The translations under genes were made by a program, and so were the position numbers. Shown here in pieces: positions 1-64,000 of a DNA stretch of 64,000 nucleotides; the first letter of the stretch is position 1, and each line of letters begins with the position of its first letter. The notes beneath the pieces are model-generated. The model was given only the letters and a program-made list of their open reading frames with translations, did no database searches and was not told where the DNA came from. The stretch is from a virus. The stretch covers positions 103,383 through 167,382 of IMG/VR virus record IMGVR_UViG_3300046003_006038; one strand, 5' to 3'.

Positions 1-1040
1 CTATTAACTTGAGATGGTGTTAGAATAGGAATTTGTAGTTCCTTAGCTAATCCCTTTGTTGCAATAAATACATCATCAATTTCATCTTTTCTCTCTGTGA
101 AACGAGATTTCGAAGGTGCTTTTAAATAATCGACATAGTCAATAACAATCATATCTGGTTTATGATCCATATCAATACATTTCTGGATATGAGATTTAAT
201 TGTGTTAATTGAAGCTCCTTTTGGAGGATACTCTTTTACAATAAGTTTTCCTTTTAGTTTACCTACAATCTTCTCAACTTCTCCTCTATGTTTATTTACT
301 TCTTCAATTCCATATCCTGTAAAGTAACAGTCAAAACGTTTTCCTACATAATCCTCTCCAAGCTCTAAAGTATAGTAATTTACATTGTAGCCCAGTAGTA
401 CTGCATGTGCTGCTGCTGCAACCATTGTCCAAGACTTTCCTCCTCCGGGATTACCGAACATAATAACTAAATCTCCAGGTCCAAATCCTCCTCCAATAGT
501 TTCATTCATAATCGGCCAAGGTGTTGGAATAGTTGGTCTGTAGTTTTCTCTATAACGACTCTCTACATCTTTGTTGTACTCATGCCCCATATTTTTATCC
601 ATACCAGCTCTCATAGCTCTTTCAATCAATCCTCTAATACCGTCAAAGTCTCCTTGGTTTAAAAGGTCTGCTGAGTTTAGTAATGCTGCTTTAAGTTCTT
701 GGTTTTTTGCAAATGTAGTAAATTCTTCTACAACGTATGCTAAATCTTCCTGAGTTGCTTCGTAACAGTTTCTTAATTCAGATTTAACTGCTACTTGTAG
801 TATATCATTTTCTACTTTCTGTAATTCAATTTTTAATGCTTCTAATGAAATTGTAGTATGATATTTGTCGTAATACTTAATTGTAGTTTCTAGAATCCAT
901 TTATGTGCATCTGAATCGAAGTAATCCGGTCTTAACAAATCTCTTGTGTTAAGTAAGAATTTCTTATCCGTTAATAATGCCCCTAATACCTTTAATTGGA
1001 ATCCTTTCCCGTAGGAAGATAGTTTTGCTAATGATGTCAT
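1..1040 (-). CDS. DnaB-type replicative helicase (T4 gp41-like), 3' end outside window
   Basis: Partial gene: 346 codons are present and the C-terminus runs past base 1. The reading frame begins MTSLAKLSSYGKGFQ from an ATG at 1038-1040. An N-terminal helical domain of about 150 residues precedes a RecA-like core with Walker A GNPGGGKS (residues about 196-203) and Walker B MIVIDYVDYL near residue 292. The visible part ends in PILTPSQVNR, which fits the conserved glutamine-containing motif of DnaB family helicases. By family it is the hexameric 5'-3' helicase that unwinds the fork and works with the primase (47175-48095). It is last in the block polymerase - gp32 - uvsX - 5' nuclease - helicase. 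Helicase assignment is confident; equivalence to T4 gp41 is by context. Confidence 0.9.
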   Translation of the reverse strand, partial: MTSLAKLSSYGKGFQLKVLGALLTDKKFLLNTRDLLRPDYFDSDAHKWILETTIKYYDKYHTTISLEALKIELQKVENDILQVAVKSELRNCYEATQEDLAYVVEEFTTFAKNQELKAALLNSADLLNQGDFDGIRGLIERAMRAGMDKNMGHEYNKDVESRYRENYRPTIPTPWPIMNETIGGGFGPGDLVIMFGNPGGGKSWTMVAAAAHAVLLGYNVNYYTLELGEDYVGKRFDCYFTGYGIEEVNKHRGEVEKIVGKLKGKLIVKEYPPKGASINTIKSHIQKCIDMDHKPDMIVIDYVDYLKAPSKSRFTERKDEIDDVFIATKGLAKELQIPILTPSQVN

Positions 1041-1060
1041 ACAACTTATTTTATTATAAC

Positions 1061-2086
1061 TTATTTTTTATATGTCGAAAGCGGTCTGAATAATTCTAAC
1101 CATCCTTCAACGTTTTTGTTTAAAGCTTCGATTTGATCTGCCTCTAACATGTTTAAAAAAGTAACAACCTGTAATGCCGGTGTTGGCTCTTTTATCTTAT
1201 CTAATATATGAACTATTTCGTAATCTCCCAACCTTGGCTGTAAAAGATTCATCAATTCATAGTTAGTTTTTACCTTTTCCCATTCATATATGATTTTTGC
1301 AAAAACTTTCTTATCCTGTAATCCTTTTTCACAAACTTCATAAATATCCTCTAAAGAAAAGCCTGGTTTGTTCTCTAATCCTGGAAATTCTTTTATAAGT
1401 GTTTTAGGTCCTAACCCTTTTATTCCTGTAAGGTTATCTGAGTTATCACCTAGAAGTGCTTTCATTATTAGGTAATTCTCAGGAATCATACCTATTTCTT
1501 CCTGTACCTCTTTTTTTCCATAGGTTTTTTTCTTAATAGGGGAATAAACCTTAATGTTTTCATCCACTATTTGTAAAAAATCCTTATCAGAAGAAACGAT
1601 TGTTACCTTCTTATTATTAGCTCCAAATTTCTGAGCTAGGTAAGATATGGTATCATCTGCTTCTATTTTGTCTATAGAGATTAAGGTGATAGGAAGGCAT
1701 TGTAAGTATTCTACTAGTCTATGCATTTGCATAGTCATTGATGCGTACTCATCTTCTTTATCATCAAACAGTTCCCAATTAGTAATCCTTTTAATGTTTC
1801 TATTTGCTTTGTATTCCGGGTCAATATTTTTTCTACTTGAAGAAGAAGCTTGTCCGTCAAATACGCAAATGATTCTGGTAGGGTCAATTGTTCTCATCAA
1901 GAATCCTAACGATCTCAAGAAACCTACCAATCCTCCTGTATGATGGCCTTGAGGATTAATTGATTGTAGCATTGCAAAACTTCTAATAAACGTATTCATC
2001 GAATCTACAATAAGTACGTGATCATTTAGCTTTCTGTCAGGCCTTTTTTCTAATCCTTTTAGGATTTCACTATAACTTTTTTCCAT
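1061..2086 (-). CDS. rnh: 5'-3' exonuclease / RNase H (T4 Rnh-like flap nuclease)
   Basis: A 341-residue protein of the FEN/5' nuclease superfamily, expected to remove RNA primers and 5' flaps from lagging-strand fragments. Visible metal-site motifs in order are VLIVDSMN (Asp about 28), ICVFDG, IEADDTISY, VSSDKDFLQ and GDNSDNLTGIKGLGPKT, the last being the helix-hairpin-helix region. A longer reading frame starts at 2143, but I place the start at the ATG at 2084-2086 because it lies just after the stop of the upstream HNH gene (2089) and the extra 19 residues would overlap that gene and precede the conserved fold. A TATTTATA element lies at 2090-2097. It sits between HNH and helicase genes in the replication block. 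Confidence 0.9.
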   Translation of the reverse strand: MEKSYSEILKGLEKRPDRKLNDHVLIVDSMNTFIRSFAMLQSINPQGHHTGGLVGFLRSLGFLMRTIDPTRIICVFDGQASSSSRKNIDPEYKANRNIKRITNWELFDDKEDEYASMTMQMHRLVEYLQCLPITLISIDKIEADDTISYLAQKFGANNKKVTIVSSDKDFLQIVDENIKVYSPIKKKTYGKKEVQEEIGMIPENYLIMKALLGDNSDNLTGIKGLGPKTLIKEFPGLENKPGFSLEDIYEVCEKGLQDKKVFAKIIYEWEKVKTNYELMNLLQPRLGDYEIVHILDKIKEPTPALQVVTFLNMLEADQIEALNKNVEGWLELFRPLSTYKK

Positions 2087-2088
2087 TT

Positions 2089-2676
2089 TTATAAATATTT
2101 CCACACAAACCCTCCTGCTGTTTTTTGTCTTCCTTTTAAACAATCTACTATTGTAGTTATACCTGTTTGTACTTTTGCTTTTTTGGCAGACGAGTATTTT
2201 GCCACAAAATCTCCACTTGGAGTCAGTTGCTGTACTGGTTTTGATCGTATCTCCGAAAGTATTTTCCTACTTGCAAGCATTGCATCTGTTGGATTTTTAT
2301 TCTTTTCTAGTAACGTATTTGAAACTTTTAAATTCTGTTCTTGTGTTCTTACTATCAATTTATTTCTTTCCGACGATATTTTTGCAGTAGATGCTTTTAC
2401 CTCTTGGTAGATTTTTGCAGACTTTTTCTCTCCTACTCTATTTGCCATTCGCATAAATGCATAAGCTCTTGCTTGTGTAGCAGATACTGTATATAGTAGC
2501 AAATGTGATATATAATGCTCTTTTGCTGTTAACAATACTAGGTTTTCCTTTCTATTAGATCCTCCTTCACTTCTAGGAATTATGTGGTGATTTTCGTAAT
2601 AGATCCCTTGTCCTTTTTTTCTCTGCTCTTTTTTTGCTCGATCAATTATTTGATCATAAATTCTTTGATAATTCAT
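2089..2676 (-). CDS. HNH homing endonuclease with C-terminal NUMOD-like DNA-binding segment
   Basis: A 195-residue free-standing endonuclease. The HNH motif is at the N-terminus (YYENHHIIPRSEGG, about residues 27-40, followed by NLVLLTAKEHYISH). The C-terminal 45 residues (SGDFVAKYSSAKKAKVQTGI ... GGFVWKYL) look like a NUMOD1-type helix-turn-helix that helps target specificity. It is inserted between uvsX and the 5' nuclease gene, both essential replication genes, which is the usual habitat of free-standing homing endonucleases. The start codon directly follows a structured RNA and a seven-U run (see 2684-2768), with no recognisable ribosome-binding site. Homing function is inferred from family and position. 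Confidence 0.88.
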   Translation of the reverse strand: MNYQRIYDQIIDRAKKEQRKKGQGIYYENHHIIPRSEGGSNRKENLVLLTAKEHYISHLLLYTVSATQARAYAFMRMANRVGEKKSAKIYQEVKASTAKISSERNKLIVRTQEQNLKVSNTLLEKNKNPTDAMLASRKILSEIRSKPVQQLTPSGDFVAKYSSAKKAKVQTGITTIVDCLKGRQKTAGGFVWKYL

Positions 2677-2683
2677 AATAAAA

Positions 2684-2768
2684 AAAGCTTAGGTTTTCGG
2701 GGTAACGGACCCTACTCACCATAAGCTTTAGTTGGTATTTTATGTATATTTGTAGCCGTTACCCTACA
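2684..2768 (-). ncRNA. Structured leader RNA upstream of the HNH gene (hairpins with long-range complementarity)
   Basis: On the transcribed (minus) strand, TGTAG/CTACA (2768-2764 with 2755-2751) forms a hairpin whose loop GGTAACGG (2763-2756) is perfectly complementary to CCGTTACC at 2708-2701. Including one base of the stem the match is 9 bp, GGGTAACGG with CCGTTACCC. A second stem AAAGCTTA/TAAGCTTT (2729-2722 with 2691-2684) encloses an inner GGGT/ACCC hairpin (2712-2709 with 2703-2700) and is followed by seven T and the HNH ATG at 2676. The 9-bp pairing and the 8-bp stem cross, so they could form a pseudoknot or kissing complex, or alternate with the inner hairpin. The second stem with its U run could also act as a terminator after uvsX. 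Function is unknown; structure is drawn by eye. Confidence 0.6.
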
Positions 2769-2770
2769 TA

Positions 2771-2778
2771 TATAAATA
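2771..2778 (-). promoter_or_regulatory. TATTTATA element after uvsX, ahead of the HNH leader
   Basis: The coding strand reads GCTATTTATATATG, the recurrent element found before many transcription units in this window. Here it lies inside the uvsX-HNH gap, 94 nt before the HNH start, so a transcript starting from it would carry much of the structured leader. Whether it gives the HNH gene its own promoter is inference. Confidence 0.4.
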
Positions 2779-2795
2779 GCAACTTTTATTAGTAA

Positions 2796-3872
2796 TTAAT
2801 CATCACTTATTCCAATATCTCTAATATCCTCTCCTACTTCGGCCTCTACCGCTACCTCGAAGTCCATTGATCCTAAAATACCTGACCAGGTTCCTTTGTA
2901 AGTGTCTTTGTAGTTGTCGATAGCTTTCTTCTCATCTTCGATGAAACCGTGCTGGGTCATTACAATTGCACCTCTGGATTGAATACCATTGATGTGATTC
3001 TTCTCAACTTGAACTTTAGTCTTCTTAGCAAATTCATACTCCTTACCTTTGGCGATTGCTTTAATCTTAGAAGTGCCTGAGTTTGTAATATTACCGAATG
3101 TCACAATTAGAGTTGCATCATACCACATTGCCATTCCTCCTTTATTCTGAAGTTTAGGCTGTCCCATTGGATGCTCAGGTTTCATAGTCCATACCTTGTT
3201 GATTGCAACTAAAGTATTTGTGTACTTGCTCCCTTCTTTTCTTGATAACAAAACCTTCTGGTTTAGGTTATTTCCGAATTGAGTTGACATTGCTCCTGCA
3301 TTCCATTCGTTATTGTTCTTATTTGACCTAACAGATAAGTCACATGGAACAGATCCAACTGAATCCCAGAAGAAACATAAGTCATAAGGTAGGTTTCCTT
3401 TCTTTTGTTCGTCAATTAAATCTAGGATGTATGCTGCTACATCTTCGATAGTATTTAAACTTCCCCTATCTGCATATAAGAAGAATCCTTGATAGTCAGT
3501 AATCTCTCCTGTGTCCTCGTCAATCACTTCTTCTACTTCTAATCCCATAGTTTGAGCATGTGGCCATGACCATTTCATCTCAGTAATAATGAATACTGGT
3601 AGTATACCTCTTTTCTGTGCAGATACAGCAGCTTCAAGTAGAAGTGTTGTCTTACCTGTATCAGAATGCCCTCTTAATAGGGTAATGTGTCCTGTTGGAA
3701 TACCAGGTAAAGATACAATATCTTGAAAAGCTTTTGAAACAGGAATCCAATCCTGGGTTTTAAACTTGACTGATTGTGAACTAAAGCCCTTATTCTTTTT
3801 GAATTTGTCTAAACTAAAACCGCCTTTGATTATTTCGCTAGCGGTTTTTGCTGTTTCTTTTTTTGCTCCCAT
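2796..3872 (-). CDS. uvsX: UvsX-like RecA-family recombinase
   Basis: A 358-residue RecA/UvsX strand-exchange protein (T4 UvsX has 391). It forms filaments on single-stranded DNA and drives recombination-dependent replication. Walker A is GHSDTGKT (residues 68-75) and Walker B is LCFFWDSVGS with Asp about 170. The stretch WTMKPEHPMGQPKLQNKGGM near residue 245 fits the UvsX loop 2 DNA-binding region. The N-terminus (MGAKKETAKTASEIIKGGFS) is basic and the C-terminus acidic (VEVGEDIRDIG-like). It lies 2 bp downstream of the gp32-like gene, so the two are surely co-transcribed, as expected for partners that compete for and load onto ssDNA. Confidence 0.93.
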   Translation of the reverse strand: MGAKKETAKTASEIIKGGFSLDKFKKNKGFSSQSVKFKTQDWIPVSKAFQDIVSLPGIPTGHITLLRGHSDTGKTTLLLEAAVSAQKRGILPVFIITEMKWSWPHAQTMGLEVEEVIDEDTGEITDYQGFFLYADRGSLNTIEDVAAYILDLIDEQKKGNLPYDLCFFWDSVGSVPCDLSVRSNKNNNEWNAGAMSTQFGNNLNQKVLLSRKEGSKYTNTLVAINKVWTMKPEHPMGQPKLQNKGGMAMWYDATLIVTFGNITNSGTSKIKAIAKGKEYEFAKKTKVQVEKNHINGIQSRGAIVMTQHGFIEDEKKAIDNYKDTYKGTWSGILGSMDFEVAVEAEVGEDIRDIGISDD

Positions 3873-3874
3873 TC

Positions 3875-4726
3875 TTAGTTGAATAAATCGTCAAATTTAG
3901 AAACTGTACTCTTGTTCCCTGCTGTTGCATTCTCTAGAGTGAAATCTGTTTTATTACTCCCCAAGGTTTTGTCTAAGTCAGTTTCCTCTGCTTGTACTGG
4001 TGCTGGTGCGACTGGTGCGATTGATTCTGCTGCTACTGGAGCCGGAGATGTTACTTCTTCTCCTGGGTTAAGGTACTCCTGTAATTTTTTCTTAATGAAG
4101 TCATAATCGTATTGAGTTTGTACTTCTAAAGCATTTGGTTGTTCTTTTAGCCATAAATCAACTTGCGTGTTATCGTCTGATAAAGCGGTTTGTTTAGGTT
4201 TAATACGAACTGTAGTAGTCGGGAATTGACCTGGTCCTGCTGCTGGTGTAGTTTCAACAACCATGTCCCATCCATTAATTACATCTGTAAAGTCCCCAAT
4301 ATCTTCATCCTCTGCTAAAGCCAATAATGCTTTATAGATGTTGATACCGAATGACCAAAGACGTACTCCTTTATCTTCTTCACCTCTTACAATAACAGGT
4401 GCAAAATATCTTGATTTAGGAGATAACTTTCCAGATAATGACCAGTTGTCTTTATCAGAAGTCTTTCTTAATTCTTTTACAAATTCTTCGATTGGATCTT
4501 GTTTGCCGTAATTCGACAATGACATCATAGGGAACTTCCCGATGTTGTAGTGCAGTTTCAATTCTGTGAAAGGATCTGCAGCATTAAAAGCTGAAGGTAC
4601 AATTCTAATTGTTGATTTTCCGTTTGCAGGTCTCCAGTAGATCTTATCGAAGTCTACTTTCTCACGGTCTTGATTTCCGGTGCTGTTTAGAGCGGCCAGT
4701 TTTGCTTTAATAGCATTAATGTCCAT
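3875..4726 (-). CDS. gp32: Single-stranded DNA-binding protein (gp32-like), no zinc site
   Basis: A 283-residue protein at the T4 gene 32 position, immediately before uvsX. The N-terminal region carries the family pattern (IKAKLAALN, then KIYWRPANGKSTIRIVPS and YNIGKFPMMSLSNYGKQDPI around residues 30-90). The C-terminal third is Pro/Ala/Glu-rich and ends in an acidic tail, KFDDLFN, like the gp32 tail that contacts other replication proteins. It has no Cys residues, so the Cys/His zinc-binding site of T4 gp32 is absent. Expected role: coat ssDNA and organise the replication and recombination machinery. The assignment rests on sequence pattern plus synteny. Confidence 0.85.
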   Translation of the reverse strand: MDINAIKAKLAALNSTGNQDREKVDFDKIYWRPANGKSTIRIVPSAFNAADPFTELKLHYNIGKFPMMSLSNYGKQDPIEEFVKELRKTSDKDNWSLSGKLSPKSRYFAPVIVRGEEDKGVRLWSFGINIYKALLALAEDEDIGDFTDVINGWDMVVETTPAAGPGQFPTTTVRIKPKQTALSDDNTQVDLWLKEQPNALEVQTQYDYDFIKKKLQEYLNPGEEVTSPAPVAAESIAPVAPAPVQAEETDLDKTLGSNKTDFTLENATAGNKSTVSKFDDLFN

Positions 4727-4770
4727 AATGTAACTGATTTTAATTAAAACTTTTATTTATATAATATATG

Positions 4771-4793
4771 AAAAAAGTTGCAATAATACAACT
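4771..4793 (-). terminator. Weak intrinsic terminator after the 4792-5247 gene
   Basis: The transcribed strand reads AGTTG - 8-nt loop - CAACT followed by a T run. The 5-bp stem is short, so termination may be partial. It separates the upstream hypothetical gene from gp32, whose start is at 4726. Confidence 0.4.
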
Positions 4794-5247
4794 ATAATTC
4801 TATAATTCTGAATAATTTTGTGTTGACTCTTTTTAGTTCTGCACCTTTTGTAAGTAGTATACAGTTTTGGTAGTCATTCCAATTCACTTTGTAGTTTGTA
4901 TCTAAAATTCCTCCATTTAAGGACTCGATTAGACGGTTCAGTGAATTAATTGTGTATAGTGTATTTGATTCCTTCTTTCTATGTACTAGTATAGTATTTT
5001 CTAAGAAATTAGAAACGTTTCCAAATTCTACGTTATATGTACAGATATATTCATCTTGGCTCTTTGAATAAAGAACGAAAATTTTGTTATAAATGATCTT
5101 ATACTTGTTCTGTATTGTACTTAAAATCTCCTCTAACTGCTGTTCTGAAGAAAAAGTACAAAATAACTTGTTGCTCATGTCGGCTGCATTAAAATTGTAT
5201 TCGATATCGTAATCGAACATTACTGGCGTTACATTATTCTGTATCAT
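4792..5247 (-). CDS. Hypothetical protein, 151 aa
   Basis: I do not recognise a family. The sequence has mixed alpha/beta character, is rich in Asn, Tyr and Ile, and has no signal peptide or membrane segment (for example NKYKIIYNKIFVLYSKSQDE and NVEFGNVSNFLENTILVHRK). A TATTTATA element lies only 1 nt upstream of the first ATG (5249-5256), so if that element is a promoter the real start may be Met10 (MFDYDIEYNF). It is located between the GIY-YIG endonuclease and gp32, so a replication-related or host-takeover role is possible, but nothing in the sequence shows one. Confidence 0.65.
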   Translation of the reverse strand: MIQNNVTPVMFDYDIEYNFNAADMSNKLFCTFSSEQQLEEILSTIQNKYKIIYNKIFVLYSKSQDEYICTYNVEFGNVSNFLENTILVHRKKESNTLYTINSLNRLIESLNGGILDTNYKVNWNDYQNCILLTKGAELKRVNTKLFRIIEL

Positions 5248-5306
5248 TTATAAATATGTTTTTATTTTATAAAACTAAATTGTTACTATATTTGTTGTTT
5301 CTTGTA

Positions 5307-5957
5307 TTATTGCTTATATGTCCAATAATATCCTGCACAGCTATTTCCCTTTCCACTTACCACTCTATGTATGTCTCCTGGGCCTCTCTTTACACTCTTA
5401 GCTGCTGATATTATTGAATCCCATGTACTTATCTGGATAGTTCTGTCTTTGCTCCACTGTACTACTTCTCTCTTTCTGCCCTCGTTCTGTCCTCCGTAAG
5501 GTTTTAATACTCCTAATTGTTTTTCTCTATTCTGCCTTTTGTGCTCTTCCGTTATCACCTTACCTGTATGTACTCTTTTATTTCTTTCGGAAACATCCGG
5601 TCTTGGCCCTCTATTCTTTCCTTTCATTGTTAGTGCTCTCTGCCTATTTGATTCTTCAGAATTTTTTCCCGTCTTGTCAAGCGTTGTTGTTAGTTTACAA
5701 TTTAACCCTAACTGTCCTAAAACATCATAAAACTCTTGCCAATACCTTTCTCGATTATTTAACAAATCTGTTGGACATTCTTCCAGTATCTCTGTATTAT
5801 GATTTTCCCATCCATATTTTTTTAATGAATTATATAACTGTATTTGGTTTTTACAATTTGATAACCTCTTGTACTCGTTTAATCTTTGTTGAAGATTTAT
5901 ACTTTGCCCAATATATACTTTTCCTTTTGGATTTGTTATTTTATAAATTCCTACCAT
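5307..5957 (-). CDS. GIY-YIG homing endonuclease with NUMOD modules
   Basis: A 216-residue Seg-like free-standing endonuclease. The N-terminal GIY-YIG motif is clear: VGIYKITNPKGKVYIGQS (residues 2-19), then a conserved Arg (LQQRLNEY) and catalytic Glu region (NNRERYWQEFYD, about residues 67-78). The middle is basic and Gly/Arg-rich (NUMOD3-like, GKNRGPRPDVSERNKR), and the C-terminus (ISTWDSIISAAKSVKRGPGD ... YYWTYK) resembles a NUMOD1 helix-turn-helix. It is inserted between the polymerase and the gene preceding gp32. Spread by cutting related phage DNA is the family role. Confidence 0.9.
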   Translation of the reverse strand: MVGIYKITNPKGKVYIGQSINLQQRLNEYKRLSNCKNQIQLYNSLKKYGWENHNTEILEECPTDLLNNRERYWQEFYDVLGQLGLNCKLTTTLDKTGKNSEESNRQRALTMKGKNRGPRPDVSERNKRVHTGKVITEEHKRQNREKQLGVLKPYGGQNEGRKREVVQWSKDRTIQISTWDSIISAAKSVKRGPGDIHRVVSGKGNSCAGYYWTYKQ

Positions 5958-5964
5958 GTTTTAT

Positions 5965-5972
5965 TATAAATA
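5965..5972 (-). promoter_or_regulatory. TATTTATA element before the GIY-YIG gene
   Basis: The coding strand reads GCTATTTATAATAAAA, only 7 nt before the ATG. The sequence is one of the best matches to the recurrent element (see the finding on TATTTATA), but the spacing is shorter than the common 14-22 nt, so promoter function would imply a nearly leaderless mRNA. Confidence 0.4.
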
Positions 5973-6006
5973 GCACTAAAAGTCAAAAACAATTGTGTCA
6001 TACTTT

Positions 6007-7332
6007 CTATAAATCAAATGAAATTCCATACTTCACCTTAACAGGGTATTTTCCTTTTTGTGAAAGAATCAACTCTAACTCCTCTAGTGTATCCTTCCCA
6101 TCCTCTTTTGCAAAATCTATTAACATGGCATCGTAGGTATAAAGTGCTAAGCTACTTTTTTTATCTTGAAGAAACATAAGCACATCTTTTAATATAAGAA
6201 TATTTCTTGAGGTTTCCAAGCTCTGCATCATATAGTTCATAAGCTTTTGAGGATGCATATCTGGGAGGTTTTGTGTAAATCTTTTTCCTGATATTGGATC
6301 TTCTACATATCCTTGTTCTTTAAATTGCTTCCAGAGGCCGTTTATATAATTCTGAATCTTATCAAAGATTTCTAAAAAAGCATACTCAGGTGGAATCTTT
6401 CCATAAATGGCGTGAAAGTTAATCTGTTTTGCTTTTGTATATTCATCTTCAGCTATTTCATCTTTTCCGAAATAAAGTCTAGCTAATTGTATATGTGCCG
6501 ACTCATCTGTTAATTCATACCCGATCTGTTCGCATAATAGCCTTAAATGGTATCCGTCAAAGTCCATTTCTACAAATACATCGTTTTGAGGAATGATTGC
6601 TTTTCTAAATTCAGGTGCTTTTGGTATTGCTGCAAAATTTACCGAATTAAAAGCATTTGTTGGACGAGAGGTTGTATTGTAGAGGTTATATGAAGTATAA
6701 ATTATATTATTGTCAATACTGTAGACAGGATTGTTTGGTTTAAACAGTTCTAGGAAAGATTGATATGTTATTCTCAATCCAGCTCTCTCAATCATAAAGA
6801 AAACAGACGTTGCAGTTTTATTGTAAAAATCAAAGCCATTTGGTATTGTAATATGCAATATCTTTTCTAAATACCTATAATTCTCCTCACATTTTTCAAA
6901 TAGTTTTGATATTGGAATTATAGCATTTATTTCTTTAAAATCGTGAAAACGGTTGTAGTACCAGTTGCAAGTTGAATTAGATCTTGGAAGTTCAAGCCTA
7001 TTGAAGGAAGTCATTGAATAAAGTAGGGAAAGATCTATAACATCCTTTGTTATAAAGTGGTACATTAATTCTTTCTTATCAAATGTATAAAGTGTTATGT
7101 ACTCCTCCAATATATCAGAGACACGTTCTTTTGTTAGATTTAATCCTTCGTCATGACTTACCGGTATTATGTATCCTTCGTGATGATCTAAAGGCCTTAA
7201 GTAAACTGCTACAGTGGTTGTAAGAAGTGGGTGGTAGTTATCATTTGAAGATATAACTTCTACATAACCTCCTTTCTTTCCTAATTTTTTTAGAAGCTCT
7301 ATTTGCTCCTCTGACTCTACTATATAAAACAT
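6007..7332 (-). CDS. Divergent family A DNA polymerase-like protein
   Basis: A 441-residue protein with the ordered signatures of a Pol I-type polymerase domain: TSRPTNAFN (221-229), motif A MDFDGYHLR (Asp257), motif B KAKQINFHAIYG (300-311) and motif C ALYTYDAMLIDF (Asp401). The metal-binding aspartates are kept, but the usual E of motif A (DYSQIELR) is His, and motif C HDE reads YDA. The first 190 residues would correspond to the exonuclease/thumb region; I see no DxE exonuclease site there, so proofreading is probably absent. As the only polymerase seen, next to gp32 and uvsX, it is the candidate replicase, although the complete T4-type family B polymerase could lie outside the window. Confidence 0.75.
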   Translation of the reverse strand: MFYIVESEEQIELLKKLGKKGGYVEVISSNDNYHPLLTTTVAVYLRPLDHHEGYIIPVSHDEGLNLTKERVSDILEEYITLYTFDKKELMYHFITKDVIDLSLLYSMTSFNRLELPRSNSTCNWYYNRFHDFKEINAIIPISKLFEKCEENYRYLEKILHITIPNGFDFYNKTATSVFFMIERAGLRITYQSFLELFKPNNPVYSIDNNIIYTSYNLYNTTSRPTNAFNSVNFAAIPKAPEFRKAIIPQNDVFVEMDFDGYHLRLLCEQIGYELTDESAHIQLARLYFGKDEIAEDEYTKAKQINFHAIYGKIPPEYAFLEIFDKIQNYINGLWKQFKEQGYVEDPISGKRFTQNLPDMHPQKLMNYMMQSLETSRNILILKDVLMFLQDKKSSLALYTYDAMLIDFAKEDGKDTLEELELILSQKGKYPVKVKYGISFDL

Positions 7333-7359
7333 TTTCTATAACCTTTTATATAATATAAG

Positions 7360-7387
7360 AAAAAAAGCCTGCATAAGCAAGCCTTCT
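7360..7387 (-). terminator. Intrinsic terminator after the tail gene 7389-8063
   Basis: The transcribed strand reads AAGGCTTGC - TTAT - GCAGGCTT followed by T7, a GC-rich stem with one bulge. It marks the boundary between the tail transcription unit and the replication block. Confidence 0.8.
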
Positions 7388-7388
7388 T

Positions 7389-8063
7389 TTATTTCTTTGT
7401 ATCAAAATTTGCCTTTCGGGAATTTTCTAGTTCTAGTCCTGGGTCTTGTATTATAATTGTGTTTGAGGACAGTTCGTTTAGTGTTACAGGGATAGGCTCT
7501 TCGACAAGTAGCGAATAGTCTGTTATAAATGTCGAGATTCCTGGCATGTTCTTTTCTAGTGCTGTAATAGCTTTTCTATTTTTAGATGCTGCTCCTTCGT
7601 ACGGATACCCACTTAGGAATGTGTCTTGTGCCGGTCCTTTGATTATCCAGTCTGTTTGCACAAACCTCTTGTTAGGTAGTTCTCTCTGTGCTTGTAAATA
7701 GAGTTCTCTATCTGTCTCTATAATTTTGTTATCATTTTTATCTTGAATAAAATACCTTGTAGTAAAACCGTTTTCCTTGTCTATTGAGGATGTTTTTGGT
7801 TTGAAGAATCCTTTGGCTAAAGCTGCTAATAGCGCAAATATACTTGCTTTTGCTCCTTTGTTTACGATACCTTCCGTTTGTACTTTTAAAATTTCTGCTC
7901 CTCCTTGTTGTGGAGATTTTCCTGAATAAAATTTTCCCCTAGAAGCTTCTATATAAAATCCAATGTAGTCTTCCCCGGTATCTCTTGTCTTATACTCCCC
8001 TCCTGAGGTGTATTTAGGTTCCGTGTAGCTGGTTTTTGGTATGTATCTTTTAAACTTTGACAT
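7389..8063 (-). CDS. Hypothetical tail-module protein, 224 aa
   Basis: This is the last gene of the tail unit. Its ATG overlaps the stop of the hub gene as TAATG, so translation is probably coupled and a baseplate or hub-associated role is likely. The N-terminus is basic and aromatic (MSKFKRYIPKTSYTEPKYTS). The middle contains YIGFYIEASRGKFYSGKSPQ, and the C-terminal part YPYEGAASKNRKAITALEKN, followed by an extended tail (NTIIIQDPGLELENS). No membrane helix and no catalytic motif were recognised. Family unknown to me. Confidence 0.7.
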   Translation of the reverse strand: MSKFKRYIPKTSYTEPKYTSGGEYKTRDTGEDYIGFYIEASRGKFYSGKSPQQGGAEILKVQTEGIVNKGAKASIFALLAALAKGFFKPKTSSIDKENGFTTRYFIQDKNDNKIIETDRELYLQAQRELPNKRFVQTDWIIKGPAQDTFLSGYPYEGAASKNRKAITALEKNMPGISTFITDYSLLVEEPIPVTLNELSSNTIIIQDPGLELENSRKANFDTKK

Positions 8064-10762
8064 TATGATAAATAATCTTTTGGTTTTGTAAGTTTGGTTA
8101 CTTTAGGGTAATTTTTCTGCAGGCTTGCCACTACACTTCCTATATACCCATTTGTATCATTTTCGTTAGGCGGTGCATAGGTATACATAAATTGTGCTAT
8201 CGTAGGAGGAGTTCCTGCTTTCCATTTTTGACTTTTTTCTATTAAGTTCTGATTACCAGATGTAACTGGCATTTTCCCCGTGCTCCACTTCTTGATTTTT
8301 TTTTCAACCAATGCTTGTGCACCCTTTTCTGCAGTAGAAAATCTTGCAAATCTACCTCCTGGCTCTATGGTTACTTTTGGATCTATTGCTTTTAGGGATT
8401 CACTGTAATCTAAGTTACCTGGGTTGTTATTTCTATATGATCTTGATCCTTTACCTCCGTTCACATTTGGCAACCACCCTTCTTTAGTTCCTATAACAAG
8501 TGCAAATTCGTATTCAAAAGTACCTGCTGTATATCCTGCATTCTTTAATACTGTTCTCAGTAATGCACTCCCCTTAACCGGTGCAGAGGTAAGGCCTTGT
8601 CTCTCTGTTGTTGAAACACCTGTAGCTGACTGGTTGTCGTTAAAATCTCCTGCTGTCTGGATCTTATCTCCTGGTTTAAGTACAATTGTCTGTGCTTTTA
8701 GTTGAGTTGTCCATTTATTACTTCCTATTGTATGGTTTACTCCTGTTACAATAAATCCTAATACTTGATCGTACTTATCTGGCATTATACCTTTGTTTAT
8801 CTTAAAGGCTTGTCCAATTTTAATACCCGATATTCCTTCCATGTCGATATTAACCTCAAATGGAACAATTCCTGCTGGTCCTGCTGTTGCTCCTGATGCT
8901 GCTGACTCTTCTGTATATGTCTGAATATATGTTTTGGTAAAGTCTGCATAATCAACCCTTGCAGCAGTAAATTTCTCTGGGTCGTATTTTCCTGAGTAAA
9001 ATTCCTTCAGTGTTGTAAATGTCTTGTTATATCTCTCGGCTTGCTGTTTCTTTCTCTGTTCCTCAACACTTTCCTTTGAAGAAGCATCTGCAGTTGTGTT
9101 TATAAACTTACTGCCTAAGATTCTATCAGTCAATCCTTCGTTCCATCTAAATAAAGCTTCAGCTTCTATACCTACATCTGAGCCGTTGTTTTGAGCAGAA
9201 ACTGCTACCATTGTACTCAGTGCTGGCGATAATTTAGTTGTAAAGTCAAAATTTGTTAGAGTTGATTTTAGTCCTGTTACATTTAGGGTAGGAGTCTCTT
9301 CTTCTGAGTCTGAAGTTCTAACTTTTCTGTCTACTATATAGTATGTAAATTCATCTTCTTCGTAATGTAATGCTAACTCGTTATAGTCTCCCCCTAGTGC
9401 ATCGGTGATTTTTGGTAATATCCCATCAAATAACTTTATCAATGTTCTACTTCCTTTTTCCGGAGTATTTACGAGTGTTGTAATTGCTTCTCCAAGTATA
9501 TTTACATTAACCCATATATTTAAAATCTCATCAGAAGACGTTCCGTTTAATGTCCCCCTTAGTGCTTCTATAATACTCGGGTATAGTTGCCCAGAAGCCC
9601 ATTTCTTTGTAGAAGGGGATAGTATTAAACAAGTACCTGGATCACTTGATACGTGGTAGTCGTATGTTCTATACCTACATAACTGTATGTCCGACTCTTC
9701 TCCTATTTTAGCAATTTTTGTATTTAGTTTTATTACAGACTTCTTATCTTTGTCACAAGGTAGTATAGCGTTAACCAATGCACAGAAACTACCAAGTTGC
9801 ATATACACAAATTTATTTGGCGATTTTGTAGCTGACTTTGCATCCACCGGGGTAAGGGTTTCTACAGCCTGTTGTGCTATATTTATACCTGTTATTCCGT
9901 TTACTTTTTCATAATTTTCAATGAAATTTTTATGCTTAGTCTTTAAAGTTTCGTACACATTTCCTACTCCATCGGTAGTAGCTTTTTCTATAAGAGTCTT
10001 AAAAGCTGCTTCTAACATGGTAGCACTTACAGTCTTCCCTTCCTCTTCTTGGTTACCTGGAAATGTTCCTGTTCCGACATCTATAGTTAAAGATTCTATA
10101 ATCTCTCCGATTGATATTAATGTTGTTGTACAATCATACCCTCCATCCTGTCTATACTTCCAAGAAAAGTTTTTTATGAATCCAAATATACCGTCGTAGT
10201 TATATCCTGAATCTTGCTTTAATTTATTAATTTCTTTGTAGATATCTTCCTTTGTTGTACCTTCTGTAAACATTGAAGATACTGTACTCGGTGTTGTCAC
10301 AAAATTGTCTACTCCCTTATAGTATACACTATGTCCCCATTCCAGTAAGGCTGAGAATCCCGGTCTCATGTACAGTAATTCTAATTCCTGTAGTTGTGAA
10401 ACATCCCAACAGTTAAATGTAATTGTAGCTTCTTTTAAAACTCCAAACCTGTTAATGGCACGAATCTGTACTCCTGTAATACCTGGCATAGGCCTAAACC
10501 CTAATCCGGCTGAGAAGTTACTATATGTCTTATCCCCAAATCTTCCTTTAGTTCCTCCTATAAATACGTACTTGTTTGCTAGTTCACTAGATCCTCCGGC
10601 ATTCACCGAGGATGTTAGTTTTACCCATCCGGTTTTGCTGTTTAGGTATTGTATGTTTTGATCTGTTCTACCTTCTTTTTTAGAAAAGACATCACTTCTC
10701 AAATTTAACTGATTCAATACTTCCTTGTCAAAAGGACCTCCTATAACTTTACTGCTTGGCAT
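8063..10762 (-). CDS. Baseplate hub protein fused to a peptidoglycan-hydrolase domain
   Basis: An 899-residue protein. The N-terminal 700 or so residues look like a hub/tail-spike carrier: GVQIRAINRFGVLKEATITF and FNCWDVSQLQELELLYMRPG near residues 95-135, and a late segment GIKIGQAFKINKGIMPDKYD with GFIVTGVNHTIG typical of hub beta domains. From about residue 740 a second domain contains RNNNPGNLDYS (about 777-787), GGRFARFSTAEKGAQAL and AQFMYTYAPPNEND. This is the NNPGNL-type pattern of phage lytic domains that open peptidoglycan during infection. In T4 the hub role is split between gp27 and gp5 lysozyme; here hub and hydrolase appear to be on one chain. Hub assignment is by context, hydrolase by motif. 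Confidence 0.8.
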   Translation of the reverse strand: MPSSKVIGGPFDKEVLNQLNLRSDVFSKKEGRTDQNIQYLNSKTGWVKLTSSVNAGGSSELANKYVFIGGTKGRFGDKTYSNFSAGLGFRPMPGITGVQIRAINRFGVLKEATITFNCWDVSQLQELELLYMRPGFSALLEWGHSVYYKGVDNFVTTPSTVSSMFTEGTTKEDIYKEINKLKQDSGYNYDGIFGFIKNFSWKYRQDGGYDCTTTLISIGEIIESLTIDVGTGTFPGNQEEEGKTVSATMLEAAFKTLIEKATTDGVGNVYETLKTKHKNFIENYEKVNGITGINIAQQAVETLTPVDAKSATKSPNKFVYMQLGSFCALVNAILPCDKDKKSVIKLNTKIAKIGEESDIQLCRYRTYDYHVSSDPGTCLILSPSTKKWASGQLYPSIIEALRGTLNGTSSDEILNIWVNVNILGEAITTLVNTPEKGSRTLIKLFDGILPKITDALGGDYNELALHYEEDEFTYYIVDRKVRTSDSEEETPTLNVTGLKSTLTNFDFTTKLSPALSTMVAVSAQNNGSDVGIEAEALFRWNEGLTDRILGSKFINTTADASSKESVEEQRKKQQAERYNKTFTTLKEFYSGKYDPEKFTAARVDYADFTKTYIQTYTEESAASGATAGPAGIVPFEVNIDMEGISGIKIGQAFKINKGIMPDKYDQVLGFIVTGVNHTIGSNKWTTQLKAQTIVLKPGDKIQTAGDFNDNQSATGVSTTERQGLTSAPVKGSALLRTVLKNAGYTAGTFEYEFALVIGTKEGWLPNVNGGKGSRSYRNNNPGNLDYSESLKAIDPKVTIEPGGRFARFSTAEKGAQALVEKKIKKWSTGKMPVTSGNQNLIEKSQKWKAGTPPTIAQFMYTYAPPNENDTNGYIGSVVASLQKNYPKVTKLTKPKDYLS

Positions 10763-10768
10763 TTTTTT

Positions 10769-11065
10769 CTATCTATTAAGGTTTATATAGTTACTCACTG
10801 CTAAGTCTTTATCGGCAGGTATTCTAATCTGAACTCCTGGCTGTACTATTAATGATGCTTTTTCAGAAGTATTTGCAGCTGCGATTATCCACCACAAAGT
10901 GCTGTCTCCGTAGAACTGCTGTGCTAACCTATCGTACCTATCTCCTGCTGTTGTTATTATATAAAAGTCTTCAGAGGTTGGAGGTATTTCTGGATATAGT
11001 GTTGTTCTCCTATAAGGCTTTCCTGTAGGTGATTTTGTTAAAGGTACTGTGTCGTATCGTTTCAT
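10769..11065 (-). CDS. LysM-containing baseplate wedge protein (gp53-like)
   Basis: A 98-residue protein with a C-terminal LysM-type module: ITTAGDRYDRLAQQFYGDST (about residues 38-57), LWWIIAAAN, then VQPGVQIRIP. This is the arrangement of T4 gp53 and of the short tail X proteins, which sit at the tube-baseplate interface. It is shorter than T4 gp53 (about 196 residues), so only the LysM core is kept. It overlaps the tube-initiator gene by 4 bp (ATGA) and precedes the hub by 6 bp, which supports a baseplate role. Confidence 0.8.
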   Translation of the reverse strand: MKRYDTVPLTKSPTGKPYRRTTLYPEIPPTSEDFYIITTAGDRYDRLAQQFYGDSTLWWIIAAANTSEKASLIVQPGVQIRIPADKDLAVSNYINLNR

Positions 11066-12549
11066 TCTATAAAGCTATTATTTCCATTTGTACCAGCTGT
11101 AAAGTATTTTTTAAGTCCTGTTTCTGGTGTGAATGTATGTATTGGCGTAAAGTCTATGCTACAGTCCATTACCATTGGCAGTTCCTGCATTGTAGTATCT
11201 CCTTCTCCTTCTGGTTCTAGCATTGCTATTTCCCAAGGATATTCTACATTCCAAGAATAGTTTACACTATTCATTACTCCTGGTAGTTCGTATATATAAT
11301 CTCCTACTGTCATCTTTACTATAGTTCCTCTCATAAATTGACCATTGTCGGCATATGTAGGTGCTGTTGAAGATGCTAAGTATATCATTTTTTGATATAA
11401 TGGCTTCATCTCAGATCTTGTTGCAGCTGCTATTTTAAAAGATAAGCTAATTTTTCTCTGAAAGCCACCGTATACTTGAAAATCTTCTCCTCTACCTAAG
11501 TACTTTGTTGGATTCCACTGCCCTGTATAGTTGTCTGAGAAGTTATCGAGGAATGCTCTGAAGTACAGTACTTTTGTCTCTGTAGGAGTTATTACGTGGA
11601 ATCTAAATTTTACAATATCTCTTCCTTCCTCTTCCCCATTTACTTTTGCTGTAACAGGTGCTTGTGCATTTAGTTTATCTATTTCTGCTTTTGTTGCAGA
11701 AGTCGTCCAGTATATGTTATTACTTTTATTTTCATCTTTTCTAGCTCCTTGATCTCCCAGCAGAATTCTGTTTTCCTTTAGTACATTTCCGTTCTTAGTA
11801 ACTCTTTTAGACTGTATATCGATATAACTTCCTGAAGCAGTTCCGATAGGTCCTGTATAAGATCCTTCTACTGTCTGGTGATCCACACTACCTTCTATCC
11901 TGTTTTGAGTGTATGCCGGATTTGGCTGTCCTGCTGCTACTTTAGTTTGCGAGTAGCTAGAAGTTGTAGAATATTGAGATGATTCTGTAAATCCCGGTAT
12001 TAATTGTACTGTGTCTCCTGATGGAAAGTTTGATTCAATTTTTCCTTCAATTTTCTCTCCTTTCAATGCAAGGGGTGCTCCTTCTACACCTCCTGCTCCA
12101 AAAAATTGGGCAAAAGCACTTGTAGTATTTCCTCCTGATGGTTGTAAGTATGTATCTGTTCTAAAGGCGTACACAAAGTGTGTGCCTGTTCCGTTTACAG
12201 GAACTTGTGCAAGAGTCGATCCTACAATTTTGGCTGTTTGTTTAACTGTCTCTAGTCCCTGCTTTACAATAGCACCTGCTAAGCTTTTCCCCTTATCCCT
12301 ATTCTTCTGTAACTTATCTTGAATATTTACTTGCTGAAGTAGTGCTTGATTACCTAAAAACTTCAATCCAGGACGGTCAATAAGCATTTTTCCGATTCTA
12401 GTTAAATCGTCTACACGCTTTGCTATTTGCATATCGACTTGGTTACTAGAAGGAGGGTTATTTATGTCCTTAGTAACGTAGGGCGTATCGCTTCCATAAC
12501 GGAGACTTTTAAGGTCTGTTTGGAGATTTATTAATCCTGGTGATGCCAT
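11062..12549 (-). CDS. Baseplate tail-tube initiator/cap protein (gp48/gp54-like, by context)
   Basis: A 495-residue structural protein. The N-terminus carries LINLQTDLKSLRYGSDTPYV, which echoes the repeated motif of the small gene just upstream. The middle is variable and Gly/Ser/Thr-rich. The C-terminal 170 residues (FRAFLDNFSDNYTGQWNPTK, VYGGFQRKISLSFKIAAATR, GDYIYELPGVMNSVNYSWNV) have a tube-like beta pattern reminiscent of gp19-fold proteins. Between tape measure and LysM/hub genes this is the expected site of the proteins that cap the baseplate and nucleate the tube. I cannot say whether it matches gp48 or gp54 specifically. Confidence 0.65.
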   Translation of the reverse strand: MASPGLINLQTDLKSLRYGSDTPYVTKDINNPPSSNQVDMQIAKRVDDLTRIGKMLIDRPGLKFLGNQALLQQVNIQDKLQKNRDKGKSLAGAIVKQGLETVKQTAKIVGSTLAQVPVNGTGTHFVYAFRTDTYLQPSGGNTTSAFAQFFGAGGVEGAPLALKGEKIEGKIESNFPSGDTVQLIPGFTESSQYSTTSSYSQTKVAAGQPNPAYTQNRIEGSVDHQTVEGSYTGPIGTASGSYIDIQSKRVTKNGNVLKENRILLGDQGARKDENKSNNIYWTTSATKAEIDKLNAQAPVTAKVNGEEEGRDIVKFRFHVITPTETKVLYFRAFLDNFSDNYTGQWNPTKYLGRGEDFQVYGGFQRKISLSFKIAAATRSEMKPLYQKMIYLASSTAPTYADNGQFMRGTIVKMTVGDYIYELPGVMNSVNYSWNVEYPWEIAMLEPEGEGDTTMQELPMVMDCSIDFTPIHTFTPETGLKKYFTAGTNGNNSFIE

Positions 12550-12561
12550 ATAGTTTATCTA

Positions 12562-12771
12562 TTATCCTGGTGGATTATCTAGGTATTTTGAAGGTGTTGC
12601 TCCGTCTAAATCCAATGCAGAAGGAGCTGGTACCGGTACTGTTTGTGTCGGTGTTCCGTTGATTGAATATTTAAAGTGTAAACTTGAGTTAGGATTTGCA
12701 CTCGGTATTTGCGAAGGTGTTGCTCCGTCCAATCCTAAATTACTTGTTGGTAATAAGTCTAATAGTCCCAT
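12562..12771 (-). CDS. Small repeat protein between tape measure and tube initiator, 69 aa
   Basis: The 69-residue product contains two copies of a short motif, LGLDGATPSQ (about residues 12-21) and LDLDGATPSKY (about 53-63), separated by a Pro/Ser/Asn-rich linker. A related pattern (SLRYGSDTPYVTKDINNPP) opens the next gene, so these may be extended peptides docking onto the same partner. A TATTTATA element precedes it by 15 nt. It has no predicted catalytic role; I infer a minor baseplate or tape-measure-associated component. Confidence 0.6.
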   Translation of the reverse strand: MGLLDLLPTSNLGLDGATPSQIPSANPNSSLHFKYSINGTPTQTVPVPAPSALDLDGATPSKYLDNPPG

Positions 12772-12786
12772 ATTGTTTATTTTTAT

Positions 12787-12794
12787 TATAAATA
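12787..12794 (-). promoter_or_regulatory. TATTTATA element upstream of the 12562-12771 gene
   Basis: The coding strand reads GCTATTTATAATAAAA, 15 nt before the start codon. It begins a unit containing the tube initiator, LysM protein and hub. It overlaps no gene, lying between tape measure and the small gene. Confidence 0.55.
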
Positions 12795-12796
12795 GC

Positions 12797-15415
12797 TTAC
12801 CCTACTGAATGTAGGTTTAAGCCGATTGATTCGTTTAATTTGTTTGGTCCAATGTAAATATTTTGACCTTGTTTAACTGCTTGTATTAATTCATCTATTT
12901 TAGCATAGAACTCTCTTAATGGTACAACTGCTTCCGGCCCTGCTTCTCCTACTATTGCTCTGGTAGCTCCTGATACAATTCCACCTGTTGCAAATTTTCT
13001 CGGTTCCTCTCCCTTTTCCGGGGAAGATTCGAAGATAGGTCTAACTGCTCCTCCTAATGCTCCAGCTGCATCTGGGAATGTTCCTGCAATCCATTTGAAA
13101 AGTGCATCTCCTCCTATACTTCCTATAATAGTTCCTATTGGTCCTCCTAATGCTGTACCTACTGCACCTCCCAGTATTCCCCCTAATCCTCCCATAACAA
13201 TTTTACCAATTTGTTGATTTATTGCTTCTTTTCCTAGTGGATTACCTTTATCATCTATAGGATTTTCAAGTAGTGACTTAATATCTTGGTATGCAAAAAA
13301 TCCTGTCAGTATTGTATTTAGTCCTGGTATTTTTTTCAATGCTGTTTTTAGGAATCCCCCTACTCCGCCCATTCCTTTTATAGAAGATTTTAGTGCTGTG
13401 AAAGGGTTAAGTTTAGATACCATGTTTTTTGCTCCAGAAAATAGGTTTTTAAAAAAACCACCTCCTCCTCCTGCAGCTGCACCTCCTGCACTCGCTGTCC
13501 CGGCACCTGCTCCGCCTGCAGTTCCCGCTCCAGCGCTACTTGCTGCGGCAGCAACTCCTCCGCCTCCGCCTCCGGCTGCTGTTGTTGCTGATGTAACTTT
13601 ACCTGACATACCTTTAAACATGTTTCCTAGGTTCTTTACCATTCCTCCTAGTTTGGCAGGTCCCATTAGTGCAGTCATTAGTATTAGCCCTTTCGTGATT
13701 AGTTCTACATTTTTTCCTATAAATTCAAATGCTGCTGCTATTGGTTTTAGTATTATATTAAGCTTGTCCATAGCCTCCCCCATTTTTGTCATGGCTTCAG
13801 CTTGTTTATCTGCTACTGTTTGGTTCTGTCTCTGCTCTATTAACGCCTTACTTCCTAGATCTTTCTGCAATTTTTGCATAGCTTCCTTAGCCTTATCTAG
13901 CTTCCCTTGTTGTTCGAGAAGTTTAATTCTTTCAAGTTCTTTATCTACTGCTTCATCTAGGGAAGCTTTATCTTTAACTTTGAAAGATGCCATAGCTTTA
14001 GCTTCTGCAGACATATTTGCCATCTGGTCTAACTGCAATCCATAGGCTTTAGCAATTGCTTCCTGTTCTAATACTGTTTTAGCAGCATCGAATTTTTGTA
14101 ATGCTTGATCTTCTTGTAAAGCTTTTGCTAATGCTTCTTGATCTCCCATCAAAGCAGCAGCTCTTGCTTTTTCGTTGTTAATCTCTTTTCCTGATAGTAG
14201 TTCTGCTTCTAATTCTGCTGCAATAGATTCTTCGAAGTTTAACATGTTCTTTCCTGCAGCTGCAATTTCTTCTATACTACTCCCTAACTTTTTAGCTTCT
14301 ATACTTGCTTGAGCTAAACTCTTACCTTGTCCTTGAATTAAAGCTTTTGTAGCATTACTTGTTTTCGATATATCCTTGGTTATCGCTTTATAATCAATTC
14401 CTAACTTATTTCTCTTATTTGAAAGTATAACTTCTCCTGTTATGCTTTCAACCATTTCTGTATAATCCTGGTTTGTACCTGCTGCGTATATTGCTAATGA
14501 ATTAGCCTCTTCGCTAGACATTCCTAGGTACTTAGTTTGAGTTGCTAATGTTTTAGCGGTTTCTTGAGAGATTACTGCAGATGTACCTAAAGCGTTTGAA
14601 AAACCTACTACAGAATCTGTTAAATCCTTCCCTGTAAGTCCTTGAATAGATCTTGCTGCCTTATTCATAGACATAACCATTCTATCACTTTCTTCCCTGC
14701 TTACATTTAGGTTTCTCCCTATCGCTACGGTTCTTTCATCAAAATCTTTTAATCCTGATACTATCTTGCCTATTGTAAATGCAGCTATGAATTTAGTAAA
14801 GACTCCTCCTAATTGCTTAGCACCGGCTGCAAATCCGTTTTTACCTTCTGCAGCTGCGTTTCTAGCAGCATCTGAAGCTTTTTGAAATTCTCCAAAAACT
14901 TTGCTTAGTACTGGAACATCTTTTACAAGGTCTGATAGGTTATCAAAAAATTTAGACTGTTTACTTATTTCTTCAAAGGTAGTTTTTAACTTATCCGCAT
15001 GCTCTACACTTGCTTCAATTGTCTTATCGACCTCTTTTAGTCCCTGTAGTGATTTTTCAATATACTCTCTCTCTGCTCCTCTTGCATTAACAAGTTTATC
15101 CTGTAGGTATCCTATCTTAGACTGTATTCTAGATTGTTCCTGTTGTAATTTTGTTAAATCTTTTAAAAACTTTGTCTCTTCTCTTCTATCCTTTAACTGT
15201 TCTGCAGTATATCCCGACAGTGTTCTACCTAGACTTACTGCTTCTCTGAAGTTCTCTGTATAATTTTTTGCTGAATCTCCAGTAAATCTTTCTGCTTCTT
15301 TTGCATTCTCTCCTAATACTTTTGTAAGATCGTTTAATACTGCAACTAATTCTGTTGAAGCTTTATTAAATTCTTGTAGATCTTGAGTAGTACTTGTAAT
15401 AGTCTTTTTTGCCAT
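12797..15415 (-). CDS. Tail tape measure protein
   Basis: An 872-residue protein that sets tail length and is threaded inside the tube. The N-terminal 550 residues are long helical coiled coil (for example LQQEQSRIQSKIGYLQDKLV). A Gly/Ala-rich low-complexity stretch lies around 605-650, with hydrophobic segments near 565-590 (LITKGLILMTALMG) and 735-770 (GGLGGILGGAVGTALGGPIG), the latter able to insert in membranes. The C-terminus has the classic tape-measure signature GGIVSGATRAIVGEAGPEAV followed by VPLREF. It sits between the tail-assembly frameshift genes and the tube initiator. For a T4-type tail the expected counterpart is gp29. Confidence 0.9.
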   Translation of the reverse strand: MAKKTITSTTQDLQEFNKASTELVAVLNDLTKVLGENAKEAERFTGDSAKNYTENFREAVSLGRTLSGYTAEQLKDRREETKFLKDLTKLQQEQSRIQSKIGYLQDKLVNARGAEREYIEKSLQGLKEVDKTIEASVEHADKLKTTFEEISKQSKFFDNLSDLVKDVPVLSKVFGEFQKASDAARNAAAEGKNGFAAGAKQLGGVFTKFIAAFTIGKIVSGLKDFDERTVAIGRNLNVSREESDRMVMSMNKAARSIQGLTGKDLTDSVVGFSNALGTSAVISQETAKTLATQTKYLGMSSEEANSLAIYAAGTNQDYTEMVESITGEVILSNKRNKLGIDYKAITKDISKTSNATKALIQGQGKSLAQASIEAKKLGSSIEEIAAAGKNMLNFEESIAAELEAELLSGKEINNEKARAAALMGDQEALAKALQEDQALQKFDAAKTVLEQEAIAKAYGLQLDQMANMSAEAKAMASFKVKDKASLDEAVDKELERIKLLEQQGKLDKAKEAMQKLQKDLGSKALIEQRQNQTVADKQAEAMTKMGEAMDKLNIILKPIAAAFEFIGKNVELITKGLILMTALMGPAKLGGMVKNLGNMFKGMSGKVTSATTAAGGGGGGVAAAASSAGAGTAGGAGAGTASAGGAAAGGGGGFFKNLFSGAKNMVSKLNPFTALKSSIKGMGGVGGFLKTALKKIPGLNTILTGFFAYQDIKSLLENPIDDKGNPLGKEAINQQIGKIVMGGLGGILGGAVGTALGGPIGTIIGSIGGDALFKWIAGTFPDAAGALGGAVRPIFESSPEKGEEPRKFATGGIVSGATRAIVGEAGPEAVVPLREFYAKIDELIQAVKQGQNIYIGPNKLNESIGLNLHSVG

Positions 15416-15435
15416 TTTTTAAGAATAGTATTTAA

Positions 15436-15443
15436 TATAAATA
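15436..15443 (-). promoter_or_regulatory. TATTTATA element upstream of the tape measure gene
   Basis: The coding strand reads TCTATTTATATTAAATAC, 20 nt before the tape measure ATG and immediately after the terminator of the preceding gene. This terminator-then-element order is what a new transcription unit would show. Confidence 0.55.
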
Positions 15444-15475
15444 GAAAAAGATATCACTTTTGTGATACCTTTGTC
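15444..15475 (-). terminator. Intrinsic terminator overlapping the end of the frameshift ORF
   Basis: The transcribed strand reads AAGGTATCAC - AAAA - GTGATATCTTTTTC, a stem of about 9 bp with a G-T pair and a T run. It overlaps the last codons and the TGA (15454-15456) of the 15454-15675 reading frame. Confidence 0.7.
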
Positions 15476-15675
15476 TGATATGTAGGTTTCATACGGTTAT
15501 TTTCATTTCTCAGAAGTTCTGCCATCTGTTTTCCCTGTTCTACAGCGTTCTCTGCACTATCTCCTTTATTAGTCTCTTCGTAAGCTTCTACAATCTTATT
15601 GTATATAAACCTTCTTGTAGACACCGGTAGGTTGTAAACATCAAACCATGTATACCCTCCTTTTCCGTAGAACAC
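15454..15675 (-). CDS. Tail-assembly ORF, probably translated as a +1 frameshift extension of the gp26-like gene
   Basis: From its first possible start (GTG, 15673-15675) it would encode 73 residues (FYGKGGYTWFDVYNLPVSTR). The frame is open further upstream to a TAG near 15730 and reads LTQEYRLKLFTQIHEIVF there, a protein-like amphipathic stretch continuous with the YGKGGYTW core. No ATG exists in that part. The upstream ORF (15707-16453) ends just after a T7 run, AGC TTT TTT TGG, and a +1 slip there gives FFGLTQEYRL and runs to this ORF's stop. A fused product of about 340 residues is therefore likely, as with tail-assembly chaperones made by frameshifting before tape-measure genes. Independent translation from GTG is the alternative. 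Confidence 0.7.
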   Translation of the reverse strand: MFYGKGGYTWFDVYNLPVSTRRFIYNKIVEAYEETNKGDSAENAVEQGKQMAELLRNENNRMKPTYQTKVSQK

Positions 15676-15706
15676 TATTTCATGTATCTGTGTAAAGAGT
15701 TTTAAC

Positions 15707-15735
15707 CTATACTCCTGCGTCAGGCCAAAAAAAGC
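15707..15735 (-). promoter_or_regulatory. Probable programmed +1 frameshift window (T7 slippery run)
   Basis: In the upstream frame the transcribed strand reads ATT AGC TTT TTT TGG CCT GAC, with the zero-frame stop TAG at 15707-15709. The +1 frame is closed by TAG just upstream of this window and open downstream, so any shift must occur within about 30 nt, and the T7 run is the obvious site. Confidence 0.6.
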
Positions 15736-16453
15736 TAATCCCTATAGGTAGATCGACGTCCTCCTCTTCGCCTTCACTATTTATTACAGATACTTTCATA
15801 TTTAAGTCTGGAGATATTTCTGAATAATATTTTCTAAAGGCTCTAATGTCCATTGCTAAGAAGTACTGATTTACAAACTCTCTAATATCTTTTCTTTCTA
15901 TACTTCCGTTAACAGATGTTATTAGATGTGCTAGCCTTACAGTAACTTCGTTCTTACTATCTTTATTTAGCTTCTGCAAACCTTTTATTTCCTGATCTAT
16001 TCTACCTTCATCGCTGTGGGTAAGTATTTTAAATGTTATTTGATTTCCTGTATTTGGTAGGGTAAATCCAAACTCGTTTTTTGTAGCTTTTTCAAAATCC
16101 GGGTGTAGTGGTTTGGGCTGTATTGTAGATAAGTCTATTGATTGAGGTATTTTATCGTATTCAAATTCATAACTAGCACCGTAAGATAGAATTCTAGCAG
16201 CTATCATAATTGCATTCTTATCTCCTACTAGTAACTCTCCGTAATCAATAGGAGTTACAATTAAAGACTGTAAAAGTTTATCTATTACAGTTCCCTGTTT
16301 GATGTAGTTAGTATTTGTAATGATATCCTCTTCGCGAGCTGTCATATACTTCATTTCGATTTTCCCTGATGCTAGTGGAGAGTCTTTTGGGTAAAGAAGT
16401 CCTTTTGAAGGAAGATCTACTGTTTCAGTAGGTAGTTTAAATTTTTGTTCCAT
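15707..16453 (-). CDS. Baseplate hub assembly protein / tail chaperone (gp26/gp51-like, T4_baseplate family)
   Basis: A 248-residue protein located between tube and tape measure genes. Recognisable features are FKLPTETVDLPSKGLLYPKD at the N-terminus, EMKYMTAREEDIITNTNYIK (about 33-52), IDKLLQSLIVTPIDYGELLV, and a C-terminal half with FKILTHSDEGRIDQEIKGLQ and NQYFLAMDIRAFRKYYSEIS. It ends in GISFFWPDAGV directly after a T7 run. This arrangement matches the T4-type hub assembly/tail chaperone proteins that guide tape measure and hub assembly and are not necessarily in the mature virion. A +1 shift probably extends it into the next ORF. Confidence 0.75.
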   Translation of the reverse strand: MEQKFKLPTETVDLPSKGLLYPKDSPLASGKIEMKYMTAREEDIITNTNYIKQGTVIDKLLQSLIVTPIDYGELLVGDKNAIMIAARILSYGASYEFEYDKIPQSIDLSTIQPKPLHPDFEKATKNEFGFTLPNTGNQITFKILTHSDEGRIDQEIKGLQKLNKDSKNEVTVRLAHLITSVNGSIERKDIREFVNQYFLAMDIRAFRKYYSEISPDLNMKVSVINSEGEEEDVDLPIGISFFWPDAGV

Positions 16454-16483
16454 AAATTTTATTTGTTAGTAACTAGTTCTATA

Positions 16484-16491
16484 TATAAATA
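16484..16491 (-). promoter_or_regulatory. TATTTATA element upstream of the gp26-like gene
   Basis: The coding strand reads ATATATTTATATATAG, 30 nt before the ATG at 16453, and sits just below the terminator of the tube gene. Confidence 0.45.
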
Positions 16492-16513
16492 TATGAAGAA
16501 AACTTTTTTAAAA

Positions 16514-16548
16514 CAACAAAGCCTATCTACAATGAAGTAAATAGGCAT
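16514..16548 (-). terminator. Intrinsic terminator after the tail tube gene
   Basis: The transcribed strand reads GCCTAT - 14-nt loop - ATAGGC followed by TTTGTTGTTTT. A 6-bp stem with two GC pairs at the base lies 34 nt after the tube stop codon. Confidence 0.6.
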
Positions 16549-16581
16549 ATAGTTTGAAAAGTAGTAGTTAACTACACAACA

Positions 16582-17070
16582 TCAATAATTTAAGACACAG
16601 TAATCCATTGCTACTGAAATCTGAATCTCTACTAATCCATCTGCTGAGGTCCAGTCAAATTGGCCAAAGTCGCCTTTTGTTAAGAAAGCTCCTTTGATAA
16701 TCCATTCTCCCACAATATCTCCTACAGGACCTAAGATGTTTAAAGTTAAATCTTTCTTATAGAAATCTGAATAACCTGCTCTACCAGTTACTGATTCATA
16801 CCCTAGACGAGCCCATTCCATTACAGCTTGTGCTCCAGAAGGAGTGATTGGTGAATATAAAGTCATATCCATATCTTGCCACTCTCTTTTACCTCTTATT
16901 TTTCTGTAAGAGTTGATGTGATCAAGTTTAATAACTCCATCTTGAAAAGAAGGTGCTTTCACGTTTTTAACCATGAATGCTGGGATATTGTCTATATACA
17001 TTACGAACCTGTGTTGAACCATTGGTTCAAAAGCTCTAAACATTATTTCATTAGGATCTAATACTGCCAT
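16582..17070 (-). CDS. gp19: Tail tube protein (gp19-like)
   Basis: A 162-residue protein, essentially the length of T4 gp19 (163). It has the gp19-fold pattern VQHRFVMYIDNIPAFMVKNV (about residues 18-37), VIKLDHINSYRKIRGKREWQ, MDMTLYSPITPSGAQAVMEW and a closing beta hairpin VEIQISVAMDYCVLNY. It forms stacked hexameric rings that make the inner tube. It follows the sheath gene by 45 bp, as in T4 (18 then 19), has its own TATTTATA element and is followed by a terminator, in line with the high and separate expression a tube subunit needs. Confidence 0.93.
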   Translation of the reverse strand: MAVLDPNEIMFRAFEPMVQHRFVMYIDNIPAFMVKNVKAPSFQDGVIKLDHINSYRKIRGKREWQDMDMTLYSPITPSGAQAVMEWARLGYESVTGRAGYSDFYKKDLTLNILGPVGDIVGEWIIKGAFLTKGDFGQFDWTSADGLVEIQISVAMDYCVLNY

Positions 17071-17091
17071 TTTATTTTCTTATTATTTAAT

Positions 17092-17099
17092 TATAAATA
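17092..17099 (-). promoter_or_regulatory. TATTTATA element upstream of the tail tube gene
   Basis: The coding strand reads AGATATTTATAATTAAAT, 21 nt before the tube start codon, in the sheath-tube gap. Confidence 0.55.
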
Positions 17100-17115
17100 T
17101 CTACTGTTTAGATTC

Positions 17116-18909
17116 TTATGCAAATGTTGCTCCTGTTGGTTCAATTGTAAAGTCTAACACAACGAATTCAATTGTTTTAGTTGGTTGAATAAAGATCTGA
17201 CCTACTAATTGATTTCTATCTACAACATCTGCTGTGTTGTTTGAATCGTCCATTACCACTCTATATGCATAAAGTCCCTGTCTTTGTACTACTGATTCTA
17301 AATATGGATTTACCGTCGCTAAGAATCTATTTCTAGTTGCTATACTATTCTGTTCAAATACTAAGTTTCTTGCTTGGTCACCGATAAACTTCTTAAGTTC
17401 TATTAACAATCTTCTAACGTTTACTCTATCTAAAGCTGATGCTTTTGTTTGTAATGTTTTCTGTCCGAATACTGAAATACCTGTTCCTGGGAATGTAGCA
17501 ATTGGATTTACTTTTCCTAAGTATAATGTATCTCTATCTCCTTTTGTTAATTTTCTTTCTGCTTGAATAACTCCTGCTAAACCTCCTCTTACAAGTCCTG
17601 CTGGTGCAAACCATGGTGCTGAAGCATTATCTGTAAATGCATATACTCCTGGGATTACTGTTCCTGCTGGTGCATATTCGTTTCTACCTGTAGCTGACTG
17701 TACTTGTACCCAAGGCCAGTAAGTTGCTGCATATGAACTATTAATTGCTGCTGCTTGAGTTGTTACAGCTGATATTACAGATCCTGTTGGAACTAAGTCC
17801 ACTACTGCAATACAGTCTCCTCTATCTTCTGCTAAAGAGATAACCGAGTCAATTACGTTTTTAGCATTTCTAGTACCACCTCCTTGTGCTGTTGTACCAT
17901 ATACCAATCCCGGTGTAGATATTATGTTGTACTGGTATTCATCTCTATTTGATAATAATGAAATAGCTGTTGCATAGTTATCCCCTACCAGCCCTTGTGC
18001 ATCTGTAGTTGTAGTACCGGTTCCTAAACTTGCAAAATAAGTAGCTCCTGATTTAACAGCTCCTGTTGCATTGTAAAATGATCCCGATGTTGCTACCGGT
18101 AATGAAGCTGAGTATGAAGTATTTGCTGAATCTCTATTTACAGTTATTCCGTCTGTACTTAGGTAGTTCGGTGTAGCTAGATTTACTGCACTTACTCTAA
18201 CGAAGTTTGACCTATTAGGGTAAGTTCCTTCTTTATAAATGTACGATGTTGTTCCATCTGTACCTACTCTTGTATATTGATTACCAATTACTGCTTCAAT
18301 ATAGTTTGTTGAATTTGGATCTAAAGATACATTAGTAAATGTTTCAAGAGTTATTGGATTATTTGTATTATCATCCCCCTGTCTTATAAGTAATGTAAAT
18401 GTTCCTTGAGCATTATTAACATTTTGAATTTGCCATCTTATATTATCAGCTGAACCTGTTGTTAAAGATCCATCAGGGTTGATATAGGAAGCTCCTCCTG
18501 ATATAGCACTTGTTACTGTTGCTGCGTTATTGTACATTGCCCCTTTTCCTAGAGTTTTAAGTTCAAAAGGTTGAGTGCTTGCTTTTGCAGATGATGAAAT
18601 ATGTGTACTAGTTGCTGAATCATATGCTCCTGATACAACTCTTGTAATTAATGCTGTTCCTCCTCCTTGAGAAAAATAATTTTTTACCGCTACAGAAGTT
18701 AGAAATTCGTAGTTTGAAGAACCTGATGTAAATGTCTCACCGAACTTTCTTGTGAAGTCGTTGTAAGAGGTAACAATAGTAGGCTGATTATCCGGTCCTT
18801 TTACTGTTGGTCCAATGAATGCTGCTCCTGCTTGTACTGGTGCCGGTGTTATGAAGGAGATGTCATTCTCTCTTGTCAACACTCCTGGAGAAATAATTGA
18901 TTCTGCCAT
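17116..18909 (-). CDS. gp18: Contractile tail sheath protein (gp18-like)
   Basis: A 597-residue sheath subunit (T4 gp18 has 659). The N-terminus SPGVLTRENDISFITPAPVQ with AAFIGPTVKGP is typical of sheath proteins. A variable middle region of about residues 120-300 (Ser/Thr/Gly-rich, the protruding domain) is followed by the conserved core DSVISLAEDRGDCIAVVDLV and AAINSSYAATYWPWVQV, and by the C-terminal region LDRVNVRRLLIELKKFIGDQ and IFIQPTKTIEFVVLDFTIEP that contacts the tube. It contracts to drive the tube through the cell envelope. It is preceded by a 129-nt leader that holds a possible hairpin. Confidence 0.95.
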   Translation of the reverse strand: MAESIISPGVLTRENDISFITPAPVQAGAAFIGPTVKGPDNQPTIVTSYNDFTRKFGETFTSGSSNYEFLTSVAVKNYFSQGGGTALITRVVSGAYDSATSTHISSSAKASTQPFELKTLGKGAMYNNAATVTSAISGGASYINPDGSLTTGSADNIRWQIQNVNNAQGTFTLLIRQGDDNTNNPITLETFTNVSLDPNSTNYIEAVIGNQYTRVGTDGTTSYIYKEGTYPNRSNFVRVSAVNLATPNYLSTDGITVNRDSANTSYSASLPVATSGSFYNATGAVKSGATYFASLGTGTTTTDAQGLVGDNYATAISLLSNRDEYQYNIISTPGLVYGTTAQGGGTRNAKNVIDSVISLAEDRGDCIAVVDLVPTGSVISAVTTQAAAINSSYAATYWPWVQVQSATGRNEYAPAGTVIPGVYAFTDNASAPWFAPAGLVRGGLAGVIQAERKLTKGDRDTLYLGKVNPIATFPGTGISVFGQKTLQTKASALDRVNVRRLLIELKKFIGDQARNLVFEQNSIATRNRFLATVNPYLESVVQRQGLYAYRVVMDDSNNTADVVDRNQLVGQIFIQPTKTIEFVVLDFTIEPTGATFA

Positions 18910-18963
18910 GTTTTTTGTTTAGTTTAATTTGATTTTACAAAGATGTTTTTATTAAAAATAAGC

Positions 18964-19011
18964 ACACCTTGTTTACGTAGGTATTCTATTTTCTAATAAA
19001 TAGCAAAGTGT
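18964..19011 (-). promoter_or_regulatory. Hairpin in the leader/intergenic region before the sheath gene
   Basis: The transcribed strand has ACACTTTG (19011-19004) pairing with CAAGGTGT (18971-18964), one G-T pair included, and inside it CTATTT/AAATAG (19003-18998 with 18991-18986). It is followed by GCTTATTTTTAAT. It could be a weak terminator for the small upstream genes or a sheath leader element. Apart from this, the 18910-19038 gap shows only AT-rich sequence. Confidence 0.4.
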
Positions 19012-19038
19012 AGTCGAAACCTTTATTATAAATGTTCA

Positions 19039-19290
19039 CTATATCGGTATTATTTCTCCTGTATCGATGTCGATTGAACACTTTCCATATATTTGCTCAA
19101 GGTGCTGTGCAAGTGCTTCTGATTGTTGCTGTATTTGTGCAAGCATGTTGTGCACCTCTCGCTGTCTTATTTTTATGTTTAGCTTTTCAACTTCAATAAT
19201 TCCTAGTTGAGTTATTATTTGCTTTTCCTGTTGCTGTAACTCTTGTAATTGCTGCAGTTCTTGTTGTTGTAACTTTGTTTGTTTTTCCAT
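19039..19290 (-). CDS. Gln-rich coiled-coil protein, 83 aa
   Basis: A small, highly charged helical protein. Residues 1-70 are dominated by Gln, Leu and Glu in coiled-coil spacing (QQQELQQLQELQQQEKQIIT and HNMLAQIQQQSEALAQHLEQ). The C-terminus YGKCSIDIDTGEIIPI is a compact, probably structured end; I recall similar coiled-coil proteins ending in YGKGSIDLETGE in other tailed phages, but their function is unknown to me. It lies between fibre genes and the sheath. A tail-fibre chaperone or linker role would fit, but is only inference. Confidence 0.65.
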   Translation of the reverse strand: MEKQTKLQQQELQQLQELQQQEKQIITQLGIIEVEKLNIKIRQREVHNMLAQIQQQSEALAQHLEQIYGKCSIDIDTGEIIPI

Positions 19291-19301
19291 AACGTTCGTT
19301 T

Positions 19302-19493
19302 TTACTCTAATGTTTCAGGTAGTTCTTCTACATATTCCATGTCACTTGCAAGTGATGGGTGTGCTAATATATAATGATTATTATCAATTAAGTAAATATC
19401 ACTCCATTTCATTCCGTTTTGGTATTTTTGATTTTGTGATACCTGTATGTTATAGTTTTCACACTGTTGGTAAGTCCCTTTGTAATGTTTCAT
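19302..19493 (-). CDS. Hypothetical protein, 63 aa
   Basis: A small protein rich in Tyr, Asn and Gln (MKHYKGTYQQCENYNIQVSQ), ending in the acidic stretch MEYVEELPETLE. The segment MKWSDIYLIDNNHYILA suggests a small beta-rich fold. It sits 2 bp after the 462-residue fibre-like gene and 11 bp before the coiled-coil gene, so it is within a co-transcribed cluster. No family recognised. Confidence 0.55.
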   Translation of the reverse strand: MKHYKGTYQQCENYNIQVSQNQKYQNGMKWSDIYLIDNNHYILAHPSLASDMEYVEELPETLE

Positions 19494-19495
19494 AA

Positions 19496-20884
19496 TTAGT
19501 ATAGATTATAGTAACTATTAATTTTAGTAGATAATGAAGATGTAAATGATGATACACTTCCTGTGTACATTATTTTTTCAATTAAATTATTTAAAGATGC
19601 TACCGCATTTAGTGGTTTTGTTAAATAAATATTAAATCCTAGTTGGAGGTTTGTAGCGCTTATTAACTTAGCATCGTAGGTTGCAGGTCCTGATGGGTAT
19701 ATTTGGTTCCATCCTTGACCTCTAGTTGACCCTGATATTATACTTGTGTTAATGCTATATATTGGCGATCCTACCCCAGAACCTATACTTGTACTAGTTG
19801 AACCAGATTGAAATAATCCGTAATATCTTACACTAGGATTTGTTGTATACCCCGTGTACAGAGTTTGGGAGCCCGGATTTGAGTGATTGTATACTTGAAA
19901 ATCATTTAACACTGATGCTGAGAGGAAGTTTTGCATAGTAAATCCTGTTGTAGAATATATACTTTGATTAATTCCTACAGCATTATTAGCATTTGAAGCT
20001 GTGGGGAAATATTGCACCCCAAAAGCATTTACTTCTACTACTGCGGGTTGAGCGGTTACTGTATTTGCTTGCATATGTCTATTATTTTCACTTTGATCAT
20101 ACCAAGTCCGTACTCGTGCTCTCCCACCTACAAATCCTACTGTTTTTATATAGGCTTCAACATATTGTTCAAAATTATAATTAGTTGACCCTGATATTAG
20201 CAAAATTCCTGTAACTTCTACAGTATTGGATGTCTGTGTAGTAGTTTTGCGTATTCCCCAGTTTGTTCCTCCCGTTCCTGTTACTGTGTATTCTGATTTA
20301 CATAAGTAAAAGTTATTATCTAAAGATTGTGAATTAAAGTTTGTCCCAGGTTGGGTAGCCATTAAATGTATATAGTCGCTAGCTGTATCATTAGGTCCAA
20401 ATTTTAAAATTCCGTTATCTGTTCTTTTTGCAACAGAATACATTGTATATGTACCTGCACCTACAAATGGAGAAGACGGATATACTACCCCAAGGAATTG
20501 TGATGTTACAGTTTTACCTTGATTATTTAATACAGTTGTACCATCAAATGTAATGGAAGTACTCCCCGATGTTATCGAGCCGGAGTTAAATGTTGAAAAA
20601 GTAATATTTGACCTAGTACCCTCTCCAGGATCTGTTGCGGGTTCAGAATATCTCCAAATATTTGTCTGAGTTCCTATAAAGTTTGATATAGAACCTGTGT
20701 CTAATTTCCCTCCTACAAAGTTTATATCTAATTCAGCATTATCTTTATCTCGTATAATCTTCATGCAAGGTCCTGTATATGTGCCACTTAATTTTCTTAA
20801 CGAATATGCAGCGTATGAACCTGTAAATTGATTTAAAATATACGAGCCCTTTATGTAACTTGATGCTATTATTCCTGGATTCAT
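19496..20884 (-). CDS. Tail fibre/adhesin-like protein with arabinofuranosidase-B-like region
   Basis: A 462-residue probable receptor-binding or fibre-tip protein. The motifs YSLRKLSGTYTGPCMKIIRD, DNAELDINFVGG and VRTWYDQSENNRHMQ are characteristic of a lectin-like/ArabFuran-catalytic-like fold that I associate with predicted tail proteins of Bacteroidota phages. The N-terminus is short (MNPGIIASSYIKGSYILNQF). The rest is Ser/Thr/Gly-rich beta sequence. I see no convincing evidence of glycosidase catalytic residues, so carbohydrate binding is likelier than hydrolysis. Located after the large repeat fibre gene and before the sheath. Confidence 0.65.
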   Translation of the reverse strand: MNPGIIASSYIKGSYILNQFTGSYAAYSLRKLSGTYTGPCMKIIRDKDNAELDINFVGGKLDTGSISNFIGTQTNIWRYSEPATDPGEGTRSNITFSTFNSGSITSGSTSITFDGTTVLNNQGKTVTSQFLGVVYPSSPFVGAGTYTMYSVAKRTDNGILKFGPNDTASDYIHLMATQPGTNFNSQSLDNNFYLCKSEYTVTGTGGTNWGIRKTTTQTSNTVEVTGILLISGSTNYNFEQYVEAYIKTVGFVGGRARVRTWYDQSENNRHMQANTVTAQPAVVEVNAFGVQYFPTASNANNAVGINQSIYSTTGFTMQNFLSASVLNDFQVYNHSNPGSQTLYTGYTTNPSVRYYGLFQSGSTSTSIGSGVGSPIYSINTSIISGSTRGQGWNQIYPSGPATYDAKLISATNLQLGFNIYLTKPLNAVASLNNLIEKIMYTGSVSSFTSSLSTKINSYYNLY

Positions 20885-20894
20885 AACTTTATTT

Positions 20895-23771
20895 TTATGC
20901 TTGTTCTAGTCTTCCGTATAACATGTATTCTTCTGCTCCTATCCAATCTATTGCAAATACTGAGTATTGTTCTGCCGTTTTTGCATTTTCTGTTGCTGCT
21001 GTTCTTATTGTAACTCCTGAACCTGTTACAAATGATAGTTGTCCTGTTCCTAGTTGCTTACCTTCAAATCTACTTCCTATTTGTAAATTTGGAGGTATTG
21101 TTACTGTTGTAGCTGTACTTGAAGTAAAATGTAAAATTCTACCAGTATCTTGTTGTTGAAGGGTATAGTTAATTGACCCTGTTGATAAAATATCTTTAAA
21201 TAAAGAGATAGACCCTGTTCCAAACAAAGAACCTGTAAGTGAAGTTGCTTGTAAAGATCCTGTTAATCCGTATAAACCTGATAATTGTCTTGTATTAATC
21301 CAAACACTACCACTTCTTACTAGTAGTTGACCTGTAGTTAGTGATCCGGTATTTATTAATACGTTATGTAATTCATCAATTTCATATCCATTATCTATCT
21401 TAACAAAAATCTTACCGTTATTTGCATGAGCATATTCTACAAATCCAATAATAACTGTATGCTGTGGTGCTTGTGGTTTTATGTTTGTAAGATATCCTGG
21501 TGTGGTTGAAGATAAGTACAGTACATCACCGTCTACCCATGTCTCTCCCTGTAATGCACCTGTTGTATTTATTTTTCGTACTTGACCTGAAAGTGTTATA
21601 AATCCTTCTTGATTTACATCTATATTTTCAGTAACAACACCTAGAGTTGTAGCTGAGTTATCGTCGTTATCACCTTGCGCTAATACTACTGCTAGTCGTC
21701 CACCTTGAGCTCCCCCTTCAGCAACTGACCTAATACGAACAACACGGTAATCGGCTTCCAATAAATTACCTCCTGTTTTATTTACAACTCTAGCTACCTC
21801 TTCTTGTCCTATCTGTAAAGTTACATTACTTCCTTTTAGTCCTATATCTAAAGTGCCATCGGTATCATTCCAACTTAGTCGTCCTGCTACAGGTTGTGTG
21901 GCGGTGTAAGAAGTATTAAAATCAATGTAATCTACATTGTTAATTGAACCTGATACGGTAGGATTAACGTTATAGGAAGATGTTAAAGCATATGATGCTG
22001 TAGTTGCTCTTGACGCAGATACTGCAAATGAAGCACTTAACCCATTCAATGCATAAGAAGCTGTTCCTAATAATGAACCTGTAAAGGAACTTGAAATGAA
22101 AGTCGACGCAAAGATACTCCCACTAACATGTAAATTGTATTGTGGATTAAATGTATTAATACCGACTCTTCCATTTGCTACTGAAGAGGAAAAGGCATTG
22201 CCGGTGGTTGTTGAGTAAGAACCTGTTGCAAATATTAATCCTCCTAAATTTATACAGTGTCTAGATTGGGAAGGTAAACTTATATTTGTACCTATTATAA
22301 TATTATTAGTATTTATAGTTCTAGTCCCCGATCCATTGTTCCCAACATTATAACCTATTAATGTAGAATATGAAGCACTAACCGCTGTTCTACCAGCACT
22401 GTTTCCTAAGAAGTTTGAATTATTAGCATTAGTAGCCTGATATCCGGAGTTTTGACCTAAGAAGTTTGAATTATTAGCATTAGTAGCCTGATATCCGGAG
22501 TTTTGACCTAAGAAGTTTGAAAGACTAGCATTAGTAGCTCCTTCTCCGACACCACTTCCTAAGAAGTTTGAATTACTAGCATTGGTAGCTTGGTATCCGA
22601 CACCACTTCCTAAGAAGTTTGAATCATTGGCATTGGTTGCTTCTTGTCCAGCTTGAGGTCCTAAGAAGTTCGAACTACCGGCATTAGTAGCCTGATATCC
22701 GGCACTGTTTCCTAAGAAGTTCGAATTACTAGCACCTGATGCATATCTTCCAGCATTACTTCCTAAGAAGTTTGAATCATTGGCATTGGTAGCATTTTGT
22801 CCTGCTTGAGGTCCTAAGAAGTTTGAATTACTGGCAGTAGTGTATGCTCCGGCACTGGTTCCTAAGAAGTTTGAACCATCAGCACCAGAAGCCGAAAAGC
22901 CGGCTTGGTTACCTAAAAATATACTATTTGCATTGGATGGTCTTTCTTGGATAACATCGAAGTACGGGGTACCTGCAGGTGGATTTGTTGAGTAAAGTGT
23001 ATCGTACTCAACAGATATTGGATAACTCGATGTAGTAGCATTTTGTGCAAATGATGCTGTTCCTAATAATGACCCTGTAATAGAAGGTGCTTCTAAATAA
23101 TTACCAACAAAACCTTCACCAGTTTCAATGTATTTATCAGAATATGTTGTATTAGTTTGTATTCTTAGAAAATTTTGCTCATTAGTATTTTTATCACTAT
23201 TAAGGATATCAATCGTACTAGATTTTAATTGTACCTGTTGTTCATAAGCACCATTGTCCGCTGCTAATGTAACTATGCCTATATCAGTTTGTATTTTACC
23301 AAAATCTGTACCTGAAGTATTTTGTATAGTGGAGGTGTTTAGTGTAGTATTTATTGAACTTCCAATAGATGCTCCATTAGGATCACCACCTAATGATACG
23401 CCAAATCCTTCTTCAACATTAGCTATTATGTTTATAGATTGTGATGGATAGTTAAAGTCATTATTTGATATATCATTAAATAGGATCTGTCTATTATTTA
23501 CCCCAAATGGATAATCTGTACCAAATAAAGCTGTTTTATTACCACTAGTACCCCAATTTGATATAAATCCTTGTGTTGCTGTAACACTTCCTGTTACTGT
23601 TTGGTTTCCTATAAAAATATTTGAACCTGTAGTTGCAAATGAACCTGTATCAATAGTTGTTCCACCTGCGTTTAGAGCATAGGAAGCTGTTGCAGAATAA
23701 GAAGCACTCACAGCATTCTGTGCCCAAGATGCTGTTGCAATTTGTTTACCTTGTATTAAGTTTATTGCCAT
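20895..23771 (-). CDS. Long tail fibre with tandem SNFLG repeats
   Basis: A 958-residue fibre-like protein. Residues about 285-460 contain some eleven tandem 17-residue units of the form SNFLGxxAGxxATNAxx, resembling the stacked turns of YadA-type adhesin heads. Elsewhere Ser/Ala motifs such as GSLLGTASYALNGLSASFAV recur, the usual style of trimeric fibre shafts. Near residues 700-830 a more globular domain appears (EEVARVVNKTGGNLLEADYR, GFVEYAHANNGKIFVKIDNG). The C-terminus (VFAIDWIGAEEYMLYGRLEQ) is hydrophobic. It likely forms a trimeric receptor-binding fibre. Placing fibres between neck and sheath genes is unlike T4, where they are far from gene 18. Confidence 0.75.
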   Translation of the reverse strand: MAINLIQGKQIATASWAQNAVSASYSATASYALNAGGTTIDTGSFATTGSNIFIGNQTVTGSVTATQGFISNWGTSGNKTALFGTDYPFGVNNRQILFNDISNNDFNYPSQSINIIANVEEGFGVSLGGDPNGASIGSSINTTLNTSTIQNTSGTDFGKIQTDIGIVTLAADNGAYEQQVQLKSSTIDILNSDKNTNEQNFLRIQTNTTYSDKYIETGEGFVGNYLEAPSITGSLLGTASFAQNATTSSYPISVEYDTLYSTNPPAGTPYFDVIQERPSNANSIFLGNQAGFSASGADGSNFLGTSAGAYTTASNSNFLGPQAGQNATNANDSNFLGSNAGRYASGASNSNFLGNSAGYQATNAGSSNFLGPQAGQEATNANDSNFLGSGVGYQATNASNSNFLGSGVGEGATNASLSNFLGQNSGYQATNANNSNFLGQNSGYQATNANNSNFLGNSAGRTAVSASYSTLIGYNVGNNGSGTRTINTNNIIIGTNISLPSQSRHCINLGGLIFATGSYSTTTGNAFSSSVANGRVGINTFNPQYNLHVSGSIFASTFISSSFTGSLLGTASYALNGLSASFAVSASRATTASYALTSSYNVNPTVSGSINNVDYIDFNTSYTATQPVAGRLSWNDTDGTLDIGLKGSNVTLQIGQEEVARVVNKTGGNLLEADYRVVRIRSVAEGGAQGGRLAVVLAQGDNDDNSATTLGVVTENIDVNQEGFITLSGQVRKINTTGALQGETWVDGDVLYLSSTTPGYLTNIKPQAPQHTVIIGFVEYAHANNGKIFVKIDNGYEIDELHNVLINTGSLTTGQLLVRSGSVWINTRQLSGLYGLTGSLQATSLTGSLFGTGSISLFKDILSTGSINYTLQQQDTGRILHFTSSTATTVTIPPNLQIGSRFEGKQLGTGQLSFVTGSGVTIRTAATENAKTAEQYSVFAIDWIGAEEYMLYGRLEQA
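22405..22930 (-). repeat. Tandem 51-bp coding repeats in the long fibre gene
   Basis: About eleven units each start (forward strand) with CCTAAGAAGTTTGAA or a close variant at 51-bp spacing, one unit being 48 bp. Units 22405-22455 and 22456-22506 are identical over all 51 bases, pointing to recent duplication. The period is a multiple of three, so unit number can change without breaking the frame. Confidence 0.9.
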
Positions 23772-23773
23772 TG

Positions 23774-25012
23774 TTAGTTAAATTTTCCTACTAATAGTAC
23801 CTGATCTGTTGCTTCTAATGTAAATCCTAAATTTGTAAATGTTACAACTATGTTTGCTGAGGATTGTATTATTGATGTTATGTTGTCTGATGGGATTGCA
23901 ACTCCATTTATGAATACTTGAAAATCCTGTTTCTGTATTGCTGGAAAGCCTGTTGGCGGTGTTGCTATGGTTTTGTTAGTGAACGTAGCTGTTGTACTTG
24001 CTACCGTATTTGCCAATGCTGTTGACTGCAATCCTACATATGCTATTTGTTCTACCGTCATTCCTGTTACTCCTGTTCCTCCTCCTGTATTTCCAGTTGC
24101 TCCTGTAAATGCTGTGTCGAAGAATCTCGTCGGTGCCTGTGCTGTTGATGTTGCTGCTCTTGCATTCAGTACTTCAATTGATCCTGCTGTTTCTATCCCA
24201 AATTTTAAAGCTGCTTTTGAATAGAATTTATTTGGATTTGCTATGGACGTGTTTATACTATCTGATACAATATATCCTCCTATTTTAATTGTAAAGGTTG
24301 TCTTTACTGTTCTATCTCCTCCTTGTATAAGTTCTGTAGTTGTGGTATAATTGTCAATTGATGCTCTAAATTTAAACCTCTCCGGGTCCCCCCAGTATGA
24401 ATCAGATGCAAAGTTGATACTTTCTACTATTGCATTCATCTGTTCTATATACTCTGTAAAGATCGTACAAGAGTATACCAGGTTTACGTAGTCTGGTATA
24501 ATCACTCCGTAATACTCCTTTACCGGTACCCTATTTGTTAGTATTCCGAATTGGTCGTATATGTTTTTTTGTGAGTATTTTTTTTCAAAGACTCCGAAAT
24601 GTAGTGGATTATTTGCATCCATCTTGTTACCTAAGCCCCTATCTTTTGTAACAGAATCTCTTTTAAACATGATAAGGGGTGTTTGTATCTTCCCGTTCTT
24701 ATCTCTATAGAATCCGTCTTTCTGTACTGATGCCCATCTTTCTGGTGATCCGTATATGATTGGAACATTTAGTTTTATTCCATTTTGAATTACCGAAGGT
24801 CTTATCACATTATTAAAATAGTAAACAATTGCTGCATCTGCATCTCTTAACCCTACCTGGAACTGTTTTGTTTCGTCGTTCTTTAACGTTTTTTGATTCT
24901 CTCTTCTCTTATTTGCAGGTACAGGAGATTTACCCTGGTTTAAGTACGGGGTAATAGTCTCTTGTGACAATTCAACTTGAGATTTCGGTATAGGTTTTTT
25001 TATGTTTGTCAT
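23774..25012 (-). CDS. gp15: Tail sheath stabiliser / tail completion protein (gp15-like)
   Basis: A 412-residue protein that shares the T4 gp15 layout: LNVPIIYGSPERWASVQKDG matches the VPITYASKEHF region, GVIIPDYVNLVYSCTIFTEY with IEQMNAIVES matches the MIYELSIFTRYEDDM region, and ASIDNYTTTTELIQGGDRTV with FTIKIGGYIV matches its final beta part. T4 gp15 (272 residues) caps the tail and joins it to the neck. Here the C-terminal 120 residues are an extra, Ala/Thr/Gly-rich extension ending in VFINGVAIPSDNITSIIQSS. The genes before it are the gp13 and gp14 counterparts. Confidence 0.8.
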   Translation of the reverse strand: MTNIKKPIPKSQVELSQETITPYLNQGKSPVPANKRRENQKTLKNDETKQFQVGLRDADAAIVYYFNNVIRPSVIQNGIKLNVPIIYGSPERWASVQKDGFYRDKNGKIQTPLIMFKRDSVTKDRGLGNKMDANNPLHFGVFEKKYSQKNIYDQFGILTNRVPVKEYYGVIIPDYVNLVYSCTIFTEYIEQMNAIVESINFASDSYWGDPERFKFRASIDNYTTTTELIQGGDRTVKTTFTIKIGGYIVSDSINTSIANPNKFYSKAALKFGIETAGSIEVLNARAATSTAQAPTRFFDTAFTGATGNTGGGTGVTGMTVEQIAYVGLQSTALANTVASTTATFTNKTIATPPTGFPAIQKQDFQVFINGVAIPSDNITSIIQSSANIVVTFTNLGFTLEATDQVLLVGKFN

Positions 25013-25015
25013 TTA

Positions 25016-25504
25016 CTAAATTCTTACTCTTGTTATACCTACTCTATCTGCTCTTGTTAAGTGTGCTTGGCATATAATAGAGACAGATCCTCCGAAGTTT
25101 GAACCATACTGCGTAAGGTTATAATTATCGTCTTTTCCTAGGAATAACTGGTTCTCTGTAGTGTTATCTACTTCGTAGTAATTCTCATGCCACATTATAA
25201 TATCCCCTACCTCAGGTACGACACTTACGTCTACTAAATCTTCTCTTAAAAACGCAAAAGAAGATTCTCTTGCTAGGTCTACTCCAAAATCATCGACATT
25301 ACTTACCTGGTCTCCTCTTGTTATTAAACAGTTTAGTTTTACCGGTTCCCAGTACACCTTCTCCATTCCCTCTCCGTATATATTTACTTCAGTTTGTTCT
25401 AATGAGAGTTTGTAGTACAGTACTTCTTGCTCCACTACATCTGATAGTAACTCTCTGTTTATACCTACAAACAGGTTAAAATCTCTTTGACTTCCGAATA
25501 TCAT
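25016..25504 (-). CDS. gp14: Neck protein (gp14-like)
   Basis: A 162-residue protein placed between gp13-like and gp15-like genes, as in T4. Similar elements are LLSDVVEQEVLYYKLSLEQT (compare the ADVLVAES...ECYYVPRE region of gp14) and VVPEVGDIIMWHENYYEVDN (compare KEGDLIYFPMDNSLFEINW). T4 gp14 is longer (256 residues), so the C-terminal extension is missing. It joins the completed head to the tail. ATGA overlap with the upstream gene. Confidence 0.7.
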   Translation of the reverse strand: MIFGSQRDFNLFVGINRELLSDVVEQEVLYYKLSLEQTEVNIYGEGMEKVYWEPVKLNCLITRGDQVSNVDDFGVDLARESSFAFLREDLVDVSVVPEVGDIIMWHENYYEVDNTTENQLFLGKDDNYNLTQYGSNFGGSVSIICQAHLTRADRVGITRVRI

Positions 25505-25812
25505 CGACTAACTTTTTCTATAGATTTAACTGAAAGATCTACTTTTTTAATATTTGGGACTAACCTAAATGTATCTTTTTTTAATTTTTCAAATACTAAT
25601 AGAGGTTGTTTTGCTGTAAGAATTTTTACTTTCAAGATAACAGTATTTATATCCTCGTTTGAGTCTATAGCAGTAACCCTGGTTACTCCTGGCATAGCTC
25701 TAACAAAATCTGCAACTTGTGAAGCTGTGATTTCATCTTTATGTCCAACTCGTACCAATGCCTGGTATAGTGAAAATTCTCTTTCTTCTCTTAATATGTT
25801 TACTAATCTCAT
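25501..25812 (-). CDS. Hypothetical neck-cluster protein, 103 aa
   Basis: A short, basic protein (SNEDINTVILKVKILTAKQP, FRLVPNIKKVDLSVKSIEKV) with two or three beta strands after an N-terminal helix (LREEREFSLYQALVRVGHKD). It lies between the gp13-like and gp14-like genes with TAATG and ATGA overlaps on the two sides, which indicates coupled translation with the neck proteins. The segment VADFVRAMPGVTRVTAIDSN resembles a small ferredoxin-like fold. No T4 counterpart is known to me at this position. Confidence 0.6.
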   Translation of the reverse strand: MRLVNILREEREFSLYQALVRVGHKDEITASQVADFVRAMPGVTRVTAIDSNEDINTVILKVKILTAKQPLLVFEKLKKDTFRLVPNIKKVDLSVKSIEKVSR

Positions 25813-26969
25813 TACCCTACAAATATTACCATTGGAACCTGTTTTAACGTATCCTGTAAAAACCCACTTTCCCCTGCTTTTCTTTCCAGTTGTGAGAGTT
25901 TTGAAGTACTTTCCAATATTGTTCGTAAATTTTCTATTAAAGCTGTTTTTTCTGTTCTAGCATCTGCTAACAGATCTTGTTGATTTAATGTAGCTTCTGA
26001 TCCTGGGATAGGAACTGTTGTGTATTTTCCTCTAACATAAGCTAGTAGTTCTTTTGCTAAAGCTAAAGAGTATCTATAAACCCACTGTCTACCGATTGAA
26101 TTTATACTTGCATAGGTTGGATTCTCATAAGGAACATTTGATATATTCGAAATAGATGTTCCGGATCCTCCTGGTGTATTAGCTGAATTATCTAAAGACT
26201 GTTTTTCTTTTACCTTATAGTACTCAAACCATATTTTTCCTGCATTCTTAGGTACCGGAAATAATTTTAAATGATTGTTAACTATTTCAAAAGAGTATCC
26301 TGATCTTCTGATCTGGTCATTAAATTCAATTGCTTGTACTTTTAGTATATCGTAAGAAGCGGGCATTAGTAAGAAGTTTACCCCTGGGGAGAATGATCCG
26401 AAATCGAATGCATCCATTAGTGATTGAATACCTGTCCCTGTTCCTGCATACGGATCGAAGTACCTTAAAATTGCCGGTGGTGCTTCGTAAAATACTTTTG
26501 TAATCTCTATACTACCTGTTATTCCCTGTGCTGTTGCCCAGGCGTTTAGGTCGTACACTTGCTGGTTAGTTATTACATTTATAGATCCGCTGTAACGTGT
26601 TACATTTCCTCCTACTCCTGCTTCTGTTCCGTATCCTCCTGCAATTGTAATTATATTTTGTAAAGAGGGTGTTATTACTGCGTCATTTAGTATAGTTGTT
26701 ACATCTCCTCCTTCTAATGCAATGTAGTTCTGCACTGCCTGTGCTTGATACACTTCATTACCATAAGTGGTAACAGCTTCTTCGAAGCATGCGTAGAAAG
26801 ATCCCGATTGTAGTTCTACATCCATTAATGGGTATCCCAATCGGATGGCACAGAATTTTGCTACCTTATCAGCTTCTTGAGTAAATGCTGTATCACTGTC
26901 GTAGAACCCAAAGGGTGTCTGTCCAGGAGAAAATGATGAAGTACCGTTCCATATAGAGATGTTAGCCAT
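25812..26969 (-). CDS. gp13: Neck protein (gp13-like)
   Basis: A 385-residue protein. The segment CAIRLGYPLMDVELQSGSFY with ACFEEAVTTYGNEVY (about residues 41-75) matches the helical start of T4 gp13 ([20 protein letters not shown]). Later, VNFLLMPASYDILKVQAIEF, HLKLFPVPKNAGKIWFEYYK and the long C-terminal helices (YSLALAKELLAYVRGKYTTV, ADARTEKTALIENLRTILES) fit the neck fold. gp13 and gp14 close the filled head and form the tail attachment site. T4 gp13 has 309 residues. The gene starts a unit that has a TATTTATA element. Confidence 0.78.
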   Translation of the reverse strand: MANISIWNGTSSFSPGQTPFGFYDSDTAFTQEADKVAKFCAIRLGYPLMDVELQSGSFYACFEEAVTTYGNEVYQAQAVQNYIALEGGDVTTILNDAVITPSLQNIITIAGGYGTEAGVGGNVTRYSGSINVITNQQVYDLNAWATAQGITGSIEITKVFYEAPPAILRYFDPYAGTGTGIQSLMDAFDFGSFSPGVNFLLMPASYDILKVQAIEFNDQIRRSGYSFEIVNNHLKLFPVPKNAGKIWFEYYKVKEKQSLDNSANTPGGSGTSISNISNVPYENPTYASINSIGRQWVYRYSLALAKELLAYVRGKYTTVPIPGSEATLNQQDLLADARTEKTALIENLRTILESTSKLSQLERKAGESGFLQDTLKQVPMVIFVG

Positions 26970-26983
26970 ATTTTACTTTTTAT

Positions 26984-26991
26984 TATAAATA
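26984..26991 (-). promoter_or_regulatory. TATTTATA element upstream of the gp13-like gene
   Basis: The coding strand reads ACTATTTATAATAAAAAG, 14 nt before the ATG. Confidence 0.55.
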
Positions 26992-27002
26992 GTATGTTTA
27001 CA

Positions 27003-27689
27003 CTAATCTCTAAAATCTTGATATACTTTTAAGATAGGAGATACTATTTCATGTCTATGGTTTTGTTTTAGAGCAAAAATTCTGAATCCTTGTACTTGTT
27101 CTTCAATTCTTGTAAGGAATGAAAATCCAGTTTCTTTTTTTATTTTTAAATCAATTTGAGCTAGATCTCCGCATATCACCATTTTAGATCCTTTTCCAAG
27201 TCTTCCTAGAACAGTTTCCATTTGATCTTGGGTGACGTTTTGTGCTTCATCCACTATTACAAAAGAGTTAACAAATGTTCTACCTCTCATAAATGCAAAT
27301 GGTACAATTTCAATATTACCTAATTCCATTTCTTTATCCACCTTATCCTTACCATACAGCATATATAAGTTGTGATATATTGGTGCTAACCAAGGATCCA
27401 TTTTTTCTTTAAGATCTCCTGGTAGGAATCCTAATTCTTCCTTAGCCACGGTAGGTCTAGTTATAATAATCTTTTCCACCTCTCTACAAAATAGCATATC
27501 TAATGCTGCTTGTACGGCTACTAAGGTTTTTCCTGAACCTGCCATTCCTTTTAGTACGACTACGGGATTTTCTACAATAAGTGCTTTTGCTTGTTTCTGT
27601 TCGTCATTAAGTTGGAGTTGGAACTTAATTGGGTTTTTCGGTTTTCTCTTTTGAGTATAAACCTCATCAGTGTGATGGTTTGAAGCCAT
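27003..27689 (-). CDS. phoH: PhoH-like ATPase
   Basis: A 228-residue P-loop ATPase of the PhoH/RNA-helicase-related family. Walker A is GMAGSGKT (residues 48-55), Walker B is VIVDEAQN (about 146-153), and GDLAQIDLK and LKQNHRHEIVSPILKVY close the fold. PhoH-like genes are widespread in marine T4-like and other phages. The role is uncertain: nucleic-acid unwinding, RNA turnover or phosphate-stress response have been suggested. It is located inside the structural module between the major capsid and neck genes, with its own TATTTATA element, so it would be expressed together with late genes. In this phage I cannot tell its substrate. Confidence 0.93.
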   Translation of the reverse strand: MASNHHTDEVYTQKRKPKNPIKFQLQLNDEQKQAKALIVENPVVVLKGMAGSGKTLVAVQAALDMLFCREVEKIIITRPTVAKEELGFLPGDLKEKMDPWLAPIYHNLYMLYGKDKVDKEMELGNIEIVPFAFMRGRTFVNSFVIVDEAQNVTQDQMETVLGRLGKGSKMVICGDLAQIDLKIKKETGFSFLTRIEEQVQGFRIFALKQNHRHEIVSPILKVYQDFRD

Positions 27690-27711
27690 AGTGAAACGTT
27701 TATTTGTTTAT

Positions 27712-27719
27712 TATAAATA
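27712..27719 (-). promoter_or_regulatory. TATTTATA element upstream of phoH
   Basis: The coding strand reads CGTATATTTATAATAAAC, 22 nt before the phoH ATG and directly after the capsid-gene terminator. Confidence 0.5.
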
Positions 27720-27737
27720 TACGAAACTTTTTTAGAT

Positions 27738-27765
27738 AAAAAAAGAGGGCTAAAAGCCCTCTTCC
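27738..27765 (-). terminator. Strong intrinsic terminator after the major capsid gene
   Basis: The transcribed strand reads AAGAGGGCT - TTT - AGCCCTCTT followed by a T run, a perfect 9-bp stem. It insulates the abundant capsid transcript from phoH. Confidence 0.92.
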
Positions 27766-27787
27766 TTATTATTATTCTAGTTTATTC

Positions 27788-29425
27788 TTAGACAGTAGTT
27801 ACGTCACTAACGAAGATTTTACCGTAGAATTCTGGTCTGATCATTTTCTTAGCATATCTAGTCATGATACCTTTTCTTGGAGTGAAGGTAGTTGGATCGT
27901 AGATAAGTGGTGTCATGATTAATGGTACGTAAGGAGCATAAACTGCACCTGTTTCAAGGAATTGAGATCCTCTGTAACCCATTAAGATCACGTTTTCAGT
28001 CATGTAAGGGTTTTTATAAACTCTAAATCTTGAGTTTAAATTACCTACTTTTTGAACACCCATTGCGAAGTCCATTTTATCTCCGTTTGTATCTGCTGCA
28101 TATCCTGGAATTGATTCTAAGATTGTAGCTACAGTTGGAGAACATACTAAGAAATTAGCTCCACCTCTTAAAGTTTTTTGGTGAATTTTGTTAGATACTT
28201 TTTGTACTTTAGTACCTAAAGTTCCAAACCATTGACCTTGAGTGTTATAGTAACCTCCTGCTGCAACTGAACTGTCTGTCCAAGCTGTTCCTGTCCAGTT
28301 TCTGTTAGATACTGCTGACCATCTTTCAGTTGTAGCTGCATCGGTAATTAACATATCTAATAGTTCTAAGTCGATCTCCATAGAGATGTACTCTGATAAT
28401 AGTGATGTTAACTCTGCTTCAGCATCAATTGAATGGTAAGCGTTAAGATCTTGTGCGAACTCTGGAGTCCATTGAGCTTTTAATTTTCTTGTCTTAGCAA
28501 CAATTGCCTCAGAAGCTAATTGAACGTTAATTTCTGGTATTTTTAACGTACCTGTTGTATCTTCGAAATCACCTCTTGAGTTATCAGTCGGTTGTTTTGA
28601 GAAAATTACTGTACCACCTGTAACAATTGTAGCTGCTCCTAAACCTGGATTAGCTCCTGCACTTGCTAACTTAGATACGAATACGATAAAGTCTCCACCT
28701 GCTGATTGAGATATAAAAGTTAATTCTGGGTTAGTAGTTACATCTACTGCTCCTGATCCAGATAATAATCTGAAAGATCTTACTGCTTCTAAGTCTGGAT
28801 TAGAGAAAGATGAAGTAGGTACTGCTACTGCTTTGTACTCTGATGGGGCAACTCCGAATTGGTATGCGATAGAAGCTGAACTAGCTGCTGATACTGTAGA
28901 AGTTGATGTCAATGTAGTTGCTGATGCAGAGTTAATTGAGTATCCAAATCTTCCAGCACCGTATAAACCTCCCGATACTTCTTCGTCAACTGACATTTTA
29001 TTTGCAGCTCCTGCATCAGATACGTTACCGTACATACTATTTCCTGATGAAAATGTTCCTTGGTTAGTTCCGTATTTAAAATCTAAATAGAAAATAAGAC
29101 CTGAAGGTAAGTTCATTGGTTGAACAGAAACGAAATCTTTAGCAGCGATTTGAGCGAATACTTTACGTACTAATGGTAAAGCTACTCCAGCCCATTGCTC
29201 ACCTTGTCCAGCTGAGAAAGAACCTCCTCCTGAATTTGTAGAAGATTGTTCCGATACTAATTGTTTTGCTTGATTCTCAAGAATCATAGCCATGCTATTT
29301 TTTTCGATTTCATTAGAAATACCTTCTAATAAACCTGTAGCACTCCATTTACCTGCTAAACGAGCAGCATCTGCTTGTAAAGACTTGTAATTGTTAGAGC
29401 TCTCTAATAATTGATTTAATTCCAT
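27788..29425 (-). CDS. gp23: Major capsid protein (gp23-like)
   Basis: A 545-residue HK97-fold major head protein of the T4 type (T4 gp23 has 521). The N-terminal 60 residues are helical and would be the propeptide removed by the gp21 protease; possible I/L-x-E sites include MILE (about residues 47-50). Then follow VALPLVRKVFAQIAAKDFVS and VQPMNLPSGLIFYLDFKYGT. The latter half has the conserved ARKLKAQWTPEFAQDLNAYH-like stretch (here TRKLKAQWTPEFAQDLNAYH) with SIDAEAELTSLLSEYISMEI, and RFRVYKNPYMTENVILMGY. It follows the scaffold gene by 24 bp and is ended by the strongest terminator of the window. Confidence 0.95.
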   Translation of the reverse strand: MELNQLLESSNNYKSLQADAARLAGKWSATGLLEGISNEIEKNSMAMILENQAKQLVSEQSSTNSGGGSFSAGQGEQWAGVALPLVRKVFAQIAAKDFVSVQPMNLPSGLIFYLDFKYGTNQGTFSSGNSMYGNVSDAGAANKMSVDEEVSGGLYGAGRFGYSINSASATTLTSTSTVSAASSASIAYQFGVAPSEYKAVAVPTSSFSNPDLEAVRSFRLLSGSGAVDVTTNPELTFISQSAGGDFIVFVSKLASAGANPGLGAATIVTGGTVIFSKQPTDNSRGDFEDTTGTLKIPEINVQLASEAIVAKTRKLKAQWTPEFAQDLNAYHSIDAEAELTSLLSEYISMEIDLELLDMLITDAATTERWSAVSNRNWTGTAWTDSSVAAGGYYNTQGQWFGTLGTKVQKVSNKIHQKTLRGGANFLVCSPTVATILESIPGYAADTNGDKMDFAMGVQKVGNLNSRFRVYKNPYMTENVILMGYRGSQFLETGAVYAPYVPLIMTPLIYDPTTFTPRKGIMTRYAKKMIRPEFYGKIFVSDVTTV

Positions 29426-29449
29426 TTGTTTAATTAAATTTGTTTTGTG

Positions 29450-30784
29450 TTATGATTTTATAATTCCTGCTAATTTTTGCCATCTAGCTACTTGTTCAGA
29501 TACTTCAGAAATAATTTCTTTCTTACCTGCTGTTGCTGCAGTACCTACTGCTTTAGATGCAAATGATTTATGTTCCTTAATAGTTACTGGTTTAGCAACT
29601 ACATTTTTAGAAACTGTTTCGAAAACTAATTTTACTTCTTTAACTGTTTCTGCTCTATCAAATGCTGCTACAACATTTACTTTTTGTGATTCAGTTAAAT
29701 TGTTTGCTTTGAAAACTTTATTTACATAAAGTAATTTTGCATTTAAAAGGTTAACTTCTTGAAGTTGAGTTCTCAATTGTCTAACTGTTGCTAAAGCTTC
29801 GTTTAGTTCTTCTGACTCTTCGCTTATTTTATTTGCTCCTGAGTGTGGTTCAGTTTCATATTGTCTAACCAGTTTTTCCATAGCTTGTACAATTTTACTG
29901 TTTTTTCCTAACTTCTGCATCTTAGCTGATATTTTGTCAATCCAATCTTCCATACCTTCTTCTAATTCTCCTTCAGCTATTTTATTAGCTCCTGAGTGTT
30001 TTTCAGTCTCGTACTTGCTAATCATTTTTTCCATAGCTTGTACAATTTTACTGTCTTTTCCAGCTTTTTGTAATTTAGCTGACATTTTGTCAATCCAATC
30101 TTCCATACCTTCTTCTAATTCTCCTTCAGATACTCTGTTGGCTCCTGAGTGTGGCTCAGTTTCAGGTATTTTTTTACTTAGAACTTTTGAGAATTTTGTT
30201 TCAGGTGCATTTTGAATAGCATCGTATGCCTTTTCTGCTTTGTCTTTAACTCTGTTAACTACACCTCTAACTGCAGATCCTATTCCTTCTTCAACTTCTC
30301 CTTCCATTTCAGCTAATTCAGCTAATAATTCGTTAATATCAATTTCCTCTTCAGAATCCATTCCTACCATGTCATCTCCTTCTGGAGTTTCTTCACCTGG
30401 CATTTCTTCTTCCGACTCATCATGACCTACTTCTTGTGATACGATGTCTCTGATAAGGTCTTTAAGTTCTTCTACAGACATGTCTTTTACGTCTATATCT
30501 TCTTCTTCACCTTCTTCAGTTTCTTCTTCTTCACCTTCTTCTTCCTCTTCTTCAGCAACAATTTGATCTGCTGGGTTTGGAAGTTTTTCACCTGTTACAG
30601 CGTTAGTTCCGAAATCCTCTTCCTCATCTGAATCTTCCATTTCTTGAAGTTTTTGAGCTAACATTTCTTTTAGATGTGGAGTTAAAGTCTCTTCTAAAGC
30701 TTCTTTTGCGTTTGCGATTGCAGCTTCACGAATAGTCTTAGCTTCGGCAATTGCTTGCTTTAATAAATCTTTGTTTGTTGACAT
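29450..30784 (-). CDS. gp22: Prohead core scaffold protein (gp22-like) with internal 51-residue repeats
   Basis: A 444-residue very acidic, helical protein just upstream of the capsid gene, the place of T4 gene 22 (269 residues). It would form the assembly core and be degraded by gp21. The N-terminus MSTNKDLLKQAIAEAKTIRE has an IAE/A site like the T4 capsid-targeting peptide. Glu-rich segments are at about residues 60-150. Two 51-residue units starting ETEPHSGANR and ETEKHSGANK plus a partial third explain its length. The C-terminus is EQVARWQKLAGIIKS. The frame is open to 30907, but the start at 30784 is chosen because upstream codons (Tyr/Lys-rich) are leader, not protein-like. Confidence 0.88.
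   Translation of the reverse strand: MSTNKDLLKQAIAEAKTIREAAIANAKEALEETLTPHLKEMLAQKLQEMEDSDEEEDFGTNAVTGEKLPNPADQIVAEEEEEEGEEEETEEGEEEDIDVKDMSVEELKDLIRDIVSQEVGHDESEEEMPGEETPEGDDMVGMDSEEEIDINELLAELAEMEGEVEEGIGSAVRGVVNRVKDKAEKAYDAIQNAPETKFSKVLSKKIPETEPHSGANRVSEGELEEGMEDWIDKMSAKLQKAGKDSKIVQAMEKMISKYETEKHSGANKIAEGELEEGMEDWIDKISAKMQKLGKNSKIVQAMEKLVRQYETEPHSGANKISEESEELNEALATVRQLRTQLQEVNLLNAKLLYVNKVFKANNLTESQKVNVVAAFDRAETVKEVKLVFETVSKNVVAKPVTIKEHKSFASKAVGTAATAGKKEIISEVSEQVARWQKLAGIIKS
29858..30163 (-). repeat. Two 153-bp direct repeats inside the scaffold gene
   Basis: Units 30011-30163 and 29858-30010 encode 51-residue copies (GELEEGMEDWIDK shared), with a truncated third copy just downstream to about 29828. 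The copies have diverged at scattered positions, so the duplication is not new. Confidence 0.85.
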
Positions 30785-30802
30785 TTGTTTTTGTGTTTTT
30801 GT

Positions 30803-30879
30803 CGTACGCTTATTGTAGTAGTTGGAAGCGTAATAATGTTTTACTTTGTAGTAGATATCACATAAGTGTCGTGATATAT
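30803..30879 (-). promoter_or_regulatory. Structured leader of the gp22-gp23 transcript
   Basis: Between the TATTTATT element and the gp22 start are two hairpins on the transcribed strand: ATATCAC/GTGATAT (30877-30871 with 30861-30855) and TACGCTT/AAGCGTA (30832-30826 with 30811-30805). A direct repeat CTACTACAA occurs twice, once between the hairpins and once in the second loop. At about 100 nt this is the longest leader ahead of a head gene here, which may reflect control or stabilisation of the most abundant message. Confidence 0.5.
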
Positions 30880-30884
30880 TCTTA

Positions 30885-30892
30885 AATAAATA
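30885..30892 (-). promoter_or_regulatory. TATTTATT element upstream of the gp22-gp23 unit
   Basis: The coding strand reads ACTATATATTTATTTAAG, about 100 nt before the gp22 start and just after the terminator at 30914-30943. Confidence 0.45.
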
Positions 30893-30913
30893 TATAGTAT
30901 TTTCCAAAACATA

Positions 30914-30943
30914 AAAAACCCACCTTTATGGGGTGGGTTTACT
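30914..30943 (-). terminator. Intrinsic terminator before the scaffold unit
   Basis: The transcribed strand reads AACCCACC - CCATAAA - GGTGGGTT followed by a T run. Its sequence is nearly the same as the terminator at 38364-38391. Confidence 0.9.
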
Positions 30944-30948
30944 TATTA

Positions 30949-31221
30949 TCAGGCATCACCATAGATGTCATCTTTGTGTCTTATAATCATAGGAAAGTCT
31001 AGATCAGGTTGTTTTTGCTTTAAATACTCTAAAGCTTCTCTAAAGGCATCTTCAAAAGATATATCACTCTCATTAGCAGCAATATCATCTAATCTCTTTG
31101 TTATTGCCTCATATTCAAGAGAGTCTCTAAAATCTTGTGCTGTTGTACCTTCGTTCAATATTCTTGAATTAGTAGTTAGTTTATTTTCTACTAAGAATTT
31201 TTTTAAATTAAAATTTTCCAT
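30949..31221 (-). CDS. Small head-region protein with FNLKKFLVENKLT N-terminus, 90 aa
   Basis: Starts MENFNLKKFLVENKLTTNSR and continues into an acidic helical body (FRDSLEYEAITKRLDDIAAN, FEDAFREALEYLKQKQPDLD). The first 24 residues are shared with the next gene upstream and with the 38409-39116 protein. It contains L-V-E/N and L-N-E/G, possible gp21-type cleavage sites, so I infer a core or packaged protein that carries a capsid-targeting peptide. It is followed by a terminator and is last in the gp17-gp20-gp21 series. No known family. Confidence 0.65.
   Translation of the reverse strand: MENFNLKKFLVENKLTTNSRILNEGTTAQDFRDSLEYEAITKRLDDIAANESDISFEDAFREALEYLKQKQPDLDFPMIIRHKDDIYGDA
31151..31221 (-). 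repeat. 71-bp repeat, copy A (5' end of gene 30949-31221)
   Basis: This block, covering the start codon and about 23 codons, matches 31653-31723 at 64 of 71 positions by direct comparison. It encodes the shared N-terminal peptide. Confidence 0.9.
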
Positions 31222-31228
31222 TTTTATA

Positions 31229-31723
31229 TTAAGATTGTCTGTTTAAAATATCAAATACAACAGGTTGTTCTGCTAGATATACTTTAGTATCTACATAAGC
31301 CTGGCCTAGTAATTCTTTATTCTCAGGATTACTAATATCGTATATTGTTAATAAAGTCACATTTACTCTTTCGTCAGGATTTCTACGTTGTAATCTTAGT
31401 TGAGAATCGTTTAACCAGTACTGAGAGTTATGAATTCTGTAAGTTGGTCTGTCAGAAGAATTTCCATGAGGTTTTACGTCGAAGTATTGGAAATGAATAA
31501 ACATGGTCCCTCCTACAAACTCTGCAATTCTATCCATTGCTTCGTCCATTGTAGCTGCAGTTTTAGGCATTAAGCTTTTGAAGAAATTTTCATCAATTTG
31601 ATCTTCTTGAAAATACTCGTATACTTCAGGTCGGAAGTTATTATATGTAACTTCATTTAAGATTTTTGAATTAGTAGTTAATTTATTTTCTACTAAAAAT
31701 TTTTTTAAATTAAAATTTCCCAT
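31229..31723 (-). CDS. Head-region protein with FNLKKFLVENKLT N-terminus, 164 aa
   Basis: The first 22 residues are almost identical to the neighbouring 90-aa protein (MGNFNLKKFLVENKLTTNSK), but the rest is unrelated: FIHFQYFDVKPHGNSSDRPT, YWLNDSQLRLQRRNPDERVN, VTLLTIYDISNPENKELLGQ. The body looks like a compact alpha/beta domain of about 130 residues. TAATG overlap couples it to the gp21 protease gene. The shared leader on different bodies argues for a targeting peptide. Function of the body is unknown. Confidence 0.65.
   Translation of the reverse strand: MGNFNLKKFLVENKLTTNSKILNEVTYNNFRPEVYEYFQEDQIDENFFKSLMPKTAATMDEAMDRIAEFVGGTMFIHFQYFDVKPHGNSSDRPTYRIHNSQYWLNDSQLRLQRRNPDERVNVTLLTIYDISNPENKELLGQAYVDTKVYLAEQPVVFDILNRQS
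31653..31723 (-). repeat. 71-bp repeat, copy B (5' end of gene 31229-31723)
   Basis: Partner of 31151-31221; seven mismatches in 71 bases, four of them in the half furthest from the start codon. Same orientation, 502 bp apart. Confidence 0.9.
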
Positions 31724-32304
31724 TATGCTCTTAATATATTGTTAATAATAGAATCTAATCTATCGTATTTTCCTGCTGCTTGTTTTCCTTCGTTTAAAGA
31801 GATAGGATTCATAAATGCTCCTTGTGTAGAAGGATTAGAAACGAAATCCCAGCATACTAATTCAAAGTCTGGTTGAACCATTAGTGTGCCTTCGTTTGTT
31901 TGTTGTACTGATCCTGTTCCTCTTGATGATATTCCTATTGTATGCCCTCCTCTTAGTATTTCTTTTACGATGTTTCCCGAAGGTGTATTTAATAATTCTA
32001 CTTTTCCCATTAAGTCTTCTCCTTCCCACCACAGATCTTTTACAACGTGTGATGCATTCTTTAAAGAGACTACTGCTGATTCTGGGTGATCTAATTCTCC
32101 GTAAGCATTTCCTATTTTAACGAAATTCTCTATGTAGTTTCTTACCTCTTGTTCAAGTATTTCTCTTTTATAGATTCTTCCATTTTGATTCTTAGCTCCT
32201 GCTCTTTGCATAATACCTACTACTTCGAAAACTCCTGGTTTGGTTTTTGATTCGGTAAGAAGTCCTTTGAAAGGAGTTACGTTTATTAATAGTGGATTGT
32301 TCAT
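31723..32304 (-). CDS. gp21: Prohead core protease (gp21-like)
   Basis: A 193-residue protease (T4 gp21 has 212). Catalytic triad region: AYGELDHPESAVVSLKNASH (His about 74), and GHTIGISSRGTGSVQQT (Ser about 127), with DFELVCWDFVSNPS following. It matures the head by cleaving core and capsid proteins after I/L-x-E. The N-terminus has the family strand FEVVGIMQRAGAKNQNGRIY. Both ends overlap neighbours by TAATG. It stands between portal/core genes and scaffold/capsid genes as in T4 (20-67-68-21-22-23). Confidence 0.92.
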   Translation of the reverse strand: MNNPLLINVTPFKGLLTESKTKPGVFEVVGIMQRAGAKNQNGRIYKREILEQEVRNYIENFVKIGNAYGELDHPESAVVSLKNASHVVKDLWWEGEDLMGKVELLNTPSGNIVKEILRGGHTIGISSRGTGSVQQTNEGTLMVQPDFELVCWDFVSNPSTQGAFMNPISLNEGKQAAGKYDRLDSIINNILRA

Positions 32305-33737
32305 TATAGTAAATCTTTTAGTGATACTGATTCAAACATCTCTTCTGTATCAGCTTGTTCAATTTTGATAACCCAATTAGAACCCATACCATCATTGTTG
32401 TATACTTTTCCATCTTGTTCGGCTCTGAATGTAAATCTACCGTTGCCTAAATCACGTACAACTGTGCCTGTATACTTTTCACCATCATTTTTATTAGTGA
32501 AGGTAACTTTTTTACCTGCTCCTATTCCTTCCATCATATCCTGCTGTGCTTGTACCCATGCATCTGAATTCATTGCCCTGTCTGATGGTGATTCGTATCC
32601 TTGGTATCCTGGATCTCCTTTATACTCTTCATCCTCATCTGGTTGATTCATCCAATGCTCATCGTATGGATAGTCTGAGTAGATACTTTCGATTGCTCTG
32701 TTATATCCGTAGATTCCTTCTCCATCTAAGTACTCTGCTAACTCTCTATAAGCTTCATCTTCATCTGGACCGGTCATAATGTCGTGAATTCTGTTTGTGT
32801 ATCCGTAGATTTGATTATCATCTAGGTAATCTGCTAATTCACTTTTATATTCATTATCTGATTTAGGACCTTGCATTTCGTAAATATCCTCTTCACCCTC
32901 CATTAAAGCTTTTTTAATAAGGTTTTTAATCCCTTCTTTTAAAACACTTTCAGATAAGTCTTGTCTTTTATTCTCTTTATCAGCGTATGCCTTAGCTCTC
33001 TCTTTTGTAGCAAAATCTGTTACTAAGTGATCTCCTTCCCATACCTGGTATGTGTTGTTTGTTTTCGAGAATCTTACAGTATATTTATCGTCTGGTTTTT
33101 TGGTATGATCTTCTTTTAAATTTTTTACTTTCTTCATTCCATTGAAAGTATCTACAGTATTTTTTGCTGTAGCATCTACCATTTTATCATGAAGGTCAAC
33201 CTTCTTATTGTTTCCTGCTAATTGATTTGTATAGTATATTGAATCCTTTTCTAAATTCTTAAGAACTTTTGCTAAAGCTTTCTTGTATTCTTCTGCAGTT
33301 GGGGTTCCATGTACTTGTAAAACTTCTAACTCAACTCTTAACCCTCTTAGTATTTGTTCGTATGGATACTTATCCATGTCGTTAGTTGGTTTATATCTAT
33401 AGTCTGTTAAACTCTTTTTAGTAAGCTTGGCTTCTCTAACAGCTCCCTTACGTCTTTGTAATTCTGATTTAACTCTTGCAATTATATCCTCATTACCTTC
33501 ATATCTTGAAAGGTTGATAATCATATCTGTAAGTGCGTCGTTAGAGTAGTCTTTAAAACTTTCTTCAGTGCTAACTTCTACAATCATTCCTCTGTTCTTT
33601 AAAATCTGAACAGCATCATTATATCCGTTGAAACGAGTTATAAGTTGTGGTTGTTGCATTCTAGCTTCAGCTAAGAAATGTTCTTTAGAGAATTTTCCCT
33701 CTTGAATTCCGTTATATTTTTCTTGTAAAGTTCTCAT
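32304..33737 (-). CDS. Head-core-region protein, 477 aa, unknown
   Basis: A large charged protein of several segments. The N-terminus, MRTLQEKYNGIQEGKFSKEH then FLAEAR, carries an LAE/A site. A helical part follows (ELEVLQVHGTPTAEEYKKAL), then a short beta module (YTVRFSKTNNTYQVWEGDHL), two related acidic units (SELADYLDDNQIYGYTNRIH and RELAEYLDGEGIYGYNRAIE) and a C-terminal KOW/SH3-like strand set (KVTFTNKNDGEKYTGTVVRD). It lies between the 80-aa core protein and gp21 with TAATG coupling. By position it could be a counterpart of the T4 core proteins, but it is far larger than gp67/gp68. Confidence 0.65.
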   Translation of the reverse strand: MRTLQEKYNGIQEGKFSKEHFLAEARMQQPQLITRFNGYNDAVQILKNRGMIVEVSTEESFKDYSNDALTDMIINLSRYEGNEDIIARVKSELQRRKGAVREAKLTKKSLTDYRYKPTNDMDKYPYEQILRGLRVELEVLQVHGTPTAEEYKKALAKVLKNLEKDSIYYTNQLAGNNKKVDLHDKMVDATAKNTVDTFNGMKKVKNLKEDHTKKPDDKYTVRFSKTNNTYQVWEGDHLVTDFATKERAKAYADKENKRQDLSESVLKEGIKNLIKKALMEGEEDIYEMQGPKSDNEYKSELADYLDDNQIYGYTNRIHDIMTGPDEDEAYRELAEYLDGEGIYGYNRAIESIYSDYPYDEHWMNQPDEDEEYKGDPGYQGYESPSDRAMNSDAWVQAQQDMMEGIGAGKKVTFTNKNDGEKYTGTVVRDLGNGRFTFRAEQDGKVYNNDGMGSNWVIKIEQADTEEMFESVSLKDLL

Positions 33738-33738
33738 G

Positions 33739-33981
33739 TTATTTATTTTCGTCTAAGTAATCAAACATTTTTGTATGTGAAGGTCTCTTCGGTCTTTTAA
33801 CTGTTTTATACCCTAATTTTTCAAGATACTTAGTAGCTTTATTCTTTCCTGTTCCTTTTGAAAAAGCATTAGGAGTAGCGTATTGCTCTCCTGTTCCTGG
33901 TGTAAATGATGCTCCCGTACCTGTTGTAGACATTTCAGCTAAAACTTCCTGCACTGCTTTTATTATTTCGGATTTTTTCAT
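33739..33981 (-). CDS. Small core-like protein, 80 aa
   Basis: Starts MKKSEIIKAVQEVLAEMSTT, an amphipathic helix with V-Q-E/V and L-A-E/M, followed by a Gly/Thr-rich linker (GTGASFTPGTGEQYATPNAF) and a basic C-terminus (KYLEKLGYKTVKRPKRPSHT). Size, position between portal and protease, and helix plus basic tail fit a gp68- or internal-protein-like component. It overlaps the 284-aa gene upstream by 4 bp. Role inferred only. Confidence 0.6.
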   Translation of the reverse strand: MKKSEIIKAVQEVLAEMSTTGTGASFTPGTGEQYATPNAFSKGTGKNKATKYLEKLGYKTVKRPKRPSHTKMFDYLDENK

Positions 33982-34832
33982 AGATTTTTTAACTCATTTA
34001 CTAGTTCGTAGTATTGCATTAAAGAAACTAAGTGGTTATCGTCAACTTTTTGTGTATTTTTTACTGGTGCTATTCCCTTCTGAATCTCTTCTAGCTTTAT
34101 TTTTACTACACTGTCTGTAATCTTCTCTTTTAACGTAGTAATAGTTTTAGCTAACTTCTCCATTTCCTCATTCACTAAGTTTCTAAGCCTTGTTGAGGAG
34201 TTTGCAGAAACTATAAACTCTTTTAGTATATTTTTCTGTTCCGGAAGCAGGTCTTTATATTGGTCGTTAAATTTCTCTAACAAAATTTTGTACGTTAAAA
34301 GACGTAGATCTTTGTCAAACTTTGAATACTCTTCAATTAACGCATCTTTTACTTCCCCCTCTGAATGTTTTGTCTGTGTTAAGTGCTCCAGTATTGTAGT
34401 TTTATTATTAACAAATACATTTGGATCTAATAAGTCTGGGGTGTTTTGTGCTTCCAGTAGGCAGTAAAGGGCTGCTAGTGGTTTGTAGCTATCTACTTTC
34501 ATAGAGAAAAATTCCTCTAAGTTGTAATGTTGTTTTAACTCTTTAATTAACTCGTATTTCTGTTTCTTTAAAGAATCCAAGTCTATCTTTCTAGATATCT
34601 CAACAATTGTTGATACTATAGTTTCAGCTTTTTTCGAACCTACTCCCTTATTTTTAATAATAAAATCGTACAGTTTAAATTCTTTTACTAAAGATGTATT
34701 TCCTGTATAGAATTTCTTAATCACCTTAATAGCCGGGGATTCTTTCCTAGATAAGGTATCTGCCGCTACTTGCTTTACCAGCAATTCAAATATAAGGCCT
34801 GTATTTTTGTATTTTGAATGTTTTATCTTCAC
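33978..34832 (-). CDS. Conserved-type helical head-region protein, 284 aa
   Basis: An all-helical, Lys/Glu-rich protein that starts at a GTG (34830-34832): MKIKHSKYKNTGLIFELLVK. The GTG is preferred because it lies 17 nt after a TATTTATA element and begins the KYKNTGLIFELL pattern, which I have seen at this position in other T4-like phage head clusters. Further segments are FIIKNKGVGSKKAETIVSTI, LKQHYNLEEFFSMKVDSYKP and LRLLTYKILLEKFNDQYKDL. No catalytic motif. It follows the portal gene and precedes the small core gene, so a head-assembly role is probable. Confidence 0.7.
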   Translation of the reverse strand: MKIKHSKYKNTGLIFELLVKQVAADTLSRKESPAIKVIKKFYTGNTSLVKEFKLYDFIIKNKGVGSKKAETIVSTIVEISRKIDLDSLKKQKYELIKELKQHYNLEEFFSMKVDSYKPLAALYCLLEAQNTPDLLDPNVFVNNKTTILEHLTQTKHSEGEVKDALIEEYSKFDKDLRLLTYKILLEKFNDQYKDLLPEQKNILKEFIVSANSSTRLRNLVNEEMEKLAKTITTLKEKITDSVVKIKLEEIQKGIAPVKNTQKVDDNHLVSLMQYYELVNELKNL

Positions 34833-34849
34833 AGTAATAGTGTCTTTGT

Positions 34850-34857
34850 TATAAATA
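34850..34857 (-). promoter_or_regulatory. TATTTATA element upstream of gene 33978-34832
   Basis: The coding strand reads AGATATTTATAACAAAG, 17 nt before the GTG start codon; it overlaps no other gene and follows the portal stop. Confidence 0.55.
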
Positions 34858-34861
34858 TCTA

Positions 34862-36724
34862 TTAATTATCTAAATCTCTAATATTATCTTCATTAAGTAA
34901 ATCCGATATTTCCTCTTGTTTTTTCTCAAAAATTAACCTCTTTTCTGGTTTAAAAATATCTTTGTTTCTTAGATAGACTGCCTGTGTGTTCCTAGTGTTT
35001 TCTCTTACATTCTCATTATCACTTGGGTAACCGCCTTTCATTCCATGCACTCCTAACCTGTCTCTTCCCCCTAATGGATCTTTCTGAGTGCCGAGTATTG
35101 AGAATTTCTCTCTTGGTTTTCCTTCCGGGTTAGGTTCTGTTTCATTATATCCAGCTGGTAGTTCTCCTCTTTCTCTTCCGTACATAGAGGCCAGGTCGTG
35201 AGGTGTTCCGTAAGATTCCCCTGATACAATTGGGTCGTTTCCTTCGTTTTCTATTTGAGATAATCTAAAGTCTCTTTTTGCATCCTCTCTTACTAGATCT
35301 CGCATTTCATTGTAAGTATCCTCTGATAGGTTAAAGATGTTATCGTAAATGTAATCTGTAGAGAATAGTTTTGTTTCTTGCATTTGACGGGCAAGATCAA
35401 TTTTCTCTTTCATTAAAGCTACCTTTTCTTGTTCGTAAACAATAGATGGAGTAGTTAATTTTATTTCAAAATTAGTTAAAGATTCTCCTGTAAATCCTTG
35501 AGCGTATAAATGCACTAATCCAATTTTGGTTAATTCACTCTCTACGATTCTCTGTAACCTCTCTACCGTTCTAGCAAAACGGATATCTTCTGCTGCAAGA
35601 GTTGCTTTACCTGTTAAGTCTTTTTCGTATCCAAAGTATGCTTTCGGTACTTTTAATGCTGCAAACATTTTATCTCTTAGGTATTCGATATCGTTTGTAC
35701 CATCGTACTCTAGGCCTTTTGTTGTATCAATTTTTGTAGAAGTATCTCCTCCACGAACTGGTAGGTAGAAATCTTCCATCATGTTCATCATATTGAATCT
35801 TAGGTTATATTCACCTGTTTGTGGATCAACATATGGGGTTTTCTTAATACTATTAATAGTCTTTTGCATGAACTGCTCTACCTCGTTTGGTGGAATAGTT
35901 CCTACATTGATATAGAATGTTCTCTTCTCAGGAGCTCTCATGATTCTGTGAATCAACATTGCATCCTCCATTAAAGTCAACTGTTTGTAAATTTTACGAG
36001 CTGGTTCGATATAGGATCTTCCGTATGGTAGGTAGTTTGTGTCTGAGATTAATCTGAAGTGAGCTACTTCGTAGTTGTCAAGAGTGATAACTGATTTATT
36101 AGCTTTAGGTATGTAGTTTGGATCTGCTGAAGAAGCTAGTCCGTCTGGGTCAATTGTAAAGACTACTTTGGTTGGTTCTTTAGGATCCTGCCCTTCGTAT
36201 CTCACCATGTTATAGACTGTATAGGGAATTACATTGTAGACTCCAAATTTTTCTGAGATTTCTAGTTTTAAGAAGAAGTCCCCATACTTACACATATTTC
36301 TAATCCAAGACCAAAGGTTAAATTCGATATTTAATACATCGTAGTATAGGTTGTACAATACTCTCTGTATATTTTCATCTGAAGATTTAATAGCCAGTAC
36401 CTCGCCTACATCATTCTTAAGGGTAGCTTCATCTGCTAATATATCTAAAGTGGAAGCAATAAGTGGATCTGTATCCATTGCCTCATAATCAGAATATAAC
36501 TGTATCCTTAGCGTTTGGTAGTTAAGGTTTGGATTAAATATATTTTTATTATTGTATATGTAAAGACGTGAGAATCTATCCAGTAATGAATTAGTCTGGT
36601 ATTTACCAGTTGTCTGAATTTGATTAACATCAGCAATCTTTAGTTCATCCCCCCCTACGTTTCTTACTAGTATGTCTGTTGCAAATAATCGTTGTAGTGA
36701 AGAGAAAAGATTTCTTTCTGCCAT
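34862..36724 (-). CDS. gp20: Portal vertex protein (gp20-like)
   Basis: A 620-residue portal subunit (T4 gp20 has 524). Typical segments are LRIQLYSDYEAMDTDPLIAS with TLDILADEAT (about residues 67-97), SWIRNMCKYGDFFLKLEISE, YIEPARKIYKQLTLMEDAML with IHRIMRAPEKRTFYINVG, and LEYDGTNDIEYLRDKMFAAL with KVPKAYFGYEKDLTGKATLA. It forms the dodecameric ring through which DNA is packaged. The C-terminal 130 residues (IENEGNDPIVSGESYGTPHD onward) are Gly/Glu/Arg-rich and probably extended. It is 30 bp downstream of the terminase gene and has its own TATTTATA element. Confidence 0.95.
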   Translation of the reverse strand: MAERNLFSSLQRLFATDILVRNVGGDELKIADVNQIQTTGKYQTNSLLDRFSRLYIYNNKNIFNPNLNYQTLRIQLYSDYEAMDTDPLIASTLDILADEATLKNDVGEVLAIKSSDENIQRVLYNLYYDVLNIEFNLWSWIRNMCKYGDFFLKLEISEKFGVYNVIPYTVYNMVRYEGQDPKEPTKVVFTIDPDGLASSADPNYIPKANKSVITLDNYEVAHFRLISDTNYLPYGRSYIEPARKIYKQLTLMEDAMLIHRIMRAPEKRTFYINVGTIPPNEVEQFMQKTINSIKKTPYVDPQTGEYNLRFNMMNMMEDFYLPVRGGDTSTKIDTTKGLEYDGTNDIEYLRDKMFAALKVPKAYFGYEKDLTGKATLAAEDIRFARTVERLQRIVESELTKIGLVHLYAQGFTGESLTNFEIKLTTPSIVYEQEKVALMKEKIDLARQMQETKLFSTDYIYDNIFNLSEDTYNEMRDLVREDAKRDFRLSQIENEGNDPIVSGESYGTPHDLASMYGRERGELPAGYNETEPNPEGKPREKFSILGTQKDPLGGRDRLGVHGMKGGYPSDNENVRENTRNTQAVYLRNKDIFKPEKRLIFEKKQEEISDLLNEDNIRDLDN

Positions 36725-36741
36725 TTTAAAAATGTTTTATT

Positions 36742-36749
36742 TATAAATA
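36742..36749 (-). promoter_or_regulatory. TATTTATA element upstream of the portal gene
   Basis: The coding strand reads ACTATTTATAAATAAAAC, 17 nt before the ATG. This copy continues into TATTTATAAATA, so it is palindromic and also reads TATAAATA. Confidence 0.55.
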
Positions 36750-36754
36750 GTAAC

Positions 36755-38329
36755 TTATCCTATTAGCCATGAAAGATCCTCATCGCCATTAGCTGTCTTC
36801 ATAAGATAAGGATTATTCTGCATAGGACCAACATTGTAAACTGCAGTATTTCTTTGATTAAGGTTTGTGAATGAAGAGAGAGTAGCTCTGGTTAGGTCCA
36901 TACCTTGCTGTCTAAGTCTTATTGCAGTATCTCTTACATACAGTCCTGTTGCAAAAGCCATCACTAAGTCATCATTATACCCTGTCTGTGCCTGTGCCTT
37001 TCCATTCTTCCATATGAAGACTCTCATTTCAGCTAAAGTCCTTTTAGATTTAATGATAACCGATCTTTCCCTTATGTATTCAGTCATTTTAGCGATAACA
37101 AGGGGTCTTGTCTTTAACGACATTGTAAATCCGGGTACCAGTTTATCTCTTTCAAACTTGGCCATGTACGATTCTACTGTTTCCGTATCCGATCTCGACG
37201 AGTAGTACAGGTTTCTATATTCTCTTTCTAATATCTGTTCAATAGTTGCCCATCCGATGTTAGCATTCTCTACTACCAGTAGTGCATCGTTATATTCTGA
37301 AGCTATTCCCACTAGTACGTTTCCAAATTCTTTAGGGGATATCTTTCCTTTATACTCTCCTACCTGTGTACAGCTGTCTATATCCATAATATGGAAGGTA
37401 GAGTAGTCGGTAGAGTCTCCTCTAGCGACATCGGCAATAACCATATACGTCTTACTATAATCAACTGCTTCCCATATCCATAGATTTCCGTCTACACCCC
37501 TCTTTTCCATTGGATCGACTTGGTATGTTTCTTCATAAAAGGACATATTCTCTACTTCAAATACAGTATCCCCCGATGATAGGAAGTCACAGTCACACTC
37601 TTGAGCTGCTTGTTTCTCTCCTAACTGCCTTGTCTGTTCATCTCTCCAGTCTTGCTTTCTCTCTGGATGTACGTCCCATTTTAGTTTAATTGGAATAAAT
37701 CCATTCTCTCCTGCTTCAGCTTTCTCCCATGTTTTGTGGAACCAGTTTCCTACTCCGTTTGGGGTAGATAGCGCCATACATTGTCCTCCTGTTGCAAGAG
37801 TTTGTTGTGCTGCAGTAAATGTCTCTTCAATGTTATCGATGAAAGCTGCCTCATCTATTAGTAGAAGCGATACTGCTTCAGAACGAGCTGCATCAGAGTT
37901 TGATGATTTAGCTGTAATTTTAGAGCCGTTCTTAAGTCTAAGAGATAATTTATTCTTCTCTGTGAAGGGTAGTTGTAGCCATTTTGGTAGATTCTCGTAC
38001 ATGAAAATCGTCTTGGTTACAAGGTTTCTAGCTGTTGCTTGGGTAATTGCAAGTGCTAGTACGTTTTTATCTTTATGGAAGATCATTAACCATAGAGCAT
38101 AGGCCGAGGCTAATGTAGAAATTCCTAGCTGTCTTGATTTAAGAGTTACTATAAACTTCTCATCTCTAAATAAGTGAAGAACTCCTTCCTGGAATGGGTA
38201 TAAATTAAAGAGGATTCTACCCCTAGTTGGATGCTGAATGTAGCAATACTTCTTCATGAAGTAAGCCGGGTCTTTTGCACATTTTAAATATTCTTGTGCA
38301 ACTATTTGTTTTATATCTTGTTGTGACAT
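36755..38329 (-). CDS. gp17: Terminase large subunit (gp17-like)
   Basis: A 524-residue packaging motor (T4 gp17 has 610). ATPase part: KSRQLGIST (adenine/Walker A, residues 64-72), LLLIDEAAF (Walker B, about 155-163) and ALSTPNGVGNWF (coupling motif). Nuclease part: IVADVARGDSTDYSTFHIMD with acidic metal site, ALLVVENANIGW, and NDDLVMAFATGLY at the C-terminus. It pumps DNA into the prohead through gp20 and cuts concatemers. Here it directly precedes gp20, whereas in T4 genes 18 and 19 separate 17 and 20. I could not recognise a gp16 small subunit nearby. Confidence 0.95.
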   Translation of the reverse strand: MSQQDIKQIVAQEYLKCAKDPAYFMKKYCYIQHPTRGRILFNLYPFQEGVLHLFRDEKFIVTLKSRQLGISTLASAYALWLMIFHKDKNVLALAITQATARNLVTKTIFMYENLPKWLQLPFTEKNKLSLRLKNGSKITAKSSNSDAARSEAVSLLLIDEAAFIDNIEETFTAAQQTLATGGQCMALSTPNGVGNWFHKTWEKAEAGENGFIPIKLKWDVHPERKQDWRDEQTRQLGEKQAAQECDCDFLSSGDTVFEVENMSFYEETYQVDPMEKRGVDGNLWIWEAVDYSKTYMVIADVARGDSTDYSTFHIMDIDSCTQVGEYKGKISPKEFGNVLVGIASEYNDALLVVENANIGWATIEQILEREYRNLYYSSRSDTETVESYMAKFERDKLVPGFTMSLKTRPLVIAKMTEYIRERSVIIKSKRTLAEMRVFIWKNGKAQAQTGYNDDLVMAFATGLYVRDTAIRLRQQGMDLTRATLSSFTNLNQRNTAVYNVGPMQNNPYLMKTANGDEDLSWLIG

Positions 38330-38346
38330 ATTATATATGTATATAA

Positions 38347-38354
38347 TATAAATA
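38347..38354 (-). promoter_or_regulatory. TATTTATA element upstream of the terminase gene
   Basis: The coding strand reads CATATTTATATTATATAC, 17 nt before the ATG and just after the terminator at 38364-38391. Confidence 0.55.
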
Positions 38355-38363
38355 TGTGTATAT

Positions 38364-38391
38364 AAAAAAACCCACCTTTTTGGGGTGGGCT
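38364..38391 (-). terminator. Intrinsic terminator before the terminase gene
   Basis: The transcribed strand reads GCCCACC - CCAAAAA - GGTGGGT followed by T6. Near copy of the terminator at 30914-30943. Confidence 0.9.
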
Positions 38392-38408
38392 TGTATATTA
38401 TTTAGAAA

Positions 38409-39116
38409 TTACTTCTCTTCTTTGCTATCTTGTTTTTTAGCAAATTTCTTCTCATACTCTTTTTCAAGTTTTTCAGCTTGCTTTCTTAAAGTCATGATAT
38501 CTTTTTTCATTTGCTTTACTTTCTTAGCATCTACGAAATCTGCTCCATCTCCTTCTTCTAAAGAACTTACTCTTGCCTCTAACATTTCAGCAACTTCTTT
38601 CATTTTTGCCATTTTATGTTTATAAGCTGCTTCGTTTGTTCCGTGTTCAATTTCTTGCATTAATTTCTCAATATTTTCGTATTTTGGAAGTGGCTTTTCT
38701 TCTACCATTTCATCCTCTGCCATTGGAGCTTCTTCTGCTACAGCTTGAGGAGTTATTCCTAAAGCATCTTGCACCATTTCCACTAGACGTTTTTCTTTAG
38801 CGGTTAAAGTGTTTTCCATTACTGGTTCTTTAACCTCATGTAGAGATTCGTGGGCTAAGTCGTTTACAAGTCCGTAGTTTTCCTCTTCTAATCTCATTAA
38901 TTCATCTTCTGATAGTGGAGTTCCATCTTCAAATTCTGCATATGCAATATATGCATCTGAAAAGTCTGGGTAGTCTTCTGTATCTATTCCGTCGATCTCA
39001 ATTGATCTCATATCTACCGGTCTTCCGTCTAAAGAGGTCTCTTCTTTAAGAAGCTTTGCGTTTTTTGTAAGTTTATTCTCCGATAAGAATTGTCTTAAGT
39101 TAAAATTATCTGCCAT
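38409..39116 (-). CDS. Acidic head-region protein with FNLRQFLSENKLT N-terminus, 235 aa
   Basis: Starts MADNFNLRQFLSENKLTKNA, the same leader as the two small proteins next to gp21, followed by LLKEETS. The body is acidic (IDTEDYPDFSDAYIAYAEFE; MAEDEMVEEKPLPKYENIEK) and ends in a coiled coil (KQMKKDIMTLRKQAEKLEKE). Candidate gp21 sites are L-S-E/N and L-K-E/E. I infer a core or internal protein. It could be mistaken for a small terminase because it precedes gp17, but I see no helix-turn-helix to support that. Same terminator sequence follows as after the 90-aa relative. Confidence 0.65.
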   Translation of the reverse strand: MADNFNLRQFLSENKLTKNAKLLKEETSLDGRPVDMRSIEIDGIDTEDYPDFSDAYIAYAEFEDGTPLSEDELMRLEEENYGLVNDLAHESLHEVKEPVMENTLTAKEKRLVEMVQDALGITPQAVAEEAPMAEDEMVEEKPLPKYENIEKLMQEIEHGTNEAAYKHKMAKMKEVAEMLEARVSSLEEGDGADFVDAKKVKQMKKDIMTLRKQAEKLEKEYEKKFAKKQDSKEEK

Positions 39117-39133
39117 TGTTTTTTATTTTTATT

Positions 39134-39141
39134 TATAAATA
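39134..39141 (-). promoter_or_regulatory. TATTTATA element upstream of gene 38409-39116
   Basis: The coding strand reads CCTATTTATAAATAAAAA, 17 nt before the ATG; palindromic like the portal copy. Confidence 0.55.
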
Positions 39142-39163
39142 GGTTACTTTTTTAGTGATATAG

Positions 39164-39970
39164 TTACTGTGCTTTATGTGCAAAATATCTGGTCGTGTAT
39201 ACATTATCTATTCTCCTAACTGATGTTAGTTTACCTGCTTTTAGAAATGGTTTATTTAGTTTAACATCCACCCAATCAAGTTTACCCTTAATTCCTGGGT
39301 CTCCTTTTGTTCCAGCAGAAGTAGTAAGTACTTTTCCGATTTCTTGATTGTTGTAAACAAACGGTGAGTCTTTCCTATAGTCAGTTCTTATCTTATATGG
39401 AAGTTCTTCTTGGGATATTGTTGCTTTTTCTAATCCCAGTTGTACGTCATCTGCTGCTTGTTTTATATCTATAATGTAATCTGAATTTATAGTTCTTCCA
39501 ACATCTATTGGGTAGGTTAGTACTTTAGGATCTGCTTCACCTTTAGCGACTTTTTCCTCTAAATGCTCTCTTGTCTGTGTTACCAGATCTACACCTTTCG
39601 GTACTACCATCACTGTTACCAGACTATCTCCAATCTTAACAATTACATAGGTATTACCTGTATTTTCCTTATTTTTATCTCTTGTCTTTGTTACTAAATG
39701 TATAAGGTAGTTTTTTCCGTTATTTTGCAAATATGGAGTAAGTATTGGCAGTGCCTTAACTACACTTCCTGCCTGCTTTGCTGTAGATGTCTCAAAAGCT
39801 CTTAATACCTTTAGTAACCTCTCTTGTATAAGATTTTTCAAATTCGGCATAACCCTCTCTCTTGTATAAGGTGTTAATGCTTCGGAAGGAACCTGTATAT
39901 CTATTATTTGAGATCTATCCTCTTTCCTCTCTTTATAATGAACTGTCTGTATTATCTCCAATAATTTCAT
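39164..39970 (-). CDS. Hypothetical protein, 268 aa
   Basis: Basic alpha/beta protein without a recognised family. The N-terminus MKLLEIIQTVHYKERKEDRS resembles the short-helix starts of its neighbours, but has no clear I/L-x-E site. Middle strands (NTYVIVKIGDSLVTVMVVPK) and the segment LPYKIRTDYRKDSPFVYNNQ suggest a compact globular fold. It ends with a basic stretch, VRRIDNVYTTRYFAHKAQ. It is 2 bp after the 176-aa gene, within the run of probable internal proteins ahead of the terminase. Confidence 0.6.
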   Translation of the reverse strand: MKLLEIIQTVHYKERKEDRSQIIDIQVPSEALTPYTRERVMPNLKNLIQERLLKVLRAFETSTAKQAGSVVKALPILTPYLQNNGKNYLIHLVTKTRDKNKENTGNTYVIVKIGDSLVTVMVVPKGVDLVTQTREHLEEKVAKGEADPKVLTYPIDVGRTINSDYIIDIKQAADDVQLGLEKATISQEELPYKIRTDYRKDSPFVYNNQEIGKVLTTSAGTKGDPGIKGKLDWVDVKLNKPFLKAGKLTSVRRIDNVYTTRYFAHKAQ

Positions 39971-39972
39971 AC

Positions 39973-40503
39973 CTATAATCCTGTTGGTGTTTCTTCTTCT
40001 GGGCTTTCTGTTGGTTCTTCAAAAGGTGTTTCTTCAGTTGGTGCTTCTCCACCTGCTTCTCCACCTGGAAATTCTCCTCCTGCTCCTCCTGCTGGTGGTT
40101 CTGCTGCAAAGTCTTCTCCTCCTGGTTCTTCACCTTGGGTAATTGGTCCGTCTCTAAGTATTCTGTTTAGGCTGTCAAGTGCTTGTTGATACTCTGATAC
40201 GTTATTTAAAAAGTATCTCTTACCTTCTACATTGGCTTCAAACCCTTTTCCCGTCCACTTTAAGTCAAAAGATTGCCCATTTTTAAGTGCAACTCTAAAT
40301 GTAGATGGCTTAGGTACTGTCCACTTTACGTCCTCTACAAATTCACCGTATTCATTTGTAAATAGGGATACTAATGTCTTCTTTACTGTTGGAAATTTTC
40401 CTAAGATTTCTTGTGTAGATGTTTTTAGCACAGGTGCTTCTGCTTCCTTTAATACCTCTACGTATGCTTCTAATATTACCTTTTTTAAATCCGATTTTTT
40501 CAT
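39973..40503 (-). CDS. Probable internal protein with capsid-targeting-like N-terminus, 176 aa
   Basis: Begins [20 protein letters not shown], where I-L-E/A fits the gp21 consensus. A compact domain follows ([60 protein letters not shown]), and then a 50-residue Gly/Glu/Pro-rich disordered tail ([20 protein letters not shown]). TAATG overlap with the 400-aa gene. Function of the domain is unknown. Confidence 0.6.
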
Positions 40504-41705
40504 TAGTCTCTATATTTGCAGTTACTTTTACCTGTATTGTATGGAGTTGGATGTGCTGTTCCTTTTACGTGAGTATGTCCACATTTATGGCAACAGGTAC
40601 CTTTCTTTTCATTCAAAGCCATCGTAGTTATAACTGTGCTGTCTATTTGATTTGTTTTTTGTTCTCCATCTAAATATCCGTAAGCACTTTGCAGGTAGTC
40701 GTATGCTTTTATAATCTTGGCTTGCCACCAGTGTGGAAAATCCACTTCTTGCCCATTATCATAATTGTCAAGCTGTTTATATAACATTGAAGCCATTTTA
40801 GCAATTCGATAAACATCTTTCTTAAGCATTGCTGGTTCGTCGTCTTGATGTCCTACATCTAAATCCTCTTTCATATTTTTAGTAATAGCTTGTCTTCTTT
40901 TACCTAAGTATTTATCAGTAGAATTTACTTTTCCGTCATTATTGATATCATCATCTTCTTTTCCTACCGGGTCTAGTCCTTCGTTTTTATTAGCCATATA
41001 AGCTGCAATAGCCATTTGTCTTTTCTTTTCTTTTGACTTTCCTGTAAATTGAGGAGCATTTGATTTTGCGAAGTCTTTTATATAGGTTTCTGGTTTTGAT
41101 TTAGGTCCTAATTTCTCAGCTAGGTTTTTTGCAAGTTGTGAAGGATCTGTTGGTGCTTGCATTGCTGCCATATCATCATACTCTTCATCTGAAGATTGTG
41201 ATACATATTTTACCATTGCATCTGATAGTTTGTCTTCTAGTTCTGGTGTCGGTAATGACACCTCGTTTCCTTGTGTAAGTAAGAAATCTACCAACTCCAT
41301 ATCTTCGTTACCTAAATCTAGATGTATTGCTTTTGTATCTGGGTTTAATGTAAACCTAAAAGTATCTTGCCCTTTTTCTTGACCATACTGAACGTGTATG
41401 TTAAATTTATTAACTCCTAGTCCAGTTAACTTAATTCCTTTTAGCTCATCTCCTTGAGCTCTTAGAACTTTAATTAACGATTTAGCTACTTCTTTTCCTA
41501 CAGCTGCAGATTCCTGAGTGGTGTATTTTCTATCTACCTCTTCTTTTATCTTCTTACCATCTCCTGTCTCAATTGATTTGATATCTTGGTTATTTTTTAA
41601 AGATGTTAGTTCTTGATCAGTTTGGTAGTCCATTGTCTTCTTCTCACCTTTTGCTGTCTGTATAAAAGCTGTCTTTTCTTCTACTAGTTTCATTAATTTT
41701 TTCAT
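40503..41705 (-). CDS. Multi-domain accessory protein with EF-hand/dockerin-like motif and zinc ribbon, 400 aa
   Basis: Begins [20 protein letters not shown]. Residues about 60-180 look like one globular domain ([40 protein letters not shown]). Around residue 250 lies [20 protein letters not shown], a calcium-binding-loop/dockerin-like motif (DxNxDG). The C-terminus [20 protein letters not shown] with a final NCKYRD is a Cys/His zinc-ribbon candidate. The central [14 protein letters not shown] segment is helical. A virion-internal protein is possible, but no enzymatic function is visible. Confidence 0.65.
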
Positions 41706-41747
41706 ATTTCGATTATCTAAAGATAGGTACTTATGTTCATATATACA

Positions 41748-41755
41748 AATAAATA
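41748..41755 (-). promoter_or_regulatory. TATTTATT element upstream of gene 40503-41705
   Basis: The coding strand reads ACTATTTATTTGTATATA, 42 nt before the ATG, in a 60-nt gap. Confidence 0.4.
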
Positions 41756-41765
41756 GTATAACTTT

Positions 41766-42524
41766 TTACTGACAGTGGTAGTTTAAGTACCTCTGTAATG
41801 CTTTTGCATAATGTGTTCCTTTGTCTTCTAACTTATTTCTCTCCTGCATCACTTTTGTACATGAAAGTTTTCCTAATCTTTTTTTTAAAATACCAGGCGA
41901 TACGGGGTCATGTACTCCTTCTTCTAGTGCTATTACCGGATTAGATGTCATAAAATTAGGTTTCCTCATTATCGTCTTTGCAATAGCTTGATTAACTTGT
42001 GACATGAATGGAATATTTATATCTGTTCTCCTATCCTTAACTACAAATTCATGGTACTTTTTGATAAAATTAATAAACTGCTCTTTTTTGTTTGATAGTC
42101 TTGCAAAAAAATCTAATAGTTCTGATGTTGTAATTTCTTTTCCGTTTCTAGGATCTACTAATCTATCGAAGAAGTGTTTTCCAAATTCCAAATCTACAGG
42201 GTCTAGCTCATCATCCGCATACCTCTCTACAGACCTCATATCTGCCATCTCTTCTATCGATGATAGTTTATCGTAGTACTGCGGATCTTCATATACATGG
42301 TCAAAGGCAATTTCCATTGCTATGTCAGCATCTGTGGTGTGCTCCATCTCAACTTTAACCCCTTTTATTATTTGCTGTATAATACGGTTGATAGGTAATT
42401 TGTGCATTTGTGCTAAATCTCCTATAGTTGCGTACTGTGATAGTCCTCCCGGTAGGTTGTTAGGTGCAACTGTTGTTGAATCTAATACTTCCTTAATTAT
42501 TTTTTTTATCTGATTTTTTTTCAT
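41766..42524 (-). CDS. DUF5661-like protein with targeting-like N-terminus, 252 aa
   Basis: The N-terminus is MKKNQIKKIIKEVLDSTTVA (I-K-E/V). Residues 35-100 include INRIIQQIIKGVKVEMEHTT and DIAMEIAFDHVYEDPQYYDK, the E-H-T ... D-H-x-x-E ... Y-Y pattern I associate with the DUF5661 family found in phages. Middle helices (ELLDFFARLSNKKEQFINFI) and a basic C-terminus (LSCTKVMQERNKLEDKGTHY) follow. The His/Glu arrangement could bind metal. It overlaps the downstream end of the 214-aa gene by 32 bp. Biological role unknown. Confidence 0.65.
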   Translation of the reverse strand: MKKNQIKKIIKEVLDSTTVAPNNLPGGLSQYATIGDLAQMHKLPINRIIQQIIKGVKVEMEHTTDADIAMEIAFDHVYEDPQYYDKLSSIEEMADMRSVERYADDELDPVDLEFGKHFFDRLVDPRNGKEITTSELLDFFARLSNKKEQFINFIKKYHEFVVKDRRTDINIPFMSQVNQAIAKTIMRKPNFMTSNPVIALEEGVHDPVSPGILKKRLGKLSCTKVMQERNKLEDKGTHYAKALQRYLNYHCQ

Positions 42525-43137
42525 TCTCTAGAGTATAGTAGTATATGTTTTCATTACCTTTTTCCATTGTCCATTTATCTGAAACTGATTCACAAAACCA
42601 TTCTTTATTATCAATCATCCAATCCGGTTTATCTGGAAATGTTTGAGTTACAAAGGACATATCTCTCCACATTAACCTATTATTAGGTTGAAGAGTGAAG
42701 TTTCCGTTATCTAATTTAATTAGATGTGCAGCTTTATATTGTGTTGGTTCGTTAGAGTATGGATTATTGTACCAGTCAAAAGTCATAATATAATTTCCCC
42801 ACTCTTTACTCCCGTCTTTAAATATTGCTTTTACTCTTGATTGTAGTAAGTAGTCGTACACTGTACATGATACATCATGTCCAAAACAGTCCCATAATTG
42901 TAAATGGTCTAAAGCCATTCTAGGAGCATCATCTTTCCAAGCAAGCATATGAATTGGAACTCTCGATCTAACAGCTCCTTCATCAGTCATTACATGAAAG
43001 GTAAGTGCTCTTCCTCCTACAGACTGTGCTCCGAATACTATTACATCTTGCATACCTTCTCTCCCGTCATGCTGGTAGAGGTGTTCTACTCTCATCTTAG
43101 CATAGAAATGTGGTATGGATGTATTTAGTGTTGACAT
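42493..43137 (-). CDS. Conserved-type phage protein, 214 aa, unknown function
   Basis: A globular aromatic-rich protein: RVEHLYQHDGREGMQDVIVF, GRALTFHVMTDEGAVRSRVP and HLQLWDCFGHDVSCTVYDYL (about residues 16-98), then YIMTFDWYNNPYSNEPTQYK and NNRLMWRDMSFVTQTF. I recall this GRALxFHVMxDxGA / DxLQLWDCF pattern from other T4-like phage genomes from water samples, always without function. It ends in a lysine-rich tail. TAATG links it to the 104-aa gene upstream. Its context among internal-protein candidates suggests a late, virion-related role. Confidence 0.65.
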   Translation of the reverse strand: MSTLNTSIPHFYAKMRVEHLYQHDGREGMQDVIVFGAQSVGGRALTFHVMTDEGAVRSRVPIHMLAWKDDAPRMALDHLQLWDCFGHDVSCTVYDYLLQSRVKAIFKDGSKEWGNYIMTFDWYNNPYSNEPTQYKAAHLIKLDNGNFTLQPNNRLMWRDMSFVTQTFPDKPDWMIDNKEWFCESVSDKWTMEKGNENIYYYTLENEKKSDKKNN

Positions 43138-43451
43138 TATTTGTTTTTTATTAATAGTTCTCCTAATACTTCTAAACGTCCTACCTCTCTTTGAAATTCA
43201 ATTTGAGACATATCTAAAGAAATCTTTTTATAGGTTTCTTCAAATTCTTTCTTTGCCTTTTCAAAATCGAGTTTTCCTTCAGAAGCTTTTTTATAATAAG
43301 GAGCTTTCACTTTAAAATGATGCCAGGTTAGCAGAGCTAATCCTCCTTTTTCTCTAGCATTTGATGCTATTTTTGCAGCACCTTCTCCTCTAGTTTTAGC
43401 AAAGTCTTCTAGTACTTCTTTTGCTTCTTTTAATAACTGTAGTAGCTTCAT
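43137..43451 (-). CDS. Small helical protein, 104 aa, targeting-like N-terminus
   Basis: I start this gene at the ATG at 43449-43451, right after the stop of the previous gene (43453). The open frame continues to 43661, but those 70 residues would lie wholly on top of the previous gene. From this start the protein begins MKLLQLLKEAKEVLEDFAKT, with L-K-E/A as a T4-like cleavage site. The remainder is helical and basic (AAKIASNAREKGGLALLTWH, KAKKEFEETYKKISLDMSQI). An internal protein is likely; DNA contact is possible from its charge. Confidence 0.62.
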   Translation of the reverse strand: MKLLQLLKEAKEVLEDFAKTRGEGAAKIASNAREKGGLALLTWHHFKVKAPYYKKASEGKLDFEKAKKEFEETYKKISLDMSQIEFQREVGRLEVLGELLIKNK

Positions 43452-43452
43452 A

Positions 43453-43923
43453 TTATTTGGTTTTACCCCAAGTTTTACCTTTTCCTTTTGTTCTACATTG
43501 AGCAGGTGTTGGCCTACATGCTGGGTATTTTGATCTTTTTTCTCCTTCTTGTCTTCCGCAGGATTTATACCCTCCTTTTCCATCAGGTGCATTACAGTCA
43601 ACCCATCCTTTAGATTTACCTTTTGCTCCTTTTCTTGAAAACCATTTGTGAAGGGTTTCATCTTCTTGTAGTAGTTCCTGGATTGCTTGTTTTACTTTTG
43701 CATATCCTGAACCATATGGTGCTGCCTTACCGGCTTGAGGATCATCTGCTTCTTTTATATCTTTCCAGATATCTCCTTTTCTACATCTTACAATAGCCCC
43801 TGATCTGTATGCTGAGGGTTTGTCATATTTTGTTCTGGCGATACGCAAGCATCTGTCTGCTTTTTCTTCAGATAAAACTTCTTTAATTAGTTGTGCTATA
43901 TATGTCTTACTTACCTTGTCCAC
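43453..43923 (-). CDS. DUF5872-like Cys-rich protein with targeting-like N-terminus, 156 aa
   Basis: Starts at GTG (43921-43923): MDKVSKTYIAQLIKEVLSEE, with L-I-K-E/V. A first part (KADRCLRIARTKYDKPSAYR, SGAIVRCRKGDIWKDIKEAD) is followed by the pattern LHKWFSRKG...GWVDCNAP...GYKSCGRQ and KYPACRPTPAQCRTKGKGKT, four spaced cysteines typical of the DUF5872-type phage proteins I recall. It may bind a metal and, being very basic, DNA. It overlaps the 47-aa gene upstream by 17 bp. Likely packaged or head-associated; not proven. Confidence 0.68.
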   Translation of the reverse strand: MDKVSKTYIAQLIKEVLSEEKADRCLRIARTKYDKPSAYRSGAIVRCRKGDIWKDIKEADDPQAGKAAPYGSGYAKVKQAIQELLQEDETLHKWFSRKGAKGKSKGWVDCNAPDGKGGYKSCGRQEGEKRSKYPACRPTPAQCRTKGKGKTWGKTK

Positions 43924-44050
43924 GGTATAGTTTTTTATAGTTTTTCGAACTCTTCAGAGAAGATGTCTTAGATTTAGCATGAACGCCTGGTCTTGATACT
44001 TTTGGTGTGTCTACTTTTGCAATTGTAGAAGATGTTTTAGCTTTTGCCAT
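43907..44050 (-). CDS. Small very basic protein, 47 aa
   Basis: The minus-strand frame from the ATG at 44048-44050 to TAA at 43907-43909 encodes MAKAKTSSTIAKVDTPKVSR ... and ends KNYKKLYRGQGK. More than a quarter of residues are Lys or Arg. Support for being a gene: a TATTTATT element at the common 17-nt distance, no other gene in this stretch, short overlap with the next gene, and a C-terminus of a type (KNYKKxYRGQG) I recall from other T4-like phages. A DNA- or RNA-binding role would fit its charge. Confidence 0.7.
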   Translation of the reverse strand: MAKAKTSSTIAKVDTPKVSRPGVHAKSKTSSLKSSKNYKKLYRGQGK

Positions 44051-44067
44051 GGTAATTTATCTTTTAC

Positions 44068-44075
44068 AATAAATA
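44068..44075 (-). promoter_or_regulatory. TATTTATT element upstream of the 47-aa gene
   Basis: The coding strand reads CGATATTTATTGTAAAAG, 17 nt before the ATG at 44050. Confidence 0.5.
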
Positions 44076-44078
44076 TCG

Positions 44079-44666
44079 TCAATCTTCTAAATGTCTTTTA
44101 GCGTGTTGTAAAAAATCTTTTAACCCCTCTGTTAATTGGTTGTTTCTCTGACTTGTGTTATTATTCCAAGCCTCTACATCCCCCTGTTCAGTTACAAAAG
44201 TATCCGTAGTGTTTATACTATCTAGTATAAATGCCTCTACATCCTGTAAGAACGCTTGTAAGCTTCCTCTAATCATAGCTTTCTCATAACTATCGTATAA
44301 TCCTGCTTTTCTCAATTCTGCTTCATACTCTACAGTGCATGGATCGAAACAAAAACCATGAATTTTATACATCTTCTGTGCAAGATGGTGCTTCATAGGG
44401 CCTCCACATTTCGGACATGTTAGCGGTATTTGTAATGCCTTTTTTGCAGCATCTAATTTTGTAATATTCTGTCTTATACCATTCTTAATAGTCCAAGTTC
44501 TACCACTCTCTTCCCAAATATCTCCTTCTTTGTATGCAGTATAGGCTTTTTCGTAACCTGTTCCGTCTACGGTTTTTGCTGAGAAGTCTTTTGTGATAAG
44601 GTTTCTTGCTCTATTTACGTCTTTTGATTTGAATTCTTTTTTAAGTAAGCTCTCGCCCATAACCAA
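44079..44666 (-). CDS. Zinc-ribbon protein, 195 aa, unknown function
   Basis: An N-terminal part reading AYKEGDIWEESGRTWTIKNG with IRQNITKLDAAKKAL is followed by a treble-clef/zinc-ribbon PLTCPKCGGPMKHHLAQKMY and HGFCFDPC (four Cys with His, about residues 82-112), then helices (FLQDVEAFILDSINTTDTFV) and a short C-terminal amphipathic helix (GLKDFLQHAKRHLED). The GDIWEE-x-G-x-TW motif recurs in T4-like phages in my memory, without function. Its first ATG overlaps the end of the HAD gene by 26 bp; Met3 is an alternative start. Metal binding is likely. Confidence 0.65.
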   Translation of the reverse strand: MVMGESLLKKEFKSKDVNRARNLITKDFSAKTVDGTGYEKAYTAYKEGDIWEESGRTWTIKNGIRQNITKLDAAKKALQIPLTCPKCGGPMKHHLAQKMYKIHGFCFDPCTVEYEAELRKAGLYDSYEKAMIRGSLQAFLQDVEAFILDSINTTDTFVTEQGDVEAWNNNTSQRNNQLTEGLKDFLQHAKRHLED

Positions 44667-45219
44667 GTTCTTTTAATGTGTTAATAACTGATTGTATTTC
44701 TCCGTCCTTCACCTCTAGGGCTATCCCTCCTTTAGCAGTAAATGCTTGTAGGTTTGAAGGCTTGTCGTCTATTAGTATAGCTTTTTGGTTTGCAAAATCC
44801 GACTTAGCATCTCCAAATCTAAATTCGACAGGAGGTGCTGGTGTTAGATGATCCTTTACCCATATTCTCTTCCCCAGTCTTGATGTGTTCTGTCTTGATG
44901 GTGATGTCAGTATTATTGGGCTATATGGCTGTATAAAAGACCATAGCTGTCTTCCATTTGGCATCCAATTCATACCTGACCAAAATTCTAGTCCTATATG
45001 ATTATCTATAAAGTTCCAAAATTCTTCTGCACCTTCTAATGCTTCAAAATGTTTTGGACGAGTTACTTGGTTTATAACTTCTTTTGAATAGTATTTTGGA
45101 CCTTCCTGTCTTAACATTTCAACAAATCTATTTTCAAAATCTGTCAATACTCCATCCATGTCACAGTATATCTGGTAGGTGGGGTATGCTTCTAATAACT
45201 CTATAAGGCTTGTTCCCAT
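44641..45219 (-). CDS. HAD-superfamily phosphatase, 5'(3')-deoxyribonucleotidase-like
   Basis: A 192-residue protein with complete HAD motifs: YCDMDGVLTDFE (motif I, Asp about 19 and 21), IILTSPSRQ (motif II Thr/Ser), Lys in RIWVKDHL (motif III), and AILIDDKPSNL (motif IV acidic pair). This set and size match phage 5'-nucleotidases, which adjust dNTP pools. The N-terminus MGTSLIELLEAYPTYQIYCD has extra residues with L-L-E/A, the same kind of leader as the internal-protein candidates. Overlaps the metallopeptidase-like gene by 19 bp. Confidence 0.8.
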   Translation of the reverse strand: MGTSLIELLEAYPTYQIYCDMDGVLTDFENRFVEMLRQEGPKYYSKEVINQVTRPKHFEALEGAEEFWNFIDNHIGLEFWSGMNWMPNGRQLWSFIQPYSPIILTSPSRQNTSRLGKRIWVKDHLTPAPPVEFRFGDAKSDFANQKAILIDDKPSNLQAFTAKGGIALEVKDGEIQSVINTLKELGYGRELT

Positions 45220-45575
45220 ATTTTACTCCAATTTTCTTCTTGCTGTCTTGCCGCTACTTCGTACGGGTGATTATCATATGTATACCCTTGCTTATAATAC
45301 CTTGTCATCCACGACGGTGATTGTAGGTAGTGCTGGTATTCATGTATCACTGTTCTTACCAGTTCCTCTAAGCTATTAATATTCCTATAGTATACAACTA
45401 TTTCGTTTAGTATGTAGCAGAATTCTCCCTTGACATCGTCCGGGGTATCGCTACTCACGTATATATACGGAAAACATTTCTGGTGGTTTGACATTCCGTA
45501 CATTTGCTCTATTGCTGTTATAAACTGTTCGATATAATTAGCAATATCCCTTTTTGTAACCTTTTTCTTTATCAT
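45201..45575 (-). CDS. HExxH zinc metallopeptidase-like protein, 124 aa
   Basis: A small alpha/beta protein with the zinc-protease motif VRTVIHEYQHYLQ (HEYQH, about residues 79-83) and a downstream acidic region, NHPYEVAARQQEENW, that can supply the third ligand (H-x-Y-E). The preceding strand (GEFCYILNEIVVYYRNINSL) has the edge-strand pattern of minimal gluzincins. It has no signal peptide or membrane helix, so action would be cytoplasmic or in the virion. A second HExxH gene lies directly upstream. Substrate unknown. Confidence 0.72.
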   Translation of the reverse strand: MIKKKVTKRDIANYIEQFITAIEQMYGMSNHQKCFPYIYVSSDTPDDVKGEFCYILNEIVVYYRNINSLEELVRTVIHEYQHYLQSPSWMTRYYKQGYTYDNHPYEVAARQQEENWSKIWEQAL

Positions 45576-45590
45576 AACTTATTTTTATTT

Positions 45591-46322
45591 CTAACTCTTT
45601 ATACTATCTTCCCAATTTCTAAATATAATATTTCCTTCTAGGTAAGCTTCTTTTTCTATTTCCCTAAGGTAATCATCTTCGTTAGTGTTACTTGTACCAA
45701 TTCCCTCTAACCTTCCTTCTAGGTTCTGCATATGATGAATCATTTCGTGAGTAAACGACCTACATACGTCTTTAGGGTGTCTTCCTAAAGTAAAAAGTAC
45801 TACTTCTTTCCCATTTGGACTATAGTACGCTGTTTTACCGAAGAAGTTTTTAGCTTCTTCTTCATCTTCTCTTACTTTAATATTCGGAAGAGGTGTTATA
45901 TTCATACCTTGGTCAATCATGTACTCCAAGATTGAAGCAATATACGGAGAATAGTTAAACTTCTCCTGTACATTCTCCGGCATTGTTTTTTGGTATGGGG
46001 TATAATCCCATCCTAGTTGTGAATCCATTACTCTTGTAATGTAAATTCTATCTTGTTGAAAATCTAAGTTAAACTTATGAGTATCCACTAATTTTCTTAA
46101 CTCCTGGTATAAATGTTCTAGGTCTGCCCTATCCTTTGAAGATATCGCTGATGAAGCAGCAATGGGTGTTCCTGATGCTCCTTCTTTTATTTGCGCTCTT
46201 TCAGCTGTTTCTATAGAAAAGTTCACAAGTACCTTATCGATTGTATCTGCCATTTTTTTTTCTATTGAAATCTCTTTTTTCTGAAAGTCTTTTTTAAACT
46301 GTTCAACAAAGTTAAGTATCAT
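45591..46322 (-). CDS. HExxH zinc metallopeptidase-like protein, 243 aa
   Basis: A second, unrelated HExxH protein: CRSFTHEMIHHMQNLEGRLE (HEMIH, about residues 193-197) and then EIEKEAYLEGNIIF with the expected Glu ligand. A strand GKEVVLFTLGRHPKDV precedes it. The N-terminal 60 residues are charged helix (VEQFKKDFQKKEISIEKKMA). Two adjacent HExxH genes of different ancestry suggest a shared process such as protein processing in the head, host protein attack or cell-wall access, but nothing here decides between them. Confidence 0.72.
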   Translation of the reverse strand: MILNFVEQFKKDFQKKEISIEKKMADTIDKVLVNFSIETAERAQIKEGASGTPIAASSAISSKDRADLEHLYQELRKLVDTHKFNLDFQQDRIYITRVMDSQLGWDYTPYQKTMPENVQEKFNYSPYIASILEYMIDQGMNITPLPNIKVREDEEEAKNFFGKTAYYSPNGKEVVLFTLGRHPKDVCRSFTHEMIHHMQNLEGRLEGIGTSNTNEDDYLREIEKEAYLEGNIIFRNWEDSIKS

Positions 46323-46379
46323 TTATCTAATGTTTATGTGTGTGTGTTAATATTCTCCTAATATCCAACGGTTATATTA

Positions 46380-46387
46380 AATAAATA
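46380..46387 (-). promoter_or_regulatory. TATTTATT element upstream of gene 45591-46322
   Basis: The coding strand reads ACTATTTATTTAATATAA, 57 nt before the ATG, in the only gap between primase/nuclease and metallopeptidase genes. The leader between them is AT-rich with a (TG)/(CA) run. Confidence 0.35.
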
Positions 46388-46390
46388 GTA

Positions 46391-47173
46391 TTAAAGTTTA
46401 ATAGAGACTGGGTAGCTTATAAATTTAGGTTCTGTTGTTGGGTTTTCAATTTCGTACAACCTGTATATCAGCTTAAATAATTCAAAGTTCTCTTCTATAT
46501 TATCGATTACTTTTAATTCCCACCCTTTACCTTGTATCTTCTTACCACTCTTATCTTCCCCTCTTGTAGCAGCTTTTAACCAAAGTATAGCTGTCCTATC
46601 TATTTTAATTTCCTTTGTCTCTTCAATAGATTTAGCATAAGCTGCAAGCTGTAGGTCGTACGATTTGTGAAGACTGTTAGATGTCTTAAAGTCAATTAGC
46701 CAATTCTCGTCATTTATCTTAACAACTAGGTCAGCAGTACCTGCATACCTGTGCTCGTCGGAATAAGTAAACTCCTCTGTAAATATTAATTCCGGTTTTG
46801 CTATATCCCAGAATTGTTTAAACTTAAGTATCATTCCCCAAACCAATTCGTTATATCGAGCATTCCCATAATCATCCATCCACTGAATTTCTTTTCCTTC
46901 CAGTAGTTCTTCAATTGCATTATGTACTTGAGTACCCTCATCTCCAGCTCTTCTCATAATGATATCTGCATTATGGCCTACATCTTTCATCCAGTTTTCA
47001 AAGAATTTATTCTTTGGCATGTATTGAAGGATAGATGTAACAGAAGGGTAGAATAGTTCCTCCGATCTTTGATAGACTCTGTTATCTAAGAAGTTAATTT
47101 GTTTTAGTTCTGGTTTAAAATCTAATCTTTTTTTAGCATGCTCTGATAGAACATTTTGTCCTTTTTGTATCAT
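46391..47173 (-). CDS. PD-(D/E)XK (RecB/Cas4-like) nuclease
   Basis: A 260-residue nuclease. The core is complete: EEFTYSDEHRYAGTADLVVK (Asp of G-x-x-D, about residue 151), WLIDFKTSN (D-x-K) and SYDLQLAAYAKSIEE (Q-x-x-x-Y of the RecB/Cas4 group). An N-terminal segment YPSVTSILQYMPKNKFFENW fits the family's helical start. The frame is open to 47251, but I use the ATG at 47171-47173, one base past the primase stop; the longer form would overlap primase by 77 bp. Probable role: exonuclease for recombination, host DNA degradation or end processing. Together with the primase it forms a replication pair. Confidence 0.85.
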   Translation of the reverse strand: MIQKGQNVLSEHAKKRLDFKPELKQINFLDNRVYQRSEELFYPSVTSILQYMPKNKFFENWMKDVGHNADIIMRRAGDEGTQVHNAIEELLEGKEIQWMDDYGNARYNELVWGMILKFKQFWDIAKPELIFTEEFTYSDEHRYAGTADLVVKINDENWLIDFKTSNSLHKSYDLQLAAYAKSIEETKEIKIDRTAILWLKAATRGEDKSGKKIQGKGWELKVIDNIEENFELFKLIYRLYEIENPTTEPKFISYPVSIKL

Positions 47174-47174
47174 A

Positions 47175-48095
47175 TTATGATAGTTTATAGCGGAGTAACT
47201 TTCCGAAGTCCATTTCCTCTGCCTGTTGTACATATCGAGTAAAGCTTGCAAAGCCCATCTCGCTTGGATCTTTATCTTGCATATCTACTAGATATACTTT
47301 CTTTCCCATATTCAGAAACTGTTCTGTATATGAGAGTGCTTTTTTAAATGCATCCCTGTCCAGGGCTACATATATATCTTCTACCTGGCTTGATAATATC
47401 TTTTTTATCAAAGATTTTGATAAAGACTTACCAAGTATTGGTACTGCGTTTCTTTTTACTGCTATTGCATCAAATACCCCTTCTACCAGGATTATGGGCT
47501 GGGCCCAGTTAATAAGGTTCTCAAAGACTATTATATCTTTAGAACTCTCTGGACCCCTATATTTGTGGTATGCATCTTCGTAGGTTCTTCCTACAAATGT
47601 ATTTAATTGATTATTCTCATTATATGAAGGGATAATAACTCTTCCGGTATATTCTCCTGAGGTGCAGTACCCTATATTATATTTTAGGAAGTCTCTATCG
47701 GTAAAACCTCTTTTATAAAGGTACCTTCTTACTTTATTTGCTATAATAGATGTGGTTGATGCTGTATATAGGGCTTGAAACTCTTTGGGAAGTTCTACAG
47801 AAGTTACAGGAGCATACCCTATTTCGTCACCTTTTCTTACATATTTAAGTATTTCATATGCTTGTTCGGCAGGTACTTGTAACTGCTTAAGTAGGGACTT
47901 AATTGTACGTCCTTTAAACCCACATACCCAGCATTCAAAAGGATTCTCTCCTTTTTCATTGGTATGCATATTTACCTCTAACTTCGGTTTATGGTGGTTA
48001 CATTTTGGACAGGTAAAAGCATAGTTCTCCCTAGCTCTTTTGTGAGATTTTCCTAAAACATTTTCTATGAAACCTAATAGTATTTTACTACTCAT
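47175..48095 (-). CDS. DnaG-type DNA primase
   Basis: A 306-residue primase. The N-terminal zinc finger has CPKCNHHKPKLEVN ... CWVCGFKG (about residues 29-60). TOPRIM domain: ILVEGVFDAIAVKRN (conserved Glu), VPILGKSLSKSLIKKIL and IYVALDRDAFKKA (DxD). This corresponds to T4 gp61 with the DnaB-like helicase at 1-1040. I start at the ATG at 48093-48095 (MSSKILLGFIENVLGKSHKR) because the longer frame begins inside the terminator at 48132-48159. It synthesises RNA primers for the lagging strand. Confidence 0.9.
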   Translation of the reverse strand: MSSKILLGFIENVLGKSHKRARENYAFTCPKCNHHKPKLEVNMHTNEKGENPFECWVCGFKGRTIKSLLKQLQVPAEQAYEILKYVRKGDEIGYAPVTSVELPKEFQALYTASTTSIIANKVRRYLYKRGFTDRDFLKYNIGYCTSGEYTGRVIIPSYNENNQLNTFVGRTYEDAYHKYRGPESSKDIIVFENLINWAQPIILVEGVFDAIAVKRNAVPILGKSLSKSLIKKILSSQVEDIYVALDRDAFKKALSYTEQFLNMGKKVYLVDMQDKDPSEMGFASFTRYVQQAEEMDFGKLLRYKLS

Positions 48096-48131
48096 ATACA
48101 CGTACATAACTGTTTGACATTTTAATATATG

Positions 48132-48159
48132 AAAAAAGGCTTGAATAAACAAGCCTTGT
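48132..48159 (-). terminator. Intrinsic terminator before the primase gene
   Basis: The transcribed strand reads AAGGCTTG - TTTATT - CAAGCCTT followed by a T run, a perfect 8-bp stem. It lies 9 bp after the kinase-like gene. Confidence 0.9.
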
Positions 48160-48167
48160 TTTATATT

Positions 48168-48596
48168 TTATACGTCTGTCATTTTTAAACTACCTTTATC
48201 ATCTGTCATGAAGTTATCAGGCCTGATATCTAGCTCTTCTGGATCTATTCCTAAACTCTCTGCCTCTTGTTCGAGTTTCTCAATAAATTGTTCGGGAATT
48301 TCTCCACTATATGGATTCATATTTGGCATTGAGATTATTGCTAGTTTTGGATTTACAACCTCTACATCTAAAATAGGTACAAAGTACTTTGTTTTTTTTC
48401 CTTGTAGAATTTGAGCATGTTCAATCTCTACTTCATCAGAGGTTACTTTCTTCACAATATTTCCGACTAGGTATACTGATCCGTAGTCACCTGCTCCTAA
48501 GTATTCTCCTCCTTGGTCGATAATATTATTTACCCTTTCCTTATATTCTCGGGAAGGATCAATTACTTCTCTTAGTATTTGAAGTATACTAACCAT
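48168..48596 (-). CDS. Truncated protein-kinase-like protein with targeting-like N-terminus, 142 aa
   Basis: From the ATG at 48594-48596 it reads MVSILQILREVIDPSREYKE, with I-L-R-E/V. The body carries kinase landmarks in order: glycine-rich loop YLGAGDYGSVYLVG (GxGxxGxV), VKK with Lys (about residue 50), a Glu in EVEIEHAQIL, catalytic-loop-like ELDIRPDNFM (D-x-x-x-x-N) and KMTDV, where a DFG would begin. The protein stops there, so activation segment and C-lobe are missing. It may be a pseudokinase, or a minimal kinase fold. The frame extends to 48683, but the earlier part lies within the previous gene. Terminator follows at once. Confidence 0.65.
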   Translation of the reverse strand: MVSILQILREVIDPSREYKERVNNIIDQGGEYLGAGDYGSVYLVGNIVKKVTSDEVEIEHAQILQGKKTKYFVPILDVEVVNPKLAIISMPNMNPYSGEIPEQFIEKLEQEAESLGIDPEELDIRPDNFMTDDKGSLKMTDV

Positions 48597-49083
48597 TGCT
48601 ATGTACAGAATCCACAAACTGTTGAATTCCTTGTCTAAATTGTGAATCAACATCGTATACACTTGATACTTGTTTTTCCACATATTCAGGTGTGAAACTA
48701 TCCATTGGGATTACTGCTGCTTGTTTTACTGGAAGTCCTCCTTTTGAAGGGTATATTGCTAACCCAACTGTTCCGTCTGGGTGGATGAAAGCATTTAGTA
48801 GGTCTTTTATATATGGGTGTTTTGAGTAAACATTTTTAACACCTTCTCCTTCGTAAATTGGATCTTCTCCTCTAAGAATTCTATCTACATTGTCGGGATT
48901 TGCCTTATCTAAAATTGCATTTCCTCTTTGTGGATCTCCTTGATATTTCTCATCTTCTCCTTTTGCAATTTTGGTTAGAATTTGCATAAATTCATCAGGT
49001 GTTCCTCCCTTTGTTTTTCCTAAGTACTTTGAATACCCTTGAAGCTCTTCTTTAATTATACCTACCAGTTGTGATCTTTTCAT
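48589..49083 (-). CDS. Hypothetical protein with targeting-like N-terminus, 164 aa
   Basis: Starts MKRSQLVGIIKEELQGYSKY (I-I-K-E/E). The body is soluble alpha/beta: GGTPDEFMQILTKIAKGEDE, AILDKANPDNVDRILRGEDP, YIKDLLNAFIHPDGTVGLAI. No family recognised. It overlaps the kinase-like gene by 8 bp and follows the small membrane protein by 1 bp, so it is translated in the same cluster. I infer a packaged protein only from the leader pattern. Confidence 0.62.
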   Translation of the reverse strand: MKRSQLVGIIKEELQGYSKYLGKTKGGTPDEFMQILTKIAKGEDEKYQGDPQRGNAILDKANPDNVDRILRGEDPIYEGEGVKNVYSKHPYIKDLLNAFIHPDGTVGLAIYPSKGGLPVKQAAVIPMDSFTPEYVEKQVSSVYDVDSQFRQGIQQFVDSVHSNG

Positions 49084-49084
49084 G

Positions 49085-49180
49085 TTATTTTCGTTTGTTC
49101 TTAATAATAAATAGTAGTGTATCTGCTACTATTAAAAATGCCCCTAAGACAACAATGCCTGTAATTACTTTTTGTACCAT
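49085..49180 (-). CDS. Small single-pass membrane protein, 31 aa
   Basis: The minus-strand frame from ATG 49178-49180 to TAA 49085-49087 encodes a 31-residue peptide starting MVQKVITGIVVLGAFLIVAD and ending FIIKNKRK. It is one hydrophobic helix of about 20 residues with a positive C-terminus. Support: its ATG overlaps the stop of the preceding gene as TAATG, the junction used at nine other places in the window, and its stop lies 1 bp before the next start. It could be a membrane-targeting accessory or lysis-related peptide; neither can be shown. Confidence 0.72.
   Translation of the reverse strand: MVQKVITGIVVLGAFLIVADTLLFIIKNKRK
49106..49113 (-). promoter_or_regulatory. TATTTATT element inside the small membrane gene
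   Basis: The coding strand reads ACTATTTATTATTAAG, 22 nt before the start of gene 48589-49083. Because it lies within codons of the 31-aa gene it could be chance. Confidence 0.3.
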
Positions 49181-49437
49181 TAGTATTCTCTTATTCTTAC
49201 GTTTAAGTATCCTGTACCTTTTATTAGTCTGTGATATGTCTCTTTTGGTATAGTTAATTTTCCCTTTAAAGGTTGAGGTAATTCATTGTCGAATTGAAAC
49301 ATCCAATCTGTTGGTTCTAGAATTTCTACTTCTCTATCATTTTCATCTCTATGCCACACCAGTTCTTCTTCTGGAATGTCTTGTGTGAATTTTCTATAAA
49401 TGAATTCTGGTGTTTGTAACTGTTTATATGGCCCCAT
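49180..49437 (-). CDS. Conserved-type small phage protein, 85 aa
   Basis: I start at the ATG at 49435-49437, directly after the previous gene's stop (49439); the longer frame to 49584 overlaps that gene. It reads MGPYKQLQTPEFIYRKFTQD, then LVWHRDENDREVEILEPTDW, MFQFDNELPQPLKGKLTIPK and YHRLIKGTGYLNVRIREY. The WHRD-x-x-DR-x-V ... W-x-F-Q-x-D-x-x-LP ... YHR-x-IKG pattern is one I recall as a small conserved protein of T4-like phages; its beta pattern suggests a cupin-like or SH3-like fold. Function unknown. Confidence 0.68.
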   Translation of the reverse strand: MGPYKQLQTPEFIYRKFTQDIPEEELVWHRDENDREVEILEPTDWMFQFDNELPQPLKGKLTIPKETYHRLIKGTGYLNVRIREY

Positions 49438-49438
49438 A

Positions 49439-49996
49439 TTACCAATACCCGCTAAAGTTTCTTGATCCTCCAAGTGATTTCCAATATCTTCCAATATTAC
49501 AAGCCCAGTACCCTGGTTTTGTTTTATCTTTTTTAGTAGCACATTTATGTCTAGCTGCAAAAGAAGATCTGGCTCCTGGTTCATCTATCTTAACATTCAA
49601 TCCTGTTGTACCTCCGAAAGATACTTTTACTACGTTTCCTTTTTTATTCTTAGTATAAACGTAGAATTTTTTAGATCCACCTCTTTTTGGTTTATTTAAA
49701 GGGACATCTTTGCCTCTGTATTCTCCTTCATCAAGTTCTTCATCAACCATTGGAAGATCTAAAGGTACTTTCTGTCCTTCGTACATTCCATATTGACCAA
49801 TATCTGTTGTTTCTAAAAGAAGTATGTCTTGTTCATTGAGAGTTATTTTATCGTCTCTAAAGGCTTGTCTTGCTTCAGCAAATAATTGTATAAACGAGTC
49901 AGAGGAATACCTGTAGACACACTCAGATAGTGTCAGTTTATTGTCTAAATGGTATTGAAGGTTTGGTAATCCAACTATTTCCTGTAATCTTATCAT
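49439..49996 (-). CDS. Conserved-type protein with FAARHKC...GYWAC C-terminus, 185 aa
   Basis: The N-terminal part (NLQYHLDNKLTLSECVYRYS, FIQLFAEARQAFRDDKITLN) is helical. The C-terminal 75 residues form a basic domain: RGGSKKFYVYTKNKKGNVVK, VSFGGTTGLNVKIDEPGARS, SFAARHKCATKKDKTKPGYW and ACNIGRYWKSLGG. The AARHxC ... PGYWACN pattern is familiar from T4-like phages of aquatic bacteria and is probably a small metal-binding or DNA-binding module (two Cys plus His). It overlaps the GIY-YIG-like gene by 4 bp. Internal or packaging role is possible. Confidence 0.65.
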   Translation of the reverse strand: MIRLQEIVGLPNLQYHLDNKLTLSECVYRYSSDSFIQLFAEARQAFRDDKITLNEQDILLLETTDIGQYGMYEGQKVPLDLPMVDEELDEGEYRGKDVPLNKPKRGGSKKFYVYTKNKKGNVVKVSFGGTTGLNVKIDEPGARSSFAARHKCATKKDKTKPGYWACNIGRYWKSLGGSRNFSGYW

Positions 49997-50430
49997 AAGA
50001 AATCTTTTCTAAAATATCTTCCTTCTATATTATCATTTATATAGTTGGAATCTGGTTCTATTACTCCTTTTATAAATAGGAATTTGTTTTCATAATATGT
50101 ATGAAGCTTTTTATTTGGAGTAAAGATAAGAATTTCTCTTGAGAATTCCGACTGTCTACCTTCTTTTATTAAGCCTTTTATTTCTGAGTGAGAACCGTAG
50201 TAGGTTTTCCAGTCAGATTCTTTTCTAACTATTTTAGATTTACTAGCTCTTTTATCTGTTATTAAAGCCAGTTCTTTTTTACCTAAAGCTTTTTTTGTAA
50301 CAGAAATAAGTTGTTTCTTTCCTAAGTATTTTCTACCGGTTGGTAGATGTGTTACTTCGTAGATAAACCCGAAGTTGTCTCCGGGCATATCTTCTAATTC
50401 TTTAATTTCTTTATTTTGATATAACCACAT
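49993..50430 (-). CDS. GIY-YIG-like nuclease protein, 145 aa
   Basis: A degenerate GIY-YIG domain: NFGFIYEVTHLPTGRKYLGK (about residues 19-38), then SDWKTYYGSHSEIKGLIKEG and HTYYENKFLFIKGVIEPDS with the conserved Glu. It lacks NUMOD modules, so unlike the gene at 5307-5957 it is not an obvious homing endonuclease. Similar short GIY-YIG proteins occur in late clusters of T4-like phages. It may act in DNA packaging or repair. It lies 14 bp after the SHAEG fibre gene. Confidence 0.68.
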   Translation of the reverse strand: MWLYQNKEIKELEDMPGDNFGFIYEVTHLPTGRKYLGKKQLISVTKKALGKKELALITDKRASKSKIVRKESDWKTYYGSHSEIKGLIKEGRQSEFSREILIFTPNKKLHTYYENKFLFIKGVIEPDSNYINDNIEGRYFRKDFL

Positions 50431-50444
50431 TTTTTATTTTTTTA

Positions 50445-51830
50445 TTAGAACATTAATGCCTGCCATGCTGTTCCGTCATGGAAGTATAAACTATACGGAG
50501 CTCCTGATCCTGACACTGCTATCATTCCTGCTACTCCTGTAGGAAGAGGGTGTACTGTTTTTAGGTATAGAAGTCCTGCTAATGTTGTAGTTCCTTGTAC
50601 CCCTAAAGACCCTGTTACTTGAAAATCTGTCCCTGAGGCAAATACTAGGTTTCCCCGTTTATCGTTGCTTTCTCCATTTCCTACAATAAAAGCAGATTGT
50701 GCTGATGATGATAAATTATATTGTCCTTGTACGTGTTGGTATGAGCCTGATGCTATTGTTCCTAATCCTTCTGCATGTGAGTAGTTTCCTGTAGTAACTG
50801 TATTCGATCCTTCTGCATGTGATCCTGTTCCGTATGCATATGTACCACTTCCTTCAGCATGGGAGTATGGTGCATACGTCACTGTATTATTACCCTCAGC
50901 ATGTGAATAATTCCCTAACGAAAATGAAGATCCTTCAGCATGAGAATAGTCTCCTACCGCCTGTGTATTAGATCCTTCAGCATGTGAATAACTACCTATT
51001 GCCTCAGTGTTAGATCCTTCAGCATGTGAATATGATCCCGACGCTATTGTTGCATTCCCTTCAGCATGTGAGCTATTTCCGACTGCAGTGGTACCGTACC
51101 CCTCAGCATGTGATCCTTCTCCTCCTGCCGTCGTGTCAATCCCTTCTGCATGAGATGCCTGATCCACTGTTACTGTGTTATATCCCTCAGCATGTGAGTA
51201 ATCTCCTATAGCTCGAGTTTCCCCTCCCTCTGCATGTGAGTAGGATCCGGTTGCTCTTGTATTCTCGCCCTCTGCATGTGAGTAGTATCCTTTTGCAATA
51301 GTAATACTTCCTTCGGCATGTGAATATGATCCTGACGCTATGGTACCAAATCCTTCGGCGTGAGATGCTACCCCTACTGCCTCTGTGCCGGATCCTTCTG
51401 AGTGTGCGTAATTGGCTGTAGCTGTGGTTGTAAATCCTTCAGCATGGGAGCCGGTTGCGGTTGCCTGGCCATTTACCCCTTCTGCATGCGAAAATAATCC
51501 TGATGCTATAGTGCTGTAACCTTCTCCATGTGAAAACCTATCATTTGGTGCAGAAATACTTCCACTTCCGTTTACTAGTGATCCTGATATCTGAACTTGA
51601 CTATCTGTATAGGTCATTGCTGCACTTCCTTCCCATTGTGATATGGTTGGGATTGTTATTGACATGCTTGCTGGTGCAGGTATATCCCTGTCTTCTATTA
51701 TACTTCCTGTAGTGAATAGTGTTATTGTTCCACTTGAATATGATGCAGAGTAGAAGTATGATGAAAAGTTGGTATCTAATTGATCATATGTAAGTGCTGA
51801 TCCTGTTACGTTTCTTAAAGTGATTGCCAT
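50445..51830 (-). CDS. Tail fibre with YadA-like SHAEG repeats
   Basis: A 461-residue fibre. Residues about 95-390 consist of some twenty short repeats of the form YSHAEGxxTxAxG, the hallmark of YadA-type trimeric adhesin head beta-rolls (SHAEGFTTTATANYAHSEGS). The N-terminus, NVTGSALTYDQLDTNFSSYF, is a typical attachment segment of small fibres. The C-terminus (VSGSGAPYSLYFHDGTAWQA) is a short trimeric cap. It presumably binds a host surface structure. It is the second fibre type in the window, sited with baseplate-wedge genes, in contrast to the SNFLG fibre near the sheath. Confidence 0.82.
   Translation of the reverse strand: MAITLRNVTGSALTYDQLDTNFSSYFYSASYSSGTITLFTTGSIIEDRDIPAPASMSITIPTISQWEGSAAMTYTDSQVQISGSLVNGSGSISAPNDRFSHGEGYSTIASGLFSHAEGVNGQATATGSHAEGFTTTATANYAHSEGSGTEAVGVASHAEGFGTIASGSYSHAEGSITIAKGYYSHAEGENTRATGSYSHAEGGETRAIGDYSHAEGYNTVTVDQASHAEGIDTTAGGEGSHAEGYGTTAVGNSSHAEGNATIASGSYSHAEGSNTEAIGSYSHAEGSNTQAVGDYSHAEGSSFSLGNYSHAEGNNTVTYAPYSHAEGSGTYAYGTGSHAEGSNTVTTGNYSHAEGLGTIASGSYQHVQGQYNLSSSAQSAFIVGNGESNDKRGNLVFASGTDFQVTGSLGVQGTTTLAGLLYLKTVHPLPTGVAGMIAVSGSGAPYSLYFHDGTAWQALMF
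50760..51535 (-). repeat. Short in-frame SHAEG coding repeats
   Basis: The forward strand repeats variants of CCTTCAGCATGTGA at mostly 42-48-bp spacing, encoding SHAEG. Copies are diverged at third codon positions, so the array is older than the 51-bp array of the other fibre. Confidence 0.85.
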
Positions 51831-51836
51831 GGTATT

Positions 51837-52802
51837 TTATATGTCTATTTTAACAATTATTGTCATTTCTGTATTTGCAGGTTTTGGTACTGGTCTGTTT
51901 AATTTTCCAACTGCTATTAGCTCATTTGCATCGTTATATAGTCCTACTGTAGTAATGTATGGTGTAAAACTACTTCCTGTTACGTTATTGTTCAACCTTC
52001 CATCGCTAATACTTGCAGAGGTTGAGTAAATATTTCCTTCGTTATCGTATACAGTTTTTAATGAACTTGTCAGTGCTGATGGGTTGTATGTAAAGTTGTT
52101 TTCAAATTCCCTCACCTTGCAGTGATAGTTGTGGGTGAATATCGGTTGACTTGATTTGAATGTAAGCTGTACACCTTGTACTGTACCTCTACCTCCCATT
52201 GCCGTACTGAGCAATGCTGCATATGTTGGGTCTGTTACTACTACTGTTCCATGTGGGTAGATAATATCTCCTACATAAGTTTTAGGAGAGCTTCCAGATA
52301 GGTACAATAATCCTTCCCCGTCATCTAATATTGTTGCTGATGTTGGTAGTGTTATTATGTCGTCTACTGGTCCTATAGGTCTTTTACTGCCAAAATCCAA
52401 TGGCAATACGTACCCGTCTACAACTGCAAATTCAGTTAATGCACTTAGTTGTCGAAGTGTCTCTGAATCGGCTTTAAGCATGAATCCGTCTTGCGGTTTT
52501 ATTGCTGTACCGAATAATGTCCTTGGTATATTTAATTGAAAAGATCCTGTTGTCAGGTTTCTTGATTGTGACTGGTATAGTGTAGTTTGGTTGTAGTAGT
52601 CGTACTTATGGTTTATTATGTTTCCTAATACCTTTGTCGGGTAGTATAGTTGCTGTAAGCTATTTAACGCTGTCCCTGTTACACTTGGATTGTACGTTAT
52701 TGAGTACGCACTAAACGCACTCCCTGTTACTGCCCAGGTCTTGTGGGCAGTATAGGTTGTGATAAAAGCATCTTGTTTGTTTAGTCTCTTGTAAGTGCTC
52801 AT
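51837..52802 (-). CDS. Virion structural protein A (paired with the next gene), 321 aa
   Basis: A beta-rich protein (SITYNPSVTGTALNSLQQLY, GTVVVTDPTYAALLSTAMGG). The C-terminus has ITTVGLYNDANELIAVGKLN with RPVPKPANTEMTIIVKIDI. The neighbouring protein ends with a near copy of this pattern, so both probably dock onto the same partner in the same way. Start: MSTYKRLNKQDAFITTYTAH; the neighbour starts MSFKRLDPEDITISAEA, so the N-termini also match (YKRL/FKRL). Position among wedge and fibre genes suggests a baseplate-peripheral or fibre-attachment role. Confidence 0.65.
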   Translation of the reverse strand: MSTYKRLNKQDAFITTYTAHKTWAVTGSAFSAYSITYNPSVTGTALNSLQQLYYPTKVLGNIINHKYDYYNQTTLYQSQSRNLTTGSFQLNIPRTLFGTAIKPQDGFMLKADSETLRQLSALTEFAVVDGYVLPLDFGSKRPIGPVDDIITLPTSATILDDGEGLLYLSGSSPKTYVGDIIYPHGTVVVTDPTYAALLSTAMGGRGTVQGVQLTFKSSQPIFTHNYHCKVREFENNFTYNPSALTSSLKTVYDNEGNIYSTSASISDGRLNNNVTGSSFTPYITTVGLYNDANELIAVGKLNRPVPKPANTEMTIIVKIDI

Positions 52803-52805
52803 TCA

Positions 52806-53816
52806 TTAATAATCAAGCTTGATTCTTACTAACGCTTCTTTTGTAAAATCTTTCAGTAAAGGTCTTGATAGTTTTGCAACTGCTAACAAATCGTTACTAT
52901 CGTTGTAAAGCCCTACTGTTGTCATATATGATTGTGGACTGTTAACCATTACATCCCATCTTAATTCTCCTGATCCTGTTATGTTCGATGGATTTGTTGA
53001 ATAGTTAAATTCACTGTTTCTTACTCGGATAAATACGAAATTTGAAGAAATAGTCTCTTCAGAGCTTAACGAAAAATTACCTCCTTGTGATAACATACTG
53101 AAGAATAAGTCTAGGTTGTTAGGGGTTGCACTGTCGTTTGTTTCGTTTAGTACTGCTGCTAATCCTCCTCCTGCTGCTGATGCTTTTAGAGCTTCTCCGT
53201 TTATTACTACGATCCCTACATCTGGTAGGAATTTTCCATACGATCCTGAGTTGGGTGTAAAACCTGTTCCCCCGTTGTATGAAACTCCGTTCGACCCGCT
53301 TATAATATCATAAACTCTTCCCGAGTCTGTATAAGATACTGTTGTCTGGTTAGCGCTATTATCAGTTAGTTTTATTATATTAGATCCTGATGCTAATGTT
53401 AGGTTAAATGTACCTGGTTTTAGCTTCTCTTTGTAACGAGATCTGTTTATAGATAGTATATATACTGAGTTTGGAGTAGTCGTACCGAAGGTAAAATCTG
53501 TATTCTCATCTCCGTTGACCAATGTTCTGTACTGTCCGTAGGTTACTGCTGAGGGTGATTTTCCTGCAATTTCGCTTATATTTTCTGAACCTGATCCTAC
53601 CCTATTGCCATATGCTGCTGCAAATTGTACTGTTGTTCCGGTAGTGCTAGTATTTAGGTTGTATACATTATAGTAATAGTTTCCTGTGTTACTTGATACC
53701 TGTGATGATGCTGTAAAGAAGCTTGTAAGTGCTGTTGCTTGGTTTGTCCAAGCAGGTGCTACTACTGCTTCTGCACTTATTGTGATATCTTCTGGGTCTA
53801 ATCTTTTGAATGACAT
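52806..53816 (-). CDS. Virion structural protein B (paired with the previous gene), 336 aa
   Basis: Starts MSFKRLDPEDITISAEAVVA and ends MTTVGLYNDSNDLLAVAKLS with RPLLKDFTKEALVRIKLDY, the same ends as protein A, with a different Ser/Thr/Asn-rich middle (VYILSINRSRYKEKLKPGTF and FNLTLASGSNIIKLTDNSAN). The middle could be the exposed, receptor-related part. Paralogy with A is inferred from the two ends. No catalytic motif was seen. Three bp separate it from protein A. Confidence 0.65.
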   Translation of the reverse strand: MSFKRLDPEDITISAEAVVAPAWTNQATALTSFFTASSQVSSNTGNYYYNVYNLNTSTTGTTVQFAAAYGNRVGSGSENISEIAGKSPSAVTYGQYRTLVNGDENTDFTFGTTTPNSVYILSINRSRYKEKLKPGTFNLTLASGSNIIKLTDNSANQTTVSYTDSGRVYDIISGSNGVSYNGGTGFTPNSGSYGKFLPDVGIVVINGEALKASAAGGGLAAVLNETNDSATPNNLDLFFSMLSQGGNFSLSSEETISSNFVFIRVRNSEFNYSTNPSNITGSGELRWDVMVNSPQSYMTTVGLYNDSNDLLAVAKLSRPLLKDFTKEALVRIKLDY

Positions 53817-53822
53817 ATCTTA

Positions 53823-54482
53823 TTATTGATTTACTTTAATAATAGTTACCGGGATTGTTAGTCTTGCTCCTGAATCTCTACCTATTACTGTAATAGTTGT
53901 ATTTAGTTCAGTTCTCTCTCCAAACAGTGTGTTAATTGCTGTACCTGTTAGGTTAATTGATGTTCCTATTACTGTCTTAGATACATTTGTTCCTAAAGTT
54001 GTAGTAGAGTTTAGATTAGTAGCTTCTTGTGTATTAATCCCTACACCATTAAATGTACTCAGTACTCTAGCATCAGCAATAGTTGCAACATATCCTGCAG
54101 ATTCGAATGCTTGAGAAGATCCTAAATAGTTTAAAGTTTGTGGTGTGATTGCAAGTGATGCTCCTTGTTTTAATCTGATTGCAGAGAATCCTAAATCTAA
54201 GATTGGCAACTTAGCAGTACCTCTTGGTAGTGTTGCAAGTTTATATTTCATGATTTGAGTTTCATCTGGAAATGCTTCCAGTAGTGGCATAGCCTCTATA
54301 GCTTCTCCAAAATAGGCAGACCCAGATGGGTGATCGGGGTTGTACAACGTATAATCTATTTCATCATCTGCTAATGCAAATTGCGTTATTTTAAAAGATC
54401 CATCTCCTCTTGCAAGTAATTCTCTTCCTTTTTTTGTTAAAATCGCATCTACTGTTACGACTGTATTATTCAAATATCCCAT
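53823..54482 (-). CDS. Virion structural protein C, 219 aa
   Basis: Begins MGYLNNTVVTVDAILTKKGR and continues ELLARGDGSFKITQFALADD with EIDYTLYNPDHPSG, a pattern I have seen in baseplate-cluster proteins of T4-like phages whose hosts are Bacteroidota or unknown. The C-terminus (ERTELNTTITVIGRDSGARL) is beta strand. The AILTKKGRELLARG segment may be a conserved docking helix. A TATTTATT element lies 17 nt before the start, so it probably begins a unit with proteins A and B and the SHAEG fibre. Confidence 0.65.
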   Translation of the reverse strand: MGYLNNTVVTVDAILTKKGRELLARGDGSFKITQFALADDEIDYTLYNPDHPSGSAYFGEAIEAMPLLEAFPDETQIMKYKLATLPRGTAKLPILDLGFSAIRLKQGASLAITPQTLNYLGSSQAFESAGYVATIADARVLSTFNGVGINTQEATNLNSTTTLGTNVSKTVIGTSINLTGTAINTLFGERTELNTTITVIGRDSGARLTIPVTIIKVNQ

Positions 54483-54499
54483 TTGTTTTTACTTTTATT

Positions 54500-54507
54500 A
54501 ATAAATA
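54500..54507 (-). promoter_or_regulatory. TATTTATT element upstream of gene 53823-54482
   Basis: The coding strand reads CATATATTTATTAATAAA, 17 nt before the ATG. Confidence 0.5.
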
Positions 54508-54535
54508 TATGACTTTATACTTTCTAAAACAACCC

Positions 54536-55642
54536 CTAAATAGTAGGTGTACTCCCTGATACTACGTACCCTAGTGCATCTGTGTATACAATGTACCCTG
54601 TATCCTTTAACCTTACCTTTCCCTGTCTTGTCGGTGAAGGGCGACTTTTTTCTAATTCAAACATTCTTATAGGGTTAATTCTGTACAATTTTGTATTATT
54701 GTTTATAGCACTCCTTACTGTATTATTCCAACCTCGTATTACCTCCAGGTTATAGTCATTGTTAGATGTAAGTCTTCTTATCGACACTACTTTTATTATT
54801 TCCGAAGAAGTTCCTGCTTTTATTAAATCCCCTGGCTCGTAGAGTTTAAGTGGTCTGTTTGATCCTTCTGGGTAGACTATCAACTGGGAGGCAGATGGAT
54901 TTGCTGCTGGGCTTATATAAAATAGAGGTGCTGTATCTAACGAATATAGTGGGTATGTTTGTTCACTTGTGTGAAAATATTCTAGATACGACCTCTCTGA
55001 CACATCTATATTTGCTATCTCCGTGTCAGGTGTCTGTATAGGGTAGTAGGTTCCTTGTAAACTTGTACCTCTAATTGCGGAATCAATAGTTGCGTATGTT
55101 AAATTGTTTGTTTGTGTTCCTTCGTACCTTGCATTAATCCACCCTGTATCTGAGTATGAACTGTCTTGTACATCAGCAAATGTTATTGATGTATTCTTTA
55201 GTATGTACTCCGAAGCTCTACTATTTTGTGCTGTATTTAAAGTTACGTTATAGTCACTCACGTAGAAACTCCCTCCTCGTATATTTGGCAATAGAATAAC
55301 CTCACCATCCTGCACTGTCTCATTTTCAGTAGGAGTGTACGTCACGTAGGGTTGAATATTCTTAGGTGTTACCTCAAAAAAGTAATACCTAAACGGTGTT
55401 ACTCCTCGAATAACTCTAGAAGTTATTACCAATTCCACAGTTGCTCCGGGATCTCTATCTACCGGCAGTGTTATTGTTTGTGCTTGAGCAAGAATATTCT
55501 TTACCTCGCTACCTTCGTTATCTAAAAAGGGAACTGTAACACCTAGTACTGTTATAGGTGCACTATCTGTGCACCATATATTAACTCCTTCCGGGTATAG
55601 GTCTGCTATTTCGAGAAACTCCTGTTGTGTTAGTGTTGCCAT
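54536..55642 (-). CDS. Virion structural protein, 368 aa
   Basis: A beta-rich protein in the wedge cluster. Its N-terminal part is TLTQQEFLEIADLYPEGVNI with WCTDSAPITVLGVTVPFLDN; the middle includes SFYVSDYNVTLNTAQNSRAS and GWINARYEGTQTNNLTYATI, and the C-terminus SIRRLTSNNDYNLEVIRGWN with TIDTDALGYVVSG-like strands. It lies after the 1316-aa protein. T4 genes 8-10 occupy the comparable place after gene 7, but I see no specific similarity. Confidence 0.6.
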   Translation of the reverse strand: MATLTQQEFLEIADLYPEGVNIWCTDSAPITVLGVTVPFLDNEGSEVKNILAQAQTITLPVDRDPGATVELVITSRVIRGVTPFRYYFFEVTPKNIQPYVTYTPTENETVQDGEVILLPNIRGGSFYVSDYNVTLNTAQNSRASEYILKNTSITFADVQDSSYSDTGWINARYEGTQTNNLTYATIDSAIRGTSLQGTYYPIQTPDTEIANIDVSERSYLEYFHTSEQTYPLYSLDTAPLFYISPAANPSASQLIVYPEGSNRPLKLYEPGDLIKAGTSSEIIKVVSIRRLTSNNDYNLEVIRGWNNTVRSAINNNTKLYRINPIRMFELEKSRPSPTRQGKVRLKDTGYIVYTDALGYVVSGSTPTI

Positions 55643-55671
55643 TGTTTATTCTGTTTGTATACAGTATTTTA

Positions 55672-58600
55672 TTATCTAAATCGATCTGGGTCGTCCCCAC
55701 CTGTGTCCTCTGTTATACACTCTTCTGGGCTATATGCATACTGGCCGTTGTCGCAGAGGTGGTTCGGTATATCAGCTACCGGTGGTGAGGTTGGTTCTAT
55801 AAGTACAAACGGTGTACAATCTGGTTCACTCTCTAAAGCTGTTATCCTAAGTGTTAGTCCCTCTATATACTCCTGGTCGACCTGGCTTGGGTATGTAAGT
55901 AGGAAGATATCCGTATACTCTATCTTAAATAGTGCAACGTTTCCTGTTATAGCAGGAGAAGTAGTCTGCGGTCCGTATCTCCAAGAATACTTATATATAC
56001 CTCCTCCATAAGGTCCGTTGCCGAATTCTCCTTGACCTGTATTTACACTCTGTAAAGCACTTGGAGGTGTTACTACAATCGAAGCTATTACTGATCCAAA
56101 GCTATAATTATCTAATATTTCTACCCTATAGCTTAATGTTGCAGGATTCTCTCCTGTAAAATATCTTGCTAAACCGTAATTATATATTGTACTGCCTGGG
56201 ATAACTTGTGTTGTATCTGTTGTACCTACGTATTTTTTTAATCTCCAGTCTGCTCTATCAATAAGAGCTTTTGATTCTGTAACTACACTACATAATCCTG
56301 CTGCAATTGGATAGTTATAGGTACATGTTAACGGTATCTTGGTGTCTTGCACTGTTAGTGTATACGTGTGTGTTGCTGCACCGGTAAAGGTTATGGTAGC
56401 AGCACCGGCACTCGAAAGAAGTCCGTTGTATACTACGTTTGAGTTTGTGTTGTTTACTATATTTAGGTTTATATTGGCTGGTAGATTTTGTGAACCTATT
56501 GTAAACCAATTCTGTAAGTTATACACATTTGTATTTGTAACATTTTGCCTAAACTGTTCTGTAGTTTGAATATCACATACTGCAACTTGTATTTTAATTG
56601 ACGATGTACATATACCCTCTACCCCTTCATTTGAAGCAGTTAAAGAGTGTGTGGTGTAATTTGCATAGTTATTTGTATTGAAAGGGAATATGAAACTACC
56701 TGTAGGTATATTACTACTTGTTATTTCGTACTCCATATTTTGTGATAACCCTGTGTATATATTATTACTGTTCCAGCTTCCTGAGTTTAGGTATAGTGTA
56801 TTATTGCTACTACTGTAATATATACCTCCTTGTACATCTGTATAGGTAGTGTATGGGTTTAGTATACATAGGCCTTCTGCATTTATCCACCTAGTTACAT
56901 CAAAAGGATTTGTAAAAAATGTAGGTGTTTTAAACAAATTTGCACTGTTAAGTTCACCGTTTGATACCCTAATTGTACCTCCTGCTAATTCTCCGTTAAT
57001 TCTAGCCTCTTGATGTAAATGTGCATCAGTTGTACCTATTCCGAACAGAGTTTGTACGTATGTAGGGTAGATTGTATTTAACTCACCATCCACACCTCCT
57101 TGTGTTACAGAATCATATGCACCTGCACTTTTTCCTTGTATAAACCCAGTATCAATTGATGCTGTATATTCTGGTCTTGTACCCTGTAATGTAGGGGATT
57201 TTGCTTTACTTCTCTGTAGCAAATGTGGTTTAATTATTACACCTGTGTCTGCTACTGCTCTTGCAGGTATGAAATCCTTAACCATTTTAAATACTGTATT
57301 GTCAAAGAATTTGATAAGTCTCACATAATCCTGTACATTATATGCATCTAAATCCCTTGTAATATATTCCACTACTGTATTCAGTCCTGAGTAGTCACTT
57401 TCATATAGATTTTGCGGATTACCTAAGAACTCATCTATAGTTGTAAATTCATACGATAGAGATGTTGCAGTTGATGTAAAGGTCGGTGCCGGTATTGCTA
57501 ATCCCCACACTATATCACTCAGGTTTTCTAAATCCTCTATACTTCCTCCATCTGCTAAAACCCTTGTACTATAGTCTGTGACAATCTGGTTGATTGATGC
57601 ACTGTATGCTGCTACCTGCTGTGCTATTGATTCTGAGGCTATATTTGTATTTATTGCTGCTATTGACGCCGATATTGCTATTGAACCGCTATCTAATATA
57701 AACTTATCAATATTATCGGTAGGGGAAAACCCTACTTCGATTGAATGCACATCATCTGTGTACTTGTACTCTCTCTTAACAATTGAAGTGTAGCCAGATA
57801 AGGTGCTTCCAGTTAATATACTTCCCGTATTATCTAGTCTAATTTTATCTAGTGAACTCGTATAGTGTTGGTAGTCCCCATAAAAAGGTGTTGTTGATAC
57901 CTTCCTACCTCCATATGTTTTTACATCTAGAATGTCTGATGGTATTCCAAAACAGTTGATAAGTGCCCTAAGTCCTCTCTCTGTTCCTTTTGATTTTAAA
58001 AGAAGCGGTAGGTTGTGGTAAATTCTTTTATAAATTTCCCTTTGGTAGTTATCAAATGAAGAAGGTTGTATTGGAGTATTTGACCCTGTTACCGATCCTG
58101 TTACGTATGTAGCTATCTTTTCACTCCCTGATTGATATGGTTGCCCGATAAATGACGAAAATAAGTCCTCTATCGATTTATTCGATGTGTATAGTTTTAC
58201 TCCAAAATTTTTCAATACCTCTGCAACTAAGTCTCTAGATACTCCAAAATTTAACCTATTATCTGCATTGTATTTATCTGAAACTCCTTTTGCATATATC
58301 CACATATTGTCAAAGTGTTGACCAATCATATGAATAAAAGTTATATAACTTGCATTAGAACTGTCGTCTCTAAGGTAAGAAGGTATGCTATTAATTAATA
58401 TGTTAGTGTTTGTGACATCGTATGTGGCAGCTACAGTTAGCTTATTGTTAAACCATGTATCTGCTCCTGAAGTTGTATCGTTTATATAGGGTTTTGTACT
58501 GTTTGTTTTTGGCCAGCTATTACTTCCTGATTCGTAATACAGAAATCTTTCGTAGTGATCAAAATTATTTACTATACCTTTTACAAGGTCTTGGTAGTAC

Positions 58601-59622
58601 GTAATACTTCCTGTAGTACCTAAAGAAGATGTCGTAACTGCTTGAACGTTTGCAATCTGTGTATTATACGACTGTATTAGGTCTAGCTTGTACTTAAAAT
58701 TCAATAACCTCTCTTGTGCAGATGAGAAATGTACAAAATTACTGTAATCGTTATGATCAATACTTAATTGTACCCCTTTACTATTCACTAATGAGTACAG
58801 CTCGTTAGTTGTATTTGTAATAGGCAGACTTAGAAGAGTATCATAGGTATAGTAGTCTGTAGGTATTACGTTTTCGTCTGCTAAATCTAGATTGAAATTT
58901 GGAGATCTTAGCTGCAGTGCTGATTCTACCTCTGTTTCAAAAGTACTTGTTACTTCATATACGGTACTGTCACTTACAAGCTCTACTATACGTAATGTAG
59001 ATTTCTCTACGATATCCTCTAATAGTGGTTCATATAATTTAACGACCACTACTGTGTCGTCCCCTTCCTGTAGTGTATCTATATTTACTCCTATAAGTAA
59101 ATCGTTACTAAGTAGATTTACCCTAAATTCATTAAAGTATGATTGTGTCTCTAACTTTGTTTTTATAGAAGTTGTAAAGGTTGTTAACTCTTCTGAGGTT
59201 AAATTGAAAGTTTTTAGTTTTAACTCTGTCCTATCTGGTGAGATTGAATCGATAAAAAACTCTACACTATCCCTACCTGTTGTATATAGGTCATTTATGA
59301 AGTTGTAAAATAGCTTAACTCCTCCATTATCATACCCATACACCTTTACATCCTCTATAGGATCTATAGTTAACACTGATGCACCTTTCTTCCCTGCTGA
59401 AGCAGCGTTACCTAACTCTTTGTAATTTCTGTAGTCGTATTCACTCTCTTGAAGTTCTCCGGCAAGGTTGTAAATATGAAGTTCTACTACATGTTCACTG
59501 CTATCAAATAACTGGTTTACCTGGAAGGTGTTTATCAAGTTAGTATCCTCTTGTGATAGAATTTCTACACTAGCTATGCTTTGAGGAGTGTCTTGATTGA
59601 CTGTGTATGTAATGTTTGTCAT
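55672..59622 (-). CDS. Large baseplate wedge/connector protein, 1316 aa
   Basis: The largest protein of the window. A central region carries NKSIEDLFSSFIGQPYQSGS, REIYKRIYHNLPLLLKSKGT and ERGLRALINCFGIPSDILDV (about residues 475-590); the LLKSKGT-x-x-GL-x-x-L-x-x-x-FG motif is found in wedge/tail proteins that join gp6-like subunits to fibres. The N-terminus is strand-rich (VEFFIDSISPDRTELKLKTF). The C-terminal 400 residues are Asn/Thr/Tyr-rich beta repeats (NLQNWFTIGSQNLPANINLN) with several Cys near the end. T4 gp7 (1032 residues) is the positional equivalent. TAATG with the 112-aa gene. Confidence 0.7.
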   Translation of the reverse strand: MTNITYTVNQDTPQSIASVEILSQEDTNLINTFQVNQLFDSSEHVVELHIYNLAGELQESEYDYRNYKELGNAASAGKKGASVLTIDPIEDVKVYGYDNGGVKLFYNFINDLYTTGRDSVEFFIDSISPDRTELKLKTFNLTSEELTTFTTSIKTKLETQSYFNEFRVNLLSNDLLIGVNIDTLQEGDDTVVVVKLYEPLLEDIVEKSTLRIVELVSDSTVYEVTSTFETEVESALQLRSPNFNLDLADENVIPTDYYTYDTLLSLPITNTTNELYSLVNSKGVQLSIDHNDYSNFVHFSSAQERLLNFKYKLDLIQSYNTQIANVQAVTTSSLGTTGSITYYQDLVKGIVNNFDHYERFLYYESGSNSWPKTNSTKPYINDTTSGADTWFNNKLTVAATYDVTNTNILINSIPSYLRDDSSNASYITFIHMIGQHFDNMWIYAKGVSDKYNADNRLNFGVSRDLVAEVLKNFGVKLYTSNKSIEDLFSSFIGQPYQSGSEKIATYVTGSVTGSNTPIQPSSFDNYQREIYKRIYHNLPLLLKSKGTERGLRALINCFGIPSDILDVKTYGGRKVSTTPFYGDYQHYTSSLDKIRLDNTGSILTGSTLSGYTSIVKREYKYTDDVHSIEVGFSPTDNIDKFILDSGSIAISASIAAINTNIASESIAQQVAAYSASINQIVTDYSTRVLADGGSIEDLENLSDIVWGLAIPAPTFTSTATSLSYEFTTIDEFLGNPQNLYESDYSGLNTVVEYITRDLDAYNVQDYVRLIKFFDNTVFKMVKDFIPARAVADTGVIIKPHLLQRSKAKSPTLQGTRPEYTASIDTGFIQGKSAGAYDSVTQGGVDGELNTIYPTYVQTLFGIGTTDAHLHQEARINGELAGGTIRVSNGELNSANLFKTPTFFTNPFDVTRWINAEGLCILNPYTTYTDVQGGIYYSSSNNTLYLNSGSWNSNNIYTGLSQNMEYEITSSNIPTGSFIFPFNTNNYANYTTHSLTASNEGVEGICTSSIKIQVAVCDIQTTEQFRQNVTNTNVYNLQNWFTIGSQNLPANINLNIVNNTNSNVVYNGLLSSAGAATITFTGAATHTYTLTVQDTKIPLTCTYNYPIAAGLCSVVTESKALIDRADWRLKKYVGTTDTTQVIPGSTIYNYGLARYFTGENPATLSYRVEILDNYSFGSVIASIVVTPPSALQSVNTGQGEFGNGPYGGGIYKYSWRYGPQTTSPAITGNVALFKIEYTDIFLLTYPSQVDQEYIEGLTLRITALESEPDCTPFVLIEPTSPPVADIPNHLCDNGQYAYSPEECITEDTGGDDPDRFR

Positions 59623-59960
59623 TATTGGTTAGCTGTTTCTAAATCTAAAATTTGCTGATTAGCCTGTAGTAGTTCGTCCCTTAACTGTGCGATTTCGTCA
59701 AGTAATGGCTGTATCTCTTCCGTACTTCTTTCGAAGTTTACTAGCTCTGAACTTTTCTTTATTAAGTATTCGTGAGAATCTGTTTCACCCTCAACATCTA
59801 TTACAAAGTAAAGTTTCTCATATAGTCTAAAAAACTCATCAACAGTATCAGGATCTTCTTCCGCTATAGGTTGTACGAAAGTATTAAAACTTCTATCTAC
59901 TACTTTTTCAAACTCAACTGAATTATAAACTGTTTTCTGTATCTTTACGTCATTATCCAT
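59622..59960 (-). CDS. Small acidic wedge-cluster protein, 112 aa
   Basis: An acidic helical protein: YNSVEFEKVVDRSFNTFVQP, DTVDEFFRLYEKLYFVIDVE and a coiled-coil end, LLDEIAQLRDELLQANQQIL. The coiled coil suggests oligomerisation. It links by TAATG to the large wedge protein and by an 8-bp overlap to the DNRLRE-like gene. It may be a wedge assembly factor or a small plug; family unknown. Confidence 0.6.
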   Translation of the reverse strand: MDNDVKIQKTVYNSVEFEKVVDRSFNTFVQPIAEEDPDTVDEFFRLYEKLYFVIDVEGETDSHEYLIKKSSELVNFERSTEEIQPLLDEIAQLRDELLQANQQILDLETANQ

Positions 59961-61071
59961 TTCTAACTACTTTAAATACATTCTGATTATCTACTACTGT
60001 GGTACTTCCGTCTAAAGTCGTTTTTATCAATATACGATAATATCTCTCAGGCTGCAAGCCATCCATGTATACATCGAAATACCCTCCTTGACTATCACAG
60101 CTTATCTTTGTAAATTTTGTATCAAAATCTATAATCATCTCTTCTGTATTTTCATCTCTTATTCCCCAATACGATCCCGAAGGTAACGCATAGTTTGTTA
60201 GGTATATTGACGTAGTTGTGAAGGTTCTAATCGGATATTTGGGTTTAGCTGCTATTCTAAATCTCTGCTTACCTGTATTCACGTACTTACCTGTATTATT
60301 AGTGATGTTAATAGTTGATATATTGTTTGAAAGAGTAGAGAGACTACCTGTACTGTACGAACTGTCATCCCACTTAAAATCTAAATATGGAGGATATATT
60401 GTGTTTGTATCTGCACTAAAATACTTCAACCTTATTGAAGAAGTCGTATTAAACTCTAGATTATTTGACAGTTTTAATATAACTCCGTTATTGGCAATCG
60501 TACCTGTTTTCCACAGTTTTACAGCTGGGGTTATGTTTATATCGATATCATATGTCGAGTTGATTGCATTTGATTGTGTGAATTCAAGACTTGTTGCTCC
60601 TGATCCTGTATACCATGTGCCTCCTCCTGGTTTTGTCGATATGTATGATGCAGTTACCCCTGTTGAATAGGTTGAGGTTGACCAAGGTGTCTCTAACCCT
60701 GTTTTTTGGTAGGTCCAAGAGACTCCTGATGTGTTTGTAGGAATATCCCCGTACTTTCCTGTACCGTTATCCCATCCCCCTACTGAACTAGATACTGGGT
60801 ATGCGTAGATTGTTGTGTCCACCGGTATTTGGTATGCATCTGCAAGATACAGCCCTAATGATGCACTGTAGTTATCATTCCCTATTTTATTGTTTACAAT
60901 ATCAGCTATTTCTGCAGAGCTAAACTGTACAAGTATTCGACTTGTTTCTCCTGTCCCTGTAATATCGTAATAACCTCCTAGCTCAACTATCTCATCCAAT
61001 CCTGCGTTAGATGTAGGAGTTTCACTAAAAATAAATGTATCTTTTTCGGGAAATATTCTGTATACTGCCAT
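59953..61071 (-). CDS. DNRLRE-like beta-sandwich virion protein, 372 aa
   Basis: The start, VYRIFPEKDTFIFSETPTSN with AGLDEIVELGG and SRILVQFSSAEI, fits the DNRLRE-type pattern (P-x-x-D-T-x-I ... L-V-x-F). Further segments: TSSIRLKYFSADTNTIYPPY and LDFKWDD as in that fold's closing strands. The C-terminal part, GLQPERYYRILIKTTLDGST, resembles a fibronectin-type strand set. In T4-like baseplates this position follows gp6. The protein likely decorates or bridges wedges; carbohydrate binding is possible. Confidence 0.65.
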   Translation of the reverse strand: MAVYRIFPEKDTFIFSETPTSNAGLDEIVELGGYYDITGTGETSRILVQFSSAEIADIVNNKIGNDNYSASLGLYLADAYQIPVDTTIYAYPVSSSVGGWDNGTGKYGDIPTNTSGVSWTYQKTGLETPWSTSTYSTGVTASYISTKPGGGTWYTGSGATSLEFTQSNAINSTYDIDINITPAVKLWKTGTIANNGVILKLSNNLEFNTTSSIRLKYFSADTNTIYPPYLDFKWDDSSYSTGSLSTLSNNISTINITNNTGKYVNTGKQRFRIAAKPKYPIRTFTTTSIYLTNYALPSGSYWGIRDENTEEMIIDFDTKFTKISCDSQGGYFDVYMDGLQPERYYRILIKTTLDGSTTVVDNQNVFKVVRNG

Positions 61072-61072
61072 G

Positions 61073-62872
61073 TTATAGTGTTGTTATTCTTCCTTTAATA
61101 TCTGTTGTTGGAAATTTTACCTCAAAAATCATAGGATCATATGAAGGGTATATCACATTGTTCCTAGTAGCTCCATTGATATCGTATCCGTATTGTGAAT
61201 AGTTTCCTCCTGTTAGGTTATTTACCTGTATCTTCTGTACTGTCTGTACCCCTGGTACCTGATCTAGTAATGTGTATACACTTGATAGGTTTATTGGTTG
61301 ATTTATATTCCATTTTTTAATACTGAAGTAGTCTTGAAGTAGAGTGTTACATTGTAGTAGTACGTCTCTACCTAAAAAGTTAGGTCGAACCACTACGTCA
61401 TACTGCACCTCTATATTTACAATAAATGCATCCTTAATATTAATAGCATCTGTCAATACCATATACTCTGCTAAATACCTTTTCAGATTATTCTTCAACG
61501 AAATTGGAGCTGTTGTAAGGTTGCTATTTAGATCGTATGCTAATGTATAAAGTGATAGTGATAGAGGATTACTATCTAATATACTATCTGTACTTGAGTT
61601 TGGATTTGTTAACTGGTCCTGAGTTATATATACTTTGCTTACTGTTCCGTACTTTGCTGGTAGTGATAATGCTCTAACTGTATAATCCTGTAAAGTTACT
61701 GCTCTTCCCTGTTCGTTAAACGCTCTTAAGGAGTTCTGTCTTAACTCTTCCACTGTATCTCCATCTCTTCCTCCTGTTGCTGCTTCGGGGTTATTAAATG
61801 TTAGCGAAGTTGTTGGATCAGCTATTGGGGTTAGTAAATTTGTAACAGTGTTTGCCGGTACATTTGAAGATACTCCTCCTCCTACCAAGTATTTGATTGT
61901 TAGAGTTGTATTTGAAGGAGCCAATCCATAAGTCTGTGTATGTAAGAAGTTAGAAGGATCGTATGCATAATCGATTCTAGAAATTCCTTGAGAAGTTCCT
62001 AATCCTACATTGGTTGGGTCCGGTGTCAATACACTATCATCTTGTCCTGTAATTCCTGCTCCAAACTGTATTTGCAGTTCTCCTGTTGAGTTAAATCTTG
62101 TTACAAATCTTCTAGGAACTTTTCGAAGTACCAAATTATACGGCACCAAACCGCTATCCGAGCTTGTGTTTTCGTCATCTACAAATATAGTATCTTGCCC
62201 TAAAAACGGTACTTCGTACCAGATATTACTAGCACTGTCTGTAATTGATAAGATACCTACTACGTTTGTATCGTTAATATTTATTGTTTTAAATTTTTCT
62301 GCAGCTGTAATTTGCTGTGTGATTGTCTTTACTTCTCCTGAATATGCTTTTCTAGTTTTTGTTAGTCTGAACTGGTTTGGAGATGTTCCTGCTAAGGATT
62401 CTATTACTACTTCTGTCGGATCGTAGGAGCTTGAAAATGTAAAGTCTATAGGAGTATCTATATAGAATCTAGATTGACCTGATGTTGTTGAGCTTAGCTG
62501 TGTGCCTGCTGCTATTTGTAGGGCTTGTGACCAGTCTGGTTGACCTGTTACCGCACCTACAAGGTGTGATACTTCTATATCTACTTCAGAAACTGTTGTA
62601 ACTTTAGGACGATATCCCATCATATACGCTAAGTTATAGAGATTTACAGGGTCCTTAGCATACTGTATATATGTTTCCTGTAATTGTAAATCTTGGTAGA
62701 AAGATAAAATATCTCCCACATAAGCTGCCATTTCTATAAACATCATACCTGGTGAGGTTGGTGTAAAGTCGTTGTATGTGTTTGGGAAATAATTCTTTGC
62801 GTACTCGATTAATTCAGATCTTAAATCTGTAAAATCTCTTCCTGTATATTTTATATCTCTATCTTGAGCCAT
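61073..62872 (-). CDS. gp6: Baseplate wedge protein (gp6/gpJ-like)
   Basis: A 599-residue wedge subunit (T4 gp6 has 660). N-terminal signature: IKYTGRDFTDLRSELIEYAK, FTPTSPGMMFIEMAAYVGDI and LSFYQDLQLQETYIQYAKDP (about residues 8-75), the conserved gpJ/gp6 start. Later: NPEAATGGRDGDTVEELRQN with SLRAFNEQGRAVTLQDYTVR (about 370-410), typical of the family, and a C-terminal domain with VQYDVVVRPNFLGRDVLLQC. It forms the inner iris-like ring of the baseplate. TAATG overlap with gp25-like gene. Confidence 0.92.
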   Translation of the reverse strand: MAQDRDIKYTGRDFTDLRSELIEYAKNYFPNTYNDFTPTSPGMMFIEMAAYVGDILSFYQDLQLQETYIQYAKDPVNLYNLAYMMGYRPKVTTVSEVDIEVSHLVGAVTGQPDWSQALQIAAGTQLSSTTSGQSRFYIDTPIDFTFSSSYDPTEVVIESLAGTSPNQFRLTKTRKAYSGEVKTITQQITAAEKFKTININDTNVVGILSITDSASNIWYEVPFLGQDTIFVDDENTSSDSGLVPYNLVLRKVPRRFVTRFNSTGELQIQFGAGITGQDDSVLTPDPTNVGLGTSQGISRIDYAYDPSNFLHTQTYGLAPSNTTLTIKYLVGGGVSSNVPANTVTNLLTPIADPTTSLTFNNPEAATGGRDGDTVEELRQNSLRAFNEQGRAVTLQDYTVRALSLPAKYGTVSKVYITQDQLTNPNSSTDSILDSNPLSLSLYTLAYDLNSNLTTAPISLKNNLKRYLAEYMVLTDAINIKDAFIVNIEVQYDVVVRPNFLGRDVLLQCNTLLQDYFSIKKWNINQPINLSSVYTLLDQVPGVQTVQKIQVNNLTGGNYSQYGYDINGATRNNVIYPSYDPMIFEVKFPTTDIKGRITTL

Positions 62873-63282
62873 TACTGTTCAAAGTTTATTAACAATTCGT
62901 CTTGTATATTTGTCATGTTTATGCTATAGTTTATATACAGTGTAAATGTACCTGTGTCCGGTGATGGTTGTGCTGTAATCTTATTTAATGTCACATTTGG
63001 AAACCATTTTGAAACACCTGCCCTTACAGCTTCCTTTACTCTTTCCGAGGTATCTTCTGTACTCTGTGCAAAAATGTATTGTCTAAGTCCTGCTCCCATT
63101 TCTGGATTAAGAAACCTCTCTCCTTCTTCTGTTAGGAAGAAATTTACTAGATTAGCTTTTATAGCTTCTCGAGTGGTGTAGGTTGTTGTGAACACCTGGT
63201 CTGATGTAAATGGAAGTCCCACTCCAACTCCAACACTTGGTTGTAAATCTAAAGGGTTTATTTGTTGTACTTGAAATGCCAT
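62872..63282 (-). CDS. gp25: Baseplate wedge protein (gp25-like)
   Basis: A 136-residue protein, the length of T4 gp25 (132). Motifs: YTTREAIKANLVNFFLTEEG with ERFLNPEMGAGLRQYIF, then TSERVKEAVRAGVSKWFPNV and LYINYSINMTN. This is the gp25-like lysozyme-related fold (the EGER-x-x-x-P-x-x-G-x-x-L core), conserved in contractile injection systems, where it joins the sheath to wedge proteins. Followed by gp6, as in T4, with TAATG at both ends. Confidence 0.94.
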   Translation of the reverse strand: MAFQVQQINPLDLQPSVGVGVGLPFTSDQVFTTTYTTREAIKANLVNFFLTEEGERFLNPEMGAGLRQYIFAQSTEDTSERVKEAVRAGVSKWFPNVTLNKITAQPSPDTGTFTLYINYSINMTNIQDELLINFEQ

Positions 63283-63674
63283 TATTCTCCGAATCTTGCT
63301 TTATCCTTCTCTACCGATGCTTTGTAAATTGCTCCTGCATTTTTTGCGAAACTCAAGGTGCTTAAATCTAATCCTGGTGCTGGTCTTGTTTGAAAACCTT
63401 CAATAGGATTCATCCCTAATCCAGGTGCTTGAACCATGTCTGAGGTTGCATTAACTAAATCTCTATAGGATTCTTGAGTCATAGAAGCTCTCGTTTCATT
63501 TAAGATATCCATAATCGGATCCCCTGTCCTTATAGTTTTTGCAACAGCAGGTCTATAATTGTCGTACCTGGTTATTTCTGCTACTACCGGAGGTGTAGGA
63601 GAACTTCCCAACTCTTCCTGTAAAACTTCTCGTACTGCTTCCTTTATTAATTTTTTAAAAACATCTAACTTCAT
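63282..63674 (-). CDS. Hypothetical protein with targeting-like N-terminus, 130 aa
   Basis: Begins MKLDVFKKLIKEAVREVLQE (L-I-K-E/A), identical in style to the leaders of the internal-protein candidates, although it lies in the baseplate cluster just before gp25. The remainder is Pro/Thr/Ala-rich (SSPTPPVVAEITRYDNYRPA, RASMTQESYRDLVNATSDMV). It may be a structural or assembly protein. A TATTTATT element lies 3 nt before the ATG (63678-63685), too close for a usual leader. It shows that the leader pattern is not confined to the head cluster. Confidence 0.6.
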   Translation of the reverse strand: MKLDVFKKLIKEAVREVLQEELGSSPTPPVVAEITRYDNYRPAVAKTIRTGDPIMDILNETRASMTQESYRDLVNATSDMVQAPGLGMNPIEGFQTRPAPGLDLSTLSFAKNAGAIYKASVEKDKARFGE

Positions 63675-63691
63675 ATTAATAAATAGTTATG

Positions 63692-64000
63692 TTATGGTAA
63701 TTGATTATCTATTCTAAATTTTATCTCGTCTAGTAATACTTGTGTCGAGGAGCTAAATGATGGTTGCCCTCTTAGTACTACAATTCCTCTTCTATCTTTT
63801 GCAATAGCATACCTTCTCGGTGCTATTTGCGGTGAATTTGGGTCTTGAATAATTTCTAACTTGTAACCCTTATACTCGTAATCTGCATCAGGAGTCCCTT
63901 CTGATCCAGTATTCTGTTTTGGTTGTGCTTGTGTTACTATTTTTGCTAGATCTGGGGATTGTTTACTACATTCCTGTATTGCTAAGTCTATTGCGTTCTC
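63692..64000 (-). CDS. Partial hypothetical protein (C-terminal 102 residues)
   Basis: The frame enters from beyond base 64000 and ends at TAA 63692-63694. It reads ENAIDLAIQECSKQSPDLAK ... YEYKGYKLEIIQDPNSPQIA, RYAIAKDRRGIVVLRGQPSF and ends in DNQLP. The ARRYAIAKDRRGIVVLRG-like part looks like a small beta hairpin domain. No family recognised. Its neighbours are baseplate genes. Confidence 0.65.
   Translation of the reverse strand, partial: ENAIDLAIQECSKQSPDLAKIVTQAQPKQNTGSEGTPDADYEYKGYKLEIIQDPNSPQIAPRRYAIAKDRRGIVVLRGQPSFSSSTQVLLDEIKFRIDNQLP

Follow-up and report, generated by a model that had tools for sequence, protein, structure and literature searches.

What is the compact RNA that stands directly before the start codon of a phage homing endonuclease gene, and is it peculiar to that gene? 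The stretch of DNA analysed, hereafter the window, comprises 64,000 nt (positions 103,383 to 167,382) of a 167-kb virus record, IMGVR_UViG_3300046003_006038. On its minus strand the order is single-stranded DNA-binding protein, uvsX, leader, HNH endonuclease and 5′–3′ exonuclease, the leader RNA (minus strand, 2679-2768) lying between uvsX and the HNH start codon. The recombinase is UvsX-like by PHROGs and 82% identical to that of vB_FspM_immuto, a cultured Flavobacterium phage, which makes a host among the flavobacteria likely. The elements recognised are as follows, the gene last.

2771-2778, minus: late-promoter-like box TATTTATA, part of a longer conserved stretch, AAAAGTTGCTATTTATAT (2770-2787); from enrichment at ORF starts, and conservation of the stretch in T4-like relatives
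2679-2767, minus: leader RNA as spanned by covariance model R1, which was built only from other lineages (E = 4.8e-13, 69.5 bits)
2764-2768, minus: P1, 5′ strand UGUAG, close to where the RNA is predicted to begin; from fold and covariation
2756-2763, minus: loop 1, G followed by GUAACGG, the last 7 nt (2762-2756) kissing loop 2; 7 of 7 pairs covary
2751-2755, minus: P1, 3′ strand CUACA; from fold and covariation
2730-2750, minus: A-rich linker, its length varying from 9 to 29 nt within the family
2722-2729, minus: P2 lower stem, 5′ strand AAAGCUUA; from fold and covariation
2718-2720, minus: P2 upper stem, 5′ strand GGU, with U2721 as a bulge; from fold and covariation
2713-2717, minus: G-AGUA, 5′ half of a bulged-G (S-turn) internal loop; AGUA occurs with GAA in nearly all members, even where P3 is changed
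2710-2712, minus: P3, 5′ strand GGG of a 3-bp tip helix; compensated variants are GAG/CUC, GGG/CCC and GUG/CAC
2702-2709, minus: loop 2, U followed by CCGUUAC, of which 7 nt (2708-2702) pair with loop 1; from covariation and kissing scans
2699-2701, minus: P3, 3′ strand CCC; from covariation
2695-2698, minus: GAA-A, 3′ half of the bulged-G internal loop; from conservation among members
2692-2694, minus: P2 upper stem, 3′ strand ACC; from fold and covariation
2684-2691, minus: P2 lower stem, 3′ strand UAAGCUUU; from fold and covariation
2680-2686, minus: U7 run, either forming a terminator-like element together with P2 or serving as an unstructured leader at the start site; a T5+ run is present in 15 of 15 relatives from a scan that did not require one
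2089-2676, minus: HNH homing endonuclease gene, in the same cassette as the leader; Pfam HNH (PF01844) plus a sub-threshold I-HmuI NUMOD-like domain

The first hairpin, UGUAG-[GGUAACGG]-CUACA (2751-2768), and the second, which reads in full AAAGCUUA-u-GGU, G-AGUA, GGG, UCCGUUAC, CCC, GAA-A, ACC-UAAGCUUU and is followed by four further U and then AUU-AUG, are both contained in the minimum-free-energy fold (-28.5 kcal/mol, z = -2.8; none of 200 shuffles is equally stable). The start codon and the U-run lie outside P1, P2 and P3. A first-pass annotation, made from the letters alone, had already picked out the 5-bp hairpin with a loop complementary to CCGUUACC in the second hairpin (2701-2708), the outer stem AAAGCUUA/UAAGCUUU that joins 2722-2729 to 2684-2691, and the U7 and ATG (2676-2674), and all of these are present. 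Its list is extended here by the AGUA/GAA bulged-G internal loop, the P3 tip, the TATTTATA box and a second copy in the genome. Its 9-bp loop pairing has to be trimmed: the exact complement exists, but it overlaps P3 (GGG/CCC) so that 2 bp compete, and relatives keep 7 bp only, here GUAACGG of loop 1 with CCGUUAC within loop UCCGUUAC. AGUA opposite GAA is what we take to be the letter pattern of the bulged-G turn known as sarcin-ricin or loop E.

Could complementarity of this density be fortuitous? It had been judged hard to explain by chance, with a search for compensatory changes proposed as the check, and such changes proved abundant in the homologues. Among 24 T4-like relatives, gathered whether or not their loops could kiss, 98.1% of pair cells are formed and 72 cells are changed on both sides, a level reached by none of 500 shuffles and to be compared with at most 47% in slid controls; in their kissing helix 7 of 7 pairs change on both sides. 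A more diverse set of 14 has 95.7% of cells paired, with double changes in 18 of 25 pairs, and its kissing helix is 100% paired with 20 double-changed cells, the set having been chosen partly by kissing. RNAalifold recovers P1, P2 and P3 unaided. When distinct pattern matches were gathered without demanding kissing, 81 of 90 had a 6-nt partner for loop 2 within 70 nt upstream (9.6 expected with loops permuted), and two scans in which a fixed loop 2 was the sole demand found the partner in 15/15 and 39/39. P3 is likewise compensated while AGUA/GAA stays, as AGG/CCU, CAG/CUG and GGC/GCC in three loci (L479, L481 and L483). Some selections of members did require a U-run or kissing; the key covariation and kissing tests did not, and two alignments were left out of the counts, A3, of very diverse members, as it misaligned P1, and A7 because it was fitted to the model. 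Chance is rejected by the shuffles, the loop permutation and the covariation together, and both the structure and the kissing are, on this comparative evidence, real features of the RNA.

Nor is the window leader alone: judged by its sequence it is one copy of a conserved phage RNA family, of more than 100 distinct copies in phage contigs, which cannot be counted as independent events because many are related and from the same aquatic metagenomes. Their common anatomy is promoter box, hairpin P1, A-rich linker, hairpin P2, U-run and start codon, P2 having the AGUA/GAA internal loop of sarcin-ricin type and a 3-bp tip, and the two loops kissing through 6-8 bp. The first homologues came from blastn across loci fetched via their HNH and UvsX proteins, and had loops altered yet still matching. 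When viral contigs were scanned with the P3/turn motif as the only demand, neither kissing nor a U-run being required, 22 stretches were obtained, and every copy read from these first sets is about 20 nt upstream of an endonuclease start codon. With a looser viral-contig scan, which required a U-run, at least 106 candidate elements were parsed, a few of them chance matches; among the matches listed, 100 loci contained 105 places recognised by the covariance model. Within the window's own genome a model built only from other lineages finds exactly two copies, the second (G000:C1:86910-87027; L134, L150) being 79% identical, preceding another HNH gene and having a loop pair, GUGGAUG/CAUCCAC, that differs from that of the window copy but matches itself.

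Rfam 15 has no match at gathering threshold for the window or for nine loci with other members, and permissive Rfam scans gave sub-threshold, chance-level matches only, so the earlier suggestion of a new small RNA class holds in the sense of a conserved family without an Rfam match. Literature searches turned up no description of this RNA, though an unnamed earlier listing is possible in a large published set of human-microbiome candidate RNAs (PMC8040213). The strict pattern had no match in 795 bacterial genomes and the pattern scan of bacterial genome contigs none, all matches of a looser scan failing the kissing and stem check; a covariance-model search of 596 genomes scored only 11-22 candidates per genome and is uninformative on bacterial copies. 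Blastn of three members against cultured phages found no match. A divergent member was reached, solely through protein context, in the cultured Flavobacterium phage 11b (L498; AJ842011.2, 33650-33726; model E = 5e-5), where the kissing is CGGGCAGG/CCUGCCCG, P3 is AAG/CUU and AGUA/GAA is retained. Possible remote members are a weak one in Cellulophaga phage phi10:1 (L496; KC821618.1, 10260-10342; E = 0.009) and one seen by eye only in phi13:2 (L499; about 190-300); both precede replication genes, and in both the loops are still complementary and a terminator-like hairpin is present, whereas the AGUA turn is missing.

Which genes does the RNA precede? Two classes, homing endonucleases and phage replication genes. 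The former include HNH proteins with an I-HmuI-like tail, NUMOD4-HNH, NUMOD3/GIY-YIG-type, DUF723/Vsr-like and zinc-finger HNH-like proteins (the last, and some of the GIY-YIG assignments, made by eye), and the latter initiators, DnaD-like helicase loaders, primosome or replisome organisers and DUF6291 proteins; one Rha-type regulator gene is also preceded by a leader. A further kind of downstream gene is met in L481 (G812:C1:1893-1974), where the leader is upstream of an ATPase-like gene (MSGLRKATRQKAKIRLGLSAVSGGGKTYSAI..., Sak4-like by eye). A separate motif, TAGTTAT[CT]GGT[AT]ATCTTAAAACC, recurs 5′ of a small gene in several Bacteroidota phages (L496, L497, L161, L174, L201 and L226), placed either past the leader or ahead of the gene.

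That the RNA travels is apparent from the uvsX site. In uvsX relatives that lack an endonuclease, uvsX runs directly up to the exonuclease gene or overlaps it, and from such empty sites the RNA is absent together with the ORF; it is there only with an inserted cassette, whose gene is HNH in two loci (L053 and L069) and GIY-YIG in another (L059). The cultured vB_FspM_immuto has the empty arrangement, and the covariance model finds no RNA in it. Since the RNA is confined to occupied sites, and is there with either an HNH or a GIY-YIG gene, RNA and nuclease are, by this comparison, a cassette that moves together, and the RNA is common to unrelated nucleases. The first-pass annotation had inferred a switch for HNH translation or uvsX termination. 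A structured, kissing leader tied to HNH expression stands, and termination of uvsX is too narrow because the RNA arrives with the endonuclease cassette and occupies many other sites.

Where would the RNA begin and end? The TATTTATA box is immediately 5′ of P1 in the window and its T4-like relatives. It occurs no more than 45 nt upstream of 11 of 57 window ORF starts, 0.6 being the figure for random positions, an excess that marks it as a good late-promoter candidate in this T4-like flavobacterial phage. It is also found 15-31 nt before many other genes (e.g., on the minus strand at 15436, 17092, 26984, 27712, 34850, 36742, 38347 and 39134), and at 5965-5972, 8 nt before the start codon of a GIY-YIG homing endonuclease gene (window 5307-5957) that has no leader RNA. 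The last codons of the HNH gene (2089-2100, minus) hold a further TATTTATA immediately upstream of the exonuclease start, so that the exonuclease gene may owe its promoter or start region to the insertion, an arrangement described for T4 endonucleases. Members with other promoters have in the same place, in 53 of 74 versus 2.8 expected, a TAnnTTTG box, which is the Bacteroidota-type promoter box, mostly 8-10 nt upstream of loop 1. With promoter boxes just upstream at a fixed distance, the RNA should begin in P1.

As for the 3′ end, the U-run is retained in 15/15 and 32/39 of the members found without requiring it, though some have a run of only U4, and P2 has 9-15 bp in nearly all members, so that a stable stem is followed by a U-run as in an intrinsic terminator or attenuator. 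A simple terminator scan did not flag P2, as its criteria admit short loops only. Promoter, two hairpins and U-run look like one unit of about 85 nt.

Do any members hint at how such a unit works? In a subfamily with loop 2 CUGCNN the loop-1 sequence is repeated just 5′ of the start codon in 30 of 39 copies. Where NNGCAG stands before the start, its two free letters agree with loop 1 in 27 of 27 (10.1 expected by permutation, with a maximum of 19 in 20000); in the gene family MSERK... three different letter pairs occur and are matched each time, and L187 has the same third-site arrangement with another sequence, CAGCAC. Because the loop-1 sequence recurs before the start codon and covaries without exception, loop 2 in this subfamily is, from its sequence, provided with two competing partners, loop 1 or the start region, and cannot pair with both. 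This third site is the best hint of mechanism, for that subfamily only; in the window's leader loop 1 has no such repeat, and no translational switch is claimed there.

The reading preferred here, with a probability of roughly 0.6, is of a cis-acting leader that limits the downstream gene via its terminator-like hairpin and, in the CUGCNN subfamily, also via translation. From a promoter box just upstream, transcription would start at or near P1; P1 and P2 would then be joined by the 7-bp kissing of their loops, with the AGUA/GAA turn stiffening P2. P2 with the U-run has the build of an intrinsic terminator and finishes a few nucleotides short of the start codon, so the majority of transcripts should end at this point as RNAs of about 85 nt; the remainder would read through to become the mRNA of the gene. 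By this means a potent protein, a homing endonuclease or replication initiator that is harmful in excess, would be kept low or well timed, and where the third site is present loop 2 freed from loop 1 would block the start region, coupling the kissing state to translation. Transcript ends, termination, the direction of the effect, any trigger and any action in trans are what we infer from this architecture; probably the leader sets the amount made of homing endonucleases and replication-start proteins. That no conserved antiterminator was seen counts against the explanation.

Might the terminated RNA of about 85 nt itself be the main product, its loops pairing in trans either with further copies or with an mRNA's start region? 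The outcome would be control of dosage or immunity, as with the antisense RNAs for plasmid replication initiators, and a unit with its own promoter and a terminator-like end, initiators among its targets and, for one subfamily, a start region that loop 2 could pair with would suit it. However, with both loops complementary in one molecule a free RNA would satisfy itself, and the third site is missing in most members. The copies inside one genome do all differ in their loops, yet by no more than the diversity between genomes predicts (P = 0.60), and we regard such a trans-acting RNA as unlikely, though the likeliest of the rival readings.

A plainer proposal, rather improbable in our estimation, is an insulating terminator and mRNA stabiliser, without switching: transcription arriving from upstream would be stopped, and the endonuclease mRNA that starts at the late promoter would be shielded at its 5′ end. 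A stable P1 at the predicted 5′ end and a terminator-like P2 fit it, as does the need of a cassette to leave its neighbours undisturbed, but the compensated kissing helix, the invariant internal loop and the matched site at the start codon would all be superfluous for a plain terminator. Much less probable again is a riboswitch or protein-binding leader, in which the AGUA/GAA turn and the kissing complex would form a pocket, for a ligand or for a protein of phage or host, and binding alter termination. The internal loop is indeed the single nearly invariant piece of sequence; however, nearly all its invariant letters belong to a common structural turn, no other unpaired nucleotides are conserved, and the isolate phi10:1 seems to retain the kissing without the turn. 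The scaffold does recall that of the lysine riboswitch type, one arm bearing a loop-E/sarcin-ricin turn and the loops of two hairpins kissing, but here there are 85 nt with no multi-helix junction or ligand core. That the DNA is an operator, with two or three co-varying copies of one motif near a promoter acting as repressor half-sites and inverted repeats, is scarcely credible, since the motifs are in loops closed by covarying stems, with fixed orientation and variable spacing, and P3 and the AGUA/GAA turn would have no operator meaning.

Some known RNAs were also considered and rejected. An HDV-like (theta) ribozyme was considered first, a short pseudoknotted RNA in a phage being suggestive of one; there is no ribozyme match at gathering score, and by inspection the topology differs, loop 1 being in its own hairpin and no P3/L3 strand lying between P2 and the pseudoknot partner. 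HEARO/omega RNA is excluded by a partner that is HNH plus NUMOD-like rather than IscB, by the GIY-YIG and replication genes also served, and by lack of a HEARO match.

How does the leader compare with those of other homing endonucleases and initiators? In T4 and Aeh1 homing endonucleases (I-TevI, segB, mobE) are held low by leader hairpins, and the T4 hairpin sequesters the Shine-Dalgarno site on early and middle transcripts, while late transcripts, owing to where their promoter lies, are without it (PMC2988022). Shared are an RNA structure right before the start codon of a homing endonuclease, a late-promoter-like box and a presumed restraint or timing of the nuclease. The close analogy drawn in the first-pass annotation nevertheless fails, and a sequestering hairpin of T4 type is rejected: no stem covers the ribosome-binding site or start codon, the box lies upstream of the whole structure, the loops kiss, a single conserved RNA family is found with replication genes and with nucleases unrelated to one another, and the mRNAs of Bacteroidetes, Flavobacterium included, are naturally without Shine-Dalgarno sequences (PMC6847099).

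Plasmids offer another likeness. For RepZ of IncI plasmids and repB/RNAII of pMV158, structured initiator leaders have loop pairing that decides expression, and there too partner sequences vary while pairing is kept; in the phage family both complementary loops are in one leader, which is phage-borne and shared with homing endonucleases, and neither a separate antisense gene nor a sequence relation to the plasmid leaders was seen. It is tempting to go further and see an undescribed phage RNA class in which the loop is an address, each copy having its own loop pair and one subfamily adding a third matching site beside the start codon. Such an RNA would serve replication initiators as an orthogonal switch of dosage or immunity that acts in cis, perhaps also in trans, and homing endonucleases would have captured the module as a portable expression brake. 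This is put forward tentatively, as a possible but doubtful extension; loop orthogonality inside one genome, where all copies differ, is not statistically significant.

The gene control of the phages of Bacteroidota, hosts whose mRNAs lack Shine-Dalgarno signals, is little known, and these phages gain a widespread, well-defined RNA regulator with clear mutants to make, of which a cultured phage, Flavobacterium phage 11b, has a member. The three-way covariation makes the loop-competition mechanism directly testable. At one and the same insertion site, nucleases of unrelated families employ a single RNA module, and the leader links two classes of gene that need tight dosage, replication initiators and selfish homing nucleases.
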